Of a stretch of DNA of 63,358 bases, positions 1 through 63,358 are shown one piece after another. Made by a program: the position numbers and the translations under genes. The notes below the pieces were generated by a model. The model saw only the letters and a program-made list of their open reading frames with translations. It was not told the DNA's origin and made no database searches. Source of the DNA: a virus; IMG/VR virus record IMGVR_UViG_3300030109_004835, positions 1 to 63,358 of that record; one strand, 5' to 3'. How positions within the stretch are numbered: the first letter of the stretch is position 1; the number at the start of each line of letters is the position of its first letter.

Positions 1-488
1 ATTATGCGAAGGGTGCTTGGGCTGGACTCGTAAAACGCAACATCCTCTTGAGTAGTATACCCGCGAGTCACCCTCTTCAAGACACTGAGTAACTTCTCAC
101 CCATGACTTGCCGCATAGTCTCTAAATCGTTGTCAGCAATACCTTGTTTAAGGGCAGCGCGTAACTCAGTGTTGCGGGTATATTCGTCTATAAACTCGTT
201 GAATTCTGTTTCACTAAACGTGTCAATCAGAGTGTCCAGTTCCGCAAGGGGGATTGCTTTGAACTCTGCTATGTGCCCCAGCTCCTCAGCAATAATGGAA
301 TCCATGATGCCTTTAAGGTGCAACTCGTTCTCGACTATTGCACTCTTAGCAAACAAAGCTCTCACTAGATTCTCCCGAACCACATAAATGACGGGTACTC
401 TCTCCCCGTCTTTCTCTACTACTACAGAAGCGAAGGCTTCGTCAGACCTACCTGAAAAAATACTGGGAACTTCATCTGCCGTTTCAAC
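1..488. repeat. Left copy of imperfect terminal direct repeat
   Basis: Bases 1-488 match 62871-63358 without gaps, with about 24 mismatches (roughly 95% identity). The first 77 and last 68 bases are identical. Both copies lie in the same frame of the same minus-strand gene, so they look like two alleles of one locus read at the ends of a circular or circularly permuted genome, not two genes. Several differences change amino acids, which argues against random sequencing error. Confidence 0.9.
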
Positions 489-3400
489 CATCGACACTGC
501 GACAGAAGGAGGGATGCTGCTCAAAGATTCTTCCACAAGTGCTTGGATTCCTGCCTCCTGTTCAGCATTCATTTCTCCTGCTTCAAGCCCGCCCTCAGAT
601 CCGAAGGGACTAAACCTTGCACCTGAGGATTTAGACTTCATAAAGTCAGGCTTCTCCACGTTGCGGTAACGCGCCCTAGCCCTATCTATTCTAGTCTCTA
701 AATCGCCAAAGAGCGTGGTTTGATCTTGGGCATTACCGATGTTGGCAAAATCTACTAGGTCGTCGAAAGCATCACGGAATTTAGCGTCTGACCGAATACC
801 AAACAAATCTAGGATTGCATCGGCTATGCGCCGGAAAAGATTCCGCTGCTCTTTTTTAGGCTGCGTACTTTTCAGTGTGCTCTGAAACGTAGAAGACGAG
901 AAGAAAGTAGCTATGAACTCTTCAAGACTCGAAAGGGCGTGGTCAAACTCAAGGTTTTCTGCGGCGGGATTCCTAGATTCTGAGGCAATCTTGTACAAAC
1001 CCTCTAACCTTTTCTTAGCCCCACGTTGTTTGGGGGTAAGCTCAGAGTCTGGTTTGGACAGAAGGTCGATAGTAAAGGCATGTAGATATTCATGGAGCAG
1101 TACGGACTCAACCCCTTGTCCGTAGAAACCGGACAGGTTGATGCTTACCATCTTTGATCCATCTGCAAACGTGGTGTAGTTACCTGCGCTCCCATCCTGT
1201 ACATCATATATAGAAAATCTGACGCGGCTAATTAAGTCTGGGTCACGTAGTAGTAACTCCGCTACCAATCGGTGCTGCCTGTTACGGCTAGACTTCTTTA
1301 TCTTATTTAAAGCGTCTATTACAGAAGACGAGTCCCCCGACACAAGGCCCAGCCTATTCACCGTGAACTGATTCTTGCGCCGATAATACTGGAGCTTCTT
1401 ACCAATAAAGATAGACGGGGCGTTATTAACTCCTAACTTAGACAACACTCCTCTGGCGACCTCCTCTGTTATCTCTGGGCGTTTCAGCATCCCTGTCTCA
1501 GAATCAATGGTCCGCAACATGGGAGAGAAATTGCTTATCAGGTTTATCGCTTCCCAATTATTTAGCACTTCTTCTTTTGCAATAGCTTCTTTCAGGCGCA
1601 GGACAAGGGGGTCGGAGGCGTGATTACGCCGCGCTACATTTAACAAATGCTCAAAGATGGGGGCAGGTTGAGTCTGTGCAAGGATGTGAGGCGGGGCCGC
1701 ATCACCTTCAACAGCATCGACAACGCGCCTCAGCGCATCAGTAAACAGTTTTTGTTTTGCTACGGTATCAGGGCCTCTTTCTCTTAGATAGTTTCTTACC
1801 CCTACGCGAATAGCCTTGGCCGCGCTTTCCATGTCGGAGGCGTTGATTGTGGCCGTCCGCCACAGAGCCTGCACTTCGTCGCCAGTAAGGTTGCCGACCC
1901 CAAATTCTTGGATCTGAGCTTCAGTAGCGATGGGTAGATCTTGCTGATCTATACCTTGTTCTGATGCCAGTTCTTGTTGGCTTGTCTCAAACTCAGTGAT
2001 AGTTTGAGAGGCGTCATAAGATATTGTAGAAATATCTGGGAATAGCAGTCCCCGTCGATCTTGGAGCCTTTTACGTGCTCTACTACCTGCATCACGTATA
2101 ATCGCATAGAGGTTCGTAACCGCAGGGTCAGAACCCTCTTTAGTATAAGCTAAGTAGTCTCTTGCTTCTTTACCAAAGAATGCGCGGATAGTTACTTCAG
2201 GCCAGTTTTCAACAAGTGTAACAGAATTGGGGGTGGTTGTAATCTTGGGGCGGTCTTTATTATCTGGGAACCCATACTTCAATAAGAACGCGGCTTTATT
2301 CTCAAGGCTATTAACTTTTTCTCCTACCGGTAGGGGCTTCCTAAACCTAGCTGTAGGTTTATAGTAAACCATACTCTCTGGTTCAATCTGTGAAGACAGT
2401 TCTTCTGTGCTTACTTCGGGGTCTATCTCATGGATGGTAACTACTTTCTGGTCGCCCTCTACTGTAACTGTCCTTTTCCTATAGGACGGGTGGTAGGTGA
2501 ATAGTTGAGTCCTTTTTTGAAGAGTAGTGTATACTTCAGCTAAAGCTAACGCCCTTAGTGTTGCGCTCTCTTCACTTGTAACCCCAACATTGAGTATTCT
2601 ACGTACCGCAAACCCGAACTCGCTAGTAGGCTTGCCTTGTACTATGCTTGAATACTCTTTAGCAAATAACGCGTTCAAAGGAGCGAGTGGCCCCCCTCTT
2701 GCCTCTTTATCTTTTTCGGAATTGAAAACAATTAGTTGCTCTCCTACGGGGTCGCCGTCTTCGTTAGTCTTACCTAGTTCTGCGTTCAGGTAGAACGAAG
2801 GGTAACCAGTGACTTCATTTATTTTTAAATGCCCTTCTAAGTAAGCAGGCAGATCCGTCAAAAGAGAGTCCCCGTAGACAGCGGACCTTTTAGTAAACTC
2901 AGCACCTTCGACAGGTATTTCAACGTCTACAGCGAAGAAAATTTTTCTGTTGGTAAGGGAGTCGAACTTTTCAACAACAGCAATGGCTGGGTTGCCAATA
3001 TACTCCCCATTTTTTATGTAAGAGTCAGGCACTCTTACTATCATCTTCTTTTTTAGAAGAGCGCGAACACTTATAGGGTTGTTATTAAAAACACCGAATG
3101 CCGTGTCAAATTCATACAATGCGCCTGACTTACGGTTAGCTTCTTTGTTTTTAAGTAAAGAGGGCTTACCCACCCCAACCATCAGTTTATTAGACTGAGC
3201 TTCTGTTAAACCAACTGTTTTAGCGGCTTTAACAGCTTCATTAACCGTTAGTACGGGATACAGTTTTTTAATACGGTTATTGATTGTCGTGTTAAGGGCA
3301 TCCCTAGTCCACTTTCTGGTCCTTGTTCCACCTTCCCCAAGCAGTGTATTTGCATTGAATGCCGCATCAGGGAAACCATAAGGTTTTTCTTTTGTTATTT

Positions 3401-6400
3401 TAACTGGAATGCCTGACCTGACATGCTGGTGTACAAGCTCTCTGATCCTGTCTCGCAAAACTCTGTTCGCATATACATCAGGGTACTCGACGTTCTCTTC
3501 AATATCTCCTTCGATACTGTCGGGATCATTCTCCGCAGTATCTTCAGATGCATTGAATTCTTCTCGAAAAACTCGTTTTGATTCTGCAAAGATGTCGCGT
3601 AGGTGGGGCTTTAGTTCTTTTTCTGTGAACGAGACGTTAGGGTCACTAAGTAATTTTTTTACCCACGCTTCAAAGTTAGCTACTTTTCGGGCTATATACG
3701 CTGCCCCAATAATAGCTAGGTCTGCAAGATCTGTCGGATCAACACCTAAATTAAAAGTAGTTCCTCTTTCGCTTCTGTCCTTTCGGCGTTGTTCAGCCAT
3801 TTGTTCCAACCTTCGGGCGACGGATTCAGTCTTAGTGATTGGTCCTTCGTCTTCTTCTAAAGACTCATCTGTTTCTTCGCTTACACTAGCTTCGTTTTCA
3901 GCTACAGCTCTAAGCACCTCTACTGCGGCTTCAGCATCTACCCCAGCTTCGGTTGCCTTCTCAGCATAGTCTTGGAGGTCTTCGTCTGATATTTTAAGTT
4001 CTTCTTGGGCGTCAGCCTCATTGCCTGCTTCGTCTATCAACGCCTGTTCTTCTGCCACTGTAGGGCTGGGAGCATAAGTAAGTGCCCCGACGACATTTGC
4101 GTGCGCTTCAGTAACCCAATAATTAAACGGTTGGTCATTAACGTCCGCTATCTGTGTTGGTTTACCGCCAAATATTAGGCCGACTGGTTCTCCCGTAGTT
4201 GGGTTTACTGTCGAAGACTTCTTAACAGTGACACCAAAAGATTTTAGTTTCTTGTTAAGAGACGTTAAAGTCAGCTCGCCCTTAGGGGGGTTATTTAAGA
4301 GCTTATTTTTTCGTTTCTCTAAAGCGTCTATAATCAAAGCATACTCTTCTTCTGTAACATCTGTAGTAGAAGATGAAGCGACGAAGGGTCTATTAGAGTA
4401 CTTAACTTTATTATCCAGTAACCTTTGGTACAAGTCGGCTGGCAGAGAAGATTTAATAGCAGCTAGTTGGTTAGTGTTCAGAGAAGGCATACTGCCCCTC
4501 CTCGCTTTTTCTGCTTCTTCTCGTGCTTTGTCTGCTTCCTCTCGTGCTTCTGCTTCTTCTGCCTCTTCTCTTTCCAGTGCTTCTACTGTAATTAGGTCTG
4601 AAGGATCTGGGTCTGGTCTAGTAAGCACTTGCGCAGAAAGATCTCTGAAGTAGTCCTCTATTTCGATAGGGGTCGGAACTTTAACCTGAGTCACAGGTAC
4701 TATCTGACCTCCTTCACGACCAGAGGTTCTGATTATTTCTTCCTCAGCAGCGGCTTCATGTTGTTCGGGAGCCGCTTTAGATACGGCGTCTACTACTTGA
4801 TCCGCTGCGTCTTTCTTGATTATGTCCCAAGCCTCGTTGATCTCCTGCATTACTTGCTCCGCTTCAGGAGCAGGATTCACATCAGGGTGATTTGTACGTA
4901 CTAAATTACGGTAAGCAGTTTGTATCTGAGCAAAAGTAGCGCCCACAGCCACGCCTAAACGGGCATAGGCTTCAACAACATTTTGGGGTTTCTCTCTTTC
5001 CTCAACAGGGGTGATCTCAGATGGTTCGGTTTGCTCTTGGGTTTGCTCTTGGGTTTGCGCGGGTTCTCGTGGGCCACTTCGGTAAAAGGGGTCGGTGGCT
5101 CTTTCTGGGTCGATGTTTGCCCTTTCCCTTTCGTCCATGATGTCCTGAACAGCATCTGCTGTCATAGGACTGTCCAGATCTCTCAATTTCTGACCGGCTT
5201 CTTTGGCGCGTTGTGTATTTATCTCCTCCGCTATTCGTGTGGCTACCTCTCTTTTAGCCGCCCTCTCACTAGTAACAGCCGACCCCCGTACGGTGCGGCC
5301 CAGTGTGTCCCTAAAGACGGGCATGCCCAATCCAAAGGCTCCTCCGTAGGCCGCCGCAATAAAAGCGCCAGTGACTCGATCTGAGAAGGGCATGTCTTCT
5401 CCAGTGAACCCCGTCTGAATGAAGCTATTGATGAACTCATCCAGTCCTTCTTCTAAAGCCTCATCAGCAAAATTTTTCCCGTGGCGAAGCATCGCATTTG
5501 TAAAGACAAAATTTTTCCACGAGCTTTTAATCCCATCCGCAGCTATTTTTGCTAAAGCCGCGTCGTAGACATCATCAGGTAATTGCCCTAGTTTCTGGAT
5601 GCTAGATCTGTGAGTAACCGTGTTGGCGACAGTGCGTTTAAGCTGTTCCCTTACTTGGGTAACACTAGCGCGACCGACGATAAAATCTTCTACACCGCCC
5701 ATTCCAATCCTGCGGAACCCAAATACAAGACTTGCTGTAACCGCAGAGGCCATGAGCCCCGCTCCCAAAGCCTTCTGATGTCTTTCTTCAGACGGCATAT
5801 CGTCAGGCAAAGCACTGTACACAGAAGCGTAAGTCATGCCTCCACTGCGGGTAGCCGCAGGTACAAGCATAGCGGGCTCCAAAACCAAACGTTTCGCTAC
5901 TACTTCGTTGTACTTTTTAATAACGTCTACAGCAGTGGCCTTTTCAAAAGCTTCTCTTGTCTCTTTATTGGCGAAGGTTTTCTTTTTCTTGCCGAACGAA
6001 GTGATTAAATCTTTGGCCAGCAGTCTGTCGGCGGCTTGCTCTGTGGTTTCTAATGCCCCTTTAACTGTTTGTCTTTTAAGGGAGCCCGCAATAATACCTG
6101 TAGCTATGCCTTTAGCAGTAAGTTTTGCCCCACTTTTAAGGGCAAGATACCCAGCCCCGCCCACACCGGTAGTCGCGGTTAAGAATGCCGTAGCCCCAAG
6201 ATCAACAGTTACAGGCGCAATCATAGACGAAAGGGTTGTGACCCATCCCACGTTGTCGCCCATCATGTTTGCCAACCGTGCTCTAGCTGCGCGTTCTCTT
6301 TGATTCTTCAGGAGAGTATCTTGAGCCAGTTTATTTGGCTCTTTTCCTCCCGCGCTTGTCGCAGCAACACCTAGCGCAGCGACCGTGTCAGTAAAAGCAT

Positions 6401-7694
6401 CTGGGATAGATCTTAGGACAGACCCCAAAGTCTCATTCCTAAACTCACTGTATTCGTTGTTCTCGAAAAACTCGTCGAAGATTTCGGCCTCTTCTTTGCC
6501 ATCAAGTAATCCTTGAGCTACTGCCTCATTCCACTTAGTGCCTAAGTATGTCCTATTTATGACTTCATTGAAGTCGTTAAACATTGCTCCGTTGAGCCTT
6601 GTTCTCCGTCGCAGTCTTAGTTTCTCTTTCTCTGGTTCAGAAAACCCTGCAATAGATTCTTCAAACTGAGATTTCTTAGCGAGAAGGTCACCATGAATAA
6701 CTTTATCCCCATAACCGTAGGTGCGGACATTGTTTGCTAGGTTCTCATCGTCGAAACTAATAGTGCCTCCTGACATGGCCATCTCGCCAGCCATGTACTC
6801 AACGGCGGCAAGGCGGTCCTTCAACGGTATAGAGGACGAATCTGGCAGTAGGTACTCAAGTTCTTCTACTACATCAGCACGAAGCTCTTCATTTAACTCT
6901 GCATTAACTCTGTCTCCAGAGTCTTTGAACCTATCGACATAACGTTTTATAGAGTTTGTAAAAGAAGTTATATCTTGGTCGCTTTTTAGGGCTGTGTTTA
7001 AAGCGAGTAAGGCATCCTCATAATGAGCCCGCTTGTGAAGTGCTACACCACTATCCCCATAAAGAGTCATCGCCTGCTGCACTCCTCGTATATCGCGGGG
7101 AGTGAGGAACCCAGCGTCCACGCTCTGTTGATAGGCTTCGTAAGTAGTCAGGCCCTCTGCCGCTGGCCCGCTTTTTAAAAAGTAACCGCCCTCAGGGTTT
7201 GCTATGCGGACAAATGGGGATGCCCCGTCTGCTCTTAGTTTGTCTACCGCGCTGTTGTAATTTCTATTTACAACGTCAGTGACATTAGCCAGTAACTCTT
7301 CTTCTTGGGCAAGAAACTCGTTAGTAGCTTCCCCGCTTCCTTTTACTTTTAAGAAAGCGTTATACGACCTGATGGCCGCACCATCTTCAGAGCTGAAATC
7401 TACAACTCCTGAACTATTGACCAGTCGTTCTTTTTCCTCAAACGTTGGTTCTGGTTCTGGCCGATTAAGTGCCTCAGAGATCTGCTCATTTTCAAGACCG
7501 GCTCCTCCTTGTTCAACAGGCGTCCGTAAAGAGTCTACTAAAGTCCCGTTTAGGAGTCGTTCTATCTCTTCGTTATAAGACCCTTCTTTAAAATACGATT
7601 CCCGTAGATGATCCGTGTGGGCGATTCTAAGGTCTACGGGGTCTGTCAGTTCGCTGGTCGCTGACCAGTCTTTGAAGTTTACAAGCTCAGGCAC
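1..7694 (-). CDS. Giant internal virion / polyvalent protein, N-terminal 2,564 codons
   Basis: An uninterrupted frame starts at GTG 7694, with a TAA four codons upstream, and runs off the left edge. With the right-edge fragment the protein has about 3,714 residues. Visible parts are a charged N-terminus, glycine/alanine-rich hydrophobic stretches around residues 475-530, 645-665 and 790-810, a QTQEQ repeat before a J-domain (about 907-962, HPD at 936-938), a Glu/Ala/Lys/Arg coiled coil around 1030-1060, and a zincin motif HEYLH at 2201-2205. Size, hydrophobic segments and position after terminase fit an ejected internal protein of podoviruses or a large polyvalent protein. It would act in the capsid and, after ejection, in the host envelope or cytoplasm. 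The role is inferred; the reading frame and motifs are seen directly. Confidence 0.85.
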   Translation of the reverse strand, partial: MPELVNFKDWSATSELTDPVDLRIAHTDHLRESYFKEGSYNEEIERLLNGTLVDSLRTPVEQGGAGLENEQISEALNRPEPEPTFEEKERLVNSSGVVDFSSEDGAAIRSYNAFLKVKGSGEATNEFLAQEEELLANVTDVVNRNYNSAVDKLRADGASPFVRIANPEGGYFLKSGPAAEGLTTYEAYQQSVDAGFLTPRDIRGVQQAMTLYGDSGVALHKRAHYEDALLALNTALKSDQDITSFTNSIKRYVDRFKDSGDRVNAELNEELRADVVEELEYLLPDSSSIPLKDRLAAVEYMAGEMAMSGGTISFDDENLANNVRTYGYGDKVIHGDLLAKKSQFEESIAGFSEPEKEKLRLRRRTRLNGAMFNDFNEVINRTYLGTKWNEAVAQGLLDGKEEAEIFDEFFENNEYSEFRNETLGSVLRSIPDAFTDTVAALGVAATSAGGKEPNKLAQDTLLKNQRERAARARLANMMGDNVGWVTTLSSMIAPVTVDLGATAFLTATTGVGGAGYLALKSGAKLTAKGIATGIIAGSLKRQTVKGALETTEQAADRLLAKDLITSFGKKKKTFANKETREAFEKATAVDVIKKYNEVVAKRLVLEPAMLVPAATRSGGMTYASVYSALPDDMPSEERHQKALGAGLMASAVTASLVFGFRRIGMGGVEDFIVGRASVTQVREQLKRTVANTVTHRSSIQKLGQLPDDVYDAALAKIAADGIKSSWKNFVFTNAMLRHGKNFADEALEEGLDEFINSFIQTGFTGEDMPFSDRVTGAFIAAAYGGAFGLGMPVFRDTLGRTVRGSAVTSERAAKREVATRIAEEINTQRAKEAGQKLRDLDSPMTADAVQDIMDERERANIDPERATDPFYRSGPREPAQTQEQTQEQTEPSEITPVEEREKPQNVVEAYARLGVAVGATFAQIQTAYRNLVRTNHPDVNPAPEAEQVMQEINEAWDIIKKDAADQVVDAVSKAAPEQHEAAAEEEIIRTSGREGGQIVPVTQVKVPTPIEIEDYFRDLSAQVLTRPDPDPSDLITVEALEREEAEEAEAREEADKAREEAEKARRGSMPSLNTNQLAAIKSSLPADLYQRLLDNKVKYSNRPFVASSSTTDVTEEEYALIIDALEKRKNKLLNNPPKGELTLTSLNKKLKSFGVTVKKSSTVNPTTGEPVGLIFGGKPTQIADVNDQPFNYWVTEAHANVVGALTYAPSPTVAEEQALIDEAGNEADAQEELKISDEDLQDYAEKATEAGVDAEAAVEVLRAVAENEASVSEETDESLEEDEGPITKTESVARRLEQMAEQRRKDRSERGTTFNLGVDPTDLADLAIIGAAYIARKVANFEAWVKKLLSDPNVSFTEKELKPHLRDIFAESKRVFREEFNASEDTAENDPDSIEGDIEENVEYPDVYANRVLRDRIRELVHQHVRSGIPVKITKEKPYGFPDAAFNANTLLGEGGTRTRKWTRDALNTTINNRIKKLYPVLTVNEAVKAAKTVGLTEAQSNKLMVGVGKPSLLKNKEANRKSGALYEFDTAFGVFNNNPISVRALLKKKMIVRVPDSYIKNGEYIGNPAIAVVEKFDSLTNRKIFFAVDVEIPVEGAEFTKRSAVYGDSLLTDLPAYLEGHLKINEVTGYPSFYLNAELGKTNEDGDPVGEQLIVFNSEKDKEARGGPLAPLNALFAKEYSSIVQGKPTSEFGFAVRRILNVGVTSEESATLRALALAEVYTTLQKRTQLFTYHPSYRKRTVTVEGDQKVVTIHEIDPEVSTEELSSQIEPESMVYYKPTARFRKPLPVGEKVNSLENKAAFLLKYGFPDNKDRPKITTTPNSVTLVENWPEVTIRAFFGKEARDYLAYTKEGSDPAVTNLYAIIRDAGSRARKRLQDRRGLLFPDISTISYDASQTITEFETSQQELASEQGIDQQDLPIATEAQIQEFGVGNLTGDEVQALWRTATINASDMESAAKAIRVGVRNYLRERGPDTVAKQKLFTDALRRVVDAVEGDAAPPHILAQTQPAPIFEHLLNVARRNHASDPLVLRLKEAIAKEEVLNNWEAINLISNFSPMLRTIDSETGMLKRPEITEEVARGVLSKLGVNNAPSIFIGKKLQYYRRKNQFTVNRLGLVSGDSSSVIDALNKIKKSSRNRQHRLVAELLLRDPDLISRVRFSIYDVQDGSAGNYTTFADGSKMVSINLSGFYGQGVESVLLHEYLHAFTIDLLSKPDSELTPKQRGAKKRLEGLYKIASESRNPAAENLEFDHALSSLEEFIATFFSSSTFQSTLKSTQPKKEQRNLFRRIADAILDLFGIRSDAKFRDAFDDLVDFANIGNAQDQTTLFGDLETRIDRARARYRNVEKPDFMKSKSSGARFSPFGSEGGLEAGEMNAEQEAGIQALVEESLSSIPPSVAVSMVETADEVPSIFSGRSDEAFASVVVEKDGERVPVIYVVRENLVRALFAKSAIVENELHLKGIMDSIIAEELGHIAEFKAIPLAELDTLIDTFSETEFNEFIDEYTRNTELRAALKQGIADNDLETMRQVMGEKLLSVLKRVTRGYTTQEDVAFYESSPSTLRI
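1080..1094 (-). other. Zincin motif HEYLH in the giant protein
   Basis: In the frame of the giant protein, residues 2199-2207 read LLHEYLHAF. This is a textbook HExxH zinc-metallopeptidase helix, preceded by a short hydrophobic strand (MVSINLSGF). The third ligand cannot be fixed by eye. Such domains occur in phage polyvalent proteins and could process virion or host proteins. Confidence 0.6.
4809..4976 (-). other. DnaJ J-domain in the giant protein
   Basis: Residues about 907-962 follow the J-domain pattern: helix I-II begins YARLGVAVGATFAQIQTAYR, the invariant HPD tripeptide is at 936-938 (bases 4881-4889), and helix III ends in INEAWDII. J-domains stimulate the ATPase of DnaK/Hsp70 through HPD. 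Its place in a virion protein suggests recruitment of host DnaK during assembly or after ejection; that use is inferred. Confidence 0.88.
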
Positions 7695-7723
7695 AGCTAA
7701 GTCAGGTTATATGTTAATGGGAA

Positions 7724-8806
7724 TTATTCAGGGGAGGGCAACATTGCCCTTCGGATATCTCGTTCAGCTCTAGTGTCGGTCAGATCAAGGCGTTCGTCAT
7801 CCACATCCCCTCCGTAAAGGTCGTTTCTTCTAAACCGTAAGGATTTGCGGTACTCTTTAAACATCTCCATGTCAGAGTTAGGGTCTGATTCTGGGTATTT
7901 TTCTTCGATTTCTTTTTCGGTCATTGATGTACTACGCGCCAGATTCTCTACTAGCCTTTGACGATCCAGCGATTTAAACCGCGCCGGTATTTTGTTCTGA
8001 GCCATAAACGCAGCTTTGGCACCTGCATCTCCTGTAGCACTAATCCGGTCCCATTGATTTTGAACGTCGTCGCTCAATGTAGGTAAGACATCCTCAAAAG
8101 AGGATTCAGTTACACTAAGACCTTGTGCAAAGGCAGTGTCACTTTGGAGTTGCTTCTTTTTTGCATCTTGGAATTCTTCTGCCTTCTTTAACTGGTCGAT
8201 GTTTTTCTTCTCTCCGCTGAGGACATCTATACCTTCATCGAAGGTCATCTCTCCACGCAGAAGTTTTCCACCGGCAACATTAGCCTCTGGGCTAGGCAAC
8301 TGTAAAAGTCTATTAGCGAGTGTAGAAACACCTTCTTCTAGTTTACCCTCTTTAGCTTCTATATCAGCACGGGTCTTTGTCTGGTTAAGGGCTGTATTAT
8401 ACGCTTGGGCAATCAACGGTACATTAAGCAGCGCCTGAGGATTTTTTCTCCCCAGATCTTGGATCTGGTTGCGTTGTTCAAGAGGTGGCGCATCACTATC
8501 TAAAATGGCGTCGATACGATCTAAAAAAGCAGGGTCGTTATACTGCCGTTGTAGTTCTTGTTTTTCTTTCGCATCTTTAAAAGCGAGTGCAGAAGTCTTA
8601 AAAGCCATGTCCTGAGCTTGCAAGCGCATCATGTTATTCTGCATAGTCATCATGCGGTCCTGTAAAGGAGCAATGTTCTGTGCATAATTAGCCTGCATGC
8701 TCCTGTAATCAGAAGCACGCATCCCTCCTTCAGGGAAGAAGTCCCCCATGCCGGAAGCGACCTTGCTGGTCTGGATTACGTCGTCGCTATTAAAGTCTAG
8801 AGCCAT
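7724..8806 (-). CDS. Probable internal core protein, 360 aa
   Basis: No family is recognised. The protein is hydrophilic and mostly helical, with a Met/Gln-rich heptad region (residues about 35-90) and further coiled-coil segments to about residue 220. There is no signal peptide or membrane segment. It starts 17 nt inside the end of the upstream 424-aa gene and ends 29 nt before the GTG of the giant protein, so the three genes are almost certainly co-transcribed and co-packaged. By position it resembles a small internal core or ejection protein that partners the giant protein; this is inference from context. Confidence 0.7.
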   Translation of the reverse strand: MALDFNSDDVIQTSKVASGMGDFFPEGGMRASDYRSMQANYAQNIAPLQDRMMTMQNNMMRLQAQDMAFKTSALAFKDAKEKQELQRQYNDPAFLDRIDAILDSDAPPLEQRNQIQDLGRKNPQALLNVPLIAQAYNTALNQTKTRADIEAKEGKLEEGVSTLANRLLQLPSPEANVAGGKLLRGEMTFDEGIDVLSGEKKNIDQLKKAEEFQDAKKKQLQSDTAFAQGLSVTESSFEDVLPTLSDDVQNQWDRISATGDAGAKAAFMAQNKIPARFKSLDRQRLVENLARSTSMTEKEIEEKYPESDPNSDMEMFKEYRKSLRFRRNDLYGGDVDDERLDLTDTRAERDIRRAMLPSPE

Positions 8807-10064
8807 AGGTGTTTCTTGAAGATTGTTGGATATTAGAATCTGGAGAACCTGCTATCCCAATGTTGGATCTCATTTTTTTGTAGTCCTCCATCATCTTTTG
8901 CATATCAGCCATAAGCTGTGCTCCTTGTCTGCGTTCTGCTTCTTCGCGAGCGCGGCGTTCAGGAGTGGAGATATTGCTCCCTTCAGTTAGCCTTTGTCTT
9001 TCGGCTGCGCCGAACATTTTTTGGGCCTCGCCAGAGGCTCCTTTTCTCAACAACCTGCGGCCTGCTCTATTCATAGCCCCTGAGAAAGAACCTAACTCGC
9101 GGGGCGTCTTCCTCAAAGAGCTTCCTGCTCCTAAGCGTTGGCTAGAACTATTTTTATTTTTGACTGCTGCGAGGAACCCTTCGTCAGAAGCAAAGTCTTT
9201 TCTCCTTAACCCAGAGGTTACTAAGTTTTTTGAGAGCGGGGCACTTTTCCCCTTTCTCCCTAACTCAGTAAAATACTGTGCTATCGAACCCAGCGCACCA
9301 AATTTAGGCCCACCATCTTCTTTCGTCTTAGCTGGAGCAGCCGCCTGCATTGCTGCACGGGTAGCATCACTGTCGATAGTAGGCGTCCGCGCATTGATCT
9401 CTGCAAGCTGGGCTTCGGCCCTTTCTTGTCTTTCCCTAAAGCTTGTAAGCAAGTTCTCCCTGTTAAAAGCCTTCATATCTGATCTTTCAGAGGCGTTTAG
9501 TCTCCCATTACCGTCACTGTCAAATGCAGTAATATCAGCTTCGGTGGTTCCGAAAGCTTTTAGTCTTGCCTCTTCTTGCCGATCTGGTGAAAAGCTTTGT
9601 TCCCTTTCCTGTGGTGGGCCGAAAGCTGCGAGTCTTGCCGCCTCTTTTTTATCCGGCGAAAAGCTTCCTGTTTCAGACTTCCCCATGCTCCCAAAAAACT
9701 TGGCTTTAGGAGTGAAGTCTTCTTTGTCAGATTCTTCAGTTCTTCGTCTGCCGCTTGCTGTAAAGCCGGGAGCATCTACCCCCTCTATTTTCTCACCTTC
9801 TTTTTTATCTTCATATTTAAAATCAACTTCAGGTGCTTTAACAGGTATAGAAGGTTGAGTTGACTCAACGACTGCTTTGCCTACGTCGCCAAAAAATTCA
9901 CCCGTTGCTTTTCCCGCTGCACCTATAGCTTTACCGGTGTCTGTGACTACCTCCTCCAACGGTTTTATAGCACCTGACCCTTGGGGCCGAAGCACCCTCA
10001 CGTTTTTGCCGCCAGCCGGTTGCTTCTTCTTCTTCTTTTTATCGTCTTTGTCTCCGTTAGCCAT
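8790..10064 (-). CDS. Basic, disordered virion protein with an EF-hand loop, 424 aa
   Basis: The ATG at 10064 is preferred because it lies 2 nt after the stop of the 97-aa gene; a longer frame upstream would overlap that gene. The N-terminus is a lysine run (DKDDKKKKKK). The rest is low-complexity, rich in Lys, Arg, Glu and Ala, with two near-repeats of the form FSPD-x6-ARL-x-AFG around residues 140-180. Residues 182-193 form a canonical EF-hand calcium loop. The C-terminal third is coiled-coil-like. The gene sits in the giant-protein operon, so a core, ejection or DNA-condensing role is likely, but no function can be assigned from homology. Confidence 0.7.
   Translation of the reverse strand: MANGDKDDKKKKKKQPAGGKNVRVLRPQGSGAIKPLEEVVTDTGKAIGAAGKATGEFFGDVGKAVVESTQPSIPVKAPEVDFKYEDKKEGEKIEGVDAPGFTASGRRRTEESDKEDFTPKAKFFGSMGKSETGSFSPDKKEAARLAAFGPPQEREQSFSPDRQEEARLKAFGTTEADITAFDSDGNGRLNASERSDMKAFNRENLLTSFRERQERAEAQLAEINARTPTIDSDATRAAMQAAAPAKTKEDGGPKFGALGSIAQYFTELGRKGKSAPLSKNLVTSGLRRKDFASDEGFLAAVKNKNSSSQRLGAGSSLRKTPRELGSFSGAMNRAGRRLLRKGASGEAQKMFGAAERQRLTEGSNISTPERRAREEAERRQGAQLMADMQKMMEDYKKMRSNIGIAGSPDSNIQQSSRNTYGSRL
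9486..9521 (-). other. EF-hand calcium-binding loop
   Basis: The encoded 12-residue loop DSDGNGRLNASE has Asp at positions 1 and 3, Asn at 5, Gly at 6, a hydrophobic residue at 8 and Glu at 12, which matches the EF-hand/dockerin consensus fully. Only one loop is visible, as in dockerin-like or single-EF proteins. Confidence 0.75.
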
Positions 10065-10066
10065 GA

Positions 10067-10360
10067 TTACCAAAGGTGTTTGCAAGCCCAGTAACGGGCA
10101 GTGGTTTTATCTTTTGCAGTAGCGCAGTTGTGCCTCGCTCTAAAATTAGCTCGACGTTTAGGATCTTTATGTTTTCTAAAATCGCTGTAATCGCGGTGCC
10201 CGTATGAGACTTTCTTAATTTTGTCCCCTTGCTTCCCCAGCACTACGAATTTTTTCTTCGAGCCTTTCGGGGCTCGCTTAGGCTTATTGAAGCCAGCATA
10301 GGTCTCCCCCATATACTGTATTCTACCTGAAGGTAGGCGCTTAAATCTTTTGGCAGCCAC
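10067..10360 (-). CDS. Small basic conserved phage protein, 97 aa
   Basis: Strongly basic, with a central HKDPKRRANFRARH segment and a conserved-looking tail RYWACKHLW. Similar HKDP-x-R-x4-ARH blocks occur in small uncharacterised proteins of phages and large DNA viruses; the family number is not certain to me. It starts at a GTG placed 7 nt after the -10 hexamer of a good promoter, and is the first gene of the minus operon that leads into the giant virion protein. A DNA-binding or minor virion role would fit its charge; this is inference. Confidence 0.75.
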   Translation of the reverse strand: MAAKRFKRLPSGRIQYMGETYAGFNKPKRAPKGSKKKFVVLGKQGDKIKKVSYGHRDYSDFRKHKDPKRRANFRARHNCATAKDKTTARYWACKHLW

Positions 10361-10367
10361 AAGCTAT

Positions 10368-10396
10368 AAATTACCTTTTTACCTTAAAAATGTCAA
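10368..10396 (-). promoter_or_regulatory. Sigma70-type late promoter, leaderless architecture
   Basis: On the minus strand a perfect TTGACA (10396-10391) is followed after 17 bp by TAATTT (10373-10368). The GTG start of the 97-aa gene begins 7 nt further on, where transcription would be expected to start. The 87-bp palindromic element lies 21 bp upstream of the -35. Confidence 0.65.
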
Positions 10397-10417
10397 TTGT
10401 AGCGAAAACGCAGACCT

Positions 10418-10504
10418 GAACTCAAAAACTCCTCTCCTAAAACACATGGTACTGATGATAAGATCATTGGTACCAAGGGTATTTGAGGAAAACTTTTTGA
10501 GTTC
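10418..10504. promoter_or_regulatory. 87-bp palindromic upstream element, copy A
   Basis: The outer arms GAACTCAAAAA and TTTTTGAGTTC are inverted repeats at the two ends. An inner inverted repeat pairs TGGTAC with GTACCA around TGAT-gataag-ATCA. The element aligns without gaps to 48945-49030 at about 65 of 87 positions, and conservation is concentrated at the ends and centre. It separates the terminase stop (10507) from the promoter of the 97-aa gene. Likely roles are an activator or repressor site for late transcription, or a terminator for the terminase transcript. Confidence 0.75.
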
Positions 10505-10506
10505 GG

Positions 10507-12294
10507 TCATGAGATCAGACCTGTTTCGGAGTTCTCCAAAGCTGCCCCCAACGACTGGATTGTAACCCGTTTCCTGAACCCCGTACCCTGATCCTCTTTC
10601 GGTGGATCGACTGCCACGAGACCTAGACGCTGGCGAGCACAGTCGAGAGCAAGGAATGCGGCGTCGGCCAAGTCGGGGCTCCTACCAAACCGTGCCTTGA
10701 AGTCTGGCTTGGATTCAATTTTCACTTTCAAGGATCCAGTTTTAATCATGTCGTAGTTCCTAGCACACATCTCTTGGGCGAGGTCAGAGCCAATGCCGTA
10801 GATCTGTTTAGTTCTCATAAGTTCCTTACCCACAAACCATAACTCAGATACACGGTTCGTGTAGAGTTCTTCACCAGTGAGCTGGCTATTCATAGATACC
10901 CGTTTATCAGAAGCCCTACCCCCAAAAGTAACACGCATAAAATTAGGTGACCATTCTCCTGCCAAGACATCACAGAAAGGAGCCCCCGCTCCAGTGGAGT
11001 CAACCGCTACATTCTCTGGGCTGACCCCCTTTCTTTTACAGTGATCCACTATCTGCTGCACAATCTGGTAAGTTCGCGGGACTGCCTTGTTAGTAGCATC
11101 GTCATTGAGGTGGATTGAATCGGTAAACTGACAAACATATTGCCCATTTCTAGCGTAGCCTACCTCAGCGATAGATAAGATCGTCCGGTCACCGCCATTT
11201 GTGAATGCAGGGTCAACACCCGCGACTACTGTAGGTTTGCCCTCCCATTCGACCTTACCCATTGAGCCACATTTAGTTAGCTCAGATTCTGAATAAATCC
11301 CTGTCGTTTCGTCAGAGTCAAAAAAGACCGCCCTGATCATCCTCATATACCCCCGCGATTCCGGCCCCAACAGAATCCTGTCTTCTTCTAGTTTTTCCGC
11401 AGTCGGGAGCCAAGGATACTTTGTTTCCCCCAATAAAACGTTTGGGCTCCGCTCTCCGTCTAGTCTTATATACTTACCGCCCCACTTGGTGTCCCATTCG
11501 TCTGCCGTCTGTATGTCCACCGACTCCCAACCCTCTTTAGGCTCCGACCACACACCAAAAGCGTCGAACCGTGAGTTCGGGTTAGCCATTCCAATCATCT
11601 GGAAATGGGGGTTTTTTGACAGGTTAGTTAATCCCGCCTGAAGAATTGCTTCGGAAAGCTCCGAAAGCTCATCCCCAATCAAAATAACTCGTTTCTGTTT
11701 AATACCAATGAACTTACCTACCGCTTCGCGGGTCTTGCTTTTCTCAGCCGCAATCAAAGACAGGCCCGCTCTCTCGATAAGATTATCTTTTTCATCTATA
11801 TACGCAGCGTTTCCAATTGAATCCCGAATCTTGATTGGTGCCCCGTCAATCACTGACAAGAGCGATATCACTGAACCCCAAATCCTTTTTCGTGCCTCAC
11901 GCAACGTGGTTGAAGTCATGAGGATCAGGGTATCTCTGGGCTGAGACAACCAATTAACTATACCCCACGCCGCCATAGTGTGAGATTTTCCCGACGAAGC
12001 TGACCCGCCCACTGACAAATATTTATTGTGTATCGCTGAACGAATCATCTGTTCTGCCCAAGGGTGACGAATCATCATGGGTTCAGGTAAGTCGTCGTGA
12101 TTCCACAGCTCGTCACATATTCTCCAGAAATAGTACTCGCGTGCTAGAGCACGGGGGTGGTGCGCGAACCCATAAAGCAATGCCGTCAATAAACTGGTCG
12201 GAGGTATTAACAAACCCCCTACGTCCATCTTTTTTGTTTTCGGGTCGATGCGCGGCTCTATAACGCGCTTGCGTTTGGTTGGGTCGGACGGCAT
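10507..12294 (-). CDS. terL: Terminase large subunit
   Basis: Packages DNA into the prohead as an ATP-driven motor and cuts concatemers. In the 595-aa product from ATG 12294, the Walker A is GGSASSGKS (about 96-104), the Walker B is VILIGDE (203-209), and the RNase H-fold nuclease carries Asp361 (GVDPAF), Asp432 (VDSTG) and Asp541/Asp544 (DLADAAFLA). A longer frame up to 12366 would cross the divergent gene's start and adds no motif. It is transcribed away from the replication genes, with only 33 bp between the two starts. The ATPase and nuclease motifs make the call firm; the exact start is less sure. Confidence 0.95.
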   Translation of the reverse strand: MPSDPTKRKRVIEPRIDPKTKKMDVGGLLIPPTSLLTALLYGFAHHPRALAREYYFWRICDELWNHDDLPEPMMIRHPWAEQMIRSAIHNKYLSVGGSASSGKSHTMAAWGIVNWLSQPRDTLILMTSTTLREARKRIWGSVISLLSVIDGAPIKIRDSIGNAAYIDEKDNLIERAGLSLIAAEKSKTREAVGKFIGIKQKRVILIGDELSELSEAILQAGLTNLSKNPHFQMIGMANPNSRFDAFGVWSEPKEGWESVDIQTADEWDTKWGGKYIRLDGERSPNVLLGETKYPWLPTAEKLEEDRILLGPESRGYMRMIRAVFFDSDETTGIYSESELTKCGSMGKVEWEGKPTVVAGVDPAFTNGGDRTILSIAEVGYARNGQYVCQFTDSIHLNDDATNKAVPRTYQIVQQIVDHCKRKGVSPENVAVDSTGAGAPFCDVLAGEWSPNFMRVTFGGRASDKRVSMNSQLTGEELYTNRVSELWFVGKELMRTKQIYGIGSDLAQEMCARNYDMIKTGSLKVKIESKPDFKARFGRSPDLADAAFLALDCARQRLGLVAVDPPKEDQGTGFRKRVTIQSLGAALENSETGLIS

Positions 12295-12327
12295 GATGGA
12301 ACTAGACACTAATCTACTTATTTTAGG

Positions 12328-12930
12328 ATGGGGGACAAGAACGAAGGCAACACCGAAATAGTGCAAAGAGCTTTAGAGATGAACGCACAGGGTATGACCA
12401 ACGCCGCTATCGGCAGACATCTTGGTGTCCATCAGGGTACTGTGAGGAGGTGGTTCCGAAAATTAGGGCTGCCCCCTAAAAAAGCGGGGTTCACGTTACC
12501 TACCGTCACGCCCGACAAAGACGAGCTTAAAGAGAAACTGGAAGTAAATCTTTCAGACATGACTCAGCAAGCAGCTACTGAAGCCCGCCTAGCTGCTTCA
12601 GAAAAAGAAGATCAAGTGCTCGCAGAAATAGCGGAGTCCCAAAACTCACCTTCTGACAAGTATCAACATTACGTTGCCGCTGCTGGGATCAAGTTACTTA
12701 GGGACAGTATGAGCATGGTGCGGGGGCCGAGGACTATCCGAGAGATGTCAGAGCTGGATCAGCTTATTAGAAGGAACCTTGGCCTAAACGCCAAAACAGG
12801 TGGAGGGGGCGGGCGAATGCAAATAGATATTTCAATTTTAAATAATTCTACAGACAAGAATGGGAGCAAACGGGTATCCGATAAACCCATTATAGACGTA
12901 GAAGAAACTAAGAAAGATGAGCTGGAGTGA
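12328..12930 (+). CDS. HTH protein, candidate terminase small subunit, 200 aa
   Basis: The N-terminal 55 residues form a helix-turn-helix of the resolvase/HTH_23 type, with AAIGRHLGVHQGTVRRWFRK as the turn and recognition helix. A long Ala/Glu-rich helical region follows, and the C-terminus is acidic. A DNA-recognition domain followed by an oligomerising helix is the usual plan of small terminases, and the gene is divergently adjacent to terL. It also heads the plus-strand replication operon, so a transcriptional regulator is the main alternative. The next gene overlaps it by 14 nt. Confidence 0.65.
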   Translation: MGDKNEGNTEIVQRALEMNAQGMTNAAIGRHLGVHQGTVRRWFRKLGLPPKKAGFTLPTVTPDKDELKEKLEVNLSDMTQQAATEARLAASEKEDQVLAEIAESQNSPSDKYQHYVAAAGIKLLRDSMSMVRGPRTIREMSELDQLIRRNLGLNAKTGGGGGRMQIDISILNNSTDKNGSKRVSDKPIIDVEETKKDELE

Positions 12931-13189
12931 TAGGTTTTCTTTAGAGTTCAACGGCCCCGAAGATTTAGAAGGCCAATACAACATAGGTATCCTTGACGAG
13001 ATAGTAGAGGCATACATGGGCGTAATAAGCCACCCCAACGGCCCGCCTATAGCTTGCTATAGCCATGAACTATCCGCGCACATTTTATCTAAAAAGTGGC
13101 GCATCACTAAAAAGTCAGCGTCTAATGTGATTGACTATATCGCTCAAAACGCTAGTGGTGATACGTCACCTGCGTTCTTAAAAACCTGA
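12917..13189 (+). CDS. Hypothetical protein, 90 aa
   Basis: No recognised family. It is a slightly acidic globular protein whose middle reads as a helix-rich domain (HELSAHILSKKW, then KKSASNVIDYIAQ), loosely like a winged-helix segment but too short to assign. It overlaps the end of the HTH gene by 14 nt and is followed at once by the next small gene, so it belongs to the replication operon. Tight packing and typical composition support expression. Confidence 0.65.
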   Translation: MSWSDRFSLEFNGPEDLEGQYNIGILDEIVEAYMGVISHPNGPPIACYSHELSAHILSKKWRITKKSASNVIDYIAQNASGDTSPAFLKT

Positions 13190-13195
13190 TGTCTG

Positions 13196-13429
13196 ATGTT
13201 TCAGAACCGCTATGTAGTGGAGAACCCTTCTGTTCTCCGCAGAGAGAACTTGTTTGAAAACAAGTTTGTTTACCGCGTTACCCTTGCTAAGGGCATATAT
13301 TGCCGTGTAATACCTTCTACGTGGAAAGAAATCTGCTACCTAAGACTTCTGGAAAAAGGCGTGACTTATGAAGTCCCTAGTGAAGGGAACGGCCTTTTTA
13401 TTACATTTAAAGCAATGCCTAAAAAATGA
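13196..13429 (+). CDS. Hypothetical protein, 77 aa
   Basis: No recognised family. It is a small, mixed-charge protein that looks beta-rich, with alternating segments such as KFVYRVTLAKGIYCRVI and LFITFKAM. It starts 7 nt after the previous stop and overlaps the next start codon by 4 nt (ATGA), which supports translational coupling. An alternative ATG at 13189 is in another frame and is not used. Confidence 0.6.
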   Translation: MFQNRYVVENPSVLRRENLFENKFVYRVTLAKGIYCRVIPSTWKEICYLRLLEKGVTYEVPSEGNGLFITFKAMPKK

Positions 13430-13758
13430 ATACCAAAGACTTACTTGCGATACATGAAGAAACCTGCACCGCAGCGCAGGACATTATGCGCCGCAAGAAC
13501 TCTGACTACACTGGAGGATCCAAAGCCACAGATGCGCTGGCTAACTTCAAAGCCTCTTTAGCCCTCAACCTGCACCCTGTAACCGGACTCCTGCTCCGTG
13601 TTCAGGACAAGATAATGAGGATACGGTCATTCGTGGCCGATGGAGAACTTCGCGTGATGAACGAATCTGTAGAGGATGCGTGTGATGACATTGTAAATTA
13701 CGCTATTCTGTGCAAAGCTCTGTTGCGGGAAGAAGCAGAAAACAAAAATAAAGAGTAA
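13426..13758 (+). CDS. DUF1599 / nucleotide-modification-associated domain 1 protein
   Basis: The 110-aa product carries the family pattern: MRRKNSDYTGG near the start, an ANF motif, then GLLLRVQDKIMRI and the acidic ESVEDACDDIVNYAIL helix. DUF1599 (Nmad1) proteins are small all-helical, MazG-like proteins found in phages and linked to nucleotide metabolism or base modification; their exact reaction is not established here. The acidic residues in the DACDD helix would be the metal ligands if it is MazG-like. It overlaps its neighbours by 4 nt and 1 nt. No recognisable hydroxymethylase or kinase for modified bases is seen nearby. Confidence 0.75.
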   Translation: MNTKDLLAIHEETCTAAQDIMRRKNSDYTGGSKATDALANFKASLALNLHPVTGLLLRVQDKIMRIRSFVADGELRVMNESVEDACDDIVNYAILCKALLREEAENKNKE

Positions 13759-13976
13759 TGGAAGCCACGATCAAAGAAGCAAGAAAAACGGTGTGCGCTA
13801 GTGAATGCAAGGTATTAGCTAAATGGTTACAAGCGCGAGCGAAGCTAATCGAAGAAGGCCTTACCGATGACGAAAACACTTTAGCGGTACTTGGCCGTTA
13901 TGTTGGCCGAATCAAAGCTGACGTAGACAAAGCGGGCTGGGTAGCAGAAGTAAAAGAGCTAGAGCACCCCGAATGA
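13758..13976 (+). CDS. Hypothetical protein, 72 aa
   Basis: No recognised family. It is a single short helical protein (CKVLAKWLQARAKLIEEG, then a second amphipathic helix). The start codon overlaps the previous stop by one base and the end overlaps the RuvC-like start by 4 nt, so it is translationally coupled in the operon. It may be an accessory to the DUF1599 protein or the resolvase; this is inferred from position only. Confidence 0.6.
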   Translation: MEATIKEARKTVCASECKVLAKWLQARAKLIEEGLTDDENTLAVLGRYVGRIKADVDKAGWVAEVKELEHPE

Positions 13977-14467
13977 TAGTAGGTGTAGACAACGGGCTCG
14001 ATGGAGGACTATGCGCTATAGCGCAATTTAGTGGGGAGATTATTGATAAGATATCTATGCCCTGCCAGCAACGCAGCAAGAAAAGAGAAATAGACATATG
14101 TAAAATCCATCAGTGGCTCAGTGACCTGAACACTCCGTTTGTCATGGCTATTGAAGAACCACTGGCCCATGCAAAAAGTTCCCAAGCAGTCCGCTCAATG
14201 GCTATCTCATTCGGGAAGCTGCTGGGCATGGCTGAGTGTAAAGGATACGAGGTTGCAAGAATCAGTGTCCACAAATGGCAAAGGGATGTTCTGGGTTTTA
14301 TACCCAAGGGGATGACTAAAATAGCTGCCTTGAATACAGCCGAACGACTCGCCCCCGAGGAGAACTGGTTAAAGAACAAAAGATGCCGCACTCCCCACGA
14401 CGGTATGATCGACGCCTTCCTAATTGCCCATTACTACCGGCAAAGGAAAATTGTTGACAACAGCTAA
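13973..14467 (+). CDS. RuvC-like Holliday junction resolvase
   Basis: The 164-aa product has the RNase H-like fold signature of RuvC: the first acidic residue in VGVDNGLDGG (Asp6), the second in MAIEEP (Glu61/62) and the C-terminal HDGMIDAFLIAHYYR carrying the last two acidic positions. The length is close to bacterial RuvC. It would resolve branched replication and recombination intermediates before packaging, together with the nearby exonuclease and helicase. It ends just upstream of the candidate structured RNA, whose promoter lies inside its last codons. Confidence 0.85.
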   Translation: MIVGVDNGLDGGLCAIAQFSGEIIDKISMPCQQRSKKREIDICKIHQWLSDLNTPFVMAIEEPLAHAKSSQAVRSMAISFGKLLGMAECKGYEVARISVHKWQRDVLGFIPKGMTKIAALNTAERLAPEENWLKNKRCRTPHDGMIDAFLIAHYYRQRKIVDNS

Positions 14468-14481
14468 GACTTTTGTATTTT
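14454..14481 (+). promoter_or_regulatory. Sigma70-type promoter for candidate ncRNA
   Basis: TTGACA (14454-14459) and TATTTT (14476-14481) are separated by 16 bp. Transcription would start near 14488-14491, exactly where a long base-paired region begins. The -35 lies within the end of the resolvase gene. Confidence 0.6.
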
Positions 14482-14490
14482 TAACCCGTC

Positions 14491-14594
14491 AGTGTGTATT
14501 GGACTTGCGCTGGCGGTGATCCAAGACGTTTCAGAGAGACTGGGCGCCCACCATAGTTCTCCTCGTAGCGAAAACACCGCCAGCGCGATACACT
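14491..14594 (+). ncRNA. Candidate structured small RNA, about 104 nt
   Basis: The ends pair: 14494-14499 GTGTAT with 14588-14593 ATACAC, then a perfect 12-bp helix 14507-14518 (GCGCTGGCGGTG) with 14575-14586. Inside is a further helix, 14534-14541 with 14555-14561 (one bulged G), closing a loop that contains the palindrome TGGGCGCCCA. Large unpaired strands flank that inner helix. No coding frame is seen in the 186-nt gap. The layout of closing stem, open bubble and inner hairpin recalls 6S RNA, but it is much shorter than usual 6S RNAs and no homology is claimed. A replication-origin structure is another possibility. Confidence 0.5.
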
Positions 14595-14618
14595 CTAAGA
14601 AAAAAATTGAATTAAGTC

Positions 14619-14632
14619 TGGGCTTTTAGCCC
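14619..14632 (+). other. Small hairpin before the 86-aa gene
   Basis: GGGCT and AGCCC pair around a short T/A loop, 22 nt upstream of the ATG at 14654. It may influence translation of the next gene or the 3' end of the preceding RNA; no function is shown. Confidence 0.35.
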
Positions 14633-14653
14633 TCGTGTGTTAAGGCCCTATGC

Positions 14654-14914
14654 ATGCCAAAACACCACACACCGAAAAGCGTGGCTCAATTCTTTGAAGC
14701 TCACGACATACCTTTCTCAGACAAACCGTCTTTCTGGCGCAAAGCAATCAGCCCCGCGCTAGAGATGGGCTTCAAGATTGGGGAGTCTCGAAATGACGAT
14801 ATGGTTGTCATCACCCCACAGAGACACCGCAAATTATACAGAGGATTCGGGAAGTCTCAGTACAAGATGGGTATAGCCCTAGCACACGCGATGTTCAGCA
14901 ATCGCATCCACTGA
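14654..14914 (+). CDS. Hypothetical basic protein, 86 aa
   Basis: No recognised family. The protein is basic, with the pattern HDIPFSDKPSFWRKAISPALEMGF followed by a short beta-like middle and an ALAHAMF helix, suggesting a small DNA- or nucleotide-binding fold. Its stop overlaps the ATG of the SF2 helicase by one base, so the two are probably translated together and it may be a helicase accessory. TAAGG 13 nt upstream is the only hint of a ribosome binding site. Confidence 0.6.
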   Translation: MPKHHTPKSVAQFFEAHDIPFSDKPSFWRKAISPALEMGFKIGESRNDDMVVITPQRHRKLYRGFGKSQYKMGIALAHAMFSNRIH

Positions 14915-16206
14915 TGAAAACGTTATTCCCGAAACAACAGGTGATCCACGACCTCTTTGTAGGTCAGCAAAAGCAGGGCAACAATACATGTGACACCTCT
15001 GACACCGGAGTAGGTAAAACGGTAGCCGCTTGCCAAATGGCAAAGACGCTTGGGCGACCTGTAGCGGTTATATGCCCTAAAGCTGTTGTGCCGTCGTGGG
15101 AAAGAGAGATGGCTGAGACAGGGCTCACCCCTGTTTTTGTCCTTAACTTTGAAAAGCTACGCACAGGGAGAACCCCCTACATGAAAAAAGCAGGGAAGAA
15201 AATTATGAGATGGGACTTGCCCGAAGACACCCTTGTATTGGTAGACGAAATACATAAGTGCAAAGGGCCTTACACCCAAAATGCCCAACTTGTTATCTCT
15301 CTTATACAGCAGGGATTTTCAGTACACGGGATGTCGGCAACAGCCGCAGAGGATCCTACCGAGATGAGGGGGCTTGGTTACATGCTGGGGCTGCATTCTC
15401 TTAATAAAACAGAGAACGGACTTAGAAGCTGGTACTCATGGATGCTCAGTAACGGGTGCGCTCAGAACGAGTGGGGTAAATGGGAGCTTATCAAAAGGTC
15501 TGTGCTGCCCCAAATACGAGACCAGATGTACAACAAGAACGTAGCCAAGCTAACAGCAGCAGATTTCCCAGACTCATTTAAAAACAACCGCGTTATCATT
15601 GAGACTATTGAGTTCAGTAACTCTTCTAAGATCAGGTCTGCTTACAAGAAAGCGGGGGTTACTCCTGAGATTGTACAACAGTATATTGAGAACGGGACGG
15701 TTGAAGACAGTGAGCATGTACTAGTAAATATCCTCCGCGCCCGCCAACTGGCAGAATCATTCAAGATCCCTGACCTTGTTGAGATGACTGATGATCTGGT
15801 AGCAGAAGGCAAGAGCGTTGTGCTATTCGTAAACTTCTCTGACACAGTTCAGACCCTGTGCCAGAACCTAAACTGCGATAGAGTCGAAGGAGGGCAATCC
15901 GCAGAAGATCGGCAGAATGCTATCGACCGTTTCCAAAACGACGAGAAGCATATATTGGTCGTCAACATTGCGGCGGGCGGCACAGGCATCTCCCTGCATG
16001 ACACAAAAGGTAACCGCCAAAGAGTGTCGTTGATATGCCCTTCTTTTTCCGCTAAGAACCATCTCCAAACTCTGGGGCGCATCCATCGTAATGGGGCCAA
16101 GAGTGACGCTATTCAAAAGATTCTTGTAGCTAACAAAAGCGTCGAAGAAGCTGTGATGAAAGCAGTAGGAAAACGGCTAAGAAACCTCAACATTCTCCAC
16201 TCATGA
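14914..16206 (+). CDS. SF2 DNA helicase (SNF2/DEAD-like)
   Basis: A 430-aa ATP-dependent helicase or translocase for the replication and recombination cluster. The motifs appear in order: TGVGKT (Walker A, 31-36), VICPKAVVPSW (motif Ia), VDEIH (Walker B, 110-114), SATA (motif III, 141-144), then the C-terminal RecA lobe with NIAAGGTGI (motif V) and QTLGRIHRNG (motif VI arginine fingers). Both RecA-like lobes are complete. It is coupled to the 86-aa gene upstream by a one-base overlap and to the 120-aa gene downstream by ATGA. Phage helicases of this sort often work with a nuclease; a PD-(D/E)XK enzyme lies two genes on. Confidence 0.9.
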   Translation: MKTLFPKQQVIHDLFVGQQKQGNNTCDTSDTGVGKTVAACQMAKTLGRPVAVICPKAVVPSWEREMAETGLTPVFVLNFEKLRTGRTPYMKKAGKKIMRWDLPEDTLVLVDEIHKCKGPYTQNAQLVISLIQQGFSVHGMSATAAEDPTEMRGLGYMLGLHSLNKTENGLRSWYSWMLSNGCAQNEWGKWELIKRSVLPQIRDQMYNKNVAKLTAADFPDSFKNNRVIIETIEFSNSSKIRSAYKKAGVTPEIVQQYIENGTVEDSEHVLVNILRARQLAESFKIPDLVEMTDDLVAEGKSVVLFVNFSDTVQTLCQNLNCDRVEGGQSAEDRQNAIDRFQNDEKHILVVNIAAGGTGISLHDTKGNRQRVSLICPSFSAKNHLQTLGRIHRNGAKSDAIQKILVANKSVEEAVMKAVGKRLRNLNILHS

Positions 16207-16565
16207 ACCAAACCAAACAAACACAAAAAATGCAAATAGACCTAAACACCAAAGAAATGCAGCAAGCCGTTTATAACGCAATAACCCACACGATAAGTGG
16301 GGCTATCAGCGACCTGTTCGATCCAGAAAACGTCAACGGAAACTGCTATATGCCGCAGCTTATTCGTCAGGCAATAATAGACGGCATAGACAAAGCCCTA
16401 TGCACTGGACCGGATACTCGTAATGCCATAGAGATGGGCATGAAGCGAGGTGTCGAAGAAGCAATGCGGAACACCCCTCCAATAGAAGACATCATGGACA
16501 AGCTGTCCGACATCGATGCTGATGCATTTGAGGAACGATTAAAAGAAATGCACAGTGCAGAATAA
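16203..16565 (+). CDS. Hypothetical acidic protein, 120 aa
   Basis: No recognised family. It is all-helical and acidic, with two amphipathic helical regions (MQQAVYNAITHTISGAISDLF and the MKRGVEEAMRNT to DAFEERLKEM segment). The ATGA overlap with the helicase and the 11-nt overlap with the exonuclease gene place it between two enzymes that act on DNA ends, so an adaptor role is plausible but unproven. Confidence 0.65.
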   Translation: MNQTKQTQKMQIDLNTKEMQQAVYNAITHTISGAISDLFDPENVNGNCYMPQLIRQAIIDGIDKALCTGPDTRNAIEMGMKRGVEEAMRNTPPIEDIMDKLSDIDADAFEERLKEMHSAE

Positions 16566-17676
16566 ACCAGACCATGGTTCCAGAGGACACGCTGAGTTCT
16601 CCCCTTCTTCCCTGAAGTACGTCGCCTCATGTGCGGGGTACGAGGGGAAGGATGGGACCAGTGCAGCCGCTGAGATGGGCACACGCATCCACGAAGCGCT
16701 AGAAGTGCGGGACCCGTCTGCGCTCCATAATGAAAAGGAAACAAGTATCTATGACCAGATTGTAGAAATGGAAGCTGACTTCATGGGCAATTTTTCGTCC
16801 GTGAAGGAAGAACACAACGAAATCCAAGTCGATGTTGGGTTGGAGGGCACGGGGACATGGGGTACCTGCGACAGGTTTCTCATTCTTGAGTCCGGTACGG
16901 AGGCAGTGATGGCAGACTACAAAACGGGCATTAGCATTATCGACCCTCCTGAACATAACTGGCAGGCTAAGGCTTATACCGTAGGTGCTTTTCAAAAATA
17001 CAAAGACATAGAAAAAATTGTTTTTGTGTTTTACGTACCACAACATAACGACTCTTTACACCATACGTTCAGCCGCGATGATGTGGCCGGTCTTATTCAG
17101 GAGTTAAGCGATGTGATCAAAAAGGGCGAGGAAGTTCGCCCTAAGTGGGCCAAAGGAGATATAGACCTTAAGGACTGCACCCCGACCCAGTACTGCCGGT
17201 TCTGCAAACACGAGGACGCTTGCCCTGCATTGGGTGGGCTGGTCATCGACGTAGCAAAGAAGCTCGACTCCACGATCCCTGATGTAGATCTGGAGAACAT
17301 TGATGACCCTGCGCGTTTGTCGGAACTCTTCAACATCGCTAAGATCGTGGAGAACTGGGCTGCTCGTATCAAAGAGCGCACAATCGAAGCGGCGAAGGAT
17401 GGCGTAGAACTCGACGGTTTGAAGCTGCGCTCAATGGGGCGCACCAGAAAGATCATGGACAATGAGACCTTTGCTACCATAGCAGAAGAGCATGGTCTGG
17501 AAGCTAGAGACCTATTGGAAGCCGCTAATTTACCTCTCGCAAAGATTGCAAAACTCGTTGGCGCTCAAGCGGAAAAGGGTGGGCGGCGAGAAAAAGAGTT
17601 GAATTTTATTGACGCCTGTGAAGAAGCGGGCATTATCCGCGCCTCAGACGAACGATTTACTATCGCGAGTCGATAA
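16555..17676 (+). CDS. PD-(D/E)XK exonuclease with Fe-S cysteines (DUF2800/RecB-Cas4 type)
   Basis: The 373-aa product contains the nuclease core MADYKTG (Asp121, Lys123) and the trailing NWQAKAY motif (Gln137/Tyr141) typical of RecB-family enzymes. Cys26 near the N-terminus and Cys214, Cys217 and Cys223 near residue 220 match the 1+3 cysteine pattern that holds a 4Fe-4S cluster in AddB/Cas4-like nucleases; Cys208 is an extra one. Phage DUF2800 proteins of this kind are thought to be recombination exonucleases and commonly sit next to a single-strand-binding protein, as here. The C-terminal third is helical. The call is confident for fold, less so for polarity and cluster content. Confidence 0.85.
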   Translation: MQNKPDHGSRGHAEFSPSSLKYVASCAGYEGKDGTSAAAEMGTRIHEALEVRDPSALHNEKETSIYDQIVEMEADFMGNFSSVKEEHNEIQVDVGLEGTGTWGTCDRFLILESGTEAVMADYKTGISIIDPPEHNWQAKAYTVGAFQKYKDIEKIVFVFYVPQHNDSLHHTFSRDDVAGLIQELSDVIKKGEEVRPKWAKGDIDLKDCTPTQYCRFCKHEDACPALGGLVIDVAKKLDSTIPDVDLENIDDPARLSELFNIAKIVENWAARIKERTIEAAKDGVELDGLKLRSMGRTRKIMDNETFATIAEEHGLEARDLLEAANLPLAKIAKLVGAQAEKGGRREKELNFIDACEEAGIIRASDERFTIASR

Positions 17677-17700
17677 TACAGAAACAAGAAACACGAAACA

Positions 17701-18354
17701 GTGAGCAAGAAACAAGAAAGTACTGCTATTGCAGAAGCCCCTAAGTCAGAATTAGCCGCTACTAACGCTAGTGGTATTACCATCGCTTCTAGCGATATTG
17801 ATGTGCCCCGTATTAACGTGGTGCAAAAGACATCCGACATCGAAGCCCCTTTGGGAGCTGTGGTGCTCGACAAGCAGCATATCCTTGCTGAAGCGGACCA
17901 GCCGGTCCCCGTAACAGTTCTATCCGTCATAAAGGGTTGGCGGGAGAACATAGATTACGACTCCGATGAGATTCCTCAGATGGCGTATACGCAGGAAGAG
18001 GCCAATCGGATTGAACAAGCCAGCGAATACGACATGCTCGAATTTGCTGAGATCACCCTCTTGTTCCAACAACCTGAGGGCAATGAAGATGAGGCCGCGT
18101 ATCCGTTCGCTATCGGCGACGAAAATTACGCTATTGGTCGCATCAATGTAGCGAAGGATGCTTACCGCCAAACGTTCAAACGTCTGGCTACATTCGCAGC
18201 CTTTAACCCAAAGGCTTCGCTACAATATAAGGTCTGGGACTTTAAAAGTTCTTTGATCAGCCGTGGTAAATATAGTTGGTTCGCGCCGTCTCTGGCTATC
18301 AGCCAATCGGAGCCTACCGACGATGTTAAAGCCTTCGTAGAAACATTCGCGTAA
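17701..18354 (+). CDS. Probable single-stranded DNA-binding protein (DUF2815-like position)
   Basis: A 217-aa acidic protein with a disordered Ala/Ser-rich N-terminus, a beta-rich central region (PVTVLSVIKGW to LLFQQPEGN, with aromatic residues) and an acidic end. In many phages a DUF2815-type SSB lies between a DUF2800 exonuclease and PolA, and this gene occupies that slot. No sequence motif proves the assignment. The start is GTG at 17701 after an A/C-rich leader (GAAACAAGAAACACGAAACA) without a Shine-Dalgarno sequence. Its end overlaps the next gene by one base. Confidence 0.55.
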   Translation: MSKKQESTAIAEAPKSELAATNASGITIASSDIDVPRINVVQKTSDIEAPLGAVVLDKQHILAEADQPVPVTVLSVIKGWRENIDYDSDEIPQMAYTQEEANRIEQASEYDMLEFAEITLLFQQPEGNEDEAAYPFAIGDENYAIGRINVAKDAYRQTFKRLATFAAFNPKASLQYKVWDFKSSLISRGKYSWFAPSLAISQSEPTDDVKAFVETFA

Positions 18355-18560
18355 TGGAATCTACAGAAGACTTTGTACAGGAGATGCCTTCCGACGACGA
18401 TGTCCTTAAAACGGAGATCGCTATGTTATCAGGCATGATCGCGGAGATGGATGCTAAAGTAGAAGAAGCACAAGCCAATCTACGAAAGCTATCGGTAATC
18501 CGTGATACTCTCCAGCAGCACGTTGGTGAGTCGCAACTCGATCTTGAGTTGGACGAATAA
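18354..18560 (+). CDS. Hypothetical acidic coiled-coil protein, 68 aa
   Basis: No recognised family. The short acidic protein has one long heptad-like helix (MLSGMIAEMDAKVEEAQANL) and ends with acidic residues (LDLELDE). An acidic tail is typical of replication accessory proteins that contact SSB or polymerase, but that is speculation. It begins one base inside the previous stop and is directly followed by a strong terminator, so it closes this transcription segment. Confidence 0.6.
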   Translation: MESTEDFVQEMPSDDDVLKTEIAMLSGMIAEMDAKVEEAQANLRKLSVIRDTLQQHVGESQLDLELDE

Positions 18561-18567
18561 CCCTTAC

Positions 18568-18607
18568 AGCCCTCCCCGACCCATCTGTCATCGGGGAGGG
18601 CTTTTTT
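18568..18607 (+). terminator. Rho-independent terminator
   Basis: A perfect 12-bp G+C-rich stem (18568-18579 with 18591-18602, core CCCTCCCCGA) and an 11-nt loop are followed by TTTTTT. It splits the replication region just before PolA, so part of the transcription probably stops here or is attenuated. Confidence 0.9.
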
Positions 18608-18622
18608 ACATATGACGACATT

Positions 18623-20383
18623 ATGGATACATACGCACTGGACTACGAGTCCTACTACGACAAGACCTGCTCAATTAAGAAGCTAGGCCCGCTTGGTTAT
18701 TTTTCACATCCTGACTTTGACGCATACATGGTGTCAGTTGTTGGGGACAACGGATATGAGTTTGTTGGGCACCCTAAAGACTTTGATTGGAGTCTACTTG
18801 AGGGCAACAGGGTGCTATCTCATAACGCCTCTTTTGATGAAACCCTCTACTTGTTTGGTGTAGAAAAAGGGTGGTGGCCCTCCGTGGACTTTGCTGAATG
18901 GCACTGCACAGCAGACATGGCAGCGGCTTGCGGCCTGCCCCGCTCGCTTAAAAACGCCACAGCAGAAGCTTATGGTCTTGAGGTCTCTAAAACCACACGA
19001 GACAACATGGCGGCTAAGAGGTGGGAAAACATGTCTGATGAATTCCAGCAAGAGGTAAGCAAATACGCCCTGAAAGATTCAGAGCTGTGTTTGAAGCTTT
19101 GGCAAGACTATCAGGACAAATGGCCAGACCACGAGAAGGTCATAAGTTTAACTAACCGGAGGATTGTTCAGAGAGGGCTGCCGATGGATACAGATTTACT
19201 GAAGGAACAACTAGAGACTATAAATCAAAGGTTGTTTGAAGCCGAGTCGAACATCCCTTGGGCGGGCGAAAGACCCCTACTTAGTCGCGCCGCTTTTGAT
19301 GAGGAGTGCGTTAAACATGGGATAGAGCCTCCTAAGTCTTTAGCACAGACAGACTTGGATACTCAAGAATGGTTAAGGCAGTACGGCTACAAATATAAGT
19401 GGATCGAATCGGTTACTAACTGGCGTCGTATAAATGCCATAAAGAAAAAACTGGAGTCGTTTGACTACGCTACTTTACCAGATAGCCGTTACTATGGGGG
19501 GCTTATGTATTGGGGTGGGCACACGGGGCGGTTCTCCGGCAGCGGTGGTAATTTAAACTTACAAAACCTCCCTCGCGATGAGATGTTTGGAGTAAACCTC
19601 CGCCACATGATTTGTGCGCCGAAAGGCAGGAAGTTGGTTGTCGTTGACCTGTCTCAAATTGAGGTGCGGACTTTGTGTTGGTTAGCTGAGGATAAAGCTA
19701 CCCTACATGAGATTGCCAACACTGATGACATATACGAAGCGTTCGCTATCAGGATGGGGATGTGGGACAAAGACTCAGGGTCTTTGAAGGATAAAGACCC
19801 TAAGCGGAGGCATAAAGTAAAAGCTATTGTTTTAGGTTGTGGTTACGGCGCAGGAGCCAAGAAATTCTCTGAGATGTATGACATGCCCGAAGAGGAAGCT
19901 AAAGCAGCCGTTGACCTCTACCGAAACAGGCTATCTGCTATCCCTAAATTCTGGAGGAAGATCAACAACAACCTGAGATCTTGCTATAGCGCGGTTATGC
20001 CTTACGAGGTCGCGCTGCCCTCAGGCCGAAGAATAAAGTATGGACGAACTAAGCTGGTAAGGCAGAACGGGCGGATTGGTCATGAGGCCATTGTGAGCAG
20101 AAATGGAAAACGTTTGCCGATGAAGCTGTGGGGTGGGGTTGTAGCAGAAAATCTGTCACAAGGTCTCGCCAGAGACATATTCTCAGATATGCTAGTAAGG
20201 CTGGAGGACAATGGCATAGAGTTAATTTTTCATGTGCATGATGAAGTAATCATCGAGTGCGATGAAAACCACGCTGATGAAGTTCTCAGTAAAACAATCA
20301 ACATCATGTCTACGCCCCCAGCGTGGATACCTGACATACCCTTGGCCGCAGAAGGCCAAACCCTTACGCATTATCAAAAATGA
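18623..20383 (+). CDS. polA: Family A DNA polymerase with proofreading exonuclease
   Basis: Replicative phage polymerase, 586 aa. The N-terminal 3'-5' exonuclease shows DYE (Asp7, Glu9), the SHNASFDE motif and the YALKDSE motif. The polymerase domain has motif A DLSQIEVR (Asp342), the O-helix RRHKVKAIVLGCGYG and motif C HVHDEV (Asp540). There is no 5'-3' exonuclease domain, as usual in phage PolA. In the O-helix the residue equivalent to E. coli Phe762 is Leu404; Arg754, Lys758 and Tyr766 equivalents are present. It follows a strong terminator, yet no clear promoter is seen in the short gap. The end overlaps the primase-helicase by 4 nt. Confidence 0.96.
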   Translation: MDTYALDYESYYDKTCSIKKLGPLGYFSHPDFDAYMVSVVGDNGYEFVGHPKDFDWSLLEGNRVLSHNASFDETLYLFGVEKGWWPSVDFAEWHCTADMAAACGLPRSLKNATAEAYGLEVSKTTRDNMAAKRWENMSDEFQQEVSKYALKDSELCLKLWQDYQDKWPDHEKVISLTNRRIVQRGLPMDTDLLKEQLETINQRLFEAESNIPWAGERPLLSRAAFDEECVKHGIEPPKSLAQTDLDTQEWLRQYGYKYKWIESVTNWRRINAIKKKLESFDYATLPDSRYYGGLMYWGGHTGRFSGSGGNLNLQNLPRDEMFGVNLRHMICAPKGRKLVVVDLSQIEVRTLCWLAEDKATLHEIANTDDIYEAFAIRMGMWDKDSGSLKDKDPKRRHKVKAIVLGCGYGAGAKKFSEMYDMPEEEAKAAVDLYRNRLSAIPKFWRKINNNLRSCYSAVMPYEVALPSGRRIKYGRTKLVRQNGRIGHEAIVSRNGKRLPMKLWGGVVAENLSQGLARDIFSDMLVRLEDNGIELIFHVHDEVIIECDENHADEVLSKTINIMSTPPAWIPDIPLAAEGQTLTHYQK

Positions 20384-22557
20384 AATACCGATACATCAAA
20401 AACCTCAGAGACCATACTGCTCATAAGACAACTGACCTTAGTAAGATCACCAAGAAAAAACCGTCGTTTAAGACGAAAGCGGATTATAGAGAGTGGTGCG
20501 CCGAAACTTCAACAGACCATATTTTCTATTCCGCCCTTGAAGGCAGAGCCCCCTCTAAACGGATTAGTAATGATAACCCTGTTCGCAAAATATACGGGGT
20601 AGTAGCGGACTATGACGCTTCTGTTAATTGGGTCGCTATTGACGAAGACCTTAAAAGCAAATGCGCCAAAGACAAAAGACCTACTTGGAGATCTAAAACG
20701 CAATCAGGGTATCTGCGCCTCGTGTGGGAATTTGACAATCCCATCCCTATAGACCCCAACATGTTTGACACATTTATGTCGAACATGATGAAGACCCTAC
20801 AACTAGATAAACTATTTGCTGGGTTTGATAGCTCCTCTCTGCGGGCTAACCAATATTTTGAGTTGGGCGAAGACTGGGTGAAAGTGGATGGTTTACTGCC
20901 ATGCAACGTTATACAAGCCGCCTTGACTAAAACGGTATCCGATAGGCCACCACAGTCTGAAGATACGTCGATACCAATCAATGTAGTGGCTGAAGAAGTA
21001 GAGGATAGATTCCCTAATCGTTGGGTAGGAGACTTTGAGTTAGGCTCTCGCGGCCCTTTGTTTTGGATCGACGATGGCGTGAACCGAGACGGGTGTCAGG
21101 TTGTGGAAGACGGGATTGTCTGCTATAGCGACCGTGCCGGTAAAGGGTTTATGTCGTGGCGGGACATATTTGGGGCCAGCTTTGTAAAAGATTACGAGGA
21201 GAAGAAACTATCGGGCCTGCTTGACGAGTACTGGTTTAATGGCCGTAGCTTTTTCAAAGTGCTTTATGACAGTGCGGTTTCGATACCGAAAGACCAACTA
21301 ATATTGGAGTTAAAGCAAGCTGGGTTTTCTCCGAGGCCCCGAAAGAATCAGCCGCTTTCTGAAGTAGAGGGGGCACTCCTTACCGTAAGTAATCAGAACC
21401 GCATAGATGAAATTGCCCCTGTTGTTTTTTCATCGGACAGAGTTGTGTCTTACAACGGCCACCGCATACTTAACTGCGCTAATATAAAACCAGTAGAACC
21501 GGATGAAGATGGCGGCAAATTAAAATGGCCTTTTCTGAACGGCTGGCTGAGTCAGCTATTTGTTAATAGCGGGGAAAGCCCCGCCTTAGATTATTTTTAC
21601 GCTTGGCTAAAACGGTTCTACGAGTCCGTCCACTCACACGAGTTTGTGCAAGGTCAGGCATTGTTATTGGTGGGGCCGACGAATAAGGGTAAGTCGCTCT
21701 TGTCCAACAGAGTCATTAGTGGCCTAGTTGGGGGTTATGCCGACGCTTCAGATTACTTGTCGGGGCAAACTAGATTCAATAAGGACTTAGGTAGAGTGGC
21801 TACGTGGGTAATTGATGACACTACTTCAGCGGCTTCATTCAGGGACCAGCGAAAAGCTACTGAGTTGATTAAACGAGCTGTGGCTAACCCACGCGTGGAG
21901 TATCAAGCAAAGTATGCAGACGCCATGTCCATACCGTGGACAGGTCGGGTGGTAATGTCTCTGAACATGGACATTAATAGTTTGTCAGTCATACCCTCTT
22001 TAGACAGCAGTAATAGGGACAAACTAATGGCTCTCCGAATCAGCCCCACTGCCACTAGCGATTTCCCAAGAAACTCCATTCTCGAAAAGACTATTGAAGA
22101 CGAGCTGCCTCACTTCGCACGTTTTCTCCTCGACTGGCAGGTCCCTAAGGAGGTGGAGGACGTTGGAAGATTCGGAGTAAAATCCTTTATCGACACCACT
22201 GTCGCTGACGCTGCTTATGACAATAGTAGTCGCAGCACTATTGCAGAACTCGTTGAGTTCTTCGTTAAAAGGTGCAGAGAACTTAATGATGCAATGACTC
22301 ATTGGAAAGGAACCCTTACAGAGTTCCAAGTTGCTGTCCACGATTTTAATAATGGGCGAGCTGTGGGAATGTCAAACAACCTCGAATTCGTACGTCGGGG
22401 GATGTCTACTCTAGAAGAGGCTGGTAAAAATAACCCCCATTTGAGGCCCGTTAAATCGCGGGGTAAGGGCGGGGGCAAGTTATGGGAGATCAATCTTGAT
22501 CCTTGTTTCGATATTGACGCGATGACTCAAAGGAATCCGGTCGGCGCAGGGATTTAA
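20380..22557 (+). CDS. Primase-helicase fusion (AEP-like primase plus SF3/DUF5906-like helicase)
   Basis: The 725-aa product opens the fork and probably primes it. The N-terminal part has a VVADYDAS motif near residue 76 and a SGYLRLVWEF block near 110, which resemble the acidic catalytic strands of archaeo-eukaryotic-type primases. A spacer is followed by the helicase: Walker A GPTNKGKS near 432, Walker B WVIDDTT near 477, and the sensor-1 segment GRVVMSLNMD. This resembles the D5/DUF5906 SF3 group. It is coupled to PolA by ATGA and converges with the minus-strand nuclease gene, overlapping its 3' end by 68 nt. The helicase call is firm; the primase half is probable. Confidence 0.88.
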   Translation: MKYRYIKNLRDHTAHKTTDLSKITKKKPSFKTKADYREWCAETSTDHIFYSALEGRAPSKRISNDNPVRKIYGVVADYDASVNWVAIDEDLKSKCAKDKRPTWRSKTQSGYLRLVWEFDNPIPIDPNMFDTFMSNMMKTLQLDKLFAGFDSSSLRANQYFELGEDWVKVDGLLPCNVIQAALTKTVSDRPPQSEDTSIPINVVAEEVEDRFPNRWVGDFELGSRGPLFWIDDGVNRDGCQVVEDGIVCYSDRAGKGFMSWRDIFGASFVKDYEEKKLSGLLDEYWFNGRSFFKVLYDSAVSIPKDQLILELKQAGFSPRPRKNQPLSEVEGALLTVSNQNRIDEIAPVVFSSDRVVSYNGHRILNCANIKPVEPDEDGGKLKWPFLNGWLSQLFVNSGESPALDYFYAWLKRFYESVHSHEFVQGQALLLVGPTNKGKSLLSNRVISGLVGGYADASDYLSGQTRFNKDLGRVATWVIDDTTSAASFRDQRKATELIKRAVANPRVEYQAKYADAMSIPWTGRVVMSLNMDINSLSVIPSLDSSNRDKLMALRISPTATSDFPRNSILEKTIEDELPHFARFLLDWQVPKEVEDVGRFGVKSFIDTTVADAAYDNSSRSTIAELVEFFVKRCRELNDAMTHWKGTLTEFQVAVHDFNNGRAVGMSNNLEFVRRGMSTLEEAGKNNPHLRPVKSRGKGGGKLWEINLDPCFDIDAMTQRNPVGAGI

Positions 22558-23044
22558 TCGGGACATGGTACCCGTCGCAAAGATAAGTAAACCCTTCTTC
22601 ATCAGACTCCCCTTTCTGTTTAAAATTTTGGGCTTTAGTTATATGGTGAAGAGTTGTCCACCCTAACAGCCAGACTTTCGATAGGTCTTTATGTACTCTA
22701 GTAAAAAAATACAAATCAGCTTGCAGCTCTTTTTTACCTTGGGTGTTTACACTAGCTACGTAATGCAGTCTAGGTTTTGTAGTGCATGTTTTTGATTTAA
22801 CATCTACTTTCTTTTTATTGAAAATATAATCGTGTGTGTAGCACTGCTCACCAACGTAGGCAGAAGAAACAACATATTTACCAAAAGCAACTTCTCCCAA
22901 AAAACCAGTCATCCGCCCTATGCCTTTAGTATAGGAGCTAGGGGGAATACCCAAAGACTGAGAACGCCGGAAGGCTTCGGCTACATCTTCTTTAGTAGGT
23001 CTAAATAATACAAACCTGTTTTTAAGTTGTTGAAATTGATCCAT
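22490..23044 (-). CDS. PD-(D/E)XK nuclease-like protein, 184 aa
   Basis: The protein shows a plausible restriction-endonuclease core: GFLGEVAFGKY (first Glu), HDYIF (Asp) and VDVKSK (Asp-x-Lys), followed by a strand and helix with LYFFTRV and KVWLLGW. I use ATG 23044; a TTG start nine bases upstream is possible. It is the last gene of the long minus-strand late transcript and overlaps the end of the primase-helicase gene. Proteins of this type in phages may degrade host DNA or trim replication intermediates; substrate is unknown. Confidence 0.7.
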   Translation of the reverse strand: MDQFQQLKNRFVLFRPTKEDVAEAFRRSQSLGIPPSSYTKGIGRMTGFLGEVAFGKYVVSSAYVGEQCYTHDYIFNKKKVDVKSKTCTTKPRLHYVASVNTQGKKELQADLYFFTRVHKDLSKVWLLGWTTLHHITKAQNFKQKGESDEEGFTYLCDGYHVPIKSLRRPDSFESSRQYRNKDQD

Positions 23045-23059
23045 AAAACGCAAAGAGCA

Positions 23060-23302
23060 TCATTGCCTGTACCTCCGCGTTTTTTCAGCAACTCTTTTAG
23101 GTTGTTTAACAAACTGCTTACCTTTTTTCGTGCCCTTTCGTTTAGCCGCAGTAGTAGCAGCGTATTCTTTGTCGGTAAGGGCTTTGATTGCTGCTTCTGG
23201 TAGGTACCTCTCCCCTGTTTTACTAGACTTTTTACCGCTCTTCGTGCGCCACTTCTGTTTAGTCCAGCGCTCTAAAGACTTTTGTGGGGCGCGTTTAGCC
23301 AT
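23060..23302 (-). CDS. Small very basic protein, DUF5872-like, 80 aa
   Basis: Lys/Arg-rich, beginning with KSLERWTKQKWRTKSGKKS and then GERYLPEAAIKAL, a pattern I associate with DUF5872 proteins of phages and large viruses. The charge suggests nucleic-acid binding or packaging with the genome. Its start touches the stop of the next small basic gene, and three such genes follow each other between the nuclease and the lysozyme. The family label is from memory and moderately sure. Confidence 0.75.
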   Translation of the reverse strand: MAKRAPQKSLERWTKQKWRTKSGKKSSKTGERYLPEAAIKALTDKEYAATTAAKRKGTKKGKQFVKQPKRVAEKTRRYRQ

Positions 23303-23487
23303 TACATTTTTTGTTTTTTGCTCAAAAGCCTCTTAGCCCTCTTAGCAGAATCAGAACTTTTAGGTTTTTGATGGCTATACCCTTGCCGTTTCATATTCAA
23401 ATGGTCTGCAAAAGTATTAGCTTTGTACCCTTTGCCAGACTTATCGTACATCATATGAGGTTTGAAACTCTTCGGTTGTTTTTTCAT
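23302..23487 (-). CDS. Small very basic protein, 61 aa
   Basis: No certain family. It is Lys-rich throughout (MKKQPKSFKPHMMYDKSGK and a tail SAKRAKRLLSKKQKM). It is packed between the DUF5872-like gene and the 62-aa gene, sharing their composition, so the three probably act together, for example as nucleic-acid-binding or minor virion proteins. No cysteine or signal peptide is present. Confidence 0.65.
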   Translation of the reverse strand: MKKQPKSFKPHMMYDKSGKGYKANTFADHLNMKRQGYSHQKPKSSDSAKRAKRLLSKKQKM

Positions 23488-23499
23488 AGCTAATTATAC

Positions 23500-23688
23500 T
23501 TAATCTCTATAGCCCCCACCAGCTTTCTTATATCTAGCTGCTAGTAACTGAGCTTTACGCGCTGACCACTGTCCTTTTTTGCCGCCTTTTGAACCCCGTT
23601 TAATAGCTTCAAACATACGCTTCCGCATCGCGGGCTTGGTGTAATTCCCAGCTTCGTTTACACGGGACTTAGTTTTTTTCTTAGACAT
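23500..23688 (-). CDS. Small basic conserved protein, 62 aa
   Basis: The protein contains the block KGGKKGQWSARKAQLLAARYK followed by a Gly-rich end; related KGGKxGQWSARKAQ proteins are frequent in aquatic phages and some bacteria and remain uncharacterised. It overlaps the first base of the lysozyme stop. A nucleic-acid-binding role is suggested only by its charge. Confidence 0.75.
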   Translation of the reverse strand: MSKKKTKSRVNEAGNYTKPAMRKRMFEAIKRGSKGGKKGQWSARKAQLLAARYKKAGGGYRD

Positions 23689-24281
23689 TACTTTGCTAGT
23701 CTCCTTTCTACCGCTTCTTGAAAAGTTTTAGCTGCTTTAGGTGCTACATGGATATTAGCTTGGATACTCTCTTGTTTTTTAAGGGCCGACGATAATTTTC
23801 TCATTCGCGGGGCTACCCCTGTCTTATCTTTGTCAGCAGCACGGTATTCATCATTGTCTAAAAACTCAGATGAAGCCTTACCAAACTCCTCGTCTTTAAT
23901 ATGCTGTATTGTTTTAGGCGAACCTGACAAGCCACCTCTGTAGAATGAGGACACAACTTGTAACTGAAGCTCAGGGTCAAAAGAGAAAAACTGCCTGCCA
24001 AAAACTCTACGGACAGAAGTTAATTTCTCGCCGACATCTTTTTTAGCGAGCTGCATCGCTTGGTCTTCGGTAATCTTCTTATTAAAGAAGGGAGATTTCT
24101 CATAATCTTTGGTAGACCCATCTCCAATTTTATGGCCAATACCTATAGTCCAAAGCCCTTTGATATCTTGGTAAGGCTCTAGCTTAATATCTTCTTCAGC
24201 TTTTAACTCATCCATCAACTCATCTACGCTAAAAGCAGGAGCCATCGGTGACACGAAAGCTTTGGTCATTTCTTTTTCCAT
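23688..24281 (-). CDS. Endolysin, GH24 muramidase (T4 lysozyme-like)
   Basis: Cleaves the glycan backbone of peptidoglycan at lysis. Aligned to T4 lysozyme, the catalytic triad is complete: Glu30, Asp39 and Thr45 in the stretch from AEEDIKLEPYQD to LWTIGIGH. A second conserved block LQVVSSFYRGG follows. There is no signal peptide or SAR segment, so it needs a holin to reach the wall. ATG 24281 is taken; ATG 24269 is a possible alternative. It is one of two murein hydrolases in this cassette. Confidence 0.88.
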   Translation of the reverse strand: MEKEMTKAFVSPMAPAFSVDELMDELKAEEDIKLEPYQDIKGLWTIGIGHKIGDGSTKDYEKSPFFNKKITEDQAMQLAKKDVGEKLTSVRRVFGRQFFSFDPELQLQVVSSFYRGGLSGSPKTIQHIKDEEFGKASSEFLDNDEYRAADKDKTGVAPRMRKLSSALKKQESIQANIHVAPKAAKTFQEAVERRLAK

Positions 24282-24287
24282 AATATA

Positions 24288-24599
24288 TTATCCTTTAAAT
24301 CGTTTGCAAAATCTCTCCCATGCAGGAAAAAATAGTTCTTCTATGCAGACAACTAGGCTTTCTTCTTCAAAAGAATCTAGCCGGTCCAAGCCTGAAAAAG
24401 CAAAACAGGCATGGAGCATTTCGTGTCTGATCGTTGTTTTTATTTCTGCGGTCTTTAAATGTTTATCAATTACAATTGTTTTACGTTCGTGAGAGTAATA
24501 CCCATAGTAACCTTTCGAGCGATTGTTCTCATCACTCAGATCTTCTTTTATAATCTTAACAGGAACTCCCGCTATATGGATACTTTTGGGGAGACTCAT
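24288..24599 (-). CDS. Small zinc metallopeptidase-like protein (HEMLH), 103 aa
   Basis: The helix TTIRHEMLHACFAF carries an HExxH zinc motif (residues 59-63) and the downstream helix EEESLVVCIEELFF supplies acidic candidates for a third ligand. The N-terminal half forms short beta strands (SIHIAGVPVKII, KTIVIDK). Small proteins of this ImmA/SprT-like size are common in phage genomes with unknown substrates. It lies inside the lysis cassette, overlapping the amidase stop by 4 nt, so a role in wall degradation or protein cleavage at lysis is possible but unproven. Confidence 0.75.
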   Translation of the reverse strand: MSLPKSIHIAGVPVKIIKEDLSDENNRSKGYYGYYSHERKTIVIDKHLKTAEIKTTIRHEMLHACFAFSGLDRLDSFEEESLVVCIEELFFPAWERFCKRFKG

Positions 24600-25153
24600 C
24601 CTTCGGCATATTTCTTTATTGCACGGGCATAAACCCCTGCCAGTTTACCTCGATTGTTGTTTATCATCCTCCACTCGTCGGCGTTACTCCCAAAAAATGG
24701 TTCGGCTATAACTGCTGGTGGACTTACTTTACGTAAAAAATAAGAACCCCTTTGTTTGGCAACTCTGGGTTTTGCCCCTCGTGAAGCCAAATCAGGATAA
24801 GATTCGTTCATCTCATCCCTAAGAAAGTAAGCTAATTTGCTGCCCAGCTTACTTGAGTGCCAGTACAACCACTCATGGCCAGTAGCTCTAGGCCCCGCTG
24901 AATTAAAATGAAATTCTATGACAGCGTCTACCTCATCTTCCTTTAGCTTTTTAGCTAAATAGTTAATCCCAGCAGTGTAACTTTTAACGGGGTATTGGTC
25001 GTAAATTACAAAGTCTACTTCACCCTTAAGGGGGCTGGCGACTCGACGAACCAAATCACGGTTAAAATCCCACTCCGACAAAACATATTCCCCCGCGCTG
25101 TAAGCGCCTTGGTCTCCTAAACGGGAATGCCCTACTGCCAACCCAATTTTCAT
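24596..25153 (-). CDS. N-acetylmuramoyl-L-alanine amidase (Amidase_3)
   Basis: A zinc enzyme that cuts the bond between muramic acid and the stem peptide. In 185 residues it shows AVGHSRLGDQG (ligand His9), a Glu in the LSEWDFN helix (about 27), FHFNSAG (ligand His82) and AEPFFGSN (catalytic Glu151), which is a complete Amidase_3 domain without a separate wall-binding domain. It begins with ATGA overlap to the upstream 55-aa holin-like gene. Having both an amidase and a GH24 muramidase is unusual for a small phage; one may be virion-associated or serve a different wall type. Confidence 0.9.
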   Translation of the reverse strand: MKIGLAVGHSRLGDQGAYSAGEYVLSEWDFNRDLVRRVASPLKGEVDFVIYDQYPVKSYTAGINYLAKKLKEDEVDAVIEFHFNSAGPRATGHEWLYWHSSKLGSKLAYFLRDEMNESYPDLASRGAKPRVAKQRGSYFLRKVSPPAVIAEPFFGSNADEWRMINNNRGKLAGVYARAIKKYAEG

Positions 25154-25317
25154 TTATTAATTAAACGGTAAAGAGATGCTATTCCTACCGCGATGCCAAC
25201 AACTAGCGAGCCTACCCTCAGCCAATACTCAAACTGCTCTTGCATGCTGGTTATGAGTCCGATGACCGGAGCGGCCATCCCAATCAAAGAGTCAAATATA
25301 CGTGTGTTAAAGATCAT
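25150..25317 (-). CDS. Holin-like membrane protein, 55 aa
   Basis: A short gene fitting exactly between its neighbours with ATGA overlaps on both sides. The product has a strongly hydrophobic segment VGSLVVGIAVGIASL near the C-terminus and a weaker one (LIGMAAPVIGLITS) near residue 15, separated by a polar turn (MQEQFEYW) and ended by basic RLINK. Size, membrane segments and the place directly before the amidase suggest a class II-type holin. Antiholin is the alternative because a second holin-like gene lies upstream. Confidence 0.7.
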   Translation of the reverse strand: MIFNTRIFDSLIGMAAPVIGLITSMQEQFEYWLRVGSLVVGIAVGIASLYRLINK

Positions 25318-25616
25318 TCGCCTATGGTGCTAAGGGGGTCACGGTTGTAGAGCTTGTTCATTATCTGGTCCACTTCTTGCTCTAGCTCACCGATTTTTAA
25401 GTTCTGCCTAACGTCATCCGGCAACGAACCACTCCCCCATTTTCCAGCAGGCCAATCCCTCACAAAAATCGCGTGCTTTTCAACATCCTTAGCGATCATT
25501 TGGATCTGGAAGTCGTTGTGCTGGACTTCACTTTGAAGATTACTAGCCCACCAGACGATGCCCGCCGCTTGAACCGCGAGGCCAACCCCTAGTGAGACTA
25601 GAAACTTCGTGTCCAT
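25314..25616 (-). CDS. Inner-membrane spanin-like protein, 100 aa
   Basis: One N-terminal membrane segment (LVSLGVGLAVQAAGIVWWAS) is followed by a polar, partly coiled-coil periplasmic part (LKIGELEQEVDQIMNKL). This plan fits an i-spanin, and the adjacent upstream gene encodes a lipoprotein that would be its outer-membrane partner. It overlaps the lipoprotein stop by one base and the 55-aa gene by ATGA. Compared with lambda Rz it is short, so a holin-associated membrane protein remains possible. Confidence 0.6.
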   Translation of the reverse strand: MDTKFLVSLGVGLAVQAAGIVWWASNLQSEVQHNDFQIQMIAKDVEKHAIFVRDWPAGKWGSGSLPDDVRQNLKIGELEQEVDQIMNKLYNRDPLSTIGE

Positions 25617-25894
25617 TATTTGCCGATGATAATAGCCCTGCGATAAGAATAATCGCTGTGAAATCTGTGTTCTTCACGCCCTACGAGAACACCTTCTTTG
25701 AATTGATACGACCTACCTTTAATCAATGTGATCGTCGGGGGATCGTATAACGCGCTGGCGTTCGCGCTCGATGCGTTTGTTGACGCGCTCGATGAGCAAC
25801 TTGCTATGAGCATCGCCAATGGCAGCAAGACCATCAAGCCGATCTTCCAAAGCGTCGAGATGTCGGTCTCTTCGCAATCGCACATGTTCGACAT
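25616..25894 (-). CDS. Lipoprotein, candidate outer-membrane spanin, 92 aa
   Basis: A signal anchor (LMVLLPLAMLIASC) ends in a lipobox with Cys33, followed by a Ser/Ala-rich linker and a small beta-rich domain (ITLIKGRSYQFKEG, YRRAIIIGK). The N-terminal extension before the hydrophobic core is unusually long and acidic for a signal peptide, so the true start could be later. Gene order beside a single-span membrane protein suggests an o-spanin. Its first 176 nt overlap the 72-aa gene in another frame, a layout that recalls overlapping spanin genes. Confidence 0.65.
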   Translation of the reverse strand: MSNMCDCEETDISTLWKIGLMVLLPLAMLIASCSSSASTNASSANASALYDPPTITLIKGRSYQFKEGVLVGREEHRFHSDYSYRRAIIIGK

Positions 25895-25937
25895 AAGCCT
25901 GAAGAGCAGCGGTTAGTAGTTTAAAGAAATGGCTCAC
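25719..25937 (-). CDS. Overlapping small helical protein, 72 aa
   Basis: Starts at a GTG that overlaps the stop of the 59-aa holin-like gene (GTGA) and shares 176 nt with the lipoprotein gene in a different frame of the same strand. The product is an amphipathic charged helix protein (FKLLTAALQAYVEHVRL, then Arg/Asp/Leu heptads, KLLIERVNKRIERERQR) without a membrane segment. The coupling and the ordered heptads make translation plausible even though the overlap is long. It may be a lysis regulator. Confidence 0.5.
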   Translation of the reverse strand: MSHFFKLLTAALQAYVEHVRLRRDRHLDALEDRLDGLAAIGDAHSKLLIERVNKRIERERQRVIRSPDDHID

Positions 25938-26113
25938 TTACTCTTGGCTTTGCCCACATTAAGGGCGAGCCACGATACAACGGCTGAAGCGCGGGAGACC
26001 CACTTGTTGTCACTCTCGTTAGGAGTCAATGTAGCAACAAGAGAAGCTACGGCGATTACACTTGCTGCGATTTGAAGCAGGGTGTCTACGTTTTCTGTAA
26101 TATATTCGATCAT
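25934..26113 (-). CDS. Second holin-like membrane protein, 59 aa
   Basis: The product has two potential membrane helices: LLQIAASVIAVASLVATL (about 12-29) and ASAVVSWLALNVG (about 42-54), linked by a charged turn (TPNESDNKW) and ended by a basic KAKSK tail. This is the plan of a small two-span holin. It is the first gene of the lysis cassette, starting 12 nt after the neck-protein stop, and its end is coupled to the 72-aa gene by a GTGA overlap. With the 55-aa protein it may form a holin/antiholin pair. Confidence 0.7.
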   Translation of the reverse strand: MIEYITENVDTLLQIAASVIAVASLVATLTPNESDNKWVSRASAVVSWLALNVGKAKSK

Positions 26114-26124
26114 AGGGGTAGGGG

Positions 26125-27150
26125 TTACATCATGTTGCTGGTGTATGCTCCCACACCAGAGGGGTCAAAACGAATGGCGGGCTTGGCAGCCCCGCGATGG
26201 GCGTCGAGTTGTTCGTCGAGGATATTACGGCAAACGCTCCAATGGTAGTTGGCTCTCTCAAGGTCAGCGTTCTCCTCAGCAATATTCCCGAGCATAGCAT
26301 GCTTGATAGCATTAAGACTCGACATATGGACAATGTCCGTAGGGGTAAGAAGTTGTTTAAACTTTCGCTTTAGTAAGAGACGGATCGACATTGTTGTGCT
26401 GTTCCGATTGTCGATCCGGTAACGCCGGTAGCGAGTTATGTGGTTGGCCTGTTGGATACTATCAGCCGCAACAAGCGTCTCAGATGAGCCTGTTTCTTCC
26501 CAAGTCAGTTTAACCGGAGCTGTGAGTTCTGTGTCCCCCATCCTAATTTCACTGATGCTGGTAATGCTCGTCGTGTTGGTTGTAAGGCTGGCCTGTCCGC
26601 CACAATTAAACTGACCACCCATAGCTACTGTATGATCTGCGGTTGGTGAGGAAGTGCCCGCCCCATCAGAAAAAGTTACATGCACTTTCCCTGATGCGGG
26701 AAGCGTTGTGGCTGGGCTGATAGGTTGTAATTTTAAAGAATATGTTTTCCCAGCCACAGGCTCCTCAACAGTGGGTGAGTAGCCGTCGTCCACAATACCG
26801 AAAGAAGCTAGTGTGTTCTCACCAGCACGGTCGTTTCGGCCCACGATGTTGTAATCATGGAACTGAGCCCTAATTTCTTGTGGGTAAGAATAATCTACAG
26901 TGTCACCAGTTGTGTCGAGCAAAGCCGCAATTACAGATTCTGCATGGTCGGGGATCGTGAATGTCCCACCAGAAGTAGATACAACGTGCTCAAACAAAAG
27001 ATCCCGCCACATTCCCATGCTGTATAGTCTGGGCAGGGCGAGATTCAGTTCTTTTCTAAACTGTGGGGCACCTTCAACACCTTGAGCTGCGGGTGAGCCG
27101 CATGAAGATTGAAGGGCGTCAGTTACCCCTTGAGCAGTCAACGTGGCCAT
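26125..27150 (-). CDS. Probable head-tail connector / neck protein, 341 aa
   Basis: The N-terminal part, with ALPRLYSMGMWRDLLF, GTFTIPDHAESVIAALL and IRAQFHDY, resembles a family of phage neck or adaptor proteins whose typical plan is 'RL...W...(I)tlP...e.V.a'. The middle is Ser/Thr-rich and beta-like, and the C-terminal part (LTPTDIVHMSSLNAIKHAML to ANYHWSVCRNILDEQL) matches the end of the same kind of protein. Role: joining portal or tail tube parts. The similarity is from memory of the pattern, so the exact step is uncertain. It lies between the fibre genes and the lysis genes. Confidence 0.55.
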   Translation of the reverse strand: MATLTAQGVTDALQSSCGSPAAQGVEGAPQFRKELNLALPRLYSMGMWRDLLFEHVVSTSGGTFTIPDHAESVIAALLDTTGDTVDYSYPQEIRAQFHDYNIVGRNDRAGENTLASFGIVDDGYSPTVEEPVAGKTYSLKLQPISPATTLPASGKVHVTFSDGAGTSSPTADHTVAMGGQFNCGGQASLTTNTTSITSISEIRMGDTELTAPVKLTWEETGSSETLVAADSIQQANHITRYRRYRIDNRNSTTMSIRLLLKRKFKQLLTPTDIVHMSSLNAIKHAMLGNIAEENADLERANYHWSVCRNILDEQLDAHRGAAKPAIRFDPSGVGAYTSNMM

Positions 27151-27205
27151 AACCCACGCTACCAGAATAGGGGTTAAAGGTCAAGATTAGGCAAAAAACC
27201 CCTAA

Positions 27206-28390
27206 CTACGGCCCGATTCTATCCATAACAGTAGGGGACCAGACCACATCACTGGTGACATTTTGTGTAATTTTATTGTCCATAGATACTGACCCTAGTT
27301 TTACATGATATGTCCCTTCAGTAGACCCATCTTGTGCTGCTTCATCCCGCCTACCAGTAGTAGAAGTCCCCATGCCAACGGATGAGATTGCAAATGGATC
27401 TGGTTCTCCTATCTGAACCCAACAATTAGTAATTTCATTGAATTTCCCTTTCTCAAGGTCTACTTCCCAAACTAAGTAAACATCTCCATATGAGCTTAAT
27501 TGATGATAAGGATCTTCATTATTTTCCCCATGAACAACTGCTTTCATGGGGTTGCCATCTTTAGTGTCTACATTAGGGACTTGCTGGGTAATATTACCTA
27601 TTTCTTCTTGGGCCGCCCCACTACAATAAGTAATCTGACCAGATACGGTGTGTGTTAAGGAACCACTTCCGTAGGTGCTGCCATCAGTGTCTTTAACCCC
27701 CGATGTTGTAGCTTCGTTAGGTTGACCGGTATTTAAACTAAGGGAGTGCTGGTGGGATGGTATAGTGTGGGTGTGGTCGTGTTCGTGGGTGTGTGACCCT
27801 ACTCCAGCGGTGTGGGTGTGGTCATGTTCGTGGGTGTGTGACATCGCCACATCATGGCCATGAGCTATATCATGTGTGTGATCTCCATACCCACTACCAC
27901 TTTGGACACCGGATGTTGTAGTAGTTTGAGACGACGTAGAACCATAACCAGAAACCGCCGCAACGTCGGTGCCGGTAGTCGCGTCATCTGGCTGGCTTGT
28001 AGTCACCGTGCCAGAACCCCCGTTTACATTTCCAGTAGTTGCGTCATCAATAGATGTCGTAACCGTATCAGATCCACTTCCAGTTGGCCCCGATCCAGTA
28101 GACCCCGAAATAGAGTGAGTGTGGTCGTGTTCGTGGGCGTGGTCGGCATGGTCCGCTACGGCAATCGCGCTGGTTTCAAACCGTAAGGTGATAACATCTA
28201 CGCGCCAATGCAGTTCACCATACGCAACCTTCGCGCCCCCGTCCCCGTGCATCAAAGCAAATGCGTGAGGACGATGAAGCAGTTCCCCCGCTGCCCTTTC
28301 GTAACTAGTTGATGATCCTTCAGCCGACCCTATCTGAGATCCTTCTGGAAACTCTGGATCAGGGATAGGGCCTAACTCAATAGGGGTCAT
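27206..28390 (-). CDS. Histidine-rich tail fibre / collar-like protein, 394 aa
   Basis: Two clusters of HxH motifs (residues about 81-93 and 171-214, of the form HEHDHTH) are embedded in a Gly/Ser/Thr-rich region. HxH motifs of this kind in phage fibre tips coordinate iron or zinc ions along the axis of a trimer. The N-terminal 75 residues (WRVDVITLRFE) and the C-terminal 120 (YLVWEVDLEKGKFNEITNCWV) are beta-rich. Placement after the 451-aa virion protein supports a tail-tip or receptor-contact role. The repeat DNA shows three near-identical GTG-rich blocks (about 27766-27845 and 28114-28150). Confidence 0.65.
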   Translation of the reverse strand: MTPIELGPIPDPEFPEGSQIGSAEGSSTSYERAAGELLHRPHAFALMHGDGGAKVAYGELHWRVDVITLRFETSAIAVADHADHAHEHDHTHSISGSTGSGPTGSGSDTVTTSIDDATTGNVNGGSGTVTTSQPDDATTGTDVAAVSGYGSTSSQTTTTSGVQSGSGYGDHTHDIAHGHDVAMSHTHEHDHTHTAGVGSHTHEHDHTHTIPSHQHSLSLNTGQPNEATTSGVKDTDGSTYGSGSLTHTVSGQITYCSGAAQEEIGNITQQVPNVDTKDGNPMKAVVHGENNEDPYHQLSSYGDVYLVWEVDLEKGKFNEITNCWVQIGEPDPFAISSVGMGTSTTGRRDEAAQDGSTEGTYHVKLGSVSMDNKITQNVTSDVVWSPTVMDRIGP

Positions 28391-28393
28391 GTA

Positions 28394-29749
28394 TTAAGAA
28401 GGGTGGTGGACTTTGACTACCTCAAGTAAATAGCCGCCTCTAAATGGTTGCTGGGTAGCAGACCCATCAAAAGGGTTGCTAAGGTTTGCCCAATCAGTCG
28501 GGCTAGAAGCCTTACACCAAGGTTTAGGGAAAGCGTATTCTCCCAGTTTATGCACAGGATCATTTGTGCCTATAAAATCAGTAAGGGTGATTGCTTCTGT
28601 AAGAACATTAGATACTCGCACGCTAAATTGAATTCCGCTATACGAGGCACTAGATGTTTTAAATATGACTGGCTCAGGGGGAGTAAGAGGCTCTTTGCTC
28701 CACACTTGCAACACAGTCATCTTGGTGGCCCCGCTAAAGCCATCCTTACCTTCTTTATTTCGAACAGTCACCGTAGTGTTGCTACTGCCGTCTTTTTTAT
28801 TAGCAGTGGTAAAAATCAAATCCTCAACAACAGCGGGCCATGTAAAGTTACGGTAGGTAGTGTATTCGCGAATCTTCTTACCGCCAGAGCCGTAAGTAGT
28901 GTGGGCCTCTGCATCTTGTGGGATTACATCCTGTAGAGTTACTTTCCACCAATCATGGCTTAATTGCTCTGCTTCGTGGTTAATGCCTGATGCGTCTAGC
29001 CCCCATACAGCTTCATTTTCCCAAGCCGCAGTGCCCGCTGTTTCTTCTCCGGCTGTGTCGGTCCCTCCCCCGTGGGGTGCATTGTATTTCTCCCCTCTAT
29101 AGATTAATTTCTCTACAGTTCGTAAAACGCCTTCAGTAGCGGGGTCTAATTTCTGGGACGAAATATCTATTCTCCTGAAATAGACTCGTTGTTCAACTAC
29201 GAACAGGCCGTCTAATTCTTTATCGCCTATCCTCTTCTGTTGACGGGTCAACAGAATGTAATCTTTAGAGACCGGAACTTCGTCGGGAGCGCCGCTATTG
29301 TCGTAAGTAATAATGTCTTCCGCAGCAAACTGATTAGTCGGATCCGGCATAAGCTCTCCAGCTATGTGGTTGGCGTCTACGTCAGAAAAGGCAGACCGCA
29401 ACGTAACGTAAGTCCTTACTACGGTGTCATATTTATTACCCCCGATATCAGCTTGGCTGAACTCAAAGTTGTAATCGTCCTGCGAGGCTCTATCGGCTGC
29501 GTAGTAATACTCATACATCAGGCCATTCGCATCGGCCTGCTTGACGAAGCACAACTTGTGGTTTGGGAAGTTCTCTGTGTCAGGGTGCGCGGTCCCGTAG
29601 GCGGGGAGGTTAGCCTCTATTTCTGACGGAGTATTACCAATCTTCTGCGCGTCAACCGTCTCAAAAAACAGAAGGTCCGCTACCTTCGGTGAAACGAAAG
29701 AGAGGACCGACTGCCGCTGCGGGCTGGGCTGATTCCTAGATACAGGCAC
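28394..29749 (-). CDS. Virion structural protein, 451 aa
   Basis: No certain family. It is beta-rich with many aromatic residues (YEYYYAADRASQDDYNFEF, EQRVYFRRIDI) and an acidic middle. Similar proteins with an 'NHKL.....YEYYYAADR' style block occur among tail or baseplate genes of marine podovirus-like phages. It is separated from the His-rich protein by 3 nt and preceded by a hairpin after the 58-aa gene. A tail-tube or fibre-attachment role is inferred. Confidence 0.6.
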   Translation of the reverse strand: MPVSRNQPSPQRQSVLSFVSPKVADLLFFETVDAQKIGNTPSEIEANLPAYGTAHPDTENFPNHKLCFVKQADANGLMYEYYYAADRASQDDYNFEFSQADIGGNKYDTVVRTYVTLRSAFSDVDANHIAGELMPDPTNQFAAEDIITYDNSGAPDEVPVSKDYILLTRQQKRIGDKELDGLFVVEQRVYFRRIDISSQKLDPATEGVLRTVEKLIYRGEKYNAPHGGGTDTAGEETAGTAAWENEAVWGLDASGINHEAEQLSHDWWKVTLQDVIPQDAEAHTTYGSGGKKIREYTTYRNFTWPAVVEDLIFTTANKKDGSSNTTVTVRNKEGKDGFSGATKMTVLQVWSKEPLTPPEPVIFKTSSASYSGIQFSVRVSNVLTEAITLTDFIGTNDPVHKLGEYAFPKPWCKASSPTDWANLSNPFDGSATQQPFRGGYLLEVVKVHHPS

Positions 29750-29785
29750 CTGTCGAGTATATTCAAACAGGGCTGGATTTCAAGT

Positions 29786-29806
29786 GGTTAAGCGTGGCGC
29801 TTAACC
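29786..29806 (-). terminator. Compact hairpin between virion genes
   Basis: A perfect 9-bp stem GGTTAAGCG/CGCTTAACC with a 3-nt loop abuts the stop codon of the 58-aa gene. No T-run follows on the minus strand, so it is more likely an RNA-stability or attenuation hairpin than a full terminator. Confidence 0.45.
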
Positions 29807-29983
29807 CTATGAATCCTCCCCTTCAGGGGCTTCAACTGCTTCAAGCTGTGGTTCTTCAACCGCAATCTTATCGAATAGGTGGGTGGCAGCTTTAGCCACG
29901 TTGATGCCGCCTGCTTTCACAGCGATATCAATGAGCTGTGCCAATGCGCGACGTTCGTCGTCGGATAGTTCGATTTTTGCCAT
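29807..29983 (-). CDS. Small helical protein, 58 aa
   Basis: A short gene between the large fibre and the 451-aa protein. The product reads KIELSDDERRALAQLIDIAV then GGINVAKAATHLFDKI and ends with an acidic tail. Its helix-turn-helix-like arrangement and acidic tail are typical of small phage proteins found after tail fibre genes, with unknown function. It starts 49 nt after the fibre stop. Confidence 0.65.
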   Translation of the reverse strand: MAKIELSDDERRALAQLIDIAVKAGGINVAKAATHLFDKIAVEEPQLEAVEAPEGEDS

Positions 29984-30032
29984 GGAGGGACGCTAGAGAG
30001 AAAGAGGTTGGGGTTCAACTATTTTCTTTGTT

Positions 30033-33000
30033 TTAGGAGAGCGTCAGTGAGGTGGTCCTCACTTGGCCGTCCGTTCCTTTGTATTTAACCTTGATCGAAG
30101 TGTTGCTTGCAACTGTAAAGATAAGCTCTCCGTTGTTGGTAGGATCATCTGAGCTTGAGGCCGGAGTCTGGACCAGTGGCTTGTTGGCGACGACCTCTTC
30201 GCGGCTACCGCTGACAGTAAGGTAAGGAGTGATCCCGCCGCTGCCGTTGTCAGCTTGCAGCGTGATTATTTGATCCGTTGCCTGTTGCTCAAGACTCAGC
30301 TCACCGGTGTTCTGAACTAGTCGCGTATTACTTCCGTTGTGGAACAGTTGGAAATCGTTTTGGGTTCCAAGTGCAATCCTGCTATTGTCGGGGAATACAG
30401 TGTAGGTGTTTGTCCCGTCTGCCGAAATCCCCTTTAGTTCAAAGTAGGTTGTGATGTTATTATTACCATCGTCGCACTTGAAATACACTGACTTATCGTC
30501 AGCAAAGTTGCCTATCGTTAGATGACCAGTAAAGTTGTAGATCTGGCTGTCAACTGCATTGTGGTGAATCTGCAAGTCCCCCTCACCGAAGCGTAAAATT
30601 TTGTTATCTGTTATTCTTACATCCCCGTGGATGTCGAAATCAAAAGAAGGAGTGGAGGTCAACACTCCGATCCGGCCCGTGCTGGCATCAAGGCGCATGA
30701 ACTCTGTGGAGTTGGCAGCTTGAAGAACCAAGTCGGCATTCGGAGTTGTCGGCCCGACCTTCATCAGGTTGCCGGTCTGGCTGAATCTGATTTCTGCTCC
30801 AGTCGGATCGTCGGGTGAAGCAAAGACAAGGCGGCCTACATTACCAGCGGCCGTAGCGATGGTTATTCCGCCGTTGCTGTTCGACTCAACAATCAGATCA
30901 TCCGAGTTTGTATCGTAGGTAAAGCTGCCTGCACTTGCCGATTTTACGTGGAGCTTTCCTAATGGACTCGTAGTTCCTACCCCAACGCGAGCATTTTCTG
31001 AGTCGATGGCGAATGGGTATGAAGTAGTATGCCGAGAATAAAACTGTAAGTCTCCCGGTGTTGATCCGTCATCTGGCAGATACCAAGTCATCGTGCCGGT
31101 GTTCAGCATCAACAGATCATGCGTTGGGTTTCCGCCAGTGTAAGAGTCGTTTCCTAGCTGCAGCGAAACCGTGTTGTGGTTAGGCACATTCACATGAAGC
31201 TTTCCTGTCGGGGAAGACGTTCCTAAACCAAAACGCTGCGAGTTGTCTATGGTGACCGCCTTGACTCCTGTGCCTGTATATAGGCAAAGCTTGCCGCTAG
31301 AGGTAGTAGTCGCCATCGCCATTTCAGCGTTGGTGATCATGCCGAAGTAGCCAGCCCTGCCTGTCGTGTTGCCGTGATAGACTTCTAGGTATCCCGTAGC
31401 GTCGTTGGTGCTAGAGCTATTCGGGTCAGAGAGGCGAATGTGCGGATCGTTGCTCGTTCCGTTTAGGATGTGGACCTTTGTTGCAGGTGCAGCTACTCCT
31501 AGCCCAAGGTTGCCCGTATCGCGTGGGATGGTGATGACGTTGGTATCGTCAGAAAGCGTGGTGTTGTTAGTCGCGTGAACGCCGATGTTCAATGCGTTGG
31601 CGCTTCCGTCGTAATGAATAAAACCGCCTTGGAAATTGGCGCTGCCTTCAATGAGTCGAATCTTGCTTCCTTCTGCATTATTGCCGTTGCACTGGATCGC
31701 AAGCGTTGCAGTTGTTGCTCCGTTTATGTGTAGCGGATACGCCACAGAGGTAGTTCCAATGCCGACGTTTCCAGCGGAATCGATTCGCATTCTTTCCGTA
31801 GCAATACCTCCCGCTGCCGAAGCCATATTTGTGGAGAACAAAAGATCGTTCCCAGTTGTAGTAGCCCCAATACCAGAATAGCCGCCAGAACCGCCCATTA
31901 TTAGACCTGCATATCCACCAGCAAACGCATCCCTACCCAAGTGGAATCTAGCGTCTGCCCCTGTAGTATAATAGCCCTGTATTACGCCTGAGTTAGCTTG
32001 GATTCTTGTTCCAGTCGCGCTCTCGCTTCCAAGGTATAGCGTTGAAGAAACCGCCGCACTACCTGTTACCGATAATTTTTGCGCTGGGTTAGTATTACTA
32101 AGACCTAAATTCCCAGCCGACGTAAGCCTTGCTTTCTCAGAGCCTCCAGCATTGAACGCAAAATGAGTCGCGTTTGCGTGGATGTTAAAGGTCATGTCAT
32201 TTGTGCCGTCCAAATGAATATTGGTATCACTTGCAACGCTTGACCTAAGAAATGGAGAGTAAACATTGTCTGCGAATAAGTGTGCCAACGTCAAATTCGC
32301 AGCCGTTCCGCTGAATACTTCCGAAGAATTGGTTGCGTCTTTCAGCAAAGTGAATCCACCCGCGCTATCGTCCCATCCCATGAAGCCAACCTTTGCGCTG
32401 CCGTCGTAGTATCGGAATTCGATGCCCCTATCTTTGTTGTCGTCGGAAGAAGGTGCGGTGTCTCCACCCAATGTAAGAACGGGATCGTCTACCGTGACCG
32501 TAGTTGAATTGACTGTGGTCGTCGTGCCGTCCACTTGAAGATTTCCGAAGATCCTTACAAGGCCAGTGCTGTCTTCGATGCGAAGTCTTTCGGTGCTGTT
32601 TGTGCTGAAACGGATGTCTCCGTTTAATGAAATAAGGCGGTTGTGGTTGCTAGTGTGGGAAATTTGAAAATCATTCGAATTACCAAACAGTAACAGTGTC
32701 CCATCGTAAAAAGTAGTGTTCCCGTTGACCTCTGAATTTCCGCTCCACCGAATGCCGCCTGTGATGTCGAGGGTGTAGATCGGATTAGTGTTACCAATGC
32801 CGACTTTATTGTTTCCGCGATTTATAACCAGAGCGTCCGCGCTAAGGGCACTGTTGCGAATGCGGAACATATCATTGTTCGCGCCACCGGCGTATTGGTT
32901 CTCGATCGTCCAGTTCGTATATGTGCCTGACAATTGAACAACAGGACCAGAACTACCTGTTCCTTTTACAGTAACGGTCGGAGTAGCTCCTTCGACATGA

Positions 33001-35513
33001 AGGATTGATGCTGGTGACGAAGTGCCGATTCCGACTTTTCCTGACTCATCAATCAGCATTCTTTCTGTGCCGGTTACTGTGGTAGTATTGGCAGCAGTGT
33101 AAAATTTGATCTGTGTTGCTGCGTTAGCTTTGTTTGTCCCACCTCCTATGGACACACTGCTGTAATTTTGATCAGAATCACCGACCATAAACAGCACAGG
33201 TTCTTGTGCGTTTGTATAATGAGGGAATGCGACCCTTGAGAATTTGCGAGTGCTATTTGTAATTGACTGTGCGCCTACATCTCCACCCCCAACAAAAGAA
33301 AATCCGTTTTGAGGGGGTACCACCGTCAATGTGTGGCTTGGTGCCGTGACTCCTATACCGACATTTCCTCCGTTCGTCGCTAAACTAAAGTCAATGGCAG
33401 CGTTGCTGCTATTAAAGCGATTAATGTTGCCATCACCCGGATTTATTTCAAGACGGTTCCCACTGCTCTGATACATTCGAAGCTTGGGAGTGTTGCCCAT
33501 TAAGGTGTCGATGTATCCGCTTCCTGATCCGCTAGGGGTCTCAATCTTAAAGTTGGTTGTGCTGCTTCCTTGGACCGTTAGATCTGCGGTAGGTGCCGCA
33601 GTGCCGATGCCCACATGACCGTCCAGCATGGTCATCACCGTCGTGTCTGTGCCGTTCACAAACGTGTTGAACTTCAGCTCGCCGGTTGCAGTAGCGGCTA
33701 CAGGGTCGTGGATTCGGGCAGCAATCTGGGCATAGACTCTGCCGCCACCCTGATCGTTGTTAGACTGATACTGCAACGATCCGATGCTGTCATTGACCGC
33801 AGGGCTTGCGGTGTTTTTGAGCATTCGCAAGAACGTGCCAGAGGAGTCCGCATTCGTGTTTTCAACAACTACAACGGGCTTGTGAGAAGTGGCGCTGGAT
33901 ACATGGAGCAACTCTGAAGCTGCCGAAGTTCCTATCCCTACGTTGCCGCCGTCTAGGATTGTGAAAACACCAGTGTCATTATCTTCTACACGGAAGATGT
34001 GTGCTGTTCCTTTTCCATTCACCAGCAGGGTTGCGCTCTCTCCGTGGTCGCCTGTGTAACCACTCGCAGCGGCAGACTCAAAATATCCTGCGTATTGATT
34101 GTTCGAGCCAGTGCCATCTAAGACACTATGCACGCCGTAAATTCTATTCGAGGCGTGGTTTTTTGCATGTGTTATATCAACATCAATGCCATAGACACGC
34201 GAGTTACCTGAATTACTATCATCAGTCAGCTCAATATAGGCTCCTTTGACATCGCTGTTTGACGGGTAAGAGGTCAGGGCACTCTTAAAGAGATCCAGTG
34301 TTGCGCCGCTGCTGAGAGATGTGGTGACATCTAGTTTTGCTGCTGGTGCCGCGACTCCTATCCCGACGTTGCCGGTCGTATGCTTGACGACAAGCCGGTC
34401 AGTGCCGTTTTCTTGAAGGTGTATGTTTTCGCCTGATCCGGCGTTTAGCTTCAAAGCTCCGCTGCTGCTGAGAGTGTTACTTGCGAAGGTCCAGTAGTAA
34501 CCAATCTTGGCGTAGGTGTCCGACACCCCGCCGCCGATGTGGAGGAATGCGGTTGGGGAGGTTTGATTAATTCCCACATTACCCGAAGGCAAAATTCTCA
34601 TCGCCTCAGACAAAGCTGACCCTGAATGGGTCTTGAATATCATCTGGCTTCCTGAGCCGTTGCCTTGCCCCGTGATCGTTGCGGCCTCGCGTCCGGTCTC
34701 GCGCAAATAAAGAAGGTCGCCGGTTCCCTGAATTTCGACTTCACCGGCAGGTGAAGTAGTGCCAACACCAATCGCACCTACATGAAGCGTTCCGCTCGCA
34801 TCGTTTTGGGTTCCGTTACCCAGCGCGATTGTTCCGTTAGCCGTGCGAGAAAGCGATGCCGTAGGGCTGTCTATACCTGCCCCAAGTGCAACGTATTGAG
34901 CAGATACTGCGTTAAGATGATAGCCCAGACCCACATTGGAACCGTAAAGGCGCTTGCCTGTAAAGTTGATGTATGTCCCTGCCGGAGCAAGGGTCAGGTT
35001 GCCGCTTTGGGTTCCAATAGTCGGGGTTTTTACTGTGCCCGCATGGATGGTTGCTTCCGTCCCACTAAAGACTTCGTTCGAGTTCGTCGCGCTCGTCAGG
35101 AATGTAAACGCATCCGCACTGTCGTCGTAACCCATGAAGCCTCTCTTCGCGGCACCATCGTTATAAAAGAATTCTATGCCCCGATCTTTGCTATCGTTTC
35201 CCGTTAGAGGAGAGCCTTCTTGACCGCCAAGCGTAAATACGGGGTCATCAATCGTGATGACGGTTGAGTTGAATGTGGTGGCGCTGCCGTTGACCTCAAG
35301 CTCCCCGTTAATGAACAACTTATCGGCGCTCTGGTCCCACTGCATGTATTTGCCAGAGCTAGCACCAAAAAACTTTACGTCGTGGCCGTTGCCGTCGGCA
35401 CCAACATTAAGGGCACCTGAAATGGTGCCCCCCGCGTTCAGACCAACTGGTCCCTCTGAAACTACGGTTACCTGATCAAGGGTCTGGGTAACTGTGACTG
35501 ATTCGTTGGCCAT
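30033..35513 (-). CDS. Giant repetitive tail fibre, 1,826 aa
   Basis: About fourteen copies of a motif like GNVGIGTTSP, each followed by a hydrophobic L-x-V strand, run through the protein and are typical of long beta-structured phage fibres. A larger unit (TTFNSTVITIDDPVFTLGG, KDRGIEF, GFMGYDDSA, NSNEVFSG) occurs near residue 70 and again near 1040, so the protein probably arose by internal duplication. The N-terminus (MANESVTVTQTLDQVTVV) would anchor to the tail and the C-terminus is a short beta domain without a recognisable S74 chaperone. Role: host recognition. It is preceded, 1 nt apart, by a 122-aa protein that may form its base. Confidence 0.85.
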   Translation of the reverse strand: MANESVTVTQTLDQVTVVSEGPVGLNAGGTISGALNVGADGNGHDVKFFGASSGKYMQWDQSADKLFINGELEVNGSATTFNSTVITIDDPVFTLGGQEGSPLTGNDSKDRGIEFFYNDGAAKRGFMGYDDSADAFTFLTSATNSNEVFSGTEATIHAGTVKTPTIGTQSGNLTLAPAGTYINFTGKRLYGSNVGLGYHLNAVSAQYVALGAGIDSPTASLSRTANGTIALGNGTQNDASGTLHVGAIGVGTTSPAGEVEIQGTGDLLYLRETGREAATITGQGNGSGSQMIFKTHSGSALSEAMRILPSGNVGINQTSPTAFLHIGGGVSDTYAKIGYYWTFASNTLSSSGALKLNAGSGENIHLQENGTDRLVVKHTTGNVGIGVAAPAAKLDVTTSLSSGATLDLFKSALTSYPSNSDVKGAYIELTDDSNSGNSRVYGIDVDITHAKNHASNRIYGVHSVLDGTGSNNQYAGYFESAAASGYTGDHGESATLLVNGKGTAHIFRVEDNDTGVFTILDGGNVGIGTSAASELLHVSSATSHKPVVVVENTNADSSGTFLRMLKNTASPAVNDSIGSLQYQSNNDQGGGRVYAQIAARIHDPVAATATGELKFNTFVNGTDTTVMTMLDGHVGIGTAAPTADLTVQGSSTTNFKIETPSGSGSGYIDTLMGNTPKLRMYQSSGNRLEINPGDGNINRFNSSNAAIDFSLATNGGNVGIGVTAPSHTLTVVPPQNGFSFVGGGDVGAQSITNSTRKFSRVAFPHYTNAQEPVLFMVGDSDQNYSSVSIGGGTNKANAATQIKFYTAANTTTVTGTERMLIDESGKVGIGTSSPASILHVEGATPTVTVKGTGSSGPVVQLSGTYTNWTIENQYAGGANNDMFRIRNSALSADALVINRGNNKVGIGNTNPIYTLDITGGIRWSGNSEVNGNTTFYDGTLLLFGNSNDFQISHTSNHNRLISLNGDIRFSTNSTERLRIEDSTGLVRIFGNLQVDGTTTTVNSTTVTVDDPVLTLGGDTAPSSDDNKDRGIEFRYYDGSAKVGFMGWDDSAGGFTLLKDATNSSEVFSGTAANLTLAHLFADNVYSPFLRSSVASDTNIHLDGTNDMTFNIHANATHFAFNAGGSEKARLTSAGNLGLSNTNPAQKLSVTGSAAVSSTLYLGSESATGTRIQANSGVIQGYYTTGADARFHLGRDAFAGGYAGLIMGGSGGYSGIGATTTGNDLLFSTNMASAAGGIATERMRIDSAGNVGIGTTSVAYPLHINGATTATLAIQCNGNNAEGSKIRLIEGSANFQGGFIHYDGSANALNIGVHATNNTTLSDDTNVITIPRDTGNLGLGVAAPATKVHILNGTSNDPHIRLSDPNSSSTNDATGYLEVYHGNTTGRAGYFGMITNAEMAMATTTSSGKLCLYTGTGVKAVTIDNSQRFGLGTSSPTGKLHVNVPNHNTVSLQLGNDSYTGGNPTHDLLMLNTGTMTWYLPDDGSTPGDLQFYSRHTTSYPFAIDSENARVGVGTTSPLGKLHVKSASAGSFTYDTNSDDLIVESNSNGGITIATAAGNVGRLVFASPDDPTGAEIRFSQTGNLMKVGPTTPNADLVLQAANSTEFMRLDASTGRIGVLTSTPSFDFDIHGDVRITDNKILRFGEGDLQIHHNAVDSQIYNFTGHLTIGNFADDKSVYFKCDDGNNNITTYFELKGISADGTNTYTVFPDNSRIALGTQNDFQLFHNGSNTRLVQNTGELSLEQQATDQIITLQADNGSGGITPYLTVSGSREEVVANKPLVQTPASSSDDPTNNGELIFTVASNTSIKVKYKGTDGQVRTTSLTLS

Positions 35514-35881
35514 TATGAAACTATTTCAGGGGTTATGTCGAAAGTTAAACGGATGTGATGGATTATTTCACCACTAGCAAAAGTGCTGTTATTTGATATT
35601 TTTATATCCCCAATAACAGTAACGGATTCGTTGGGGAGTTTAGTGGCTTCAGCAGTAGACCACTTTAAGTTTATGTTTGCGGCGGTAGCGTTGAGAAGAA
35701 TTCGTAAACCAGTATTCCCCGATACTCCGGTTAAGGTGTCAATTATAGCGCCCGTCAAAGAACGGCGAATAACAAGCTTCGCTGATTTGCCAGAACTAAG
35801 GTCAACGACACTACCCCCAGAGTCTTTAAGGGTAACGTCGATCTGCTGTTGCTGTCCGCGCTGTAATTGAATATTAGCCAT
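35513..35881 (-). CDS. Baseplate/fibre-base beta-sandwich protein, 122 aa
   Basis: All-beta protein with the pattern QIDVTLKDSGGSVVDLSSG followed by AKLVIRRSLTGAIIDTL, which resembles the N-terminal domain of baseplate upper proteins (BppU-like) used to attach fibres. The stop overlaps the first codon of the 1,826-aa fibre by one base, so the two are translated in step. Likely role: connector between tail and fibre. The family match is by pattern, not proven. Confidence 0.6.
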   Translation of the reverse strand: MANIQLQRGQQQQIDVTLKDSGGSVVDLSSGKSAKLVIRRSLTGAIIDTLTGVSGNTGLRILLNATAANINLKWSTAEATKLPNESVTVIGDIKISNNSTFASGEIIHHIRLTFDITPEIVS

Positions 35882-35889
35882 GGTTCAGG

Positions 35890-36207
35890 TTACGGGGTGT
35901 TTTCCTGAGAGGTCCAATCGGCACCAGCAAGCTCTGCAAGAATCTCTGCATGGGTGTAGGTGTCCATTCCCTCAAACACTTCTGGTGTCTCTCCGTCCCA
36001 CTTCAAGATGGTCTTGGTTCCGTCTACCGATAGGCGGAGGGTAGCCTTAGAGGATTCAATGGCGGCATCGATAAACGTATTGCCGACCACCACTTGCTCC
36101 GTAGTCTCTTCTCCTTCGTCGTCGACGACTACCTGCTCTTCGCTGATGTCTCCAGCGTTGATATCTTCTAGGGTCATTACAACCCACTTTCTATTTTCGT
36201 AACTCAT
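35890..36207 (-). CDS. Hypothetical virion-associated protein, 105 aa
   Basis: No recognised family. Acidic, with an Asp/Glu/Val-rich insertion (SEEQVVVDDEGEETTEQVVV) and a C-terminal MDTYTHAEILAELAGADW segment that is frequent in small proteins next to phage fibres. It lies between the LamG adhesin and the 122-aa protein with 2- and 8-nt gaps, so it is a late-operon gene. It may be a fibre assembly chaperone or minor component. Confidence 0.6.
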   Translation of the reverse strand: MSYENRKWVVMTLEDINAGDISEEQVVVDDEGEETTEQVVVGNTFIDAAIESSKATLRLSVDGTKTILKWDGETPEVFEGMDTYTHAEILAELAGADWTSQENTP

Positions 36208-36209
36208 GG

Positions 36210-39200
36210 TTAATAAGGGGTGTCTGTTTGAATGTCTGAAGTTGTCATGTTGGTCATCACTGCTGAGCCGCCGACAGGTTTTAACGACACATTGTCGATT
36301 GAGCCGACGAACGCTGCGGAGTTGTTAAACATAAGATATGCCTGTGACCCGTTGCTTACTACATACACCGTCTTCCTTCCCACAGTGTCAGAGGGAATTG
36401 ATGTAGTCGCAAATGCGGAACTACCTCCATCAAGGCGCAAGCCTGAACTTCCGTTCGTAGTTACAACATCATATTCAAGCCGGTAAGCGTGGATTCCAGC
36501 AAGGTTGATGTTTGCATTTTGATAAATAGTAGAGTTTGTAGCGTCAGGCCAATTAGCGACACCACCTGTGATTTCGGCGGTTCCTGTTAAAGTCCAGTTG
36601 CTGGAAGAGGAGAAGTCTCCGTTAGTGATTTCTTCGACGCCTATGTATTGCCCGCGGAGCTGCTTGATGGACACGTTGTCTATTTTAAACGAACCTGTAC
36701 CGCCATTGATAAACACCCTAAAACTGCCAGCAAATGTTGCAGTGAACACTGCTTCGTATGTTCGGAAGGTTGAGTCATAGTCAGCACTTGTCAGGTCACG
36801 GACAACTGTCGAGTTATACGCAAGGCGCAAAGTCTGAGTTCCAGAAACGTATTGGGCGTCAAAGGTCACTTTGTAGGTGCGCCCCGCTACAAGGTTTGAC
36901 GAGGTAAAGGGAAGATAGTTTCCATACCAAGTGCCAGCGTCAGGGTGAGTAAGCAGAAGAGCACCATCAGATGCTGAAGCTTGTAAGGAACCAGCAGGTG
37001 TCCAACCTGTTGCGCCGTTGCTAAAGTCCCCATTAGTAACCTCCTCGCTTCCTTCAGCTTCCAGTCCCTGAAAGATTATATCGTTGGTCCCGTCAGCAGC
37101 AGGACTTGTCGCGTCCCCCATGCGCCACCAGTGCAGCGCCTTGTCGCTCAAGTCGTATGCTCCGTGGTTGCTAGAAATGTCTATAGGGCGTCCGCGATTG
37201 AAAAGGCTACGAATCGATTCATCATCTAGGTCCTCATGGATGGAGAATTCGTCGATGCTTCCGTTGAAAGGATAGTGTTGAGAACCAATTTTAATGCCTG
37301 TCGTAAAAGCGGTTCCAGCACCGTCCCCAGTAGAGGTCGAGGAAACAGTCTGCAAAACACCGTCACACCAAAGTTTGCTTGCAGCTATGTCATCGTGCTT
37401 TTGATACACGGTCCAGTGGTGCCATTCACCGTCGTCTTGTGCGGGGTTGTCGTTCCAGAAAATATAATATCCAGTGCCGTTATAAAGAATGGGTTTGTCT
37501 CCCCAATTAAAGAAAAACACTCCACCTACACTTGCTCCGTGGTCCCAGACGGCAGTCCTTGATGTAGTGCTACTCTTGGCCCAGAAGCTGTAATAGCGAG
37601 TCGCTAAGGTTTTGTCCACCTGTGTCACCAAGTGGTCGTTGCTTCCGTCAAAGTTAATGCTCTTGGTGTTGGCCACCGCAGGCAGCGCATAGATTTGCTT
37701 GGGTGCTTCTGTCTGTATTGTGGCGTTGTTGATAACGCCGGTGTGTCCGTTGTATTCTTTGACGCTTACGTTGTCAAAATCTGTAAAGGCATCAGCAACG
37801 CTGCTTTCATTTCGGGAACGCAACATAAGATACGATGTGGTTGTGGTAGCAGTAAAGATTCCAGACTGCGTTGTAGTGTCTCCCTGACTGTCTGAACCAC
37901 CTCCGGCACCCAGATACACAAGGTTGCCCGCTCCAGTTCCGGTGCCGACAAAAGAATCATAGTTAGGACTCGTCCCTTTTGTGGCTTCAACCGTAACCGA
38001 ATATACACCACCAACCCTAGTCGTCATAAGTTGATAGGCGTATCTGTAAGAGCTGCTGCTTGTGACTCTCAGCTTTCCGTTGACTACCGACAAAGCTCCG
38101 CCGCCAATAGTAGTCCAATCCGTAGTCCCATTGCTGAAGTCTCCGTTAGTGATCATCTCGACCTCCCCCGGATTCGTTTGGTCAAAGAGCAGGTTATTCG
38201 TCCCGTCTGCCGCAGGGTCCGATGCGTCCCCCATCTTGTAATACGCTTGGAGATTGTCCCTGTAAATGTCGTAGGCCCCAGTCTTTGTGGTGACCGGCGT
38301 GGGCTCCCCTGCGTTGTAGAGGGCCTTCACGGCGTCCGCATCGAGCACCGTGTCCCAGATAGCTACTTCATCTATGCTGCCCGTGCAACAAAACGAGGTG
38401 CTGTAATAACCCCCAATAATTACTTTGCGTCCAATAAAATCTAAATCGGTGACTGAGGGAACTGATCCTGAAGTGCTTGAAGGGGTTTGTCTTACGCCGT
38501 CAATATATACGCCAGTTTCGTCCGCGTCTCCGCCTTTAAACACAAAGCAAAGGTGCTGCCACTTATTGATATAATCAAAAGCAATAAAAATTCGGTAGCC
38601 AACATCGTTCAATCGAAACTCTAGTCGATTACTACCTGCTTGTAGAATCACATCAACCTCCCCATGGCCTTCAAAATTTGCTGTTCCAATGCTAAACAAC
38701 CCGTGATTGCTGTTTTTACTGCTATCAGTTTCGTGGACGTTGACCCACATTGAAACGGTAATCTCAGGTACGTCGTCTCCGAATGCTGCGCTTATACCTG
38801 TTCCGCAATCCACGAAGTCATCCGTCCCATCAAACGCCATGCTCTTCGCGCTCCCTGCGCTGGGCAGATTCTTGCACTGCTTGGGGACGCTTTCGGTGAC
38901 CTCTTTGACGGAGATGTTATCCCAAGCTACAGTTCCATCACTTGTTCCTGCTTGCTTTGCATAGAAACTGAATTGCGTGCTACTTCCCGCAGCGGTGAAA
39001 GTAATCTTGTGTGCGCCTAAATCGGTGCCCTCTATGAGGGTCGCGTTTGCGGTCTGATTGTAAACTTCCCACTTCGTTGAGGTGCGAGAGATTATCTGGA
39101 ATGACATCGTATATTTTCTGCCATTCACCGTTGTTATCGTCTGCGTCATTCCCCCACGGTCATCTGTCCCCACTGCGCCAGTAATAGCTGTGCCAGCACT

Positions 39201-40436
39201 CCACGTTACTGTTCCCCCTGAATACGCGGCCCAACCACTTACATCCGTATCAAACGTCCCATTAGTAACCAGCTCCGTGCCGCCGTCCGCTTGAATCTCT
39301 GGGGCATTAACAAGGGTGCCCACGTTCTGGACCTCCTTTAGACTCACGTTGTCTATTGTGAAATCACACGGGTCCGAGCCTTGCACTCTAATGTATGTGG
39401 CGCTAGATGCTGTAAATAGTTTTACAATTTTCCCATTAACTATGTCAGAAGCACCAAAGTCCTGAGCCACCGCGCCTTGCACCCGAATGATTCCTTGCAC
39501 ATAACGGCTTACCTCTATTTCAAGTTGATAGCTTTTGCCCGCTTCACTTACCACCCCCGAAGTCAGTCTCATGGTAGTAGCTGATGCCGTGAAGAAGTTG
39601 GCACTACCCAAGCCGGTTCCTCCGCTTCCTTCCCCACTACCAACTTGACTAATAACGCCGCCGCCGGAGTTGTTATTTGAGTCCTTGTGATTCCAAGTAG
39701 CGATGGTGTCAGTGTCTGTCCAAGTGCTCAGGTCACCATTAGTGACCTTCTCACTACTCAGTCCACCATTCGGTCCTTGGTCAAACAGCAGGTTCTCGTC
39801 CCCATCGCTCTTACCGTCCAGCTTGCCTTCCCCCATGCGATACCAGTGGGCAAGGTTTGGGTTAGTTCTTATTTTAGTCGGCTGCCCGTTGTTATATAAG
39901 GCGTCTATTTCGCGAGCTGTAAGTGCTGAAGAGAAGACAGCAAACTCGTCAATCGACGCATTCATAAAATCTTGGGCAGTACTTCCGTTATTTGTAACCG
40001 CGCCGATAAGCAGATTTGCGCTAGGGTTGTTAGCACTGTTTTGCGTGTACGCCAGCGTGTCACGAGCAACACCATCCAAGTAAAAAGTAGCAGTGCCCCC
40101 TTCAGCAACCATCGCTATGTGGTGCCATGTATTGACCTTGAGAAAGCTACTTAAATCGGCACCTGAACCAAGGTTGTTGGTGTTTTGCACCCCCATTCCT
40201 GCGGTCGCGTTATAAAAACCGAGGTAGAATCTTTTACCGTTGTGTGTTCCGGAAAGCTGCGCTCCCGACAAGTCACCCATCTTGACCCAATAAGCCATGG
40301 TCGCATTGGTGTGGATGAAATCGGGCTGAACACCTGTGTCCACATAGCCGTCCGACCCGTCGAACTTGGTGGAAGAACGAGTTACGAATTTCCGAAAGCG
40401 TTTTGCTTTCTGGCTATTTCCCAATCCTAAATGCAT
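36210..40436 (-). CDS. Modular adhesin with LamG and carbohydrate-binding domains, 1,408 aa
   Basis: Three concanavalin A/LamG-like domains (about 20-200, 525-715 and 925-1100) each start near FDGSxxxV and end with ASIDEFAVF- or SIDEV-type strands and an ALYNNGQP-like tail. Between and after them are five carbohydrate-binding-like modules that open with E-x-(V/I)TNGDFS and close with a DNVSxK strand (about 225-370, 385-510, 765-900, 1115-1260, 1265-1390). This is a receptor-binding fibre with repeated glycan-binding units. It has no enzymatic motif. The repeated design suggests growth by domain duplication and possible exchange between phages. Confidence 0.85.
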   Translation of the reverse strand: MHLGLGNSQKAKRFRKFVTRSSTKFDGSDGYVDTGVQPDFIHTNATMAYWVKMGDLSGAQLSGTHNGKRFYLGFYNATAGMGVQNTNNLGSGADLSSFLKVNTWHHIAMVAEGGTATFYLDGVARDTLAYTQNSANNPSANLLIGAVTNNGSTAQDFMNASIDEFAVFSSALTAREIDALYNNGQPTKIRTNPNLAHWYRMGEGKLDGKSDGDENLLFDQGPNGGLSSEKVTNGDLSTWTDTDTIATWNHKDSNNNSGGGVISQVGSGEGSGGTGLGSANFFTASATTMRLTSGVVSEAGKSYQLEIEVSRYVQGIIRVQGAVAQDFGASDIVNGKIVKLFTASSATYIRVQGSDPCDFTIDNVSLKEVQNVGTLVNAPEIQADGGTELVTNGTFDTDVSGWAAYSGGTVTWSAGTAITGAVGTDDRGGMTQTITTVNGRKYTMSFQIISRTSTKWEVYNQTANATLIEGTDLGAHKITFTAAGSSTQFSFYAKQAGTSDGTVAWDNISVKEVTESVPKQCKNLPSAGSAKSMAFDGTDDFVDCGTGISAAFGDDVPEITVSMWVNVHETDSSKNSNHGLFSIGTANFEGHGEVDVILQAGSNRLEFRLNDVGYRIFIAFDYINKWQHLCFVFKGGDADETGVYIDGVRQTPSSTSGSVPSVTDLDFIGRKVIIGGYYSTSFCCTGSIDEVAIWDTVLDADAVKALYNAGEPTPVTTKTGAYDIYRDNLQAYYKMGDASDPAADGTNNLLFDQTNPGEVEMITNGDFSNGTTDWTTIGGGALSVVNGKLRVTSSSSYRYAYQLMTTRVGGVYSVTVEATKGTSPNYDSFVGTGTGAGNLVYLGAGGGSDSQGDTTTQSGIFTATTTTSYLMLRSRNESSVADAFTDFDNVSVKEYNGHTGVINNATIQTEAPKQIYALPAVANTKSINFDGSNDHLVTQVDKTLATRYYSFWAKSSTTSRTAVWDHGASVGGVFFFNWGDKPILYNGTGYYIFWNDNPAQDDGEWHHWTVYQKHDDIAASKLWCDGVLQTVSSTSTGDGAGTAFTTGIKIGSQHYPFNGSIDEFSIHEDLDDESIRSLFNRGRPIDISSNHGAYDLSDKALHWWRMGDATSPAADGTNDIIFQGLEAEGSEEVTNGDFSNGATGWTPAGSLQASASDGALLLTHPDAGTWYGNYLPFTSSNLVAGRTYKVTFDAQYVSGTQTLRLAYNSTVVRDLTSADYDSTFRTYEAVFTATFAGSFRVFINGGTGSFKIDNVSIKQLRGQYIGVEEITNGDFSSSSNWTLTGTAEITGGVANWPDATNSTIYQNANINLAGIHAYRLEYDVVTTNGSSGLRLDGGSSAFATTSIPSDTVGRKTVYVVSNGSQAYLMFNNSAAFVGSIDNVSLKPVGGSAVMTNMTTSDIQTDTPY

Positions 40437-40696
40437 TACGCAGCTTTGTAAGCAAGCACTTTGCCGCTAGTCAGTTGGAAAGCGGTGATCTGGCCGAAGA
40501 TAGAAGAACCTTCGGGGAAGACTACAGAACCCGACGCTACGGTGTCGCCGTCTAGTTCTGGCCATGTCAGTGAGGTAAACACTGTGTCTTCTAAAAAGAA
40601 GATAGAACAGAAATCACCTGTTACAGCAGTAGTCCCAGATTCAAAAGTCGCTCCGGCCTGCCCGAAGGATTGTTTTTCGATGTTGTTGGTTGCCAT
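40436..40696 (-). CDS. Small virion protein, 86 aa
   Basis: A compact beta protein (FCSIFFLEDTVFTSLTWPEL, FPEGSSIFGQITAFQLTSG) with no charge bias. Proteins with this 'ITAFQLTSGKVLAY' type of end sit between capsid and fibre genes of many marine phages; function unknown. It overlaps the start of the adhesin by one base. The leader just upstream is an AC-rich stretch (AACAACCAACAATC) without a Shine-Dalgarno sequence. Confidence 0.6.
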   Translation of the reverse strand: MATNNIEKQSFGQAGATFESGTTAVTGDFCSIFFLEDTVFTSLTWPELDGDTVASGSVVFPEGSSIFGQITAFQLTSGKVLAYKAA

Positions 40697-40713
40697 GATT
40701 GTTGGTTGTTAAA

Positions 40714-41343
40714 TTATGCTTCAGTGAGGGTGTATCTAAATTTAGTGATATAGACTAAATTAACTGTCGTCGAAGCGTCGTAGCCGTTCGCTGTTCCTTC
40801 ACCTGTCTTTAAATCTTTTTTAGTTACCCCATCTAACTCAAAAACAGTGCCTGTAGTAGGTGAATCAATTTCAACAAGTAGGTCGTTAGCAAAGTCTCCG
40901 CCTGATGAAGCTGTCATTATAGCAGTGCCTACATGCACTGTAGGAGAGCCTCCAAATACTATTCCCCCAGCAGTTGTAACTGAAACTACATCTGCGTTGG
41001 TAACATTACCTGCAACGTCAGCTTTTACTTTAGCGGGGCCAGTGGGACCAACTGAGATAAGGTTAGCTACTTTAGCTGGAATACTAATATCGTAATTAGT
41101 CCCATCAAAGCTAACTCCTAAGGCTCCAAAGTTATTGTCATTCTTTATGAGCAACAAACCTTCGGCCCCATCTATAGTGCCGGGATCAAGTAACGCGCCC
41201 CCGACTACCGCCCGACCACCACCAGCAGAATAGTCATGGGCCTCATTAGCATTGGTAAGAGTAGAGGCGGTCGTATTAAAAGTCTCGCTATGGTTATGTG
41301 TCCCATAGACCAAAGAAACCGAGCCTGTGATATTGGTGGCCAT
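40714..41343 (-). CDS. Beta-rich virion protein, 209 aa
   Basis: No certain family. Gly/Thr/Ala-rich beta protein with a repeated 'NITGSVSLVYG...NHSETFNTTAS' opening and a C-terminal VYITKFRYTLTEA strand. Late-operon position next to the 86-aa protein, which shares style, suggests a decoration, tail-tip or fibre-associated component. No cysteine or signal peptide is present. Confidence 0.6.
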   Translation of the reverse strand: MATNITGSVSLVYGTHNHSETFNTTASTLTNANEAHDYSAGGGRAVVGGALLDPGTIDGAEGLLLIKNDNNFGALGVSFDGTNYDISIPAKVANLISVGPTGPAKVKADVAGNVTNADVVSVTTAGGIVFGGSPTVHVGTAIMTASSGGDFANDLLVEIDSPTTGTVFELDGVTKKDLKTGEGTANGYDASTTVNLVYITKFRYTLTEA

Positions 41344-41374
41344 AAACTTACTTTACAGGATTTGGGGGTGAGGT

Positions 41375-41719
41375 TCAAGGCTTGGGCTTGGTCATCATCT
41401 TCTCGACAACCATCAAAAACCCATCCCCCTTATCGGCTTTCATCTCACCCCCGTGGCTACTCATTACGTAATCTCGTACAGAATCGAGATAATCAGTAGC
41501 GAGGATGATCTTCTTTTTAACCCATTCTTCCTGCATATGGTGGGAAGTACACTCAGACAGGTGTTGGAGAAGTTCTCCTGCATTTTTATGAAGGTTAGTA
41601 AGCTGGTGCATAACCATTTTATGGCCTTCACCAGAACCCTTATCCGTAGAATGGTGCCCTTTATTCTCTGGAGAATCGACAGGGACCATTTTACCCTGCT
41701 CACTTTTGTCGTACATCAC
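41375..41719 (-). CDS. Conserved helical protein, 114 aa
   Basis: Hydrophilic protein with a central His-containing helical pair (LHKNAGELLQHLSECTSHHM, then EEWVKKKIILATDYLDSVRDYV). Similar 'EEWV.SKI..A.DY...VRDYM' proteins are found in T4-like and other marine phages in structural regions, without assigned function. The start overlaps the stop of the 121-aa acidic gene by 4 nt (ATGA). Confidence 0.6.
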   Translation of the reverse strand: MMYDKSEQGKMVPVDSPENKGHHSTDKGSGEGHKMVMHQLTNLHKNAGELLQHLSECTSHHMQEEWVKKKIILATDYLDSVRDYVMSSHGGEMKADKGDGFLMVVEKMMTKPKP

Positions 41720-42081
41720 TCCATCTCCCTAAACATCTTCAGGGCAAATTGGTTGGGGTTTAAGTCCGCATACTCTGGGTCACCCATTTTTTCAACTATT
41801 TGCTCCATGAGCATTGCGTGATCCTCAGTCTCAGGGTCAAATTCAGAACCAAAAATAGCCATGAATAACTCTTTAGCCATTTCAACCATTTGATCCTCTT
41901 TCTCCGTGTCCTCATCGACACCTTCTTCAGGGGCTTGTTCTGGTTCGGGTTCCTCAGCTTGCTCTGGTTCGGGCTCCTCAGCTTGCTCTGGTTCAGCCTC
42001 TTCAGGGGACTTAGAAGCCATAGCGGACTCTACCGCCTCCATGAACATCTGTTCATCATCCATATCTTTTGTCTTAGCCAT
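41716..42081 (-). CDS. Acidic Glu/Pro-repeat protein, 121 aa
   Basis: The middle contains an EPEQAEEP repeat of two to three units, and the DNA shows the same tandem repeat. The C-terminal part is an acidic helix bundle (MVEMAKELFMAIF, MLMEQIVEKM). It follows the terminator at 42100-42140 and starts 19 nt after it. Its acidic character recalls capsid-assembly or decoration partners, but no family is recognised. Confidence 0.6.
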   Translation of the reverse strand: MAKTKDMDDEQMFMEAVESAMASKSPEEAEPEQAEEPEPEQAEEPEPEQAPEEGVDEDTEKEDQMVEMAKELFMAIFGSEFDPETEDHAMLMEQIVEKMGDPEYADLNPNQFALKMFREME

Positions 42082-42099
42082 CGTTTTAGTAGGTAAAAG

Positions 42100-42140
42100 A
42101 AATCCCGAACCCCGAAGGGTTACTCAGGGGTTCGGGATTT
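42100..42140 (-). terminator. Strong hairpin terminator downstream of the capsid region
   Basis: A 14-bp stem (AAATCCCGAACCCC paired with GGGGTTCGGGATTT) with a 13-nt loop is followed on the minus strand by a T-rich end (TCTTTTAC). It separates the capsid genes from the acidic protein and fibre genes, probably reducing read-through after the abundant capsid message. Confidence 0.8.
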
Positions 42141-42162
42141 ATGGTTAGGGGTGAGGGGCGGG

Positions 42163-42354
42163 TTACAGCGCGACGTTTAGTGCTGCGGCCAGCACTTTAA
42201 GTGTGACTACTTTAGCCTTTTGCTCAGACACATCAAAAACTTGAATAAGGTCATTTTCATGAATCTGGGTAGTGACATCTGTGCTGTCGCCACTCCCTAC
42301 AAGGTTAATTGAAGTGAGTGTTTCAATCGTGGGGGCATCATCAAGAGTTGGCAT
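42163..42354 (-). CDS. Small protein downstream of capsid, 63 aa
   Basis: No recognised family. The product is short with a beta-like segment (STDVTTQIHENDLIQVFDV) and a hydrophobic end (VVTLKVLAAALNVAL). It lies between two hairpins, 64 nt after the capsid stop. Position suggests a minor capsid or fibre-attachment component. Confidence 0.55.
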   Translation of the reverse strand: MPTLDDAPTIETLTSINLVGSGDSTDVTTQIHENDLIQVFDVSEQKAKVVTLKVLAAALNVAL

Positions 42355-42372
42355 GATATAAAGTGGTTTAGC

Positions 42373-42403
42373 GCGGGGTGGCAGTGATTAACCGCCACCC
42401 CGC
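42373..42403 (-). terminator. Hairpin directly after the capsid gene
   Basis: A perfect 10-bp G+C-rich stem (GCGGGGTGGC paired with GCCACCCCGC) and an 11-nt loop, 15 nt after the capsid stop. Only a short T stretch follows on the minus strand, so it may be an attenuator or an mRNA-stabilising structure. Confidence 0.55.
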
Positions 42404-42418
42404 ACAAGTTATGATACC

Positions 42419-43780
42419 TTACGCAGCAGGGGTGCTGCTGGTGCGCTTGAACAAGATGACGTAACCGAAGTCAGTCTTAATTGGCTTCGATGCGCTGGCC
42501 ATAATGCCGCGGAAGAAACCAATCGTGCCATCTGGATTACGCTGAACGTCAGGGATATTCGTCCATTTGAAGTCGCCCTTGTATGATACAGGATCAAAGG
42601 CGAGGCCGTTCACATTACCAATAGGTGCCGGAATCAGAGACTCCATTACGTCTTGGTGCAGGATGTAAGCAACCTCAACATCTGCGCTGTCATAAGCGGC
42701 GTTGATCTGGACCTTGTTGTTGGTCACATCAACGTCATAAACAGGCACATTAACCAGCTTTTCACTAGAAAGTGTGAGGTTGAAACGAGGAGCCATGTCG
42801 TCAATCAGGTGGTAGAACCCTCTGAAGGACTTTTCGACACCGAGTGGAGCGATGAGGTCAGAGACCTTAGCGTTGTTGTAACGCACATCATCGCGGAACC
42901 CTGCTTCAGTCATAAGCTGATAGGAGGCCTCAGAGGAACACACGAGGGTGAACACTGGGCGACCATTCTCACGGCCAAAGGCATTGTTGCCTGCACCCTT
43001 ACGCACGAGCTGGAAGTAGATCTTATCCAGAAGAGCGTTAGAAATGTTAGCGTCGGTGTCGATAGCATCGTTGTCAGTGCCATCTCCACCAGTGGTAAGA
43101 GCAGTGTCATCAATATCAAGCAGATCACCGGATGGACCGTGTGTTGCCTTACCTTCTGCACCAGTAGTGAAACGGGAGGCGGCGGCTTTAGCATACACAA
43201 CATTGTCGCAAATCTGGTCATACTGCTGACGATAGCGGTCTTCCCAAGACTGACGAGTAGACTCCTTAAGGAGATCCATGATAGCCCGAAGCTGCTCGGC
43301 GCGGTGTGCGGCGTAGCGAAGTTCCTCGACGTTAATCCGAGGAGACTCGATCACAGCACGGCTGAGGCTGTAGGACTTGAGCTGCTTTGAGAAGTCAATG
43401 ATGTTGACGTTTGCATCTTCCGTTGGAAGGCTCGCAGTAGTCTCAGTTTGACCACCAGTGAATCCCCGTGAGGCAGAAGCTTGAGTAACGCCCAGTGCGG
43501 ACCAGTCGGTTCCGACAGACTGACCAGACCCATCTCCAAGATCTTTGTCAAGAGGAGTGATAGGCAGCGCACGATCATAAATGAGCGTGTTCAGGGTGTA
43601 GCCCATCCCTTCTGGGAAGGTCGCTTGCTTAATAAGGTCCATCCAAGGACTGGTGTGAAGAGTCGCTTTGTGGATGTCCTGCCCAATCCGACCAGCTTCC
43701 TGAGTCAGAATGGTGTTAATATTGTCAACTGCGCCATCAGCGCCGACATTGATAAGAGTTCCGGGAGGTCCGAATGCCAT
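42419..43780 (-). CDS. Major capsid protein, 453 aa
   Basis: The long, moderately acidic protein without low-complexity segments lies between scaffold and tail genes and is flanked by strong hairpins, as expected for the most expressed capsid subunit. A helical E-loop-like region (about residues 140-190, from LSRAVIESPRINVEEL to RQSWEDRYRQQ) and a beta-rich C-terminal half fit an HK97-fold podovirus capsid. A TATAAT hexamer lies 3 nt upstream of the start. The identification is by position and composition, not by a unique motif. Confidence 0.75.
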   Translation of the reverse strand: MAFGPPGTLINVGADGAVDNINTILTQEAGRIGQDIHKATLHTSPWMDLIKQATFPEGMGYTLNTLIYDRALPITPLDKDLGDGSGQSVGTDWSALGVTQASASRGFTGGQTETTASLPTEDANVNIIDFSKQLKSYSLSRAVIESPRINVEELRYAAHRAEQLRAIMDLLKESTRQSWEDRYRQQYDQICDNVVYAKAAASRFTTGAEGKATHGPSGDLLDIDDTALTTGGDGTDNDAIDTDANISNALLDKIYFQLVRKGAGNNAFGRENGRPVFTLVCSSEASYQLMTEAGFRDDVRYNNAKVSDLIAPLGVEKSFRGFYHLIDDMAPRFNLTLSSEKLVNVPVYDVDVTNNKVQINAAYDSADVEVAYILHQDVMESLIPAPIGNVNGLAFDPVSYKGDFKWTNIPDVQRNPDGTIGFFRGIMASASKPIKTDFGYVILFKRTSSTPAA

Positions 43781-44062
43781 TGTATTATATAGTAAGAAAT
43801 TAAGTAGAAATAGACCTAGATCCCTACTGAGGGAAAGGCCAAGAAGAGTTGTAGGTGAATCCCGCTTCTTAGAACTAGTTAATGGCTAGAGCAACCAGCG
43901 TTCTTCTATAAGGGTCAGAGCCCAGTTGTGTGCAACTAGAACTATTTTATGGCTAGAGCAACCGTCGCACGCTATATGTGAGGTATTATTGTGGAAAACC
44001 ATATCTGTGTCAATACACTATTTTCTGGACATCCCTGCTCGCGAAACTTAAAACGAATTACC
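43781..44062. promoter_or_regulatory. Intergenic region between capsid and lipoprotein cassette
   Basis: This 282-bp stretch separates the capsid gene (minus) from the lipoprotein (plus). It holds a TATAAT at 43784-43789 on the minus strand and the direct repeat described separately. I see no tRNA that folds well and no convincing coding frame. A weak TTGTGG/TACACT-like pair with long spacing precedes the lipoprotein. It probably contains divergent promoters. Confidence 0.45.
43871..43963. repeat. Direct repeat pair, 26 bp each
   Basis: AGAACTA-TT-ATGGCTAGAGCAACC-like units at 43871-43896 and 43938-43963 differ at two or three positions and start 67 bp apart. The core GGCTAGAGCAACC is identical in both. 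They lie between a minus-strand and a plus-strand gene and may be protein-binding sites controlling the lipoprotein cassette or capsid expression. Confidence 0.65.
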
Positions 44063-44272
44063 ATGAAAACTAAACTACTAGGGATTGTAGCAATTGTCCC
44101 ATTTTGTCTGGCCTCCTGCTCTACAGCAGATCTGGGTGGGCAAGTGCCCCTCCCTTTTACATCCCCATCAACGTCAGCAAAGCTGGACCTCGAACTCCGG
44201 CCTATGCCCCCCAAGTTCTGTATTGGGCTAGACTTGATTCCTACAGAAGAAGAGCCTTCAACTGAAAAGTAA
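44063..44272 (+). CDS. Small proline-rich lipoprotein on the opposite strand, 69 aa
   Basis: From ATG 44063 the product begins MKTKLLGIVAIVPFCLASCS, a classic lipoprotein signal with the lipobox LASC (Cys19). The mature part of about 50 residues is rich in proline and acidic at the end. It is transcribed against all surrounding capsid genes and followed by a 20-aa gene and a terminator, so it is an independent cassette. Its form recalls an outer-membrane spanin (Rz1) or a superinfection-exclusion lipoprotein expressed in a cell carrying the phage. A longer start at 43991 lacks signal-peptide logic. Confidence 0.7.
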   Translation: MKTKLLGIVAIVPFCLASCSTADLGGQVPLPFTSPSTSAKLDLELRPMPPKFCIGLDLIPTEEEPSTEK

Positions 44273-44276
44273 CCGG

Positions 44277-44339
44277 ATGAAGCCAAAAAAGCCTAAGCCA
44301 AAGGGCAGCGGTAAGCCGAAGCCCAAGGGCACATACTAA
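44277..44339 (+). CDS. Lys/Pro micro-protein, 20 aa
   Basis: A 20-codon frame starts 4 nt after the lipoprotein stop and encodes MKPKKPKPKGSGKPKPKGTY, almost only Lys, Pro and Gly. Codons are intact up to TAA 44339 and a terminator follows. Low-complexity of this sort could arise by chance but its ordered repeat (KPKPKG twice) and coupling suggest real translation. Confidence 0.5.
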   Translation: MKPKKPKPKGSGKPKPKGTY

Positions 44340-44341
44340 AA

Positions 44342-44380
44342 TAAAGCCCGTCCTGAAGTAGCTGTCAGGGCGGGGTTTAT
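44342..44380 (+). terminator. Terminator of lipoprotein cassette
   Basis: Stem of AAAGCCCGTCCTGA with GTCAGGGCGGGGTTT, with one mismatch and one G-T pair, and a short loop. A T-run follows on the plus strand and A's on the other, so it can end transcription from both sides. Confidence 0.7.
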
Positions 44381-44389
44381 GTCTAAATC

Positions 44390-44416
44390 ATCGACATGTT
44401 CTGAAAACGTGTCGAT
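44390..44416. terminator. Second hairpin downstream of lipoprotein cassette
   Basis: An 11-bp stem ATCGACATGTT/AACGTGTCGAT (one G-T pair) with a 5-nt loop CTGAA is followed by TTTA. It reinforces the previous terminator or ends the minus transcript of the 67-aa gene. Confidence 0.5.
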
Positions 44417-44435
44417 TTACCGTGACTCAAGGTTT

Positions 44436-44639
44436 TCACGGGGGTGGGTTGGGGGAACCTCTAGTATAAATCGTGTTGCCTGAAGGGTGCGAATTCTGGG
44501 GGTCGTAGATGTGTTGTTCTTTCTTCACATTGGTGAAACTCTCGTAAACTCGGAACGCGGCTTCAATCACAAGGCCGGTCAGAATCATCGTAATTGCGAC
44601 AACCACAATGGTTTCCGTAAATGTAGCCGCCTTTTTCAC
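44436..44639 (-). CDS. Small membrane protein, 67 aa
   Basis: A single N-terminal membrane segment (TIVVVAITMILTGLVIEAAF) after a short basic start, and a polar Pro/Asn-rich tail. It resembles a type IV pilin-like N-terminus in layout (no clear prepilin cleavage site) or a phage moron membrane protein. It lies between the scaffold gene and the opposing lipoprotein cassette. No family is recognised. Confidence 0.55.
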   Translation of the reverse strand: MKKAATFTETIVVVAITMILTGLVIEAAFRVYESFTNVKKEQHIYDPQNSHPSGNTIYTRGSPNPPP

Positions 44640-44699
44640 GCCCTACCATCATACCAGATAGGCGGGCTTGATGTAATTGCCCTATTGGGTGACGTATGG

Positions 44700-45902
44700 C
44701 TAACCGCCTAGAGCGGCTGCAATGCTTTCTTCAAAGCTCATCTCTCCGGTGACACCGGACGGCGAAGCTGTGCTTTTGGTCTGCCCCGACATTGCTGGTT
44801 CAGCAGACTCATAATCTGCAAGTCTGTCTGTCAAAAGCTCATTTTCTTTACGCATAGAGACGTAAGCTTTGACTACATTTGGCAAAAGCTGGGCAGATAC
44901 AGCATTATAAGCGTAATCAACGGGGTGTATTACAGAAGGGTCGCTCTCTGCGGCTTTAGTTTGGATGGCCTCCATGTCTAAATTGTCTAACCCAGCCAAG
45001 AAAGGCAGCTTTTGCCGCACCCTTTCCACCACATTTCGGGTAACATTAGCCCTTAAAGTTGCTTTTTCAGCCGCTTTTTGGGCTTCTTCTTTCTCTTCCA
45101 GAGCTTTAGCCTCGCCCAAAGCCTCCTCTGCATTGTCAAAAAGGTGCTGTCTACGTTGAACTATTGGCTCGATATCCTCTAAAATACGGTAAATCTTAGC
45201 TTTATCCCTGTCTGTAGCCTGCGGGAGTAGTTCATCAAGCTGCTCATCCTGCTGTTCTGGGTCATCTAGGGCTAATATATCGACCAAAGTGTCAGGATCT
45301 ACTTCGTATTTATCTGCAATTTGGTCTGCTTGCTCCATCAAAGCTGATAAAGGCTCGGTAATAGCCTCTTTATAGGCCTCAGTAGCCTCCAAATTAGTAA
45401 ACATTTGCTGCTGTTCAAAGTCAGCTAACTTGGTCTGTAGCTGCTCAACGTCCTTATTTTCAGCTAACCCCGTCAATTCTTTGATTTTAGCCTCATATTC
45501 TGTCTGTTGTTGACGTAAAGCCTCTAATTCGGTGCGATTAGTCTTTAGTTCTGTTTTAAGCTCCTTGAATCGAGATGCAGCTTTCGGGGTCCAGTCGTCG
45601 CCAATATCCTCAGTAAGGGCCTCGATAGGCTCTTCGCTGGTATTTTCTTCAGCAACTGGTTCTTCAGTAGGTTCTTCGGCAACTGGTTCTTCAGTAAGTT
45701 CCTCAACAACTGGTTCTTCAGTAGGTTCTTCAGCGACTGGTTCTTCAGTAGGTTCTTCAGCGACTGGTTCTTCTGCTGTATTCCCAAGCCCCGCGAGGGC
45801 TGCTTCTAATGAATCTTCAAAAGAAAGATCTTCGCCCCCTACATCAGGGAGTGCTTCTACGCTAGGTGCGTCCTCTACTACGGATTCTGTATGTGAGTCC
45901 AT
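44700..45902 (-). CDS. Scaffolding protein, 400 aa
   Basis: Acidic, fully helical and without cysteine. Residues about 42-95 hold EEPTEEPVAEEP repeats, then a long coiled coil (about 110-310) and a helical end. The position between portal and capsid and the acidic coiled-coil make-up are typical of phage scaffolds that guide capsid assembly and then leave. The ends carry the same short motif: SFEDSLEAALAGLG at residues 27-40 and SFEESIAAALGG at 389-400, which could be a pair of capsid-binding peptides. The leader before ATG 45902 is AC-rich (ACAACCAACAATTGACGA). Confidence 0.75.
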   Translation of the reverse strand: MDSHTESVVEDAPSVEALPDVGGEDLSFEDSLEAALAGLGNTAEEPVAEEPTEEPVAEEPTEEPVVEELTEEPVAEEPTEEPVAEENTSEEPIEALTEDIGDDWTPKAASRFKELKTELKTNRTELEALRQQQTEYEAKIKELTGLAENKDVEQLQTKLADFEQQQMFTNLEATEAYKEAITEPLSALMEQADQIADKYEVDPDTLVDILALDDPEQQDEQLDELLPQATDRDKAKIYRILEDIEPIVQRRQHLFDNAEEALGEAKALEEKEEAQKAAEKATLRANVTRNVVERVRQKLPFLAGLDNLDMEAIQTKAAESDPSVIHPVDYAYNAVSAQLLPNVVKAYVSMRKENELLTDRLADYESAEPAMSGQTKSTASPSGVTGEMSFEESIAAALGG

Positions 45903-46183
45903 TCGTCAATTGTTGGTTGTGGGCCTGAGTTTGGTTGTTTGGTTAGTTTTTCCAAATCATTGAAAGCATCTCTATAGCCCGCATACCAACTTAATTTATG
46001 ACTATTTTCCTGTGGGTCGGTCCCAATAGAGGAAACAGTAGGGCCAGCGGCCTCTTTAAGAATGGCAATAGCTTGCTGGAGTGCGGGTTCTCCCACGATC
46101 TCTTGCAGCTTCGATACAGCTTTTATATCATTAAACCACCACTCCAATTTAATTGGAACGGTGGGTTTCTTTTTCTGGGGCAT
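45878..46183 (-). CDS. Hypothetical protein between portal and scaffold, 101 aa
   Basis: No recognised family. It is helical and slightly basic (KLEWWFNDIKAVSKLQEIVG, YAGYRDAFNDLEKL). The stop of the portal gene overlaps its start by one base and it overlaps the start of the scaffold gene by 25 nt. A portal- or packaging-associated accessory protein is likely by position. Confidence 0.6.
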   Translation of the reverse strand: MPQKKKPTVPIKLEWWFNDIKAVSKLQEIVGEPALQQAIAILKEAAGPTVSSIGTDPQENSHKLSWYAGYRDAFNDLEKLTKQPNSGPQPTIDEWTHIQNP

Positions 46184-48408
46184 TATACTTGTTCTTCTCG
46201 GAACTCAAGAGCAGCTTTTGCATCGCGCATAGCCTGCTCTTGCTCAAACTTACGTTGCTTAATCGCCATATCGAGTTCCGCTTTTTGTTGGGCGATCTGC
46301 ATTTCAACCTGAGCCTTTTGCATCTTCATGTCAACTTCAGAAGGACCGGTTGGTTGTCCTCCAGACTCTTCAGCGGCTTGCGCTTGGTCCCGTTGGATTT
46401 TTTCTAAAGCCTTCATGGTGTTATTGATGGCTTCTTCAGCGAATTGTAAGACTTGATTTGTCTGAGACACCAGCCCTTCCAAAGCTGGGTCACCTGCGGC
46501 GAACTGGACTGTCTCGCTAATATGCTGATACAATGCTTGCAGCACAGGAAGAGCTTGCTGCGGGTCAACCTGCCCAGCGTTTATGCCTTCAATGATCTGT
46601 TGCAAGAGCGGGACATGTACCTGCAAATGTTGCCCATGCAACTCACTAGACACAACTGGGACAGGCTGACCTTGCTGCAATTGGCTATTCTCAAGAACTG
46701 CTATCTTCGTATCCACTGTTGGACGGCTCTCCACTTCCGCCGAAACATAGCGGTCGGCCAAGTCGTGACCCACGCGAGTGCTAACAATATCCCTAGTGAG
46801 ATTGCGACGACCAACATCATCGAATTGACCACTAATGCCCTGCAACTCTCGAAGAGATACAAGTCGGTTGGCGAGCGATCCGCTGCCAATGGAGCGAACC
46901 GCTTTGGTTCTTTCGACATCGAGTTTTTTGATGAATTCTGCATCTACACCTCGTTTCTCACATCTAGAATAAAAGTCCTTAACCGCTTTGTCTTGTTTCT
47001 TAGACTGGACGACTCGCCTAACCATTTCGCGCATCAGGCGATTCCAACTAGCGTAGAACAAGTTAAGGGTTGAACCACTAATGCGGGTAGCGACATCCAT
47101 GTCCGATACCACCTGCATCTGGTTCCTGTAAGGTGAACCCTGCTGAGGACCATATGGACTGATTGTATCAGTATTCAACTGTAGTTGTTGAGTCAGGTCT
47201 TGCAGGGCTGGTTGAACAGCAGTTCCCAAATTAGGAATAGCTTTCTCTACGATCTTCACGTTCGGGGACATCACGGCGTACGCCCCATAAAAAGTAAACT
47301 GCAACTCGTCCAGTGACCGCTGGTTCTCTGGCTGGATCATCACAGCCGAAGATAGCATTGCGCCATCAATCTGCTGGCAACGCAACCGGTTGCTGGTCTG
47401 GACATGGTTGAATATACGCTGGCCCAAACCACGAATAGAATGGTAAGTACCATTACTACCAACGCCGTAAGTAAACATGATGTAAGCCTGCTCAGGACTA
47501 GCGTATCGGCTGGGCTTCTTATACATGAAGTCCTTCGGCGACTGCTCCGAGCAAATGTAATGGCTCACACTTCCGTCAAGTTCCCGCACCCAGAAGTGCA
47601 GGACATCGACAGTCGGGTTCTGGATACCGGTGTGGATGTCGTTATTCTTTATCTCTGCTTGCAGGGCCTCAAACTCATTAAGCATGTTGCCACTATTAGC
47701 GCGGCCAGAATGCTTCAGATTCTTGACCATCACCCGCTTCACTTCAGCCACATCCCAACCAACGGCTTCCGCCGCCTTTTCGTTTCTGATAAAAGAGTAA
47801 AGCTCATGTAGGTGGTATTGCCTCCTACCCACTGCCACATCAATATTCTCTTCAGTAGCAGGTGTCTGTCGGGGGATCAGCATGTCGGCAAAACTGCCAA
47901 CTTTAAAACGCCAGTCGTCGGCCGAATCAAAATACGCGATCCCTACACCGTGCTTAATGAACGTTGTACAAAGGCGCAGGTAAGAGGAATGGAACTCAGG
48001 CCAGTTCCTGAACATATGCGTCAGCTCTTCCGCAACGATCTCTTCTTTCGGGCCTGTTGAGCTGCGTTCACCAACAGTAGCCTTCACATCCACGAACCGC
48101 TCCAACGAACTGTACAAATCTACATACGCGGATAACGCAACATCCAAAATCCGCTGGGCTTCTCCGAAGTTGAGGTTGGTCTTTAAAGACTGCCCGCTGA
48201 CTGCGAGCTTAGAAGCGTTGTATGGGGCAGCCCCATCAAACATCGCATCTACTCTAGCGCGGTTCACCGCCGACCCCTCATCGGCTCTATGCAAAGAGTT
48301 AAATATATTGATAGCCGACTTAACATCCTTGAGACGGGTCTCAGCAGGTTTTCCCTTTTCGTCTAGCCCCTCAAGGTCTAGATTCTCCAGTCCATACATG
48401 TCCGACAT
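46183..48408 (-). CDS. Portal protein (head-to-tail connector), 741 aa
   Basis: A dodecameric ring that lets DNA pass into the capsid. The product is large, acidic and helical in its ends with a central PYGPQQGSPYRNQMQ loop and a C-terminal Gln/Glu/Ala coiled coil (residues about 670-740) that fits the barrel or crown. Gene order (portal, scaffold, capsid) matches T7-like and related podoviruses. The first gene of the head cluster after the NUMOD-like gene; its start lacks a Shine-Dalgarno sequence. Confidence 0.85.
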   Translation of the reverse strand: MSDMYGLENLDLEGLDEKGKPAETRLKDVKSAINIFNSLHRADEGSAVNRARVDAMFDGAAPYNASKLAVSGQSLKTNLNFGEAQRILDVALSAYVDLYSSLERFVDVKATVGERSSTGPKEEIVAEELTHMFRNWPEFHSSYLRLCTTFIKHGVGIAYFDSADDWRFKVGSFADMLIPRQTPATEENIDVAVGRRQYHLHELYSFIRNEKAAEAVGWDVAEVKRVMVKNLKHSGRANSGNMLNEFEALQAEIKNNDIHTGIQNPTVDVLHFWVRELDGSVSHYICSEQSPKDFMYKKPSRYASPEQAYIMFTYGVGSNGTYHSIRGLGQRIFNHVQTSNRLRCQQIDGAMLSSAVMIQPENQRSLDELQFTFYGAYAVMSPNVKIVEKAIPNLGTAVQPALQDLTQQLQLNTDTISPYGPQQGSPYRNQMQVVSDMDVATRISGSTLNLFYASWNRLMREMVRRVVQSKKQDKAVKDFYSRCEKRGVDAEFIKKLDVERTKAVRSIGSGSLANRLVSLRELQGISGQFDDVGRRNLTRDIVSTRVGHDLADRYVSAEVESRPTVDTKIAVLENSQLQQGQPVPVVSSELHGQHLQVHVPLLQQIIEGINAGQVDPQQALPVLQALYQHISETVQFAAGDPALEGLVSQTNQVLQFAEEAINNTMKALEKIQRDQAQAAEESGGQPTGPSEVDMKMQKAQVEMQIAQQKAELDMAIKQRKFEQEQAMRDAKAALEFREEQV

Positions 48409-48442
48409 TAGAAAATTTATGATACCTGTATCCTTTTCCCTG

Positions 48443-48874
48443 TCAAGAGTTGGGGTAGCAGGTGTTCATGATGCGGGACACGGGGATGTTGTGTTTTTTG
48501 CCCTCCATATTTCGTAAGCGGACATAGGGTTGGTTACCCCTGTAAGACTCCGTAACAATAAAAGGATGGCGTCCTCCTCCGCCTACAAGATTCTTAATCT
48601 TCCAAACCGCTCCATAGGGGGTCACGGCGTAGTCGGGATAATCAGGAATCGGGGCGTAGGAATCAAGAGGCAGGGTTCGGGTGCGGGCTTCAGGATCGGT
48701 GTGCCGGATACGGCGTGTAGAGCCGTCGTCGGCTTTGACCTGCGTCTGCCAACCGGAGTCGATCCAGCGGCGGGCCATTCTCTTCTTGGTCTTCGTGTTG
48801 TAGACGTAACCATTTTCAGACAGGGAGTAATCTGAAGCGCCTTGTATAGGGGTCAAGGTCTGCGTGTCGCTCAT
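48443..48874 (-). CDS. NUMOD4/HNH-like DNA-binding protein, 143 aa
   Basis: Two short repeats of the kind seen in NUMOD modules (YSLSENGYVYN and YAVTPYGAVWKI) are followed by a segment QPYVRLRNMEGKKHNIPVSR that resembles an HNH_3 tail whose key His is replaced, so nuclease activity is doubtful. ATG 48874 is used because a TTGACT-17-TATCAA promoter ends 8 nt before it. As first gene of the head operon behind the 87-bp element, it may be a regulator or a domesticated homing endonuclease. It is 34 nt from the portal start. Confidence 0.55.
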   Translation of the reverse strand: MSDTQTLTPIQGASDYSLSENGYVYNTKTKKRMARRWIDSGWQTQVKADDGSTRRIRHTDPEARTRTLPLDSYAPIPDYPDYAVTPYGAVWKIKNLVGGGGRHPFIVTESYRGNQPYVRLRNMEGKKHNIPVSRIMNTCYPNS

Positions 48875-48882
48875 GCAAAGAG

Positions 48883-48911
48883 TTGATAAACCCATATAGC
48901 AAAAGAGTCAA
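48883..48911 (-). promoter_or_regulatory. Sigma70-type late promoter, leaderless architecture
   Basis: On the minus strand TTGACT (48911-48906) and TATCAA (48888-48883) are spaced by 17 bp, and ATG 48874 begins 8 nt after the -10. Start of transcription would fall on or next to the ATG. The second 87-bp element lies 33 bp upstream. Confidence 0.65.
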
Positions 48912-48944
48912 CTATTTTCTTGGTACCGATGATGGCCACAGAAT

Positions 48945-49030
48945 GAACTTAAAAACTCCTTCCTATATACCCTTGGTACTATTGATAAGATCATTAGTAC
49001 CATATATAAATGGGGAGGACTTTTTGAGTT
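48945..49030. promoter_or_regulatory. 87-bp palindromic upstream element, copy B
   Basis: Ungapped counterpart of 10418-10504 (about 75% identical). The outer arms are GAACTTAAAAA and TTTTTGAGTT. The centre TGGTACTA and TAGTACCA form a perfect 8-bp inverted repeat around TTGATAAGATCAT. A further half-site TGGTACCGATGATG occurs at 48920-48933 between the element and the promoter. Position before the head operon suggests joint control of the two late operons. Confidence 0.75.
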
Positions 49031-49047
49031 GGGATTTGCAAATGCGT

Positions 49048-49329
49048 TTATCTTTGCTGCCCCCGTTCCCGTATTTGCGAGATCCGTTTCTTTTTCTGAT
49101 ACCGCTCTTTTTGTTTAGCGCGTATGTGGTCACGGTTTTTACGGTAATATTCTTTGTTGTAATCCTTCCTCTTTTTACGCTCTTTTTTCCACTTATCTGG
49201 GTCTAAAGCTTTGAGTAATTCCTCTTTGCGTTCGAACACATCTTTGTTTTCGATGTAATATCGCCTCTGATACTCCAACCGTTTTTCACGGTTTTTACGG
49301 TAATACTCTTGTTTTTTAGGGTCGGGCAT
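49048..49329 (-). CDS. Basic Tyr/Lys/Arg-repeat protein, 93 aa
   Basis: The protein is very basic with repeated KEYYRKNRDHIRAKQKERY-like units, the sort of N-terminal region found on small phage endonucleases (HNH/endonuclease VII-type), but no nuclease motif is present here. The start is taken at ATG 49329 (MPDPKKQEYY); a frame to 49356 is possible. It lies upstream of the 87-bp element and faces the plus-strand accessory block. Function unknown; DNA or RNA binding is likely from charge. Confidence 0.55.
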   Translation of the reverse strand: MPDPKKQEYYRKNREKRLEYQRRYYIENKDVFERKEELLKALDPDKWKKERKKRKDYNKEYYRKNRDHIRAKQKERYQKKKRISQIRERGQQR

Positions 49330-49519
49330 TACGCAGCGAATCCCGAAATTGAGCATTTGTCAAATTTTTTCACAGAACACACCACACACATACAGCGTGT
49401 GGGAAAAAAATGCCCCCCACCCCCGTGGCGTGGGTCATGATTCATGGATCACGATTCAGGGTGCGGGATTCTGATGCAACGTTTCATGGGAAAACGTGCC
49501 GGTTGCTCCCTTTCCATGT
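49330..49519. promoter_or_regulatory. Divergent intergenic region
   Basis: Separates the minus-strand basic protein from the plus-strand accessory block. It holds a short stem CCACAC/GTGTGG (around 49388-49408), a GC-rich CCCAC/GTGGG stem, and degenerate GATTCATG / GATTCAGG repeats (49438-49470) that recur around 50300 and 51465. No convincing promoter hexamer pair is seen. Confidence 0.4.
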
Positions 49520-50143
49520 ATGGCTGAAACCATACTGAAGAAAAAGGATAGCTCCTCTATTGTTGAGGAGACCTCGCAGTTCACTGAAGCTGAAAAGAAG
49601 GCTATCAAGTCCATTGCCTCACGGGGCGGTAAGATAGTGGACGAACTAGCATTTGAACGTTACAAGGTCCGCCAGCGCGGAGAGTGTGACTATCTGCTTT
49701 GTGCTCATTATCTGAGAGACGCTTCTGGCGCCGTGCTCACGGGTCTGATTGCCGCTTCTAATCCTAAGGTTCCCTTTGCGGGGATCGCCATGGAGCGGAC
49801 GAAAGGCAATCCCAAGGCCCCTGACTTTAGCAAGGTGGGGACTTCCCGTGAGATGGCAATGGCCATCTCACTGGCAAAGGAGAACTCTTCTGTTGAAGGT
49901 CCAAAGGATCTGAAGGAGAAGGACGCTCTGAAGTTCATCACCGACATCAAGTCAGGGATTAAGCCGAAAGGGAAGAAGGCCTCAGATAAGGCTCCCCCCG
50001 TTGCGGAAATCCGCGCTCTGATCGTCAATTTCCAAGATCAGCTGAGCAGCATGGACATTGCGGAACTGTGGTCGCTCTTGAAGTCTATTTCTGATAACCG
50101 GAAAGCCGATAAAAAAGCTTCTGAGAAGACCGCCAAGGCCTAA
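49520..50143 (+). CDS. Hypothetical protein, 207 aa
   Basis: No recognised family. From ATG 49520 (MAETILKKKD) the product has an acidic-basic mixed N-terminus, a middle beta/alpha region (CDYLLCAHYLRDASGAVLTGLI) and a Lys/Ala-rich helical tail (KADKKASEKTAKA). It is followed by two strong terminators, so it forms its own transcription unit ahead of the main accessory operon. A longer GTG start at 49496 is possible. Confidence 0.65.
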   Translation: MAETILKKKDSSSIVEETSQFTEAEKKAIKSIASRGGKIVDELAFERYKVRQRGECDYLLCAHYLRDASGAVLTGLIAASNPKVPFAGIAMERTKGNPKAPDFSKVGTSREMAMAISLAKENSSVEGPKDLKEKDALKFITDIKSGIKPKGKKASDKAPPVAEIRALIVNFQDQLSSMDIAELWSLLKSISDNRKADKKASEKTAKA

Positions 50144-50155
50144 CCCCTAACCCTT

Positions 50156-50192
50156 CCCCCCTTACCCTGAAAATGGGTAAGGGGGGATTTTT
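50156..50192 (+). terminator. First of two tandem terminators
   Basis: A perfect 12-bp stem CCCCCCTTACCC/GGGTAAGGGGGG with loop TGAAAAT is followed by TTTTT. It ends the 207-aa gene's transcript. Confidence 0.9.
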
Positions 50193-50194
50193 GT

Positions 50195-50229
50195 GCCCGC
50201 GTTCCCGCATATGGGGGCGCGGGCTTTTT
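50195..50229 (+). terminator. Second of two tandem terminators
   Basis: Stem GCCCGCG/CGCGGGC with an inner CCC/GGG pair and a T5 run. Immediately follows the first terminator. Confidence 0.85.
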
Positions 50230-50238
50230 CGTTTTAAC

Positions 50239-50274
50239 CCGCGTGCCAGTCCGCGTGCCAGTCCGCGTGTCAGA
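50239..50274 (+). repeat. Tandem 12-bp repeat, three units
   Basis: CCGCGTGCCAGT occurs twice exactly and a third time with one or two changes, with a 12-bp period. It lies between the terminators and the iterons. Confidence 0.85.
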
Positions 50275-50363
50275 TCTCATAAAACGTTTTACCACAATCC
50301 CTGATCCATGATTCCCGATCCCTGATTCAGGATCCACAGATCCTATAAAACGTTTCACGAGAA

Positions 50364-50459
50364 TAACCCTCGTCCACACTAACCCTCGTCCGCGCATTAT
50401 ATCCCAACTACGAATATCAACCCTGATGGTAACACTCGTCCAAAATAGCCCTCGTCCAC
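50364..50459 (+). repeat. Four iterons in two pairs
   Basis: The 14-bp unit TAACCCTCGTCCAC (and variants TAACACTCGTCCAA and TAGCCCTCGTCCAC) starts at 50364, 50380, 50430 and 50446. Distances of 16, 50 and 16 bp give two pairs that repeat with a 66-bp period. The core CTCGTCC is identical in all four. Such iterons are typical binding sites for an initiator or repressor. Confidence 0.8.
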
Positions 50460-50504
50460 GCCTATAACTCACTGAAAATAAATTAGTTACCTAAAAGAAA
50501 AGTA

Positions 50505-50533
50505 TTGACAAAACACTATATTTATGTTATACT
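50505..50533 (+). promoter_or_regulatory. Consensus sigma70 early promoter 1
   Basis: Perfect TTGACA, 17-bp spacer, TATACT. The block AAAGAAAAGTATTGACA ending in the -35 is identical to that of the promoter at 53862. The GTG start of the first accessory gene lies 9 nt after the -10, so the message may be leaderless. Confidence 0.85.
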
Positions 50534-50542
50534 TCTTATACA

Positions 50543-51307
50543 GTGAGAGAACACCCTGAAACAAAAGCAAAAGCGTTGGCGAACGAGCCGATCCAACGAC
50601 TGTTGGATTCCGGTAAAACGTTTCACGCAAAACATAACAAGCTCCCTTCCCCTTCCAAGCGGGACGGTGATTATGTTGAACTCCTACCCTACACCCCCAA
50701 GCCCCCGTCACAAGGGCCAAGGCGCGGGGGTCTCACCCCACAGCAAAAGTGGCAACGATATGCCAACCTGCTCCTGAGGAGCAAGGCAGCCGCTAGGCGG
50801 TATTACGAAAAGTATAGCGAGGACATCAATTCTATCCGGCTCACCCCCAACGAGGTTTACCCCAATGCTCCTGTTGAGAAGATAGAAATCCCCGACCCCG
50901 CTGCTGTATACCGCCATGCCTTGGAGATGTGGCACGCCTTGTGTCGCAGACGGCGGGACATCAAGCAAGAGGGTGACAAGATACTGGCAAAGCGTGGAGG
51001 GTTTAAACGTTTCATGCAATACTGTGAACAGCACCCTGATGTTTATGAGGTTGAAGACGGCAAGCTCATGGGGATACGCCCCGTCCCTGATCAGCCCGTC
51101 GAGCCAGAGGGAACGCGAACCCCGCCCCCTACAAACGAGCAAGCTGGCAAAGACTCAATCCGCAAAGCCCAGAGCTTGTCCACTATCGACAAGCGCATGG
51201 CAGCAGAGCGCCAGAAGATTTCCAAGGATGACAAGCCGCGCCCTGTGATGCGGCACCATGTTGATGCTAACCCTTGGCTCTATGCCAAGCACGCAAGAAA
51301 CAAATGA
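50543..51307 (+). CDS. Hypothetical basic protein, 254 aa (leaderless)
   Basis: No recognised family. The protein is basic, Pro-rich in the middle (YTPKPPSQGPRRGG) and helical elsewhere, with a Tyr/Arg-rich segment (AAARRYYEKYSEDI) and a Cys/Arg-rich CRRRRD site. The GTG start lies at the expected transcription start, so a leaderless message is likely. It contains two copies of the AAACGTTT motif. Its end overlaps the next small basic gene by 4 nt. Nothing in it indicates an enzyme; nucleic-acid binding is possible. Confidence 0.65.
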   Translation: MREHPETKAKALANEPIQRLLDSGKTFHAKHNKLPSPSKRDGDYVELLPYTPKPPSQGPRRGGLTPQQKWQRYANLLLRSKAAARRYYEKYSEDINSIRLTPNEVYPNAPVEKIEIPDPAAVYRHALEMWHALCRRRRDIKQEGDKILAKRGGFKRFMQYCEQHPDVYEVEDGKLMGIRPVPDQPVEPEGTRTPPPTNEQAGKDSIRKAQSLSTIDKRMAAERQKISKDDKPRPVMRHHVDANPWLYAKHARNK

Positions 51308-51477
51308 AACAAAGTAAAATAGCACGGCAAGAACGTGCAGACAAAAGACAAGCAGACCGTGATGCGCGGACTGATTCGGCCCAGCTCAAGAGACTGGATA
51401 AGATTAACGGCAAGAACAAAGGCGCAAAGAAAGAGCGTGCCCGTTTAGCCAAACGCATATCGAACCCTGATTCCTGA
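51304..51477 (+). CDS. Small very basic protein, 57 aa
   Basis: Lys/Arg-rich with an acidic first part (RQERADKRQADRDARTD). ATGA overlap with the previous gene sets the start at 51304. No family is recognised. Probable nucleic-acid-binding protein made with the 254-aa protein. Confidence 0.55.
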   Translation: MKQSKIARQERADKRQADRDARTDSAQLKRLDKINGKNKGAKKERARLAKRISNPDS

Positions 51478-51480
51478 ACC

Positions 51481-51663
51481 ATGAGCCTTGAAGAACTAAT
51501 CAACAAGAAGTGGGACAAGGACGATCAGTCCAATCTGTCTATCGAGGAACGCAAGGCTGATGCTGTTGATCTCATCAGTAAGCCTAAGCCAAGGGTGCAA
51601 CCCGCACCCTTGGCCCCGTTCCGTGCAGCCCTTGACCAAGCATTCGAGAGGAAGAAGTCATGA
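51481..51663 (+). CDS. Small acidic-basic protein, 60 aa
   Basis: No family recognised. Begins MSLEELINKKWDKD, then a Pro-rich segment, and ends in a Lys-rich helix (LDQAFERKKS). It starts 3 nt after the previous stop and its stop overlaps the next start. Accessory operon member of unknown function. Confidence 0.55.
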   Translation: MSLEELINKKWDKDDQSNLSIEERKADAVDLISKPKPRVQPAPLAPFRAALDQAFERKKS

Positions 51664-51938
51664 AGAAACTATTAGAAATCCAAACGGGAGAAGAACCACA
51701 AGGTTTGATACTGTTTGCTACCCAGAGAGAAGCCTCTCTCTTTGAAGCAAAAGAGCACCCTTGGGGGACTTATACGACGGGGTGGGTGACAGTCCGCTCC
51801 GATCAGGTCCGGCCAAGCCAGACCCACCGTAACGGTTTCCGATACACTGAAGCATACTTTGACGATGACCCAGATACTTACGATGAGTATGGGGTAAACA
51901 CAAAGAACTCGTTTAACACTCAAACGTTTGACAAGTAA
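51660..51938 (+). CDS. Hypothetical protein, 92 aa
   Basis: No family recognised. Beta-rich with a Pro/Gly loop and an acidic C-terminal stretch (YFDDDPDTYDEY). The start is coupled to the 60-aa gene by ATGA. The last codons lie near one AAACGTTT motif at 51922. A small anti-host protein would be possible in such a block, but nothing shows this. Confidence 0.55.
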   Translation: MKKLLEIQTGEEPQGLILFATQREASLFEAKEHPWGTYTTGWVTVRSDQVRPSQTHRNGFRYTEAYFDDDPDTYDEYGVNTKNSFNTQTFDK

Positions 51939-51939
51939 C

Positions 51940-52347
51940 ATGAGCGAACCGCAAACATATCGAAAGGTCGCAATACCCATGACAGAAGAACAAGCGTGTA
52001 AAACGTTTGCTTGTGAAATATGCACGGGATTCACTGAGGCCTATGAATACCTTATGGGATTCACAGACCTTGTGAAAACATATCCAGAAATGGATACCGC
52101 GTATCACAAAAGCCTCGACCTCGTTGCCCATCGAGGATGCGACGGTGAATGCTGGGAAGGAGCGACCATGTCCATAGTATGCCCATGCTGCAATGACAGA
52201 GTATACTTCGACTACTCCTGTTTCCTGCCTACCGAAATAGAATGCATGCACTGTGGCGCAGACCTCGTAAGTGGAGATCACGAGGCCCAGCTTGGCATAC
52301 GCAGGATCATCAAAGACCACAACGCTATGAGAATGCAATACAAGTAA
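51940..52347 (+). CDS. Zinc-ribbon protein, 135 aa
   Basis: The C-terminal half has two Cys-x2-Cys pairs (IVCPCCNDRVYF and IECMHCGADL), which make a zinc ribbon. The N-terminal half is helical with further Cys (FACEICTG, HRGCDGECW). ATG 51940 is chosen instead of an in-frame TTG 12 nt upstream. Zinc ribbons of this size often bind nucleic acid or protein partners. It contains the AAACGTTT motif at 52001. Confidence 0.65.
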   Translation: MSEPQTYRKVAIPMTEEQACKTFACEICTGFTEAYEYLMGFTDLVKTYPEMDTAYHKSLDLVAHRGCDGECWEGATMSIVCPCCNDRVYFDYSCFLPTEIECMHCGADLVSGDHEAQLGIRRIIKDHNAMRMQYK

Positions 52348-52366
52348 TCACCAAACAAACTGAAGT

Positions 52367-53023
52367 ATGAAACTAACATCAAGAATATGGGTAGTCACTG
52401 ACACCCACTTCTTCCACAAAGGAATCGTGAGACGGGGCGTTCGCCCTCCTGACCACAACGAACGGACAGCAGAAGCCCTCAGTAAACTGGGGCCTGACGA
52501 TATTCTCATTCACTTGGGAGACTTCGCCTTTGCTAAGAGTTCTACTGAAGCATGGCGCGATGGTATAGCTGCATCTGAAATCATGAACCGATGCCCAGCG
52601 CGGAGTAAGATCCTGCTGCTGGGTAACCATGACAACCAGCCTTACTCCTACTACATCCAGCACGGGTTTACTGCTGCAATGGAGACTATGACACTGGAGT
52701 ATGGGGGTCAGAATATCTTATTCAGTCACCACCCCATGAGACGTTTAAGCTGGGGACCGTGTTTGGATCTTCCTGATGGCATCGACCTTAACATTCACGG
52801 CCACCTGCATCTTCGCAACCACCGTGATGAGGAGTCAGCATGGCAGGATGAGAAAGACGAACGCTGGTTCCTGCTCTCGCATGAGGCAGTGGGCTACCGA
52901 CCTGTTCTGCTCGACGATATATTAGAGGGTAAGATCCCCCGTGTTCTCAAGGAAGATGCCATGAAGTATGTGCATGATCCTGAGAATGTCCGCTTTCACG
53001 ACAAGACAAACAACCAAAACTGA
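52367..53023 (+). CDS. Metallophosphoesterase, 218 aa
   Basis: The full calcineurin-like set is present: TDTHF (Asp12, His14), GDF (Asp52), GNHD (Asn87, His88, Asp89), SHHP (His120/121) and NIHGHLH (His143, His145, His147). It would hydrolyse phosphoesters, perhaps nucleotides, RNA ends or cyclic dinucleotides. No targeting signal is seen, so it acts in the cytoplasm. Phage enzymes of this type may act against host cyclic-nucleotide defence signalling, but substrate is not readable from sequence. Confidence 0.88.
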   Translation: MKLTSRIWVVTDTHFFHKGIVRRGVRPPDHNERTAEALSKLGPDDILIHLGDFAFAKSSTEAWRDGIAASEIMNRCPARSKILLLGNHDNQPYSYYIQHGFTAAMETMTLEYGGQNILFSHHPMRRLSWGPCLDLPDGIDLNIHGHLHLRNHRDEESAWQDEKDERWFLLSHEAVGYRPVLLDDILEGKIPRVLKEDAMKYVHDPENVRFHDKTNNQN

Positions 53024-53031
53024 AACATGAA

Positions 53032-53091
53032 ATGATCCTGACCATCACACTCCTTACTCTCTTGTCCATATGGGCGTGGAGAATCAAGTAA
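53032..53091 (+). CDS. Single-span micro-protein, 19 aa
   Basis: A 20-codon frame (including stop) encodes MILTITLLTLLSIWAWRIK, a complete membrane helix followed by a positive tail. It lies 8 nt after the phosphoesterase stop and 20 nt before the next gene's start, in a gap with no other use. Similar micro-peptides exist in phages, but chance is possible for so short a frame. Confidence 0.35.
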   Translation: MILTITLLTLLSIWAWRIK

Positions 53092-53111
53092 CGCACAACA
53101 AGCAACACACA

Positions 53112-53498
53112 ATGAAAAGCAAACAACTGGACCTTGGTCCTAAGCGCAAGTCCCCCAACAAACGTAGGGAGAGAAACCACGTAGTGCATCTCAGGGATCC
53201 TGACCTGCACGCGAAGATAAAGAAGAAAGAACCCGTGAACCTGACTCCTGTATGGAATCCTTTTGATCCTTTACCTGAGGATAAAAAGAAGACCACAATC
53301 AAACGTCGTATGGGAAAGATCATTGATGTCAGGCAGTGGATGCCCGCTATAAAACGTTTGGCGAAGCAGCAGCTACCACTTATCGAGCTACGGGAAGAAC
53401 TACGTAGAGAACGGGAGGCTAATGAAAAGCTGACCGCCGAATTAAAAAGACAAGATGAGATTATCCTGAAGCATGAAGATAACAAAAAATCCCTTTAA
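53112..53498 (+). CDS. Hypothetical basic coiled-coil protein, 128 aa
   Basis: ATG 53112 is used because the preceding 40 bases form an A/C-rich leader (AACGCACAACAAGCAACACA) and earlier starts would overlap the micro-protein. The N-terminus is very basic (KRKSPNKRRERNH) and the C-terminus is a coiled coil (ELREELRREREANEKLTAEL). No family is recognised. Overlap of 26 nt with the next gene. It contains an AAACGTTT motif at 53352. Confidence 0.6.
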   Translation: MKSKQLDLGPKRKSPNKRRERNHVVHLRDPDLHAKIKKKEPVNLTPVWNPFDPLPEDKKKTTIKRRMGKIIDVRQWMPAIKRLAKQQLPLIELREELRREREANEKLTAELKRQDEIILKHEDNKKSL

Positions 53499-53829
53499 AG
53501 GGAAAGTAGCGACGACCGTCATTGATCTATCAGACAAGAACGGTAAGCGGACTGGTGTACAATATCACGATACCATTATCGTGGAGTTCACCGACCATGA
53601 GGTGAAGCTAAACGCCACAGACCCCGACGGGGAATCGTGGCTCACGCCTACAACTAAGTTACGTATGAACCAAATATCAGAACAATATGATCTTGGCTTC
53701 AATGTATATCAGAAGTATGGGAGCTGGTGGGTTGAACCCAAGAGCCCCGCTCACAGTAGCAAACCTCAGAAACGTCGTGGGACGGGGCCAATGATGCCCT
53801 TCGTCGATAACATGACTATAAAAAGATAG
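53473..53829 (+). CDS. Hypothetical beta-rich protein, 118 aa
   Basis: No family recognised. The N-terminal half is beta-rich (TTVIDLSDKNGKRTGVQYHD, TIIVEFTDHEV) and the C-terminal half is basic and proline-rich (KSPAHSSKPQKRRGTGP). It overlaps the previous gene by 26 nt. It ends just before the second early promoter, so the first accessory transcript may end here or read through. Confidence 0.6.
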   Translation: MKITKNPFKGKVATTVIDLSDKNGKRTGVQYHDTIIVEFTDHEVKLNATDPDGESWLTPTTKLRMNQISEQYDLGFNVYQKYGSWWVEPKSPAHSSKPQKRRGTGPMMPFVDNMTIKR

Positions 53830-53861
53830 TTAATATATCTTTCGATCTATAAAGAAAAGTA

Positions 53862-53890
53862 TTGACAATATATACTTTATTTGGTATAAT
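53862..53890 (+). promoter_or_regulatory. Consensus sigma70 early promoter 2
   Basis: TTGACA, 17-bp spacer and TATAAT, a perfect consensus. The upstream block AAAGAAAAGTATTGACA is identical to that at promoter 1. The first codon (ATG 53897) follows the -10 by 6 nt. It drives the leader peptide, DUF3150 and the genes after it. Confidence 0.92.
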
Positions 53891-53896
53891 ATAGTT

Positions 53897-53956
53897 ATGG
53901 TTAGGAAAGACCCTAATCAAAACTACAAGTTAGCAGTAAAACGTTTTACTGCATGA
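53897..53956 (+). CDS. Leader peptide, 19 aa (leaderless, coupled to DUF3150)
   Basis: MVRKDPNQNYKLAVKRFTA is encoded from the expected transcription start and ends in TGA that overlaps the next gene's ATG (ATGA). The 20-bp palindrome that carries AAACGTTT lies at its 3' end. Its N-terminus shares the MVRKDP / MREHPE style with the protein of promoter 1. It may control translation of the DUF3150 gene. Confidence 0.55.
   Translation: MVRKDPNQNYKLAVKRFTA
53933..53952. repeat. Perfect 20-bp palindrome GCAGTAAAACGTTTTACTGC
   Basis: Every base pairs with its complement about the centre CG. It extends the AAACGTTT motif symmetrically to 20 bp, ends right before ATG 53953 and lies inside the leader peptide gene. 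Best candidate for a strong operator of the repeated motif. Confidence 0.85.
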
Positions 53957-54882
53957 AACAAAAACACACAGACAAAGTGCAAACTACAACACCACAAAGA
54001 CAGACCGTCCGCAAGACGGCAGAGCAGCAGAGGGAACAAAAGCAAGAGCCTAGTGGCCTCAGCATCGGAGCAACAATTAACATCTCCGCTTCATCCTTTG
54101 ATAAGAGAAGGAAGAACAAAGCAGGTGAACGGGAATATGCTGAGAAGCATGGGACTGACATTGATGCGAACGAGATGACTACTAAGCTCATCAAGAAGGA
54201 ATACCTCAAGGAGATCACCAGCCATGTGGCTAAAACAAGGGAGGGTATCAAGCATTACTCTTCCCCTTGGGATGACGGTGGTAATCGGCGGGTAGCTCCG
54301 CTCATGATCCCTAAGATGCAGGAATACATCACAAAACGTAGGATGGGATGGCAGGAGAAAGTAGACGCCTTCCTCGACAAATGGCCTGAGATCAGAAGGA
54401 ACTCTGAGAAAAGGCTGAACGGGGACTTCGCGAAGTATGCTCACCTGTATCCGGCAGAAGATGATCGTGATGGAGTTCTCCGAAACTTCAACCTCAGCAT
54501 TACCTTTGGCCCGTTAGGTGGAGCAGAGGATCTCCCTCATGACTTACGTGAAATGTGGGAAGAGGAAGATGAGCGCCGTCGTGCAGAGATCTCGCAAGAT
54601 CTTCGTAACAGGTTCTACGACAAGCTCACTCATCTCTCAAAGCGGTGCGCCGTAGCAGGTGATGAAGGCACGGCATTCCGCAAGTCCAATCTGGAGAAAG
54701 TTGTGGAACTCTGCGACATCCTACCATCAATGATGATTGACGGTGACATGAAGCTGCAAGGAGCTATTGACCAAGCACGGCATATGTTGCGGGGCATAGA
54801 CTCAGACAGTATCAAGTCATCCAAGATCGTGGCGACTGACATCAGTCAGCAAGCCAAGGAGATTGCTAATTCTCTTATGTAA
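53953..54882 (+). CDS. DUF3150 protein, partner of AAA+/vWA module, 309 aa
   Basis: Matches the DUF3150 pattern: an N-terminal basic linker, then the helical domain with KREYLKEI-like, GIKHYSSPWDDGGNRRVAPLM and the EYITKRRMGWQEKVDAFL helix. DUF3150 proteins usually travel with a MoxR-type AAA+ ATPase and a vWA protein, which follow here. Their function is unknown; they may be substrates or structural parts of the remodelling complex. The start is fixed by ATGA coupling to the leader peptide. Its 65-nt 3' spacer leads to the ATPase. Confidence 0.8.
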   Translation: MKQKHTDKVQTTTPQRQTVRKTAEQQREQKQEPSGLSIGATINISASSFDKRRKNKAGEREYAEKHGTDIDANEMTTKLIKKEYLKEITSHVAKTREGIKHYSSPWDDGGNRRVAPLMIPKMQEYITKRRMGWQEKVDAFLDKWPEIRRNSEKRLNGDFAKYAHLYPAEDDRDGVLRNFNLSITFGPLGGAEDLPHDLREMWEEEDERRRAEISQDLRNRFYDKLTHLSKRCAVAGDEGTAFRKSNLEKVVELCDILPSMMIDGDMKLQGAIDQARHMLRGIDSDSIKSSKIVATDISQQAKEIANSLM

Positions 54883-54947
54883 CAAACAGTCGGGGGCCGC
54901 GCATCCGTTGATCACGCGAGAAGAAAATAGAAAACAAAACAAAAGAT

Positions 54948-56030
54948 ATGTCACATCACATAGAAATCACATCAGACGATATGCCCGCAGTACTGGACCG
55001 CAACCACAAGGCAGGGAATAAAAAGGCCCCCGTCTTTCAGTCCTTCTACGGCTTGGGTAAATCAATGCAAGCCGCGTTGTGGGCCGCTCGAAAGGAAGCT
55101 CATTACATCGACTATCGTGGAGCCTATAAAACGTTTAACGACGTTCGTGGGTTCGGGATCCCCAATCATGAGGAGCAGCGTATGAAGTTCTACGCTGACG
55201 AAGACCTCGACTTCAAAGATGGCGCAATGAATGTCCTCCATCTGGAGGAGATTGGTTTGGTCAGTCCCCAGACTCAGAAGGTTCTCATGCAGATGCTTCT
55301 GGAGAAGCGGGTGGGTAAGTTCTTCTTCCCTGAAGATACCTTCGTCATGGGGTCAACCAACATGCTGGCCCACAAGACAGGGGTTGAGCGTTGGCTGGCG
55401 GCATTGGCTGACAGGGTAGCGTTCTATCGTGTACGTCCTGACTTTGACTCCTATCAGAACTACCTGATGAATCATGGTAAGACGCCATACCTCTTGGCAT
55501 TCCTGAACTCCAACCCTTCTGCTCCGTATGATTTCAAGATCAAGGAGTGGGACGGTGAGTCTAACTTACCTACCTTCAGGTCATTCTCCCGACTGGACGA
55601 ACTGACTGACAGTTATGATGACATATCAGAAGCCGTGGCCGATCCTCTGTTCCGTGCTCATGCTACGTCTTGTGTCGGTCCTAAGTATGGAGAAATGTAC
55701 ACATCGTTCCTCAAGCTCACCAGCAGAGTGGGTGATGTGAACAAGATGATCGAGGATGCTGATCGTTGCAGTATCCCGCATGAGCCAGACATCAAGTGGC
55801 TTGTTGCATGTCGATCCATTGCATTGTCAAACAAGGATAACATCGACAAGGTTCTGGTCTTGGCGCATCGCCTGACAGATCCCAGCATGAACAATCCTAG
55901 TAATCTTGACATGATGGAGTCCTTCGTTGGCAACTCCATTGGACGAATCAAGAAAGACTTGCTAAAGACCCAAGCCCTCGTAAAGTGGCGGGTCAAGCAT
56001 GCCGACGAACTCTCAGGAAAGATCAGCTAA
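54948..56030 (+). CDS. MoxR-like AAA+ ATPase, 360 aa
   Basis: An AAA+ protein with a shortened P-loop FYGLGKS (residues 33-39) in place of the usual GPPGxGKS, a Walker B with Glu-Glu (VLHLEEI, about 97-101) and a sensor-1 segment (VMGSTNML). The lid region has an arginine-rich end. MoxR-type ATPases load or remodel partner complexes together with a vWA protein. The unusual P-loop and Glu for Asp in Walker B could slow hydrolysis. The upstream leader AAAACAAAACAAAAGAT has no Shine-Dalgarno. It contains an AAACGTTT motif at 55129. Confidence 0.75.
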   Translation: MSHHIEITSDDMPAVLDRNHKAGNKKAPVFQSFYGLGKSMQAALWAARKEAHYIDYRGAYKTFNDVRGFGIPNHEEQRMKFYADEDLDFKDGAMNVLHLEEIGLVSPQTQKVLMQMLLEKRVGKFFFPEDTFVMGSTNMLAHKTGVERWLAALADRVAFYRVRPDFDSYQNYLMNHGKTPYLLAFLNSNPSAPYDFKIKEWDGESNLPTFRSFSRLDELTDSYDDISEAVADPLFRAHATSCVGPKYGEMYTSFLKLTSRVGDVNKMIEDADRCSIPHEPDIKWLVACRSIALSNKDNIDKVLVLAHRLTDPSMNNPSNLDMMESFVGNSIGRIKKDLLKTQALVKWRVKHADELSGKIS

Positions 56031-56067
56031 TCTGATTCACTGTATCCTGAATCACGCATCCTGCCCC

Positions 56068-56358
56068 ATGATTATGTGGTCAGCTACCGACCCACTTGTA
56101 GCCGCATTCTATTTCTGGCTACGAGATGTAGGCAGCACCCACATTGTCGGGGCTGGGAGCGGGAACGTTAAACTATCTAAGGAAGCGGATGAGTTACTCC
56201 GCGACCATAGAGACACGGTAAAACGTTTCACTGAAATACACAGAAAAGAAAATAAACATGAAAGCAAAAGACAAGATCGCGAAAGCGAAGAACATCATCG
56301 CGAATCATCACGACATTCTCATGCCAGCACTAGCTGCGCTAGAGGATATTATTGTTGA
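56068..56358 (+). CDS. Overlapping hypothetical protein, 96 aa
   Basis: The frame from ATG 56068 covers the 227-nt gap between the ATPase and the vWA gene and overlaps the vWA start by 101 nt. The first 60 residues (DPLVAAFYFWLRDVGSTHIV, ADELLRDHRDTVKRFTEI) look like a folded domain; the rest is a charged tail in the overlap. The gene would explain the gap, but the long overlap makes the end uncertain. It contains an AAACGTTT motif at 56221. Confidence 0.45.
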   Translation: MIMWSATDPLVAAFYFWLRDVGSTHIVGAGSGNVKLSKEADELLRDHRDTVKRFTEIHRKENKHESKRQDRESEEHHRESSRHSHASTSCARGYYC

Positions 56359-57532
56359 TGATCCGAGTCTCACAGCATGTACAAATGGGGAACATATTAG
56401 ATATGGTGCCCAGTTTGTGGACACGCTGAATATCCAACAGACAGTTGGACTAATCGTCCATGAGGTATTGCATCCTCTACTGGATCACCTCACAAGATTG
56501 GCTACTCAGTTTCAGACTGACGCCCATCTCACCAACGTCGGTGCGGACTACGAGATCAATAACTTCGTAACCATATACAACGAGGAGGCTACCTTCCCCA
56601 TTGTATTACCACCCGAAGCTCATGTTGATGTCGAGAAGTATGGCACTCTGGCAGCAGAGGTTATCATCAGGAAACTCTTCGAGGATACCCCGAAACCGCC
56701 ACCGCCACCGCCGACTAACCCCAATCCCGATGGGGAGTGTGACAACCCCACTGATGGGGAGGGTGATCAGGACTCGCCTCAAGAAGGGGACAAGGAAGGC
56801 AAAGGTTCCGGCAACGGGCAACCGCAACGTCAGCCCTACTCCTCTGGTGAATTTGAACCTGCTAAAAGTTCTGCCAAGGCGAAGGAGCTATCCGACAAGT
56901 GGAAGGAGATCTTGACCAGCACTATCCAGACTGCGAAGTTACGTGGTAAGGGTGGGGGTAAGTTCATCGAGAAGCTTGGAGAACTACTAGAGCCTCCCCT
57001 TGATCTGGATGCCCTGCTGGATAAGTACACCACAGAGTTCTGTTTGTCAGATGAATCAATCCGTGCAGACAAACGCTACTTAGCCTATCACGATATCTGT
57101 ATCACAGGTATGGAAGACGAGCAGCATGGCACGTTGGTATTCGTCAAGGATACTAGCGGTAGTATAAACAAAGATATCCTAGAGTCTGTTGTCAGCATTG
57201 TGCAGGGAGCTTCCACCAAGCTCCGACCACGACGCCTTATCGTGATGGATGTAGACGCCGAGGTGCAACACGTTGAAGAGTTCGGGCCTCACGATGAGAT
57301 CCCCGCAGAAGCTAAAGGCAGAGGAGGGACAGACTTCCGACCTGCGTTTGACTTCATCGAAAACAATCTTGAGGAAGCGCGAGTCGTTATCTACTTCACT
57401 GATGGATACGGCGTGTTCCCTGAAGAAGAACCAAGTATCCCGACCTTGTGGGTGACATACGGTCTGGAAGATGATGGCTTCCCTTTTGGTCAGGTAGTCA
57501 ACATGAATGAACTAATTGACCAAGCAGTATAA
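56258..57532 (+). CDS. vWA-like protein with N-terminal metallopeptidase domain, 424 aa
   Basis: The N-terminal domain has the motif GLIVHEVLHPLLDH (HExxH, residues 68-72), which fits the putative metallopeptidase of DUF2201-type proteins. A Pro/Gly-rich acidic linker (about 145-190) follows. The C-terminal vWA domain has a full MIDAS: DTSGS (Asp298, Ser300, Ser302), Thr358 in GRGGTDF and Asp382 in FTDGYG. Together with the upstream AAA+ protein it makes the MoxR-vWA pair; the peptidase domain may be the effector or a structural relic. It is the most informative enzyme of the accessory block. Confidence 0.85.
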   Translation: MKAKDKIAKAKNIIANHHDILMPALAALEDIIVDDPSLTACTNGEHIRYGAQFVDTLNIQQTVGLIVHEVLHPLLDHLTRLATQFQTDAHLTNVGADYEINNFVTIYNEEATFPIVLPPEAHVDVEKYGTLAAEVIIRKLFEDTPKPPPPPPTNPNPDGECDNPTDGEGDQDSPQEGDKEGKGSGNGQPQRQPYSSGEFEPAKSSAKAKELSDKWKEILTSTIQTAKLRGKGGGKFIEKLGELLEPPLDLDALLDKYTTEFCLSDESIRADKRYLAYHDICITGMEDEQHGTLVFVKDTSGSINKDILESVVSIVQGASTKLRPRRLIVMDVDAEVQHVEEFGPHDEIPAEAKGRGGTDFRPAFDFIENNLEEARVVIYFTDGYGVFPEEEPSIPTLWVTYGLEDDGFPFGQVVNMNELIDQAV

Positions 57533-57550
57533 AATAAAAAGTAAAACGAA

Positions 57551-58678
57551 ATGAAGATACAAACATTCTTTGAGAAGTTGGCGGACGATCCATACGGCAG
57601 ATACGCATGTTGTGCGTTTCGCAGTATTGATGGTGTAATATTCGTGAGACAGGAATCAGGTACATTCGTTGATGGTGTAGAAGACCCCAACGATTTCCCA
57701 GTTTCTGTTATGCTAGAAGAAGGTGATGCTCGTTACCATGCCCTTGAGCCATATTGGATAATGGGGGCGGTTATAGAAGACGATGTGCTTCTCACGCACA
57801 TTGCATTCGACGAGCACCGAACGGTCAGACAAGCCTATTGGAATTCCAACTACCGTCAGAAATGGTGCAAGTCAATTGCCGGTGATCGGGTCCATGTTCA
57901 AGTTAGGGGTGGGCAACCGCCTATCCTAAAACCTCATACTCGTAAGCTCAGAAACCGGTACGGTATGATCCGAGATACTCTCCTGACTTGTATGGAGCCT
58001 AACATATATGAGCGGGCTAGGACTTTGAGCGGGAGTGTCCCGACCAAAGAAGACCTTGACCTCCTCATGCCTGTTCGCGAATGGTGGGACTGGGCTTGGG
58101 CTTATGCCATTACTGATGCAGCGAAACGTTTGACAGACTGTAACAACAAAATCGCTTCTAGTCTTACAGCAGTGTCATTCGATAACCTGACTAACCTAGA
58201 TAGTAAGCTCACGGATATCCGCGAGAAAGTATCTGCTTCAGACTTCGAGGCAGCTAAATCCTTGTTCGACCCTTTGAAAGAGCAGGTGAGTAAACTAGCC
58301 GAGCTGATACACAACGCCGAACACAAAATAAGTAACGCTAGTTTCGGGATATCCGTAGCCAAGATACCATATCAACTCTATCGACTACTCGACAGACTTG
58401 ATAAGAAAATAACCTACCTCTTCGATGACGAGTGGTACAGCGCTATGGCTATCCACACGAAGTCAGAGGAAAGTCTCCTTGAAGGGTTTGACTCGTTGGC
58501 AGAGCTGTTCGACAAGATTGGTCTGCCAATATCTGCCCCGTATGGTGTGCAGGTATGCACCGAAAACATTGGCCAGCTCGCGGTCTTGAACGACACGATC
58601 AGGGAAGTCATACTGACCCCACCTCGCGACGAGGTTAATTCTGAAGAATCAAAAGAGCCTGAAACCCTACTAGTATAA
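57551..58678 (+). CDS. Hypothetical protein downstream of vWA, 375 aa
   Basis: No recognised family. The protein is acidic with an N-terminal region of alpha/beta pattern (FEKLADDPYGRYACCAFR, EEGDARYHALEPYWIMGAV) and a long helical second half with coiled-coil segments (about 205-300). It follows the vWA gene by 18 nt with an A-rich leader (AAAAGTAAAACGAA) and may belong to the module. It contains the last AAACGTTT motif of the cluster (58124). Confidence 0.6.
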   Translation: MKIQTFFEKLADDPYGRYACCAFRSIDGVIFVRQESGTFVDGVEDPNDFPVSVMLEEGDARYHALEPYWIMGAVIEDDVLLTHIAFDEHRTVRQAYWNSNYRQKWCKSIAGDRVHVQVRGGQPPILKPHTRKLRNRYGMIRDTLLTCMEPNIYERARTLSGSVPTKEDLDLLMPVREWWDWAWAYAITDAAKRLTDCNNKIASSLTAVSFDNLTNLDSKLTDIREKVSASDFEAAKSLFDPLKEQVSKLAELIHNAEHKISNASFGISVAKIPYQLYRLLDRLDKKITYLFDDEWYSAMAIHTKSEESLLEGFDSLAELFDKIGLPISAPYGVQVCTENIGQLAVLNDTIREVILTPPRDEVNSEESKEPETLLV

Positions 58679-58679
58679 A

Positions 58680-58931
58680 GTGAAGACAACTGCCGAAATC
58701 CAAATAGGAGATGCCTTGGTTGAAATAAAAAGCCGACGAGAAGACAACGCCTCAGGCTGGTCAATCATAGTGTTTACGCCAACTGGGAGTTTCCGGTGTG
58801 TGCGACCGCACATATCCGTAGCACTCAACAGATTCGTCGATGCTATTATATCCTCAGTAGATAAAAGGTTCCTTGAGCATGAGTCAGTGGTTCAGGAAAC
58901 AAAAGATACCATACTGTCCATCATTGATTAG
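58680..58931 (+). CDS. Hypothetical protein, 83 aa
   Basis: Starts at GTG 58680, one base after the previous stop. The beta-alpha protein (DALVEIKSRREDNASGWSII, ALNRFVDAIISSVD) has no recognised family. Its stop directly precedes the next ATG. Accessory-operon member of unknown function. Confidence 0.55.
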   Translation: MKTTAEIQIGDALVEIKSRREDNASGWSIIVFTPTGSFRCVRPHISVALNRFVDAIISSVDKRFLEHESVVQETKDTILSIID

Positions 58932-59186
58932 ATGAGACATTACGTACAGGTAATAGAACCAATGGGGTTACCCATGTTTGTTGATGGTATGTTTGTTTCA
59001 GATGAACTGGTCGAGTACCGCGCCCATCCGATTGTTGATGGTGTTATACGAGAAAGGATGGACATAACAGATGGTGAGCCTCTTATGTTGGCTATAATAC
59101 ATCTGCTCCGGTCTACATATAATGCCAGCAATCAGATGGACGAAGGCCACAGCTCTGATCCACATGGACGTTGCAAACAAAACTAA
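58932..59186 (+). CDS. Hypothetical protein, 84 aa
   Basis: Starts at the base after the previous stop. A beta-rich small domain (YVQVIEPMGLPMFVDGMFVS) with a helix (MLAIIHLLRSTYNA) has no recognised family. It overlaps the next gene by 23 nt from the preferred start there. Confidence 0.55.
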   Translation: MRHYVQVIEPMGLPMFVDGMFVSDELVEYRAHPIVDGVIRERMDITDGEPLMLAIIHLLRSTYNASNQMDEGHSSDPHGRCKQN

Positions 59187-59487
59187 GGCACTACGCCAAG
59201 TCTTGATGCGGTATAGCCGCAAAGACTGGGACTGGATATGTGACTATGGTACCCGAACCAAATGGTGCAAGCTAGGTCTGCTAATCGCTAAACGCGAATT
59301 AGATATGACATGGCGGGAAGCTGGAGCCTGTTTCGGTTTAAAGCCGGAACAGGCTTCCAGAGCCGCACGTAAGTTTGAGGATAAGGTATTTGAGGAACCT
59401 GCTCTTTTCGATATGATGACTAATCTATCGTTTCGAGTGCTTGAATCCTTGGGCCAGACAAGCGGATCTCATCAAGGGCGATCCTAA
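59164..59487 (+). CDS. HTH DNA-binding protein, 107 aa
   Basis: From ATG 59164 (MDVANKTK) the protein has a helix-turn-helix-like segment MTWREAGACFGLKPEQASRAARKF and two tryptophans in a KDWDWI site. It ends the accessory operon, and its 3' end overlaps the giant protein's 3' end by 68 nt in the opposite direction. A regulator of the accessory block is possible; an internal ATG 42 nt upstream is an alternative start. Confidence 0.6.
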   Translation: MDVANKTKALRQVLMRYSRKDWDWICDYGTRTKWCKLGLLIAKRELDMTWREAGACFGLKPEQASRAARKFEDKVFEEPALFDMMTNLSFRVLESLGQTSGSHQGRS

Positions 59488-62400
59488 GTCTTTGCCTACC
59501 TACCGCGCCATCAGGGGTTAAGCCTATTACTTGTTCTATAAATGGTGTTGGGAACACATCTCTTTCCCTCCGCCCATTCACAATGTAATTCTGTCTGCGC
59601 TTGCCCATGCCTAGAGACTTCTCACTCATCACTCTTCTAGCTTGCCGTGGTGTTAGCCCCAGCCCTTGTGCTCCCAAGTAGGTAGTGTAGATACGCTGGT
59701 CTACTTCGCGCCTCACCTTCATCCATTTGCGGATAGACCTGCGAATCTGTCCTTCGGACAACTGCCCTTTTGATTTGAGTATGTTGCGTAGTGAAGAAGC
59801 ACGGTTGCGTTCGTCCCGCGCTCTCTGTAGGTATCGGAGAAAGTGGGTCTCAGGATCATACTTGTATGGCTTAACGGGGACTATCTCCCCTATCAGAAGG
59901 GCCTTTGCTGATTTAGCAGGGTCAGGAGATGCTCCTGCATACAGAGCCTGATAAGCGGCTTGTGCTAATTTAGTAGGTGTCCTAGGGGCGTAAGCCTCTG
60001 AAAGGACGTAGCCTAACTTCTTAGCAAAGCCCACAGCCCCCTCTCCTTTTTCCGCTATCGGGCCTCCTGTGTCAGACCTCACATTCCTAGACACATCCAC
60101 TACAGAACTAAGGAATATATTCTCATCCATGAATGTCTGGGCCACGCTTCCGAATGCTTCTTCAAACCCTCTTTCAACATTACCTCTATACGCATGCTCC
60201 GAGAAACGGAGTAGAGGATCAACGCTGATAGCAAAAGGATTAACAAAAGTCATGTCCCATGAGCTAAGCTCATTACTCTTTAGACCTAATAGGGACTGAG
60301 GATTATACCAGAAAGTATTATACCTCTTATACTCTGGCGACGACCCTCGTAGAAGTTCATCTTCTTCTTCGCCAATTCCCACCAAGTGAGCGAGTAATGT
60401 TGGGAGACCAGCACTCACTCCAAGGATAACAGTGGACACTCCACTTATGCGCCTTACGCCTCTACTCCTTACGACAGGGTTGGTGCTTTTTAGCTCTTGT
60501 TTAGCCAGCTTGAAAGTGTTTTCTAGTATGCGGAAGACTTCGGTTTTGAACCGCAAGAACGGGGTAACGACAGAAGCGTACTCGCTCCTACCTATCTTCT
60601 CAACTAGGTGGTAAGCGTCTGCATACGACTGTGATGTACGACGAACCTTTTGGGCCGCAAGATACTTAAGGTCGTAATCGGAGAGGCTCCGGTATCCTGC
60701 TGGCGCGTTCGCATCAATAGAATCTGTGTTGTTATCTATGTCCCACTGCTTTGCTTTCAACAGGTTCTCTTTCTCCAGCTCGTAGTACCCGATCTTGTAG
60801 AAGGCATCAACCGATTGTGAAAGAGCCTGAAGTCTTTCCATGACAGGCTTTACTACTTTGTCTGAAAGTCCCTTCGATTTCTCAACGATCTTATTTAAAG
60901 ATTCAATTTCTTTGAGAACAGAAGACACATTCTTAGGCTTCTTGAGCAGGTCTCTAATCAAAGAAGAATAAAGATCCTGCCCGATAACATTCAATCCCGT
61001 CAGCTCTGCATAATATTCGTCGAAAGCCTTGGGGTCTTTTAGTGAGCGACCAATATCTGTGGACCTTGTAGCTATTTTAGCCATAGACACAGGGCCAAAA
61101 CCTTGGGCTGGTGCGAAGAAGAACAAGTTACCGAGAACGTTTCTCAGGTAAAACGTTACAGAGCCTAAAGTTTTAGCGGTAAGAGCGGCCCCCGTTAAGA
61201 GCCTAAGGCCTTCACCGAACGACGCGAGTTTCTGTTTAGATGTAGACAAGTTAGACTCTGCAACATCTGGCGAGTACATACGTTTCAGATCATCAAACAT
61301 ATCCTCACGGATATAGTAGTTATATGTTTCGTCGTATGTTGACTCCAGCTCTGTGGTCGCTTGCACTTTATCCCCATAAACGTATGCCTCTCCTGTCCGC
61401 ATATTGACGTAAGACTCTGGGTCTAGTTCGGGACGGTTAGTTAGCTGGGCATGGGTGAATACGAATGCGTCTTCATCGGTGGCACTTTTCGGAGCCCCTA
61501 GTTCGGCTATGTTATTGAAGTAAGCCTGTCTAGCTGTCATCTCTGTGACAACAGTAAGTGAGCGTGCCAGATTATTTATACCTGCTTCAGGGCCATAGAC
61601 GCCCATTAGTTTCTGCAATGGAGGCGGTACTTGTTGCCTTCGTCTCAGGTTATTTAGCAAAGACCTGCCTACTCCTTTTGGTAGACGATACTCTTCGCTC
61701 TTCGCCCGTTTCTCCATAGCCTTCAGATAGGTAGACATCATAGCATGGATCGGATCCCGACCTGTATCTGAAGCCTGCTCTAGCTCTTGCTTTGATTTTT
61801 CCAACGACTCTTCTTCAGTCATTGACTCCCCTTCATTTCTTGCCTTCGCACGGATTTTCTTAGCTTGGGTCTTGATCCACTGCCGACGCATATACTCGTA
61901 GGCTTCAGTGAACGCTTCCGTTGTCTTATCCGACATGATCCTATCTCTGAATCCTTCCTCTTCAAAGACCCTGTACTGGCGTGTGAGATAAACACCCACT
62001 TGGCTTTCTACTTTGGCCATTACTTTACCTTCAAGGCCGAAGGTCTTTTTCATTACTAAACTAAAGGCGTCTAGTAACAAACGTAGCTCTAATACAGAGT
62101 CAGCTAAATCAGGAGCTATTTGTCGGATGTTCTCCCGCGCGGCATCAATATCCTTGCGGACTTCTTCTTGTAGCCTCTCGCGTTCTTTACGCATCGGGGC
62201 GACCACTAACTCTCTGTATTTAGCTTTGATGTTTTCTCTAGTGAACCCAGCAGCTTCTGCTTCGCCCGCATCAGTTCTTGCTTTTAAGTCTTTCCTCCAT
62301 GACCAGTAAGACTCCCTAAGATCCTGCCTGAACTCAGGGTCTACTGTTACATTTTCGCTACTGCCCGTTGCTCTCGAAATGAGCGCGTCGTCTATTTGAG

Positions 62401-63358
62401 GATATCTTTCCCGTACTTTTTGGAAAGCGGCAAGCTTGGCATTGCTAAGTTTCTCAGACGCGTTTATAAATGCCCGCTCTTTTTTCTTTATCTCCGTAAT
62501 TCTAGGATCCGTGTCCCCAAACTTCAGAGCGCTCATACCTGTATAGCCTTGGTATTTGCCCCTAGAAAACACGCCTAGAGGCAGCTCCAAGGTATCAAAC
62601 ATTCCTTGGAACCTAGCGATCACTTGCTCTGGGGTAGTGTCATCACCGATGTCGTTAAGTGAATTATCGAAACGACGGGTTATAACATCAAACCCAGCAT
62701 TAGGGTTACGCGGGTCAAAGGGCATGTGTCTGGCGCGAGCGGCACCTCCATTGGCCAAGAACCTAAGTTCATGAGCCATGCGGTTTATCATAACCGCCAA
62801 CTCTGGGTTATCTTTCTTGAGGTTATATCGAGCAGACATCCTGCGGAATACCCCTGCGATGTACCGGAGCATTATGCGAAGGGTGCTTGGGCTGGACTCG
62901 TAAAACGCAACATCCTCTTGAGTAGTATACCCGCGAGTCACCCTCTTTAAGATGCTGAGTAACTTCTCGCCCATGACTTGCTGCATAGTCTCTAAATCAT
63001 TGTCAGCAATACCTTGTTTAAGGGCGGCGCGTAAATCAGGGTTGCGGGTATACTCGTCTACAAACTCGTTGAATTCTGTCGCACTAAACGTTTCAATCAG
63101 AGTGTTCAGTTCCGCGAGGGGGATTGCTTTGAACTCTGCTATGTGCCCCAGCTCCTCAGCAATAATAGAATCCATGATGCCTTTAAGGTGCAACTCGTTC
63201 TCCACTATTGCACTCTTAGCAAACAAGCCTCGCACTAGATTCTCTCGAACTACATAAATGACGGGTACTCTCTCCCCGTCTTTCTCTACGACTACAGAAG
63301 CGAAGGCTTCGTCAGACCTACCTGAAAAAATACTGGGAACTTCATCTGCCGTTTCAAC
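59420..63358 (-). CDS. Giant internal virion / polyvalent protein, C-terminal 1,312 residues
   Basis: The frame enters at the right edge and ends at 59420. It corresponds to residues 2,403-3,714 of the protein that starts at 7694, with residues 2,403-2,564 present at both edges. It has hydrophobic stretches such as LTGAALTAKTLGSVTFYL and VSTVILGVSAGLPTLLAHLVGIG, long charged helical regions, and a basic end. The SIIAEELGHIAEF segment lies within the repeat. The last 68 nt overlap the HTH gene on the other strand. No second gene is needed to explain it. Confidence 0.85.
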   Translation of the reverse strand, partial: VETADEVPSIFSGRSDEAFASVVVEKDGERVPVIYVVRENLVRGLFAKSAIVENELHLKGIMDSIIAEELGHIAEFKAIPLAELNTLIETFSATEFNEFVDEYTRNPDLRAALKQGIADNDLETMQQVMGEKLLSILKRVTRGYTTQEDVAFYESSPSTLRIMLRYIAGVFRRMSARYNLKKDNPELAVMINRMAHELRFLANGGAARARHMPFDPRNPNAGFDVITRRFDNSLNDIGDDTTPEQVIARFQGMFDTLELPLGVFSRGKYQGYTGMSALKFGDTDPRITEIKKKERAFINASEKLSNAKLAAFQKVRERYPQIDDALISRATGSSENVTVDPEFRQDLRESYWSWRKDLKARTDAGEAEAAGFTRENIKAKYRELVVAPMRKERERLQEEVRKDIDAARENIRQIAPDLADSVLELRLLLDAFSLVMKKTFGLEGKVMAKVESQVGVYLTRQYRVFEEEGFRDRIMSDKTTEAFTEAYEYMRRQWIKTQAKKIRAKARNEGESMTEEESLEKSKQELEQASDTGRDPIHAMMSTYLKAMEKRAKSEEYRLPKGVGRSLLNNLRRRQQVPPPLQKLMGVYGPEAGINNLARSLTVVTEMTARQAYFNNIAELGAPKSATDEDAFVFTHAQLTNRPELDPESYVNMRTGEAYVYGDKVQATTELESTYDETYNYYIREDMFDDLKRMYSPDVAESNLSTSKQKLASFGEGLRLLTGAALTAKTLGSVTFYLRNVLGNLFFFAPAQGFGPVSMAKIATRSTDIGRSLKDPKAFDEYYAELTGLNVIGQDLYSSLIRDLLKKPKNVSSVLKEIESLNKIVEKSKGLSDKVVKPVMERLQALSQSVDAFYKIGYYELEKENLLKAKQWDIDNNTDSIDANAPAGYRSLSDYDLKYLAAQKVRRTSQSYADAYHLVEKIGRSEYASVVTPFLRFKTEVFRILENTFKLAKQELKSTNPVVRSRGVRRISGVSTVILGVSAGLPTLLAHLVGIGEEEDELLRGSSPEYKRYNTFWYNPQSLLGLKSNELSSWDMTFVNPFAISVDPLLRFSEHAYRGNVERGFEEAFGSVAQTFMDENIFLSSVVDVSRNVRSDTGGPIAEKGEGAVGFAKKLGYVLSEAYAPRTPTKLAQAAYQALYAGASPDPAKSAKALLIGEIVPVKPYKYDPETHFLRYLQRARDERNRASSLRNILKSKGQLSEGQIRRSIRKWMKVRREVDQRIYTTYLGAQGLGLTPRQARRVMSEKSLGMGKRRQNYIVNGRRERDVFPTPFIEQVIGLTPDGAVGRQRLRIALDEIRLSGPRIQALETID
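62871..63358. repeat. Right copy of imperfect terminal direct repeat
   Basis: Matches bases 1-488 at about 95% identity with both ends identical and differences in the middle. Same frame and gene as the left copy. It marks closure of the circle or a terminally redundant population contig. Confidence 0.9.

Follow-up and report, generated by a model that had tools for sequence, protein, structure and literature searches.

Two-component spanins are known from phages lambda (Rz/Rz1), T7 (18.5/18.7) and P2 (LysB/LysC), and phage lipoproteins with roles in exclusion are known as well. In Kongari 2018 (PMC6139136) an i-spanin is required to have an N-terminal transmembrane domain (TMD), with other topologies not being considered, an o-spanin is an outer-membrane lipoprotein with a lipobox, and the genes of a pair are embedded, overlapped or adjacent; a periplasmic cysteine for an intermolecular disulfide is usual, with approximately 4% lacking one. 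The same text counts 91 of 677 phages of Gram-negative hosts (approximately 13%) without a recognizable spanin, and 31 genomes whose lipoprotein has no i-spanin linked to it. A 2026 paper (PMC12819732) leaves open whether spanin-less phages use other outer-membrane disruptors; it also describes a short amphipathic-helix disruptin for phage phiKT and cites Holt 2022, in whose title the disruptin is called cationic. Judged by sequence comparison, which gives good support, the locus analyzed here is a real and conserved predicted lysis cassette with a non-standard pair of genes in the spanin slot. An initial sequence-only reading of this DNA had suggested that the division of roles is not the textbook one, and this is supported.

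The cassette lies on the minus strand of a 63,358-bp IMG/VR virus record, described as a marine phage; the whole record was analyzed and is referred to here as the window. None of 50,697 named phage records (INPHARED) matches its portal protein at E 1e-5. The gene order is a 341-aa protein, h59, c72, lip92, ss100, h55, an Amidase_3 protein, an HExxH protein, a Phage_lysozyme protein and a 62-aa protein, and the ORFs named in the sequence-only reading, which had proposed a crowded lysis cassette with overlapping genes, all exist on this strand. The two murein hydrolases and the HExxH protein that it had placed just beyond the stretch it described are also present: an N-acetylmuramoyl-L-alanine amidase as the endolysin (24596..25153; Amidase_3, PF01520, E 4.7e-15; phrog_435 endolysin, 2e-33), a metalloprotease-like protein with the motif HEMLH (hex103, 24288..24599; phrog_1233, a family without a functional name, E 1.1e-14), whose Pfam matches to Peptidase_M78 and SprT-like fall below the cut-off, and a Phage_lysozyme domain protein (lys197, 23688..24281; PF00959, E 4.7e-8; phrog_7 endolysin, E 1.1e-13). 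The HExxH protein between the two murein hydrolases gave tblastn hits in 119 of 203 loci. The sequence-only reading had called nearly every junction an ATGA/GTGA-type overlap; such 4-nt overlaps are found at four of the eight junctions from h59 to the 62-aa gene, namely h59/c72 (where the GTG start of c72 overlaps the h59 stop as GTGA), ss100/h55, h55/amidase and amidase/hex103, and the other four consist of two 1-nt overlaps, the 176 nt shared by c72 and lip92, and one 6-nt gap. With a short motif list, Shine-Dalgarno-like stretches were found before lys197 and the 62-aa gene and none before h59 through hex103. Elsewhere in the window there is a 394-aa protein rich in repeated His-Asp-His-Thr stretches (27206-28390, minus strand), and at 54948-57532 on the plus strand there are two nearby ORFs that we presume to resemble a MoxR-type ATPase and a VWA/metalloprotease-like protein.

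The spanin slot is occupied by c72 (25719..25937), a 72-aa protein with a GTG start, and lip92 (25616..25894), a small predicted lipoprotein that is read in the +1 frame relative to c72 across 176 nt (25719..25894). Four results indicate that both frames are constrained and that the overlap is genuine: (i) when lip92 was recoded at random with synonymous codons, the c72 frame stayed free of stops in 237 of 20000 trials, so that the overlap exceeds chance; (ii) a tblastn search over 203 loci besides the window detected lip92 in 106 and c72 in all but four of these, lip92 being cut at the locus start in those four, and the 102 c72 loci represent 65 distinct protein pairs with the overlap in every one; (iii) in a profile scan of viral contigs, all 80 lip92 relatives considered (the best 80 of 326 confirmed) have a +1-overlapping relative of c72; and (iv) differences at lip codon positions 1, 2 and 3 amount to 12, 39 and 48% of 1183 inside the overlap (573 at the third) and to 10, 8 and 82% of 1650 outside it (1353 at the third), and the difference rate halves from 0.103 outside to 0.046 inside, these counts being descriptive only because the 160 close sequence pairs behind them share sequences. 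The lip second positions, where 39% of the differences inside the overlap fall, are the third positions of c72. A lipoprotein gene overlapping a 72-aa gene in another frame had been noted in the sequence-only reading, which held that relatives lacking the overlapping frame would speak against it; no such relative is among the 80, and the claim therefore withstands that challenge.

At the sequence level lip92 is predicted to be an outer-membrane lipoprotein of the o-spanin kind. It has a hydrophobic region and the lipobox LIASC, with the SC (Cys33) invariant in 42 of 42 aligned relatives, its n-region is acidic in the window, and its mature domain is conserved and compact. It matched no spanin PHROG and nothing in INPHARED, and its structure model (pLDDT 67.9) is too weak for a fold search. 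The rule that we used to call lipoproteins is a home-made consensus, a strict version of which missed lip92, so the rule can miss others. A caveat to the assignment of lip92 as the o-spanin is a second lipoprotein ORF at 44063-44272 on the plus strand, the strand opposite to the structural genes, which could be an alternative o-spanin; it has a LASC lipobox and relatives in 8 of 15 related records, and the ORF list gives no transmembrane partner beside it.

It is c72 that departs from the usual picture. Whereas i-spanins are inner-membrane proteins of type II topology anchored by an N-terminal TMD, c72 has no transmembrane-like window by KD hydropathy, which we used throughout in place of a trained predictor. 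The same is true of its family, in which none of 108 distinct sequences reaches a KD19 of 1.6 (maximum 1.18 from the profile start and 1.43 from the most upstream start); in contrast, 127 of 129 h59 family sequences reach the transmembrane threshold. The AlphaFold2 model of c72 (mean pLDDT 85.9) has helices at 3-40 and 43-64, giving a helical hairpin for which neither PDB nor BFVD yielded a fold match reaching E 0.001; an INPHARED search with c72 found one phage at E 0.2. Profile searches against solved structures gave no convincing match. The N-terminus is amphipathic (moment 0.49) and the net charge is +1, so that c72 is amphipathic without being the short cationic helix of a disruptin. c72 also lacks cysteine altogether, and Cys33 is the sole cysteine of mature lip92, so that neither offers the usual residue for an intermolecular disulfide. 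Thus, c72 fails the i-spanin definition yet fills the i-spanin slot. Having neither a transmembrane segment nor an export signal, it shows no route to lip92 that is visible from the sequence, which counts against a spanin role.

The gene before this pair, h59 (25934..26113), encodes a 59-aa protein that matches phrog_9685 over residues 1-58 (E 2.9e-12), a family to which PHROGs gives no functional name and which, from the survey that follows, marks the module. The protein had been read as having two membrane segments; it has one above the usual threshold (17-residue KD 2.13, with 1.01 for the best second-half window) and a C-terminal amphipathic stretch, LALNVGKAK. A profile scan of viral contigs confirmed at least 433 relatives, the best 80 of which were used; one duplicate and three with less than 700 nt downstream were set aside, leaving 76 usable loci. 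In 61 of the 76 the slot after h59 holds a lipoprotein gene that overlaps the gene of a short protein in +1, with 27 loci carrying lip92 relatives (with c72 in the +1 arrangement in 27 of 27) and 34 carrying another overlapped pair (+1 in 34 of 34), while four have a lipoprotein with no overlapping partner called and 11 have no lipoprotein within 450 nt, counts that are not independent because many of the loci are related. Among the four, L324 and L352 have a transmembrane protein followed by a lipoprotein, and in L351 and L356 the first start of the partner ORF sits further upstream. The same rule, which recovers 26 of the 27 lip92-type loci, found a lipoprotein ORF within 450 nt at none of 506 control positions. 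No homology of the larger set of other overlapped pairs to c72 and lip92 was detected by profile comparison (probabilities 2.3 and 2.8%). Across a genome collection, 27 h59 loci divided into 4 of lip92 type, 11 with an overlapped pair (one, L395, doubtful and in the +2 frame), 11 with none (although L394 has a c72/lip pair further downstream) and 1 that was too short. The connection of phrog_9685 with spanin-type lipoproteins comes from this survey.

No h59 hit was obtained in 17 of the best 80 of 326 lip relatives, 10 of which have at least 500 nt upstream, and h59 is, on this sequence evidence, not obligatory for the c72/lip92 module. The family also has members outside the lysis module: in L175, L362, L363 and L366, relatives found with the h59 profile are followed by an acidic ORF of approximately 220 aa and no lipoprotein.

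What takes the place of c72 and lip92 in relatives is informative as to function. In L324 and its close relative L352 the gene order after the h59 relative is a transmembrane protein, whose long domain looks helical, then a lipoprotein and then a lysozyme; in L324 the transmembrane protein matches phrog_739 (2.3e-11) and the lipoprotein phrog_812 (1.5e-13), both named Rz-like spanin. The overlapped partner in L389 has a strong transmembrane segment (KD 2.73). Three loci (L327, L330 and L353) have h59 before (55-64%) and Amidase_3 after (39-41%) a different pair, for which homology to c72/lip92 was not detected. The idea that the neighbors in these three are the same in place as in the window was rejected, since the flanking genes in common come down to h59 and the amidase; another shared gene (35890-36207) is separated from h59 by 9.8 kb in the window but by 2.5 kb in the three, and in L353 h59 is followed by an additional ORF. 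We therefore regard these as related phages and not as the same locus throughout. Other overlapped lipoprotein pairs thus occupy this slot in related and unrelated phages alike. Four named phages (CGphi29, S45C18, LUZ100 and phiARM81mr) have an h59 relative, a short protein and a +1 lipoprotein; the h59 relatives of CGphi29, LUZ100 and phiARM81mr, like that of L324, are members of phrog_9685, and the lipoproteins match Rz-like spanin PHROGs in CGphi29 (4e-11), LUZ100 (1.6e-12) and phiARM81mr (4.3e-5) and, weakly, in S45C18 (0.01). A scan with the lipoprotein rule found no other lipoprotein ORF in LUZ100 or S45C18 and one further, doubtful ORF in CGphi29, where the slot lipoprotein is the only credible one; a fifth named phage with an h59 hit, Azospirillum phage Cd, has no credible lipoprotein.

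LUZ100 deserves separate mention. Its authors state (PMC10134795) that they found no apparent equivalents of spanins to annotate. In the LUZ100 record the set consists of gp37, a short slot ORF of 78 aa that is unannotated, and the lipoprotein gp38, and a slot pair in which the partner lacks a transmembrane segment may explain this phage, thought to be spanin-less. The module does not settle the whole spanin-less question: seven other listed spanin-less phages (phiHAP-1, VP882, BPP-1, LUZ24, RcapMu, VP93 and BA3) have no h59 relative above the inclusion threshold, LUZ24, RcapMu, VP93 and BA3 having been scanned up to their final 283 to 931 bases. A weak hit in LUZ24 (E 0.024) was rejected after reading through, and the lipoprotein-like ORFs in the seven, the clearest of which is bbp28 of BPP-1, have no h59 relative beside them.

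We think it fairly probable that the cassette is a holin-endolysin lysis operon that leaves the outer-membrane step to a spanin-like module of c72 and lip92, usually preceded by h59. Our reasoning for making c72 and lip92 most likely a spanin-like, outer-membrane-disrupting pair is that the slot holds spanin-type and other overlapped pairs and that pairs are swapped in relatives. In this working model h55, as the holin, would make holes in the inner membrane and the Amidase_3 and lysozyme proteins would cut the wall; c72, probably bound to the inner membrane by its amphipathic N-terminal helix, would meet lip92 once the inner membrane is holed, and lip92, in the outer membrane, would act with c72 to break it. 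The h59 protein may be an accessory small membrane protein of the module, as an anchor, a regulator or a co-holin. The localizations, complex formation and lysis function of the cassette proteins are all things that we infer.

Two holin-like proteins had been proposed in the cassette, and this holds for h55 better than for h59. h55 (25150..25317) is a 55-aa protein directly before the endolysin, with two transmembrane segments, as had been read (KD17 1.81 and 1.97), and a 4-nt overlap with the amidase start; its hydropathy profile and position make it the likelier candidate holin, and it matches no named holin family in PHROGs, Pfam or NCBIfam. One could instead take h59 for the holin and h55 for an antiholin or partner, with h59-c72-lip92 being a holin beside a degenerate spanin pair, given that the ORF lists of L324 and L352 show no small membrane protein other than h59 immediately ahead of the transmembrane protein, lipoprotein and lysozyme. 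We consider this possible but doubtful. A holin besides the h59 relative, which has one transmembrane segment, is present in LUZ100 (gp50), phiARM81mr (p42) and CGphi29 (a phrog_20 match), and h59 therefore need not be the holin; moreover, in a distant clade the h55 profile drew a blank at 59 of 83 loci, and at the 32 of these with room a separate protein of 59-61 aa, with one or two transmembrane-like segments, is listed before h59. A different candidate for the i-spanin is ss100 (25314..25616; phrog_8909, a family without a functional name, E 2.3e-5), which was correctly read as a single-span protein. Its one N-terminal transmembrane segment (KD17 2.08) and C-terminal domain fit the published i-spanin rule, it starts at the lip92 stop, and it is under strong purifying selection. 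Among the 16 loci compared, 13 combine 91-99% amino acid identity with a divergence of 32-49% at third codon positions, and three diverge there by 16-25%; recent transfer, which the identity suggested, was rejected on account of this divergence. It is nevertheless unlikely that the real i-spanin is ss100, paired with lip92 as o-spanin in a separated two-component spanin, with c72 merely overlapping and serving another role, as ss100 behaves as an optional insert rather than a core lysis gene. Where lip92, h55 and amidase were all detected (67 distinct cassettes), ss100 occurs in 19, against 39 with no insert among these genes, 6 with another ORF between lip92 and h55 and 3 that differ between h55 and amidase; a search of 25 records located it in 9, with 3 of the copies lying outside the cassette and 52-64% identical, whereas c72 is kept in every one of the best 80 lip loci. 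An INPHARED search with ss100 gave no match. The lip92-h55 interval has the look of an insertion hot spot, with other ORFs at L061:5556-5843, L072:990-1409 and L081:3881-4378, two of which share an LKGRKH motif also seen in an ORF of S45C18 (L205:3070-3342).

The remaining alternatives assign c72 and lip92 to separate tasks. With no transmembrane segment, a helical model and an amphipathic N-terminus, c72 might be a disruptin-like peptide, of which phiKT offers an example, that breaks the outer membrane alone after holin triggering, lip92 being a helper or unrelated. We hold this to be improbable; c72 is not strongly cationic, and such a role leaves unexplained both the conserved overlap with a lipoprotein gene and the occupation of the slot in L324 by a transmembrane protein and a spanin-type lipoprotein. 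It is quite improbable, in our estimation, that lip92 is a superinfection-exclusion lipoprotein and that c72 and h59 are small, unrelated genes that have inserted close to the lysis operon. We count in its favor that exclusion roles of phage lipoproteins are known and that the mature domain of lip92, compact and strongly conserved, is unlike the proline-rich Rz1; set against this, the slot is shared with lipoproteins that PHROGs names as spanins, and LUZ100 and S45C18 would be left with no other lipoprotein ORF in our scan for the outer-membrane step.

Taking the spanin-like reading of c72 and lip92 further, we tentatively raise the prospect, itself rather doubtful, of a new class of spanin-like disrupters marked by phrog_9685 and present in unrelated phages, in which the one-TM h59 and the TM-less c72 hairpin replace or split the i-spanin and are joined by a +1 lipoprotein; such a class would account for some phages called spanin-less, LUZ100 included. 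If TM-less partners of overlapped lipoproteins do act as spanins, then spanin searches that demand an N-terminal TMD in the inner-membrane partner are too restrictive, and the small phrog_9685 family would serve as a marker with which to locate such spanins. A search of titles and abstract openings, with subscription journals mostly outside its reach, found no published description of a module of the h59/c72/lip92 type. As in the two-component spanins, the lipoprotein gene in c72/lip92 overlaps the upstream gene in +1 beside an endolysin, and three of the four slot lipoproteins in named phages match Rz-like spanin PHROGs below 1e-4. Unlike in those spanins, the upstream partner is short, has no N-terminal transmembrane segment throughout its family and is modeled as a helical hairpin, and the pair has no cysteine besides the lipidated one. 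With the disruptin of phiKT, as presented in PMC12819732, c72 shares a short amphipathic helical build and a proposed part in disrupting the outer membrane, and it is set apart from disruptins by its nearly neutral charge and by its overlap with a lipoprotein gene.
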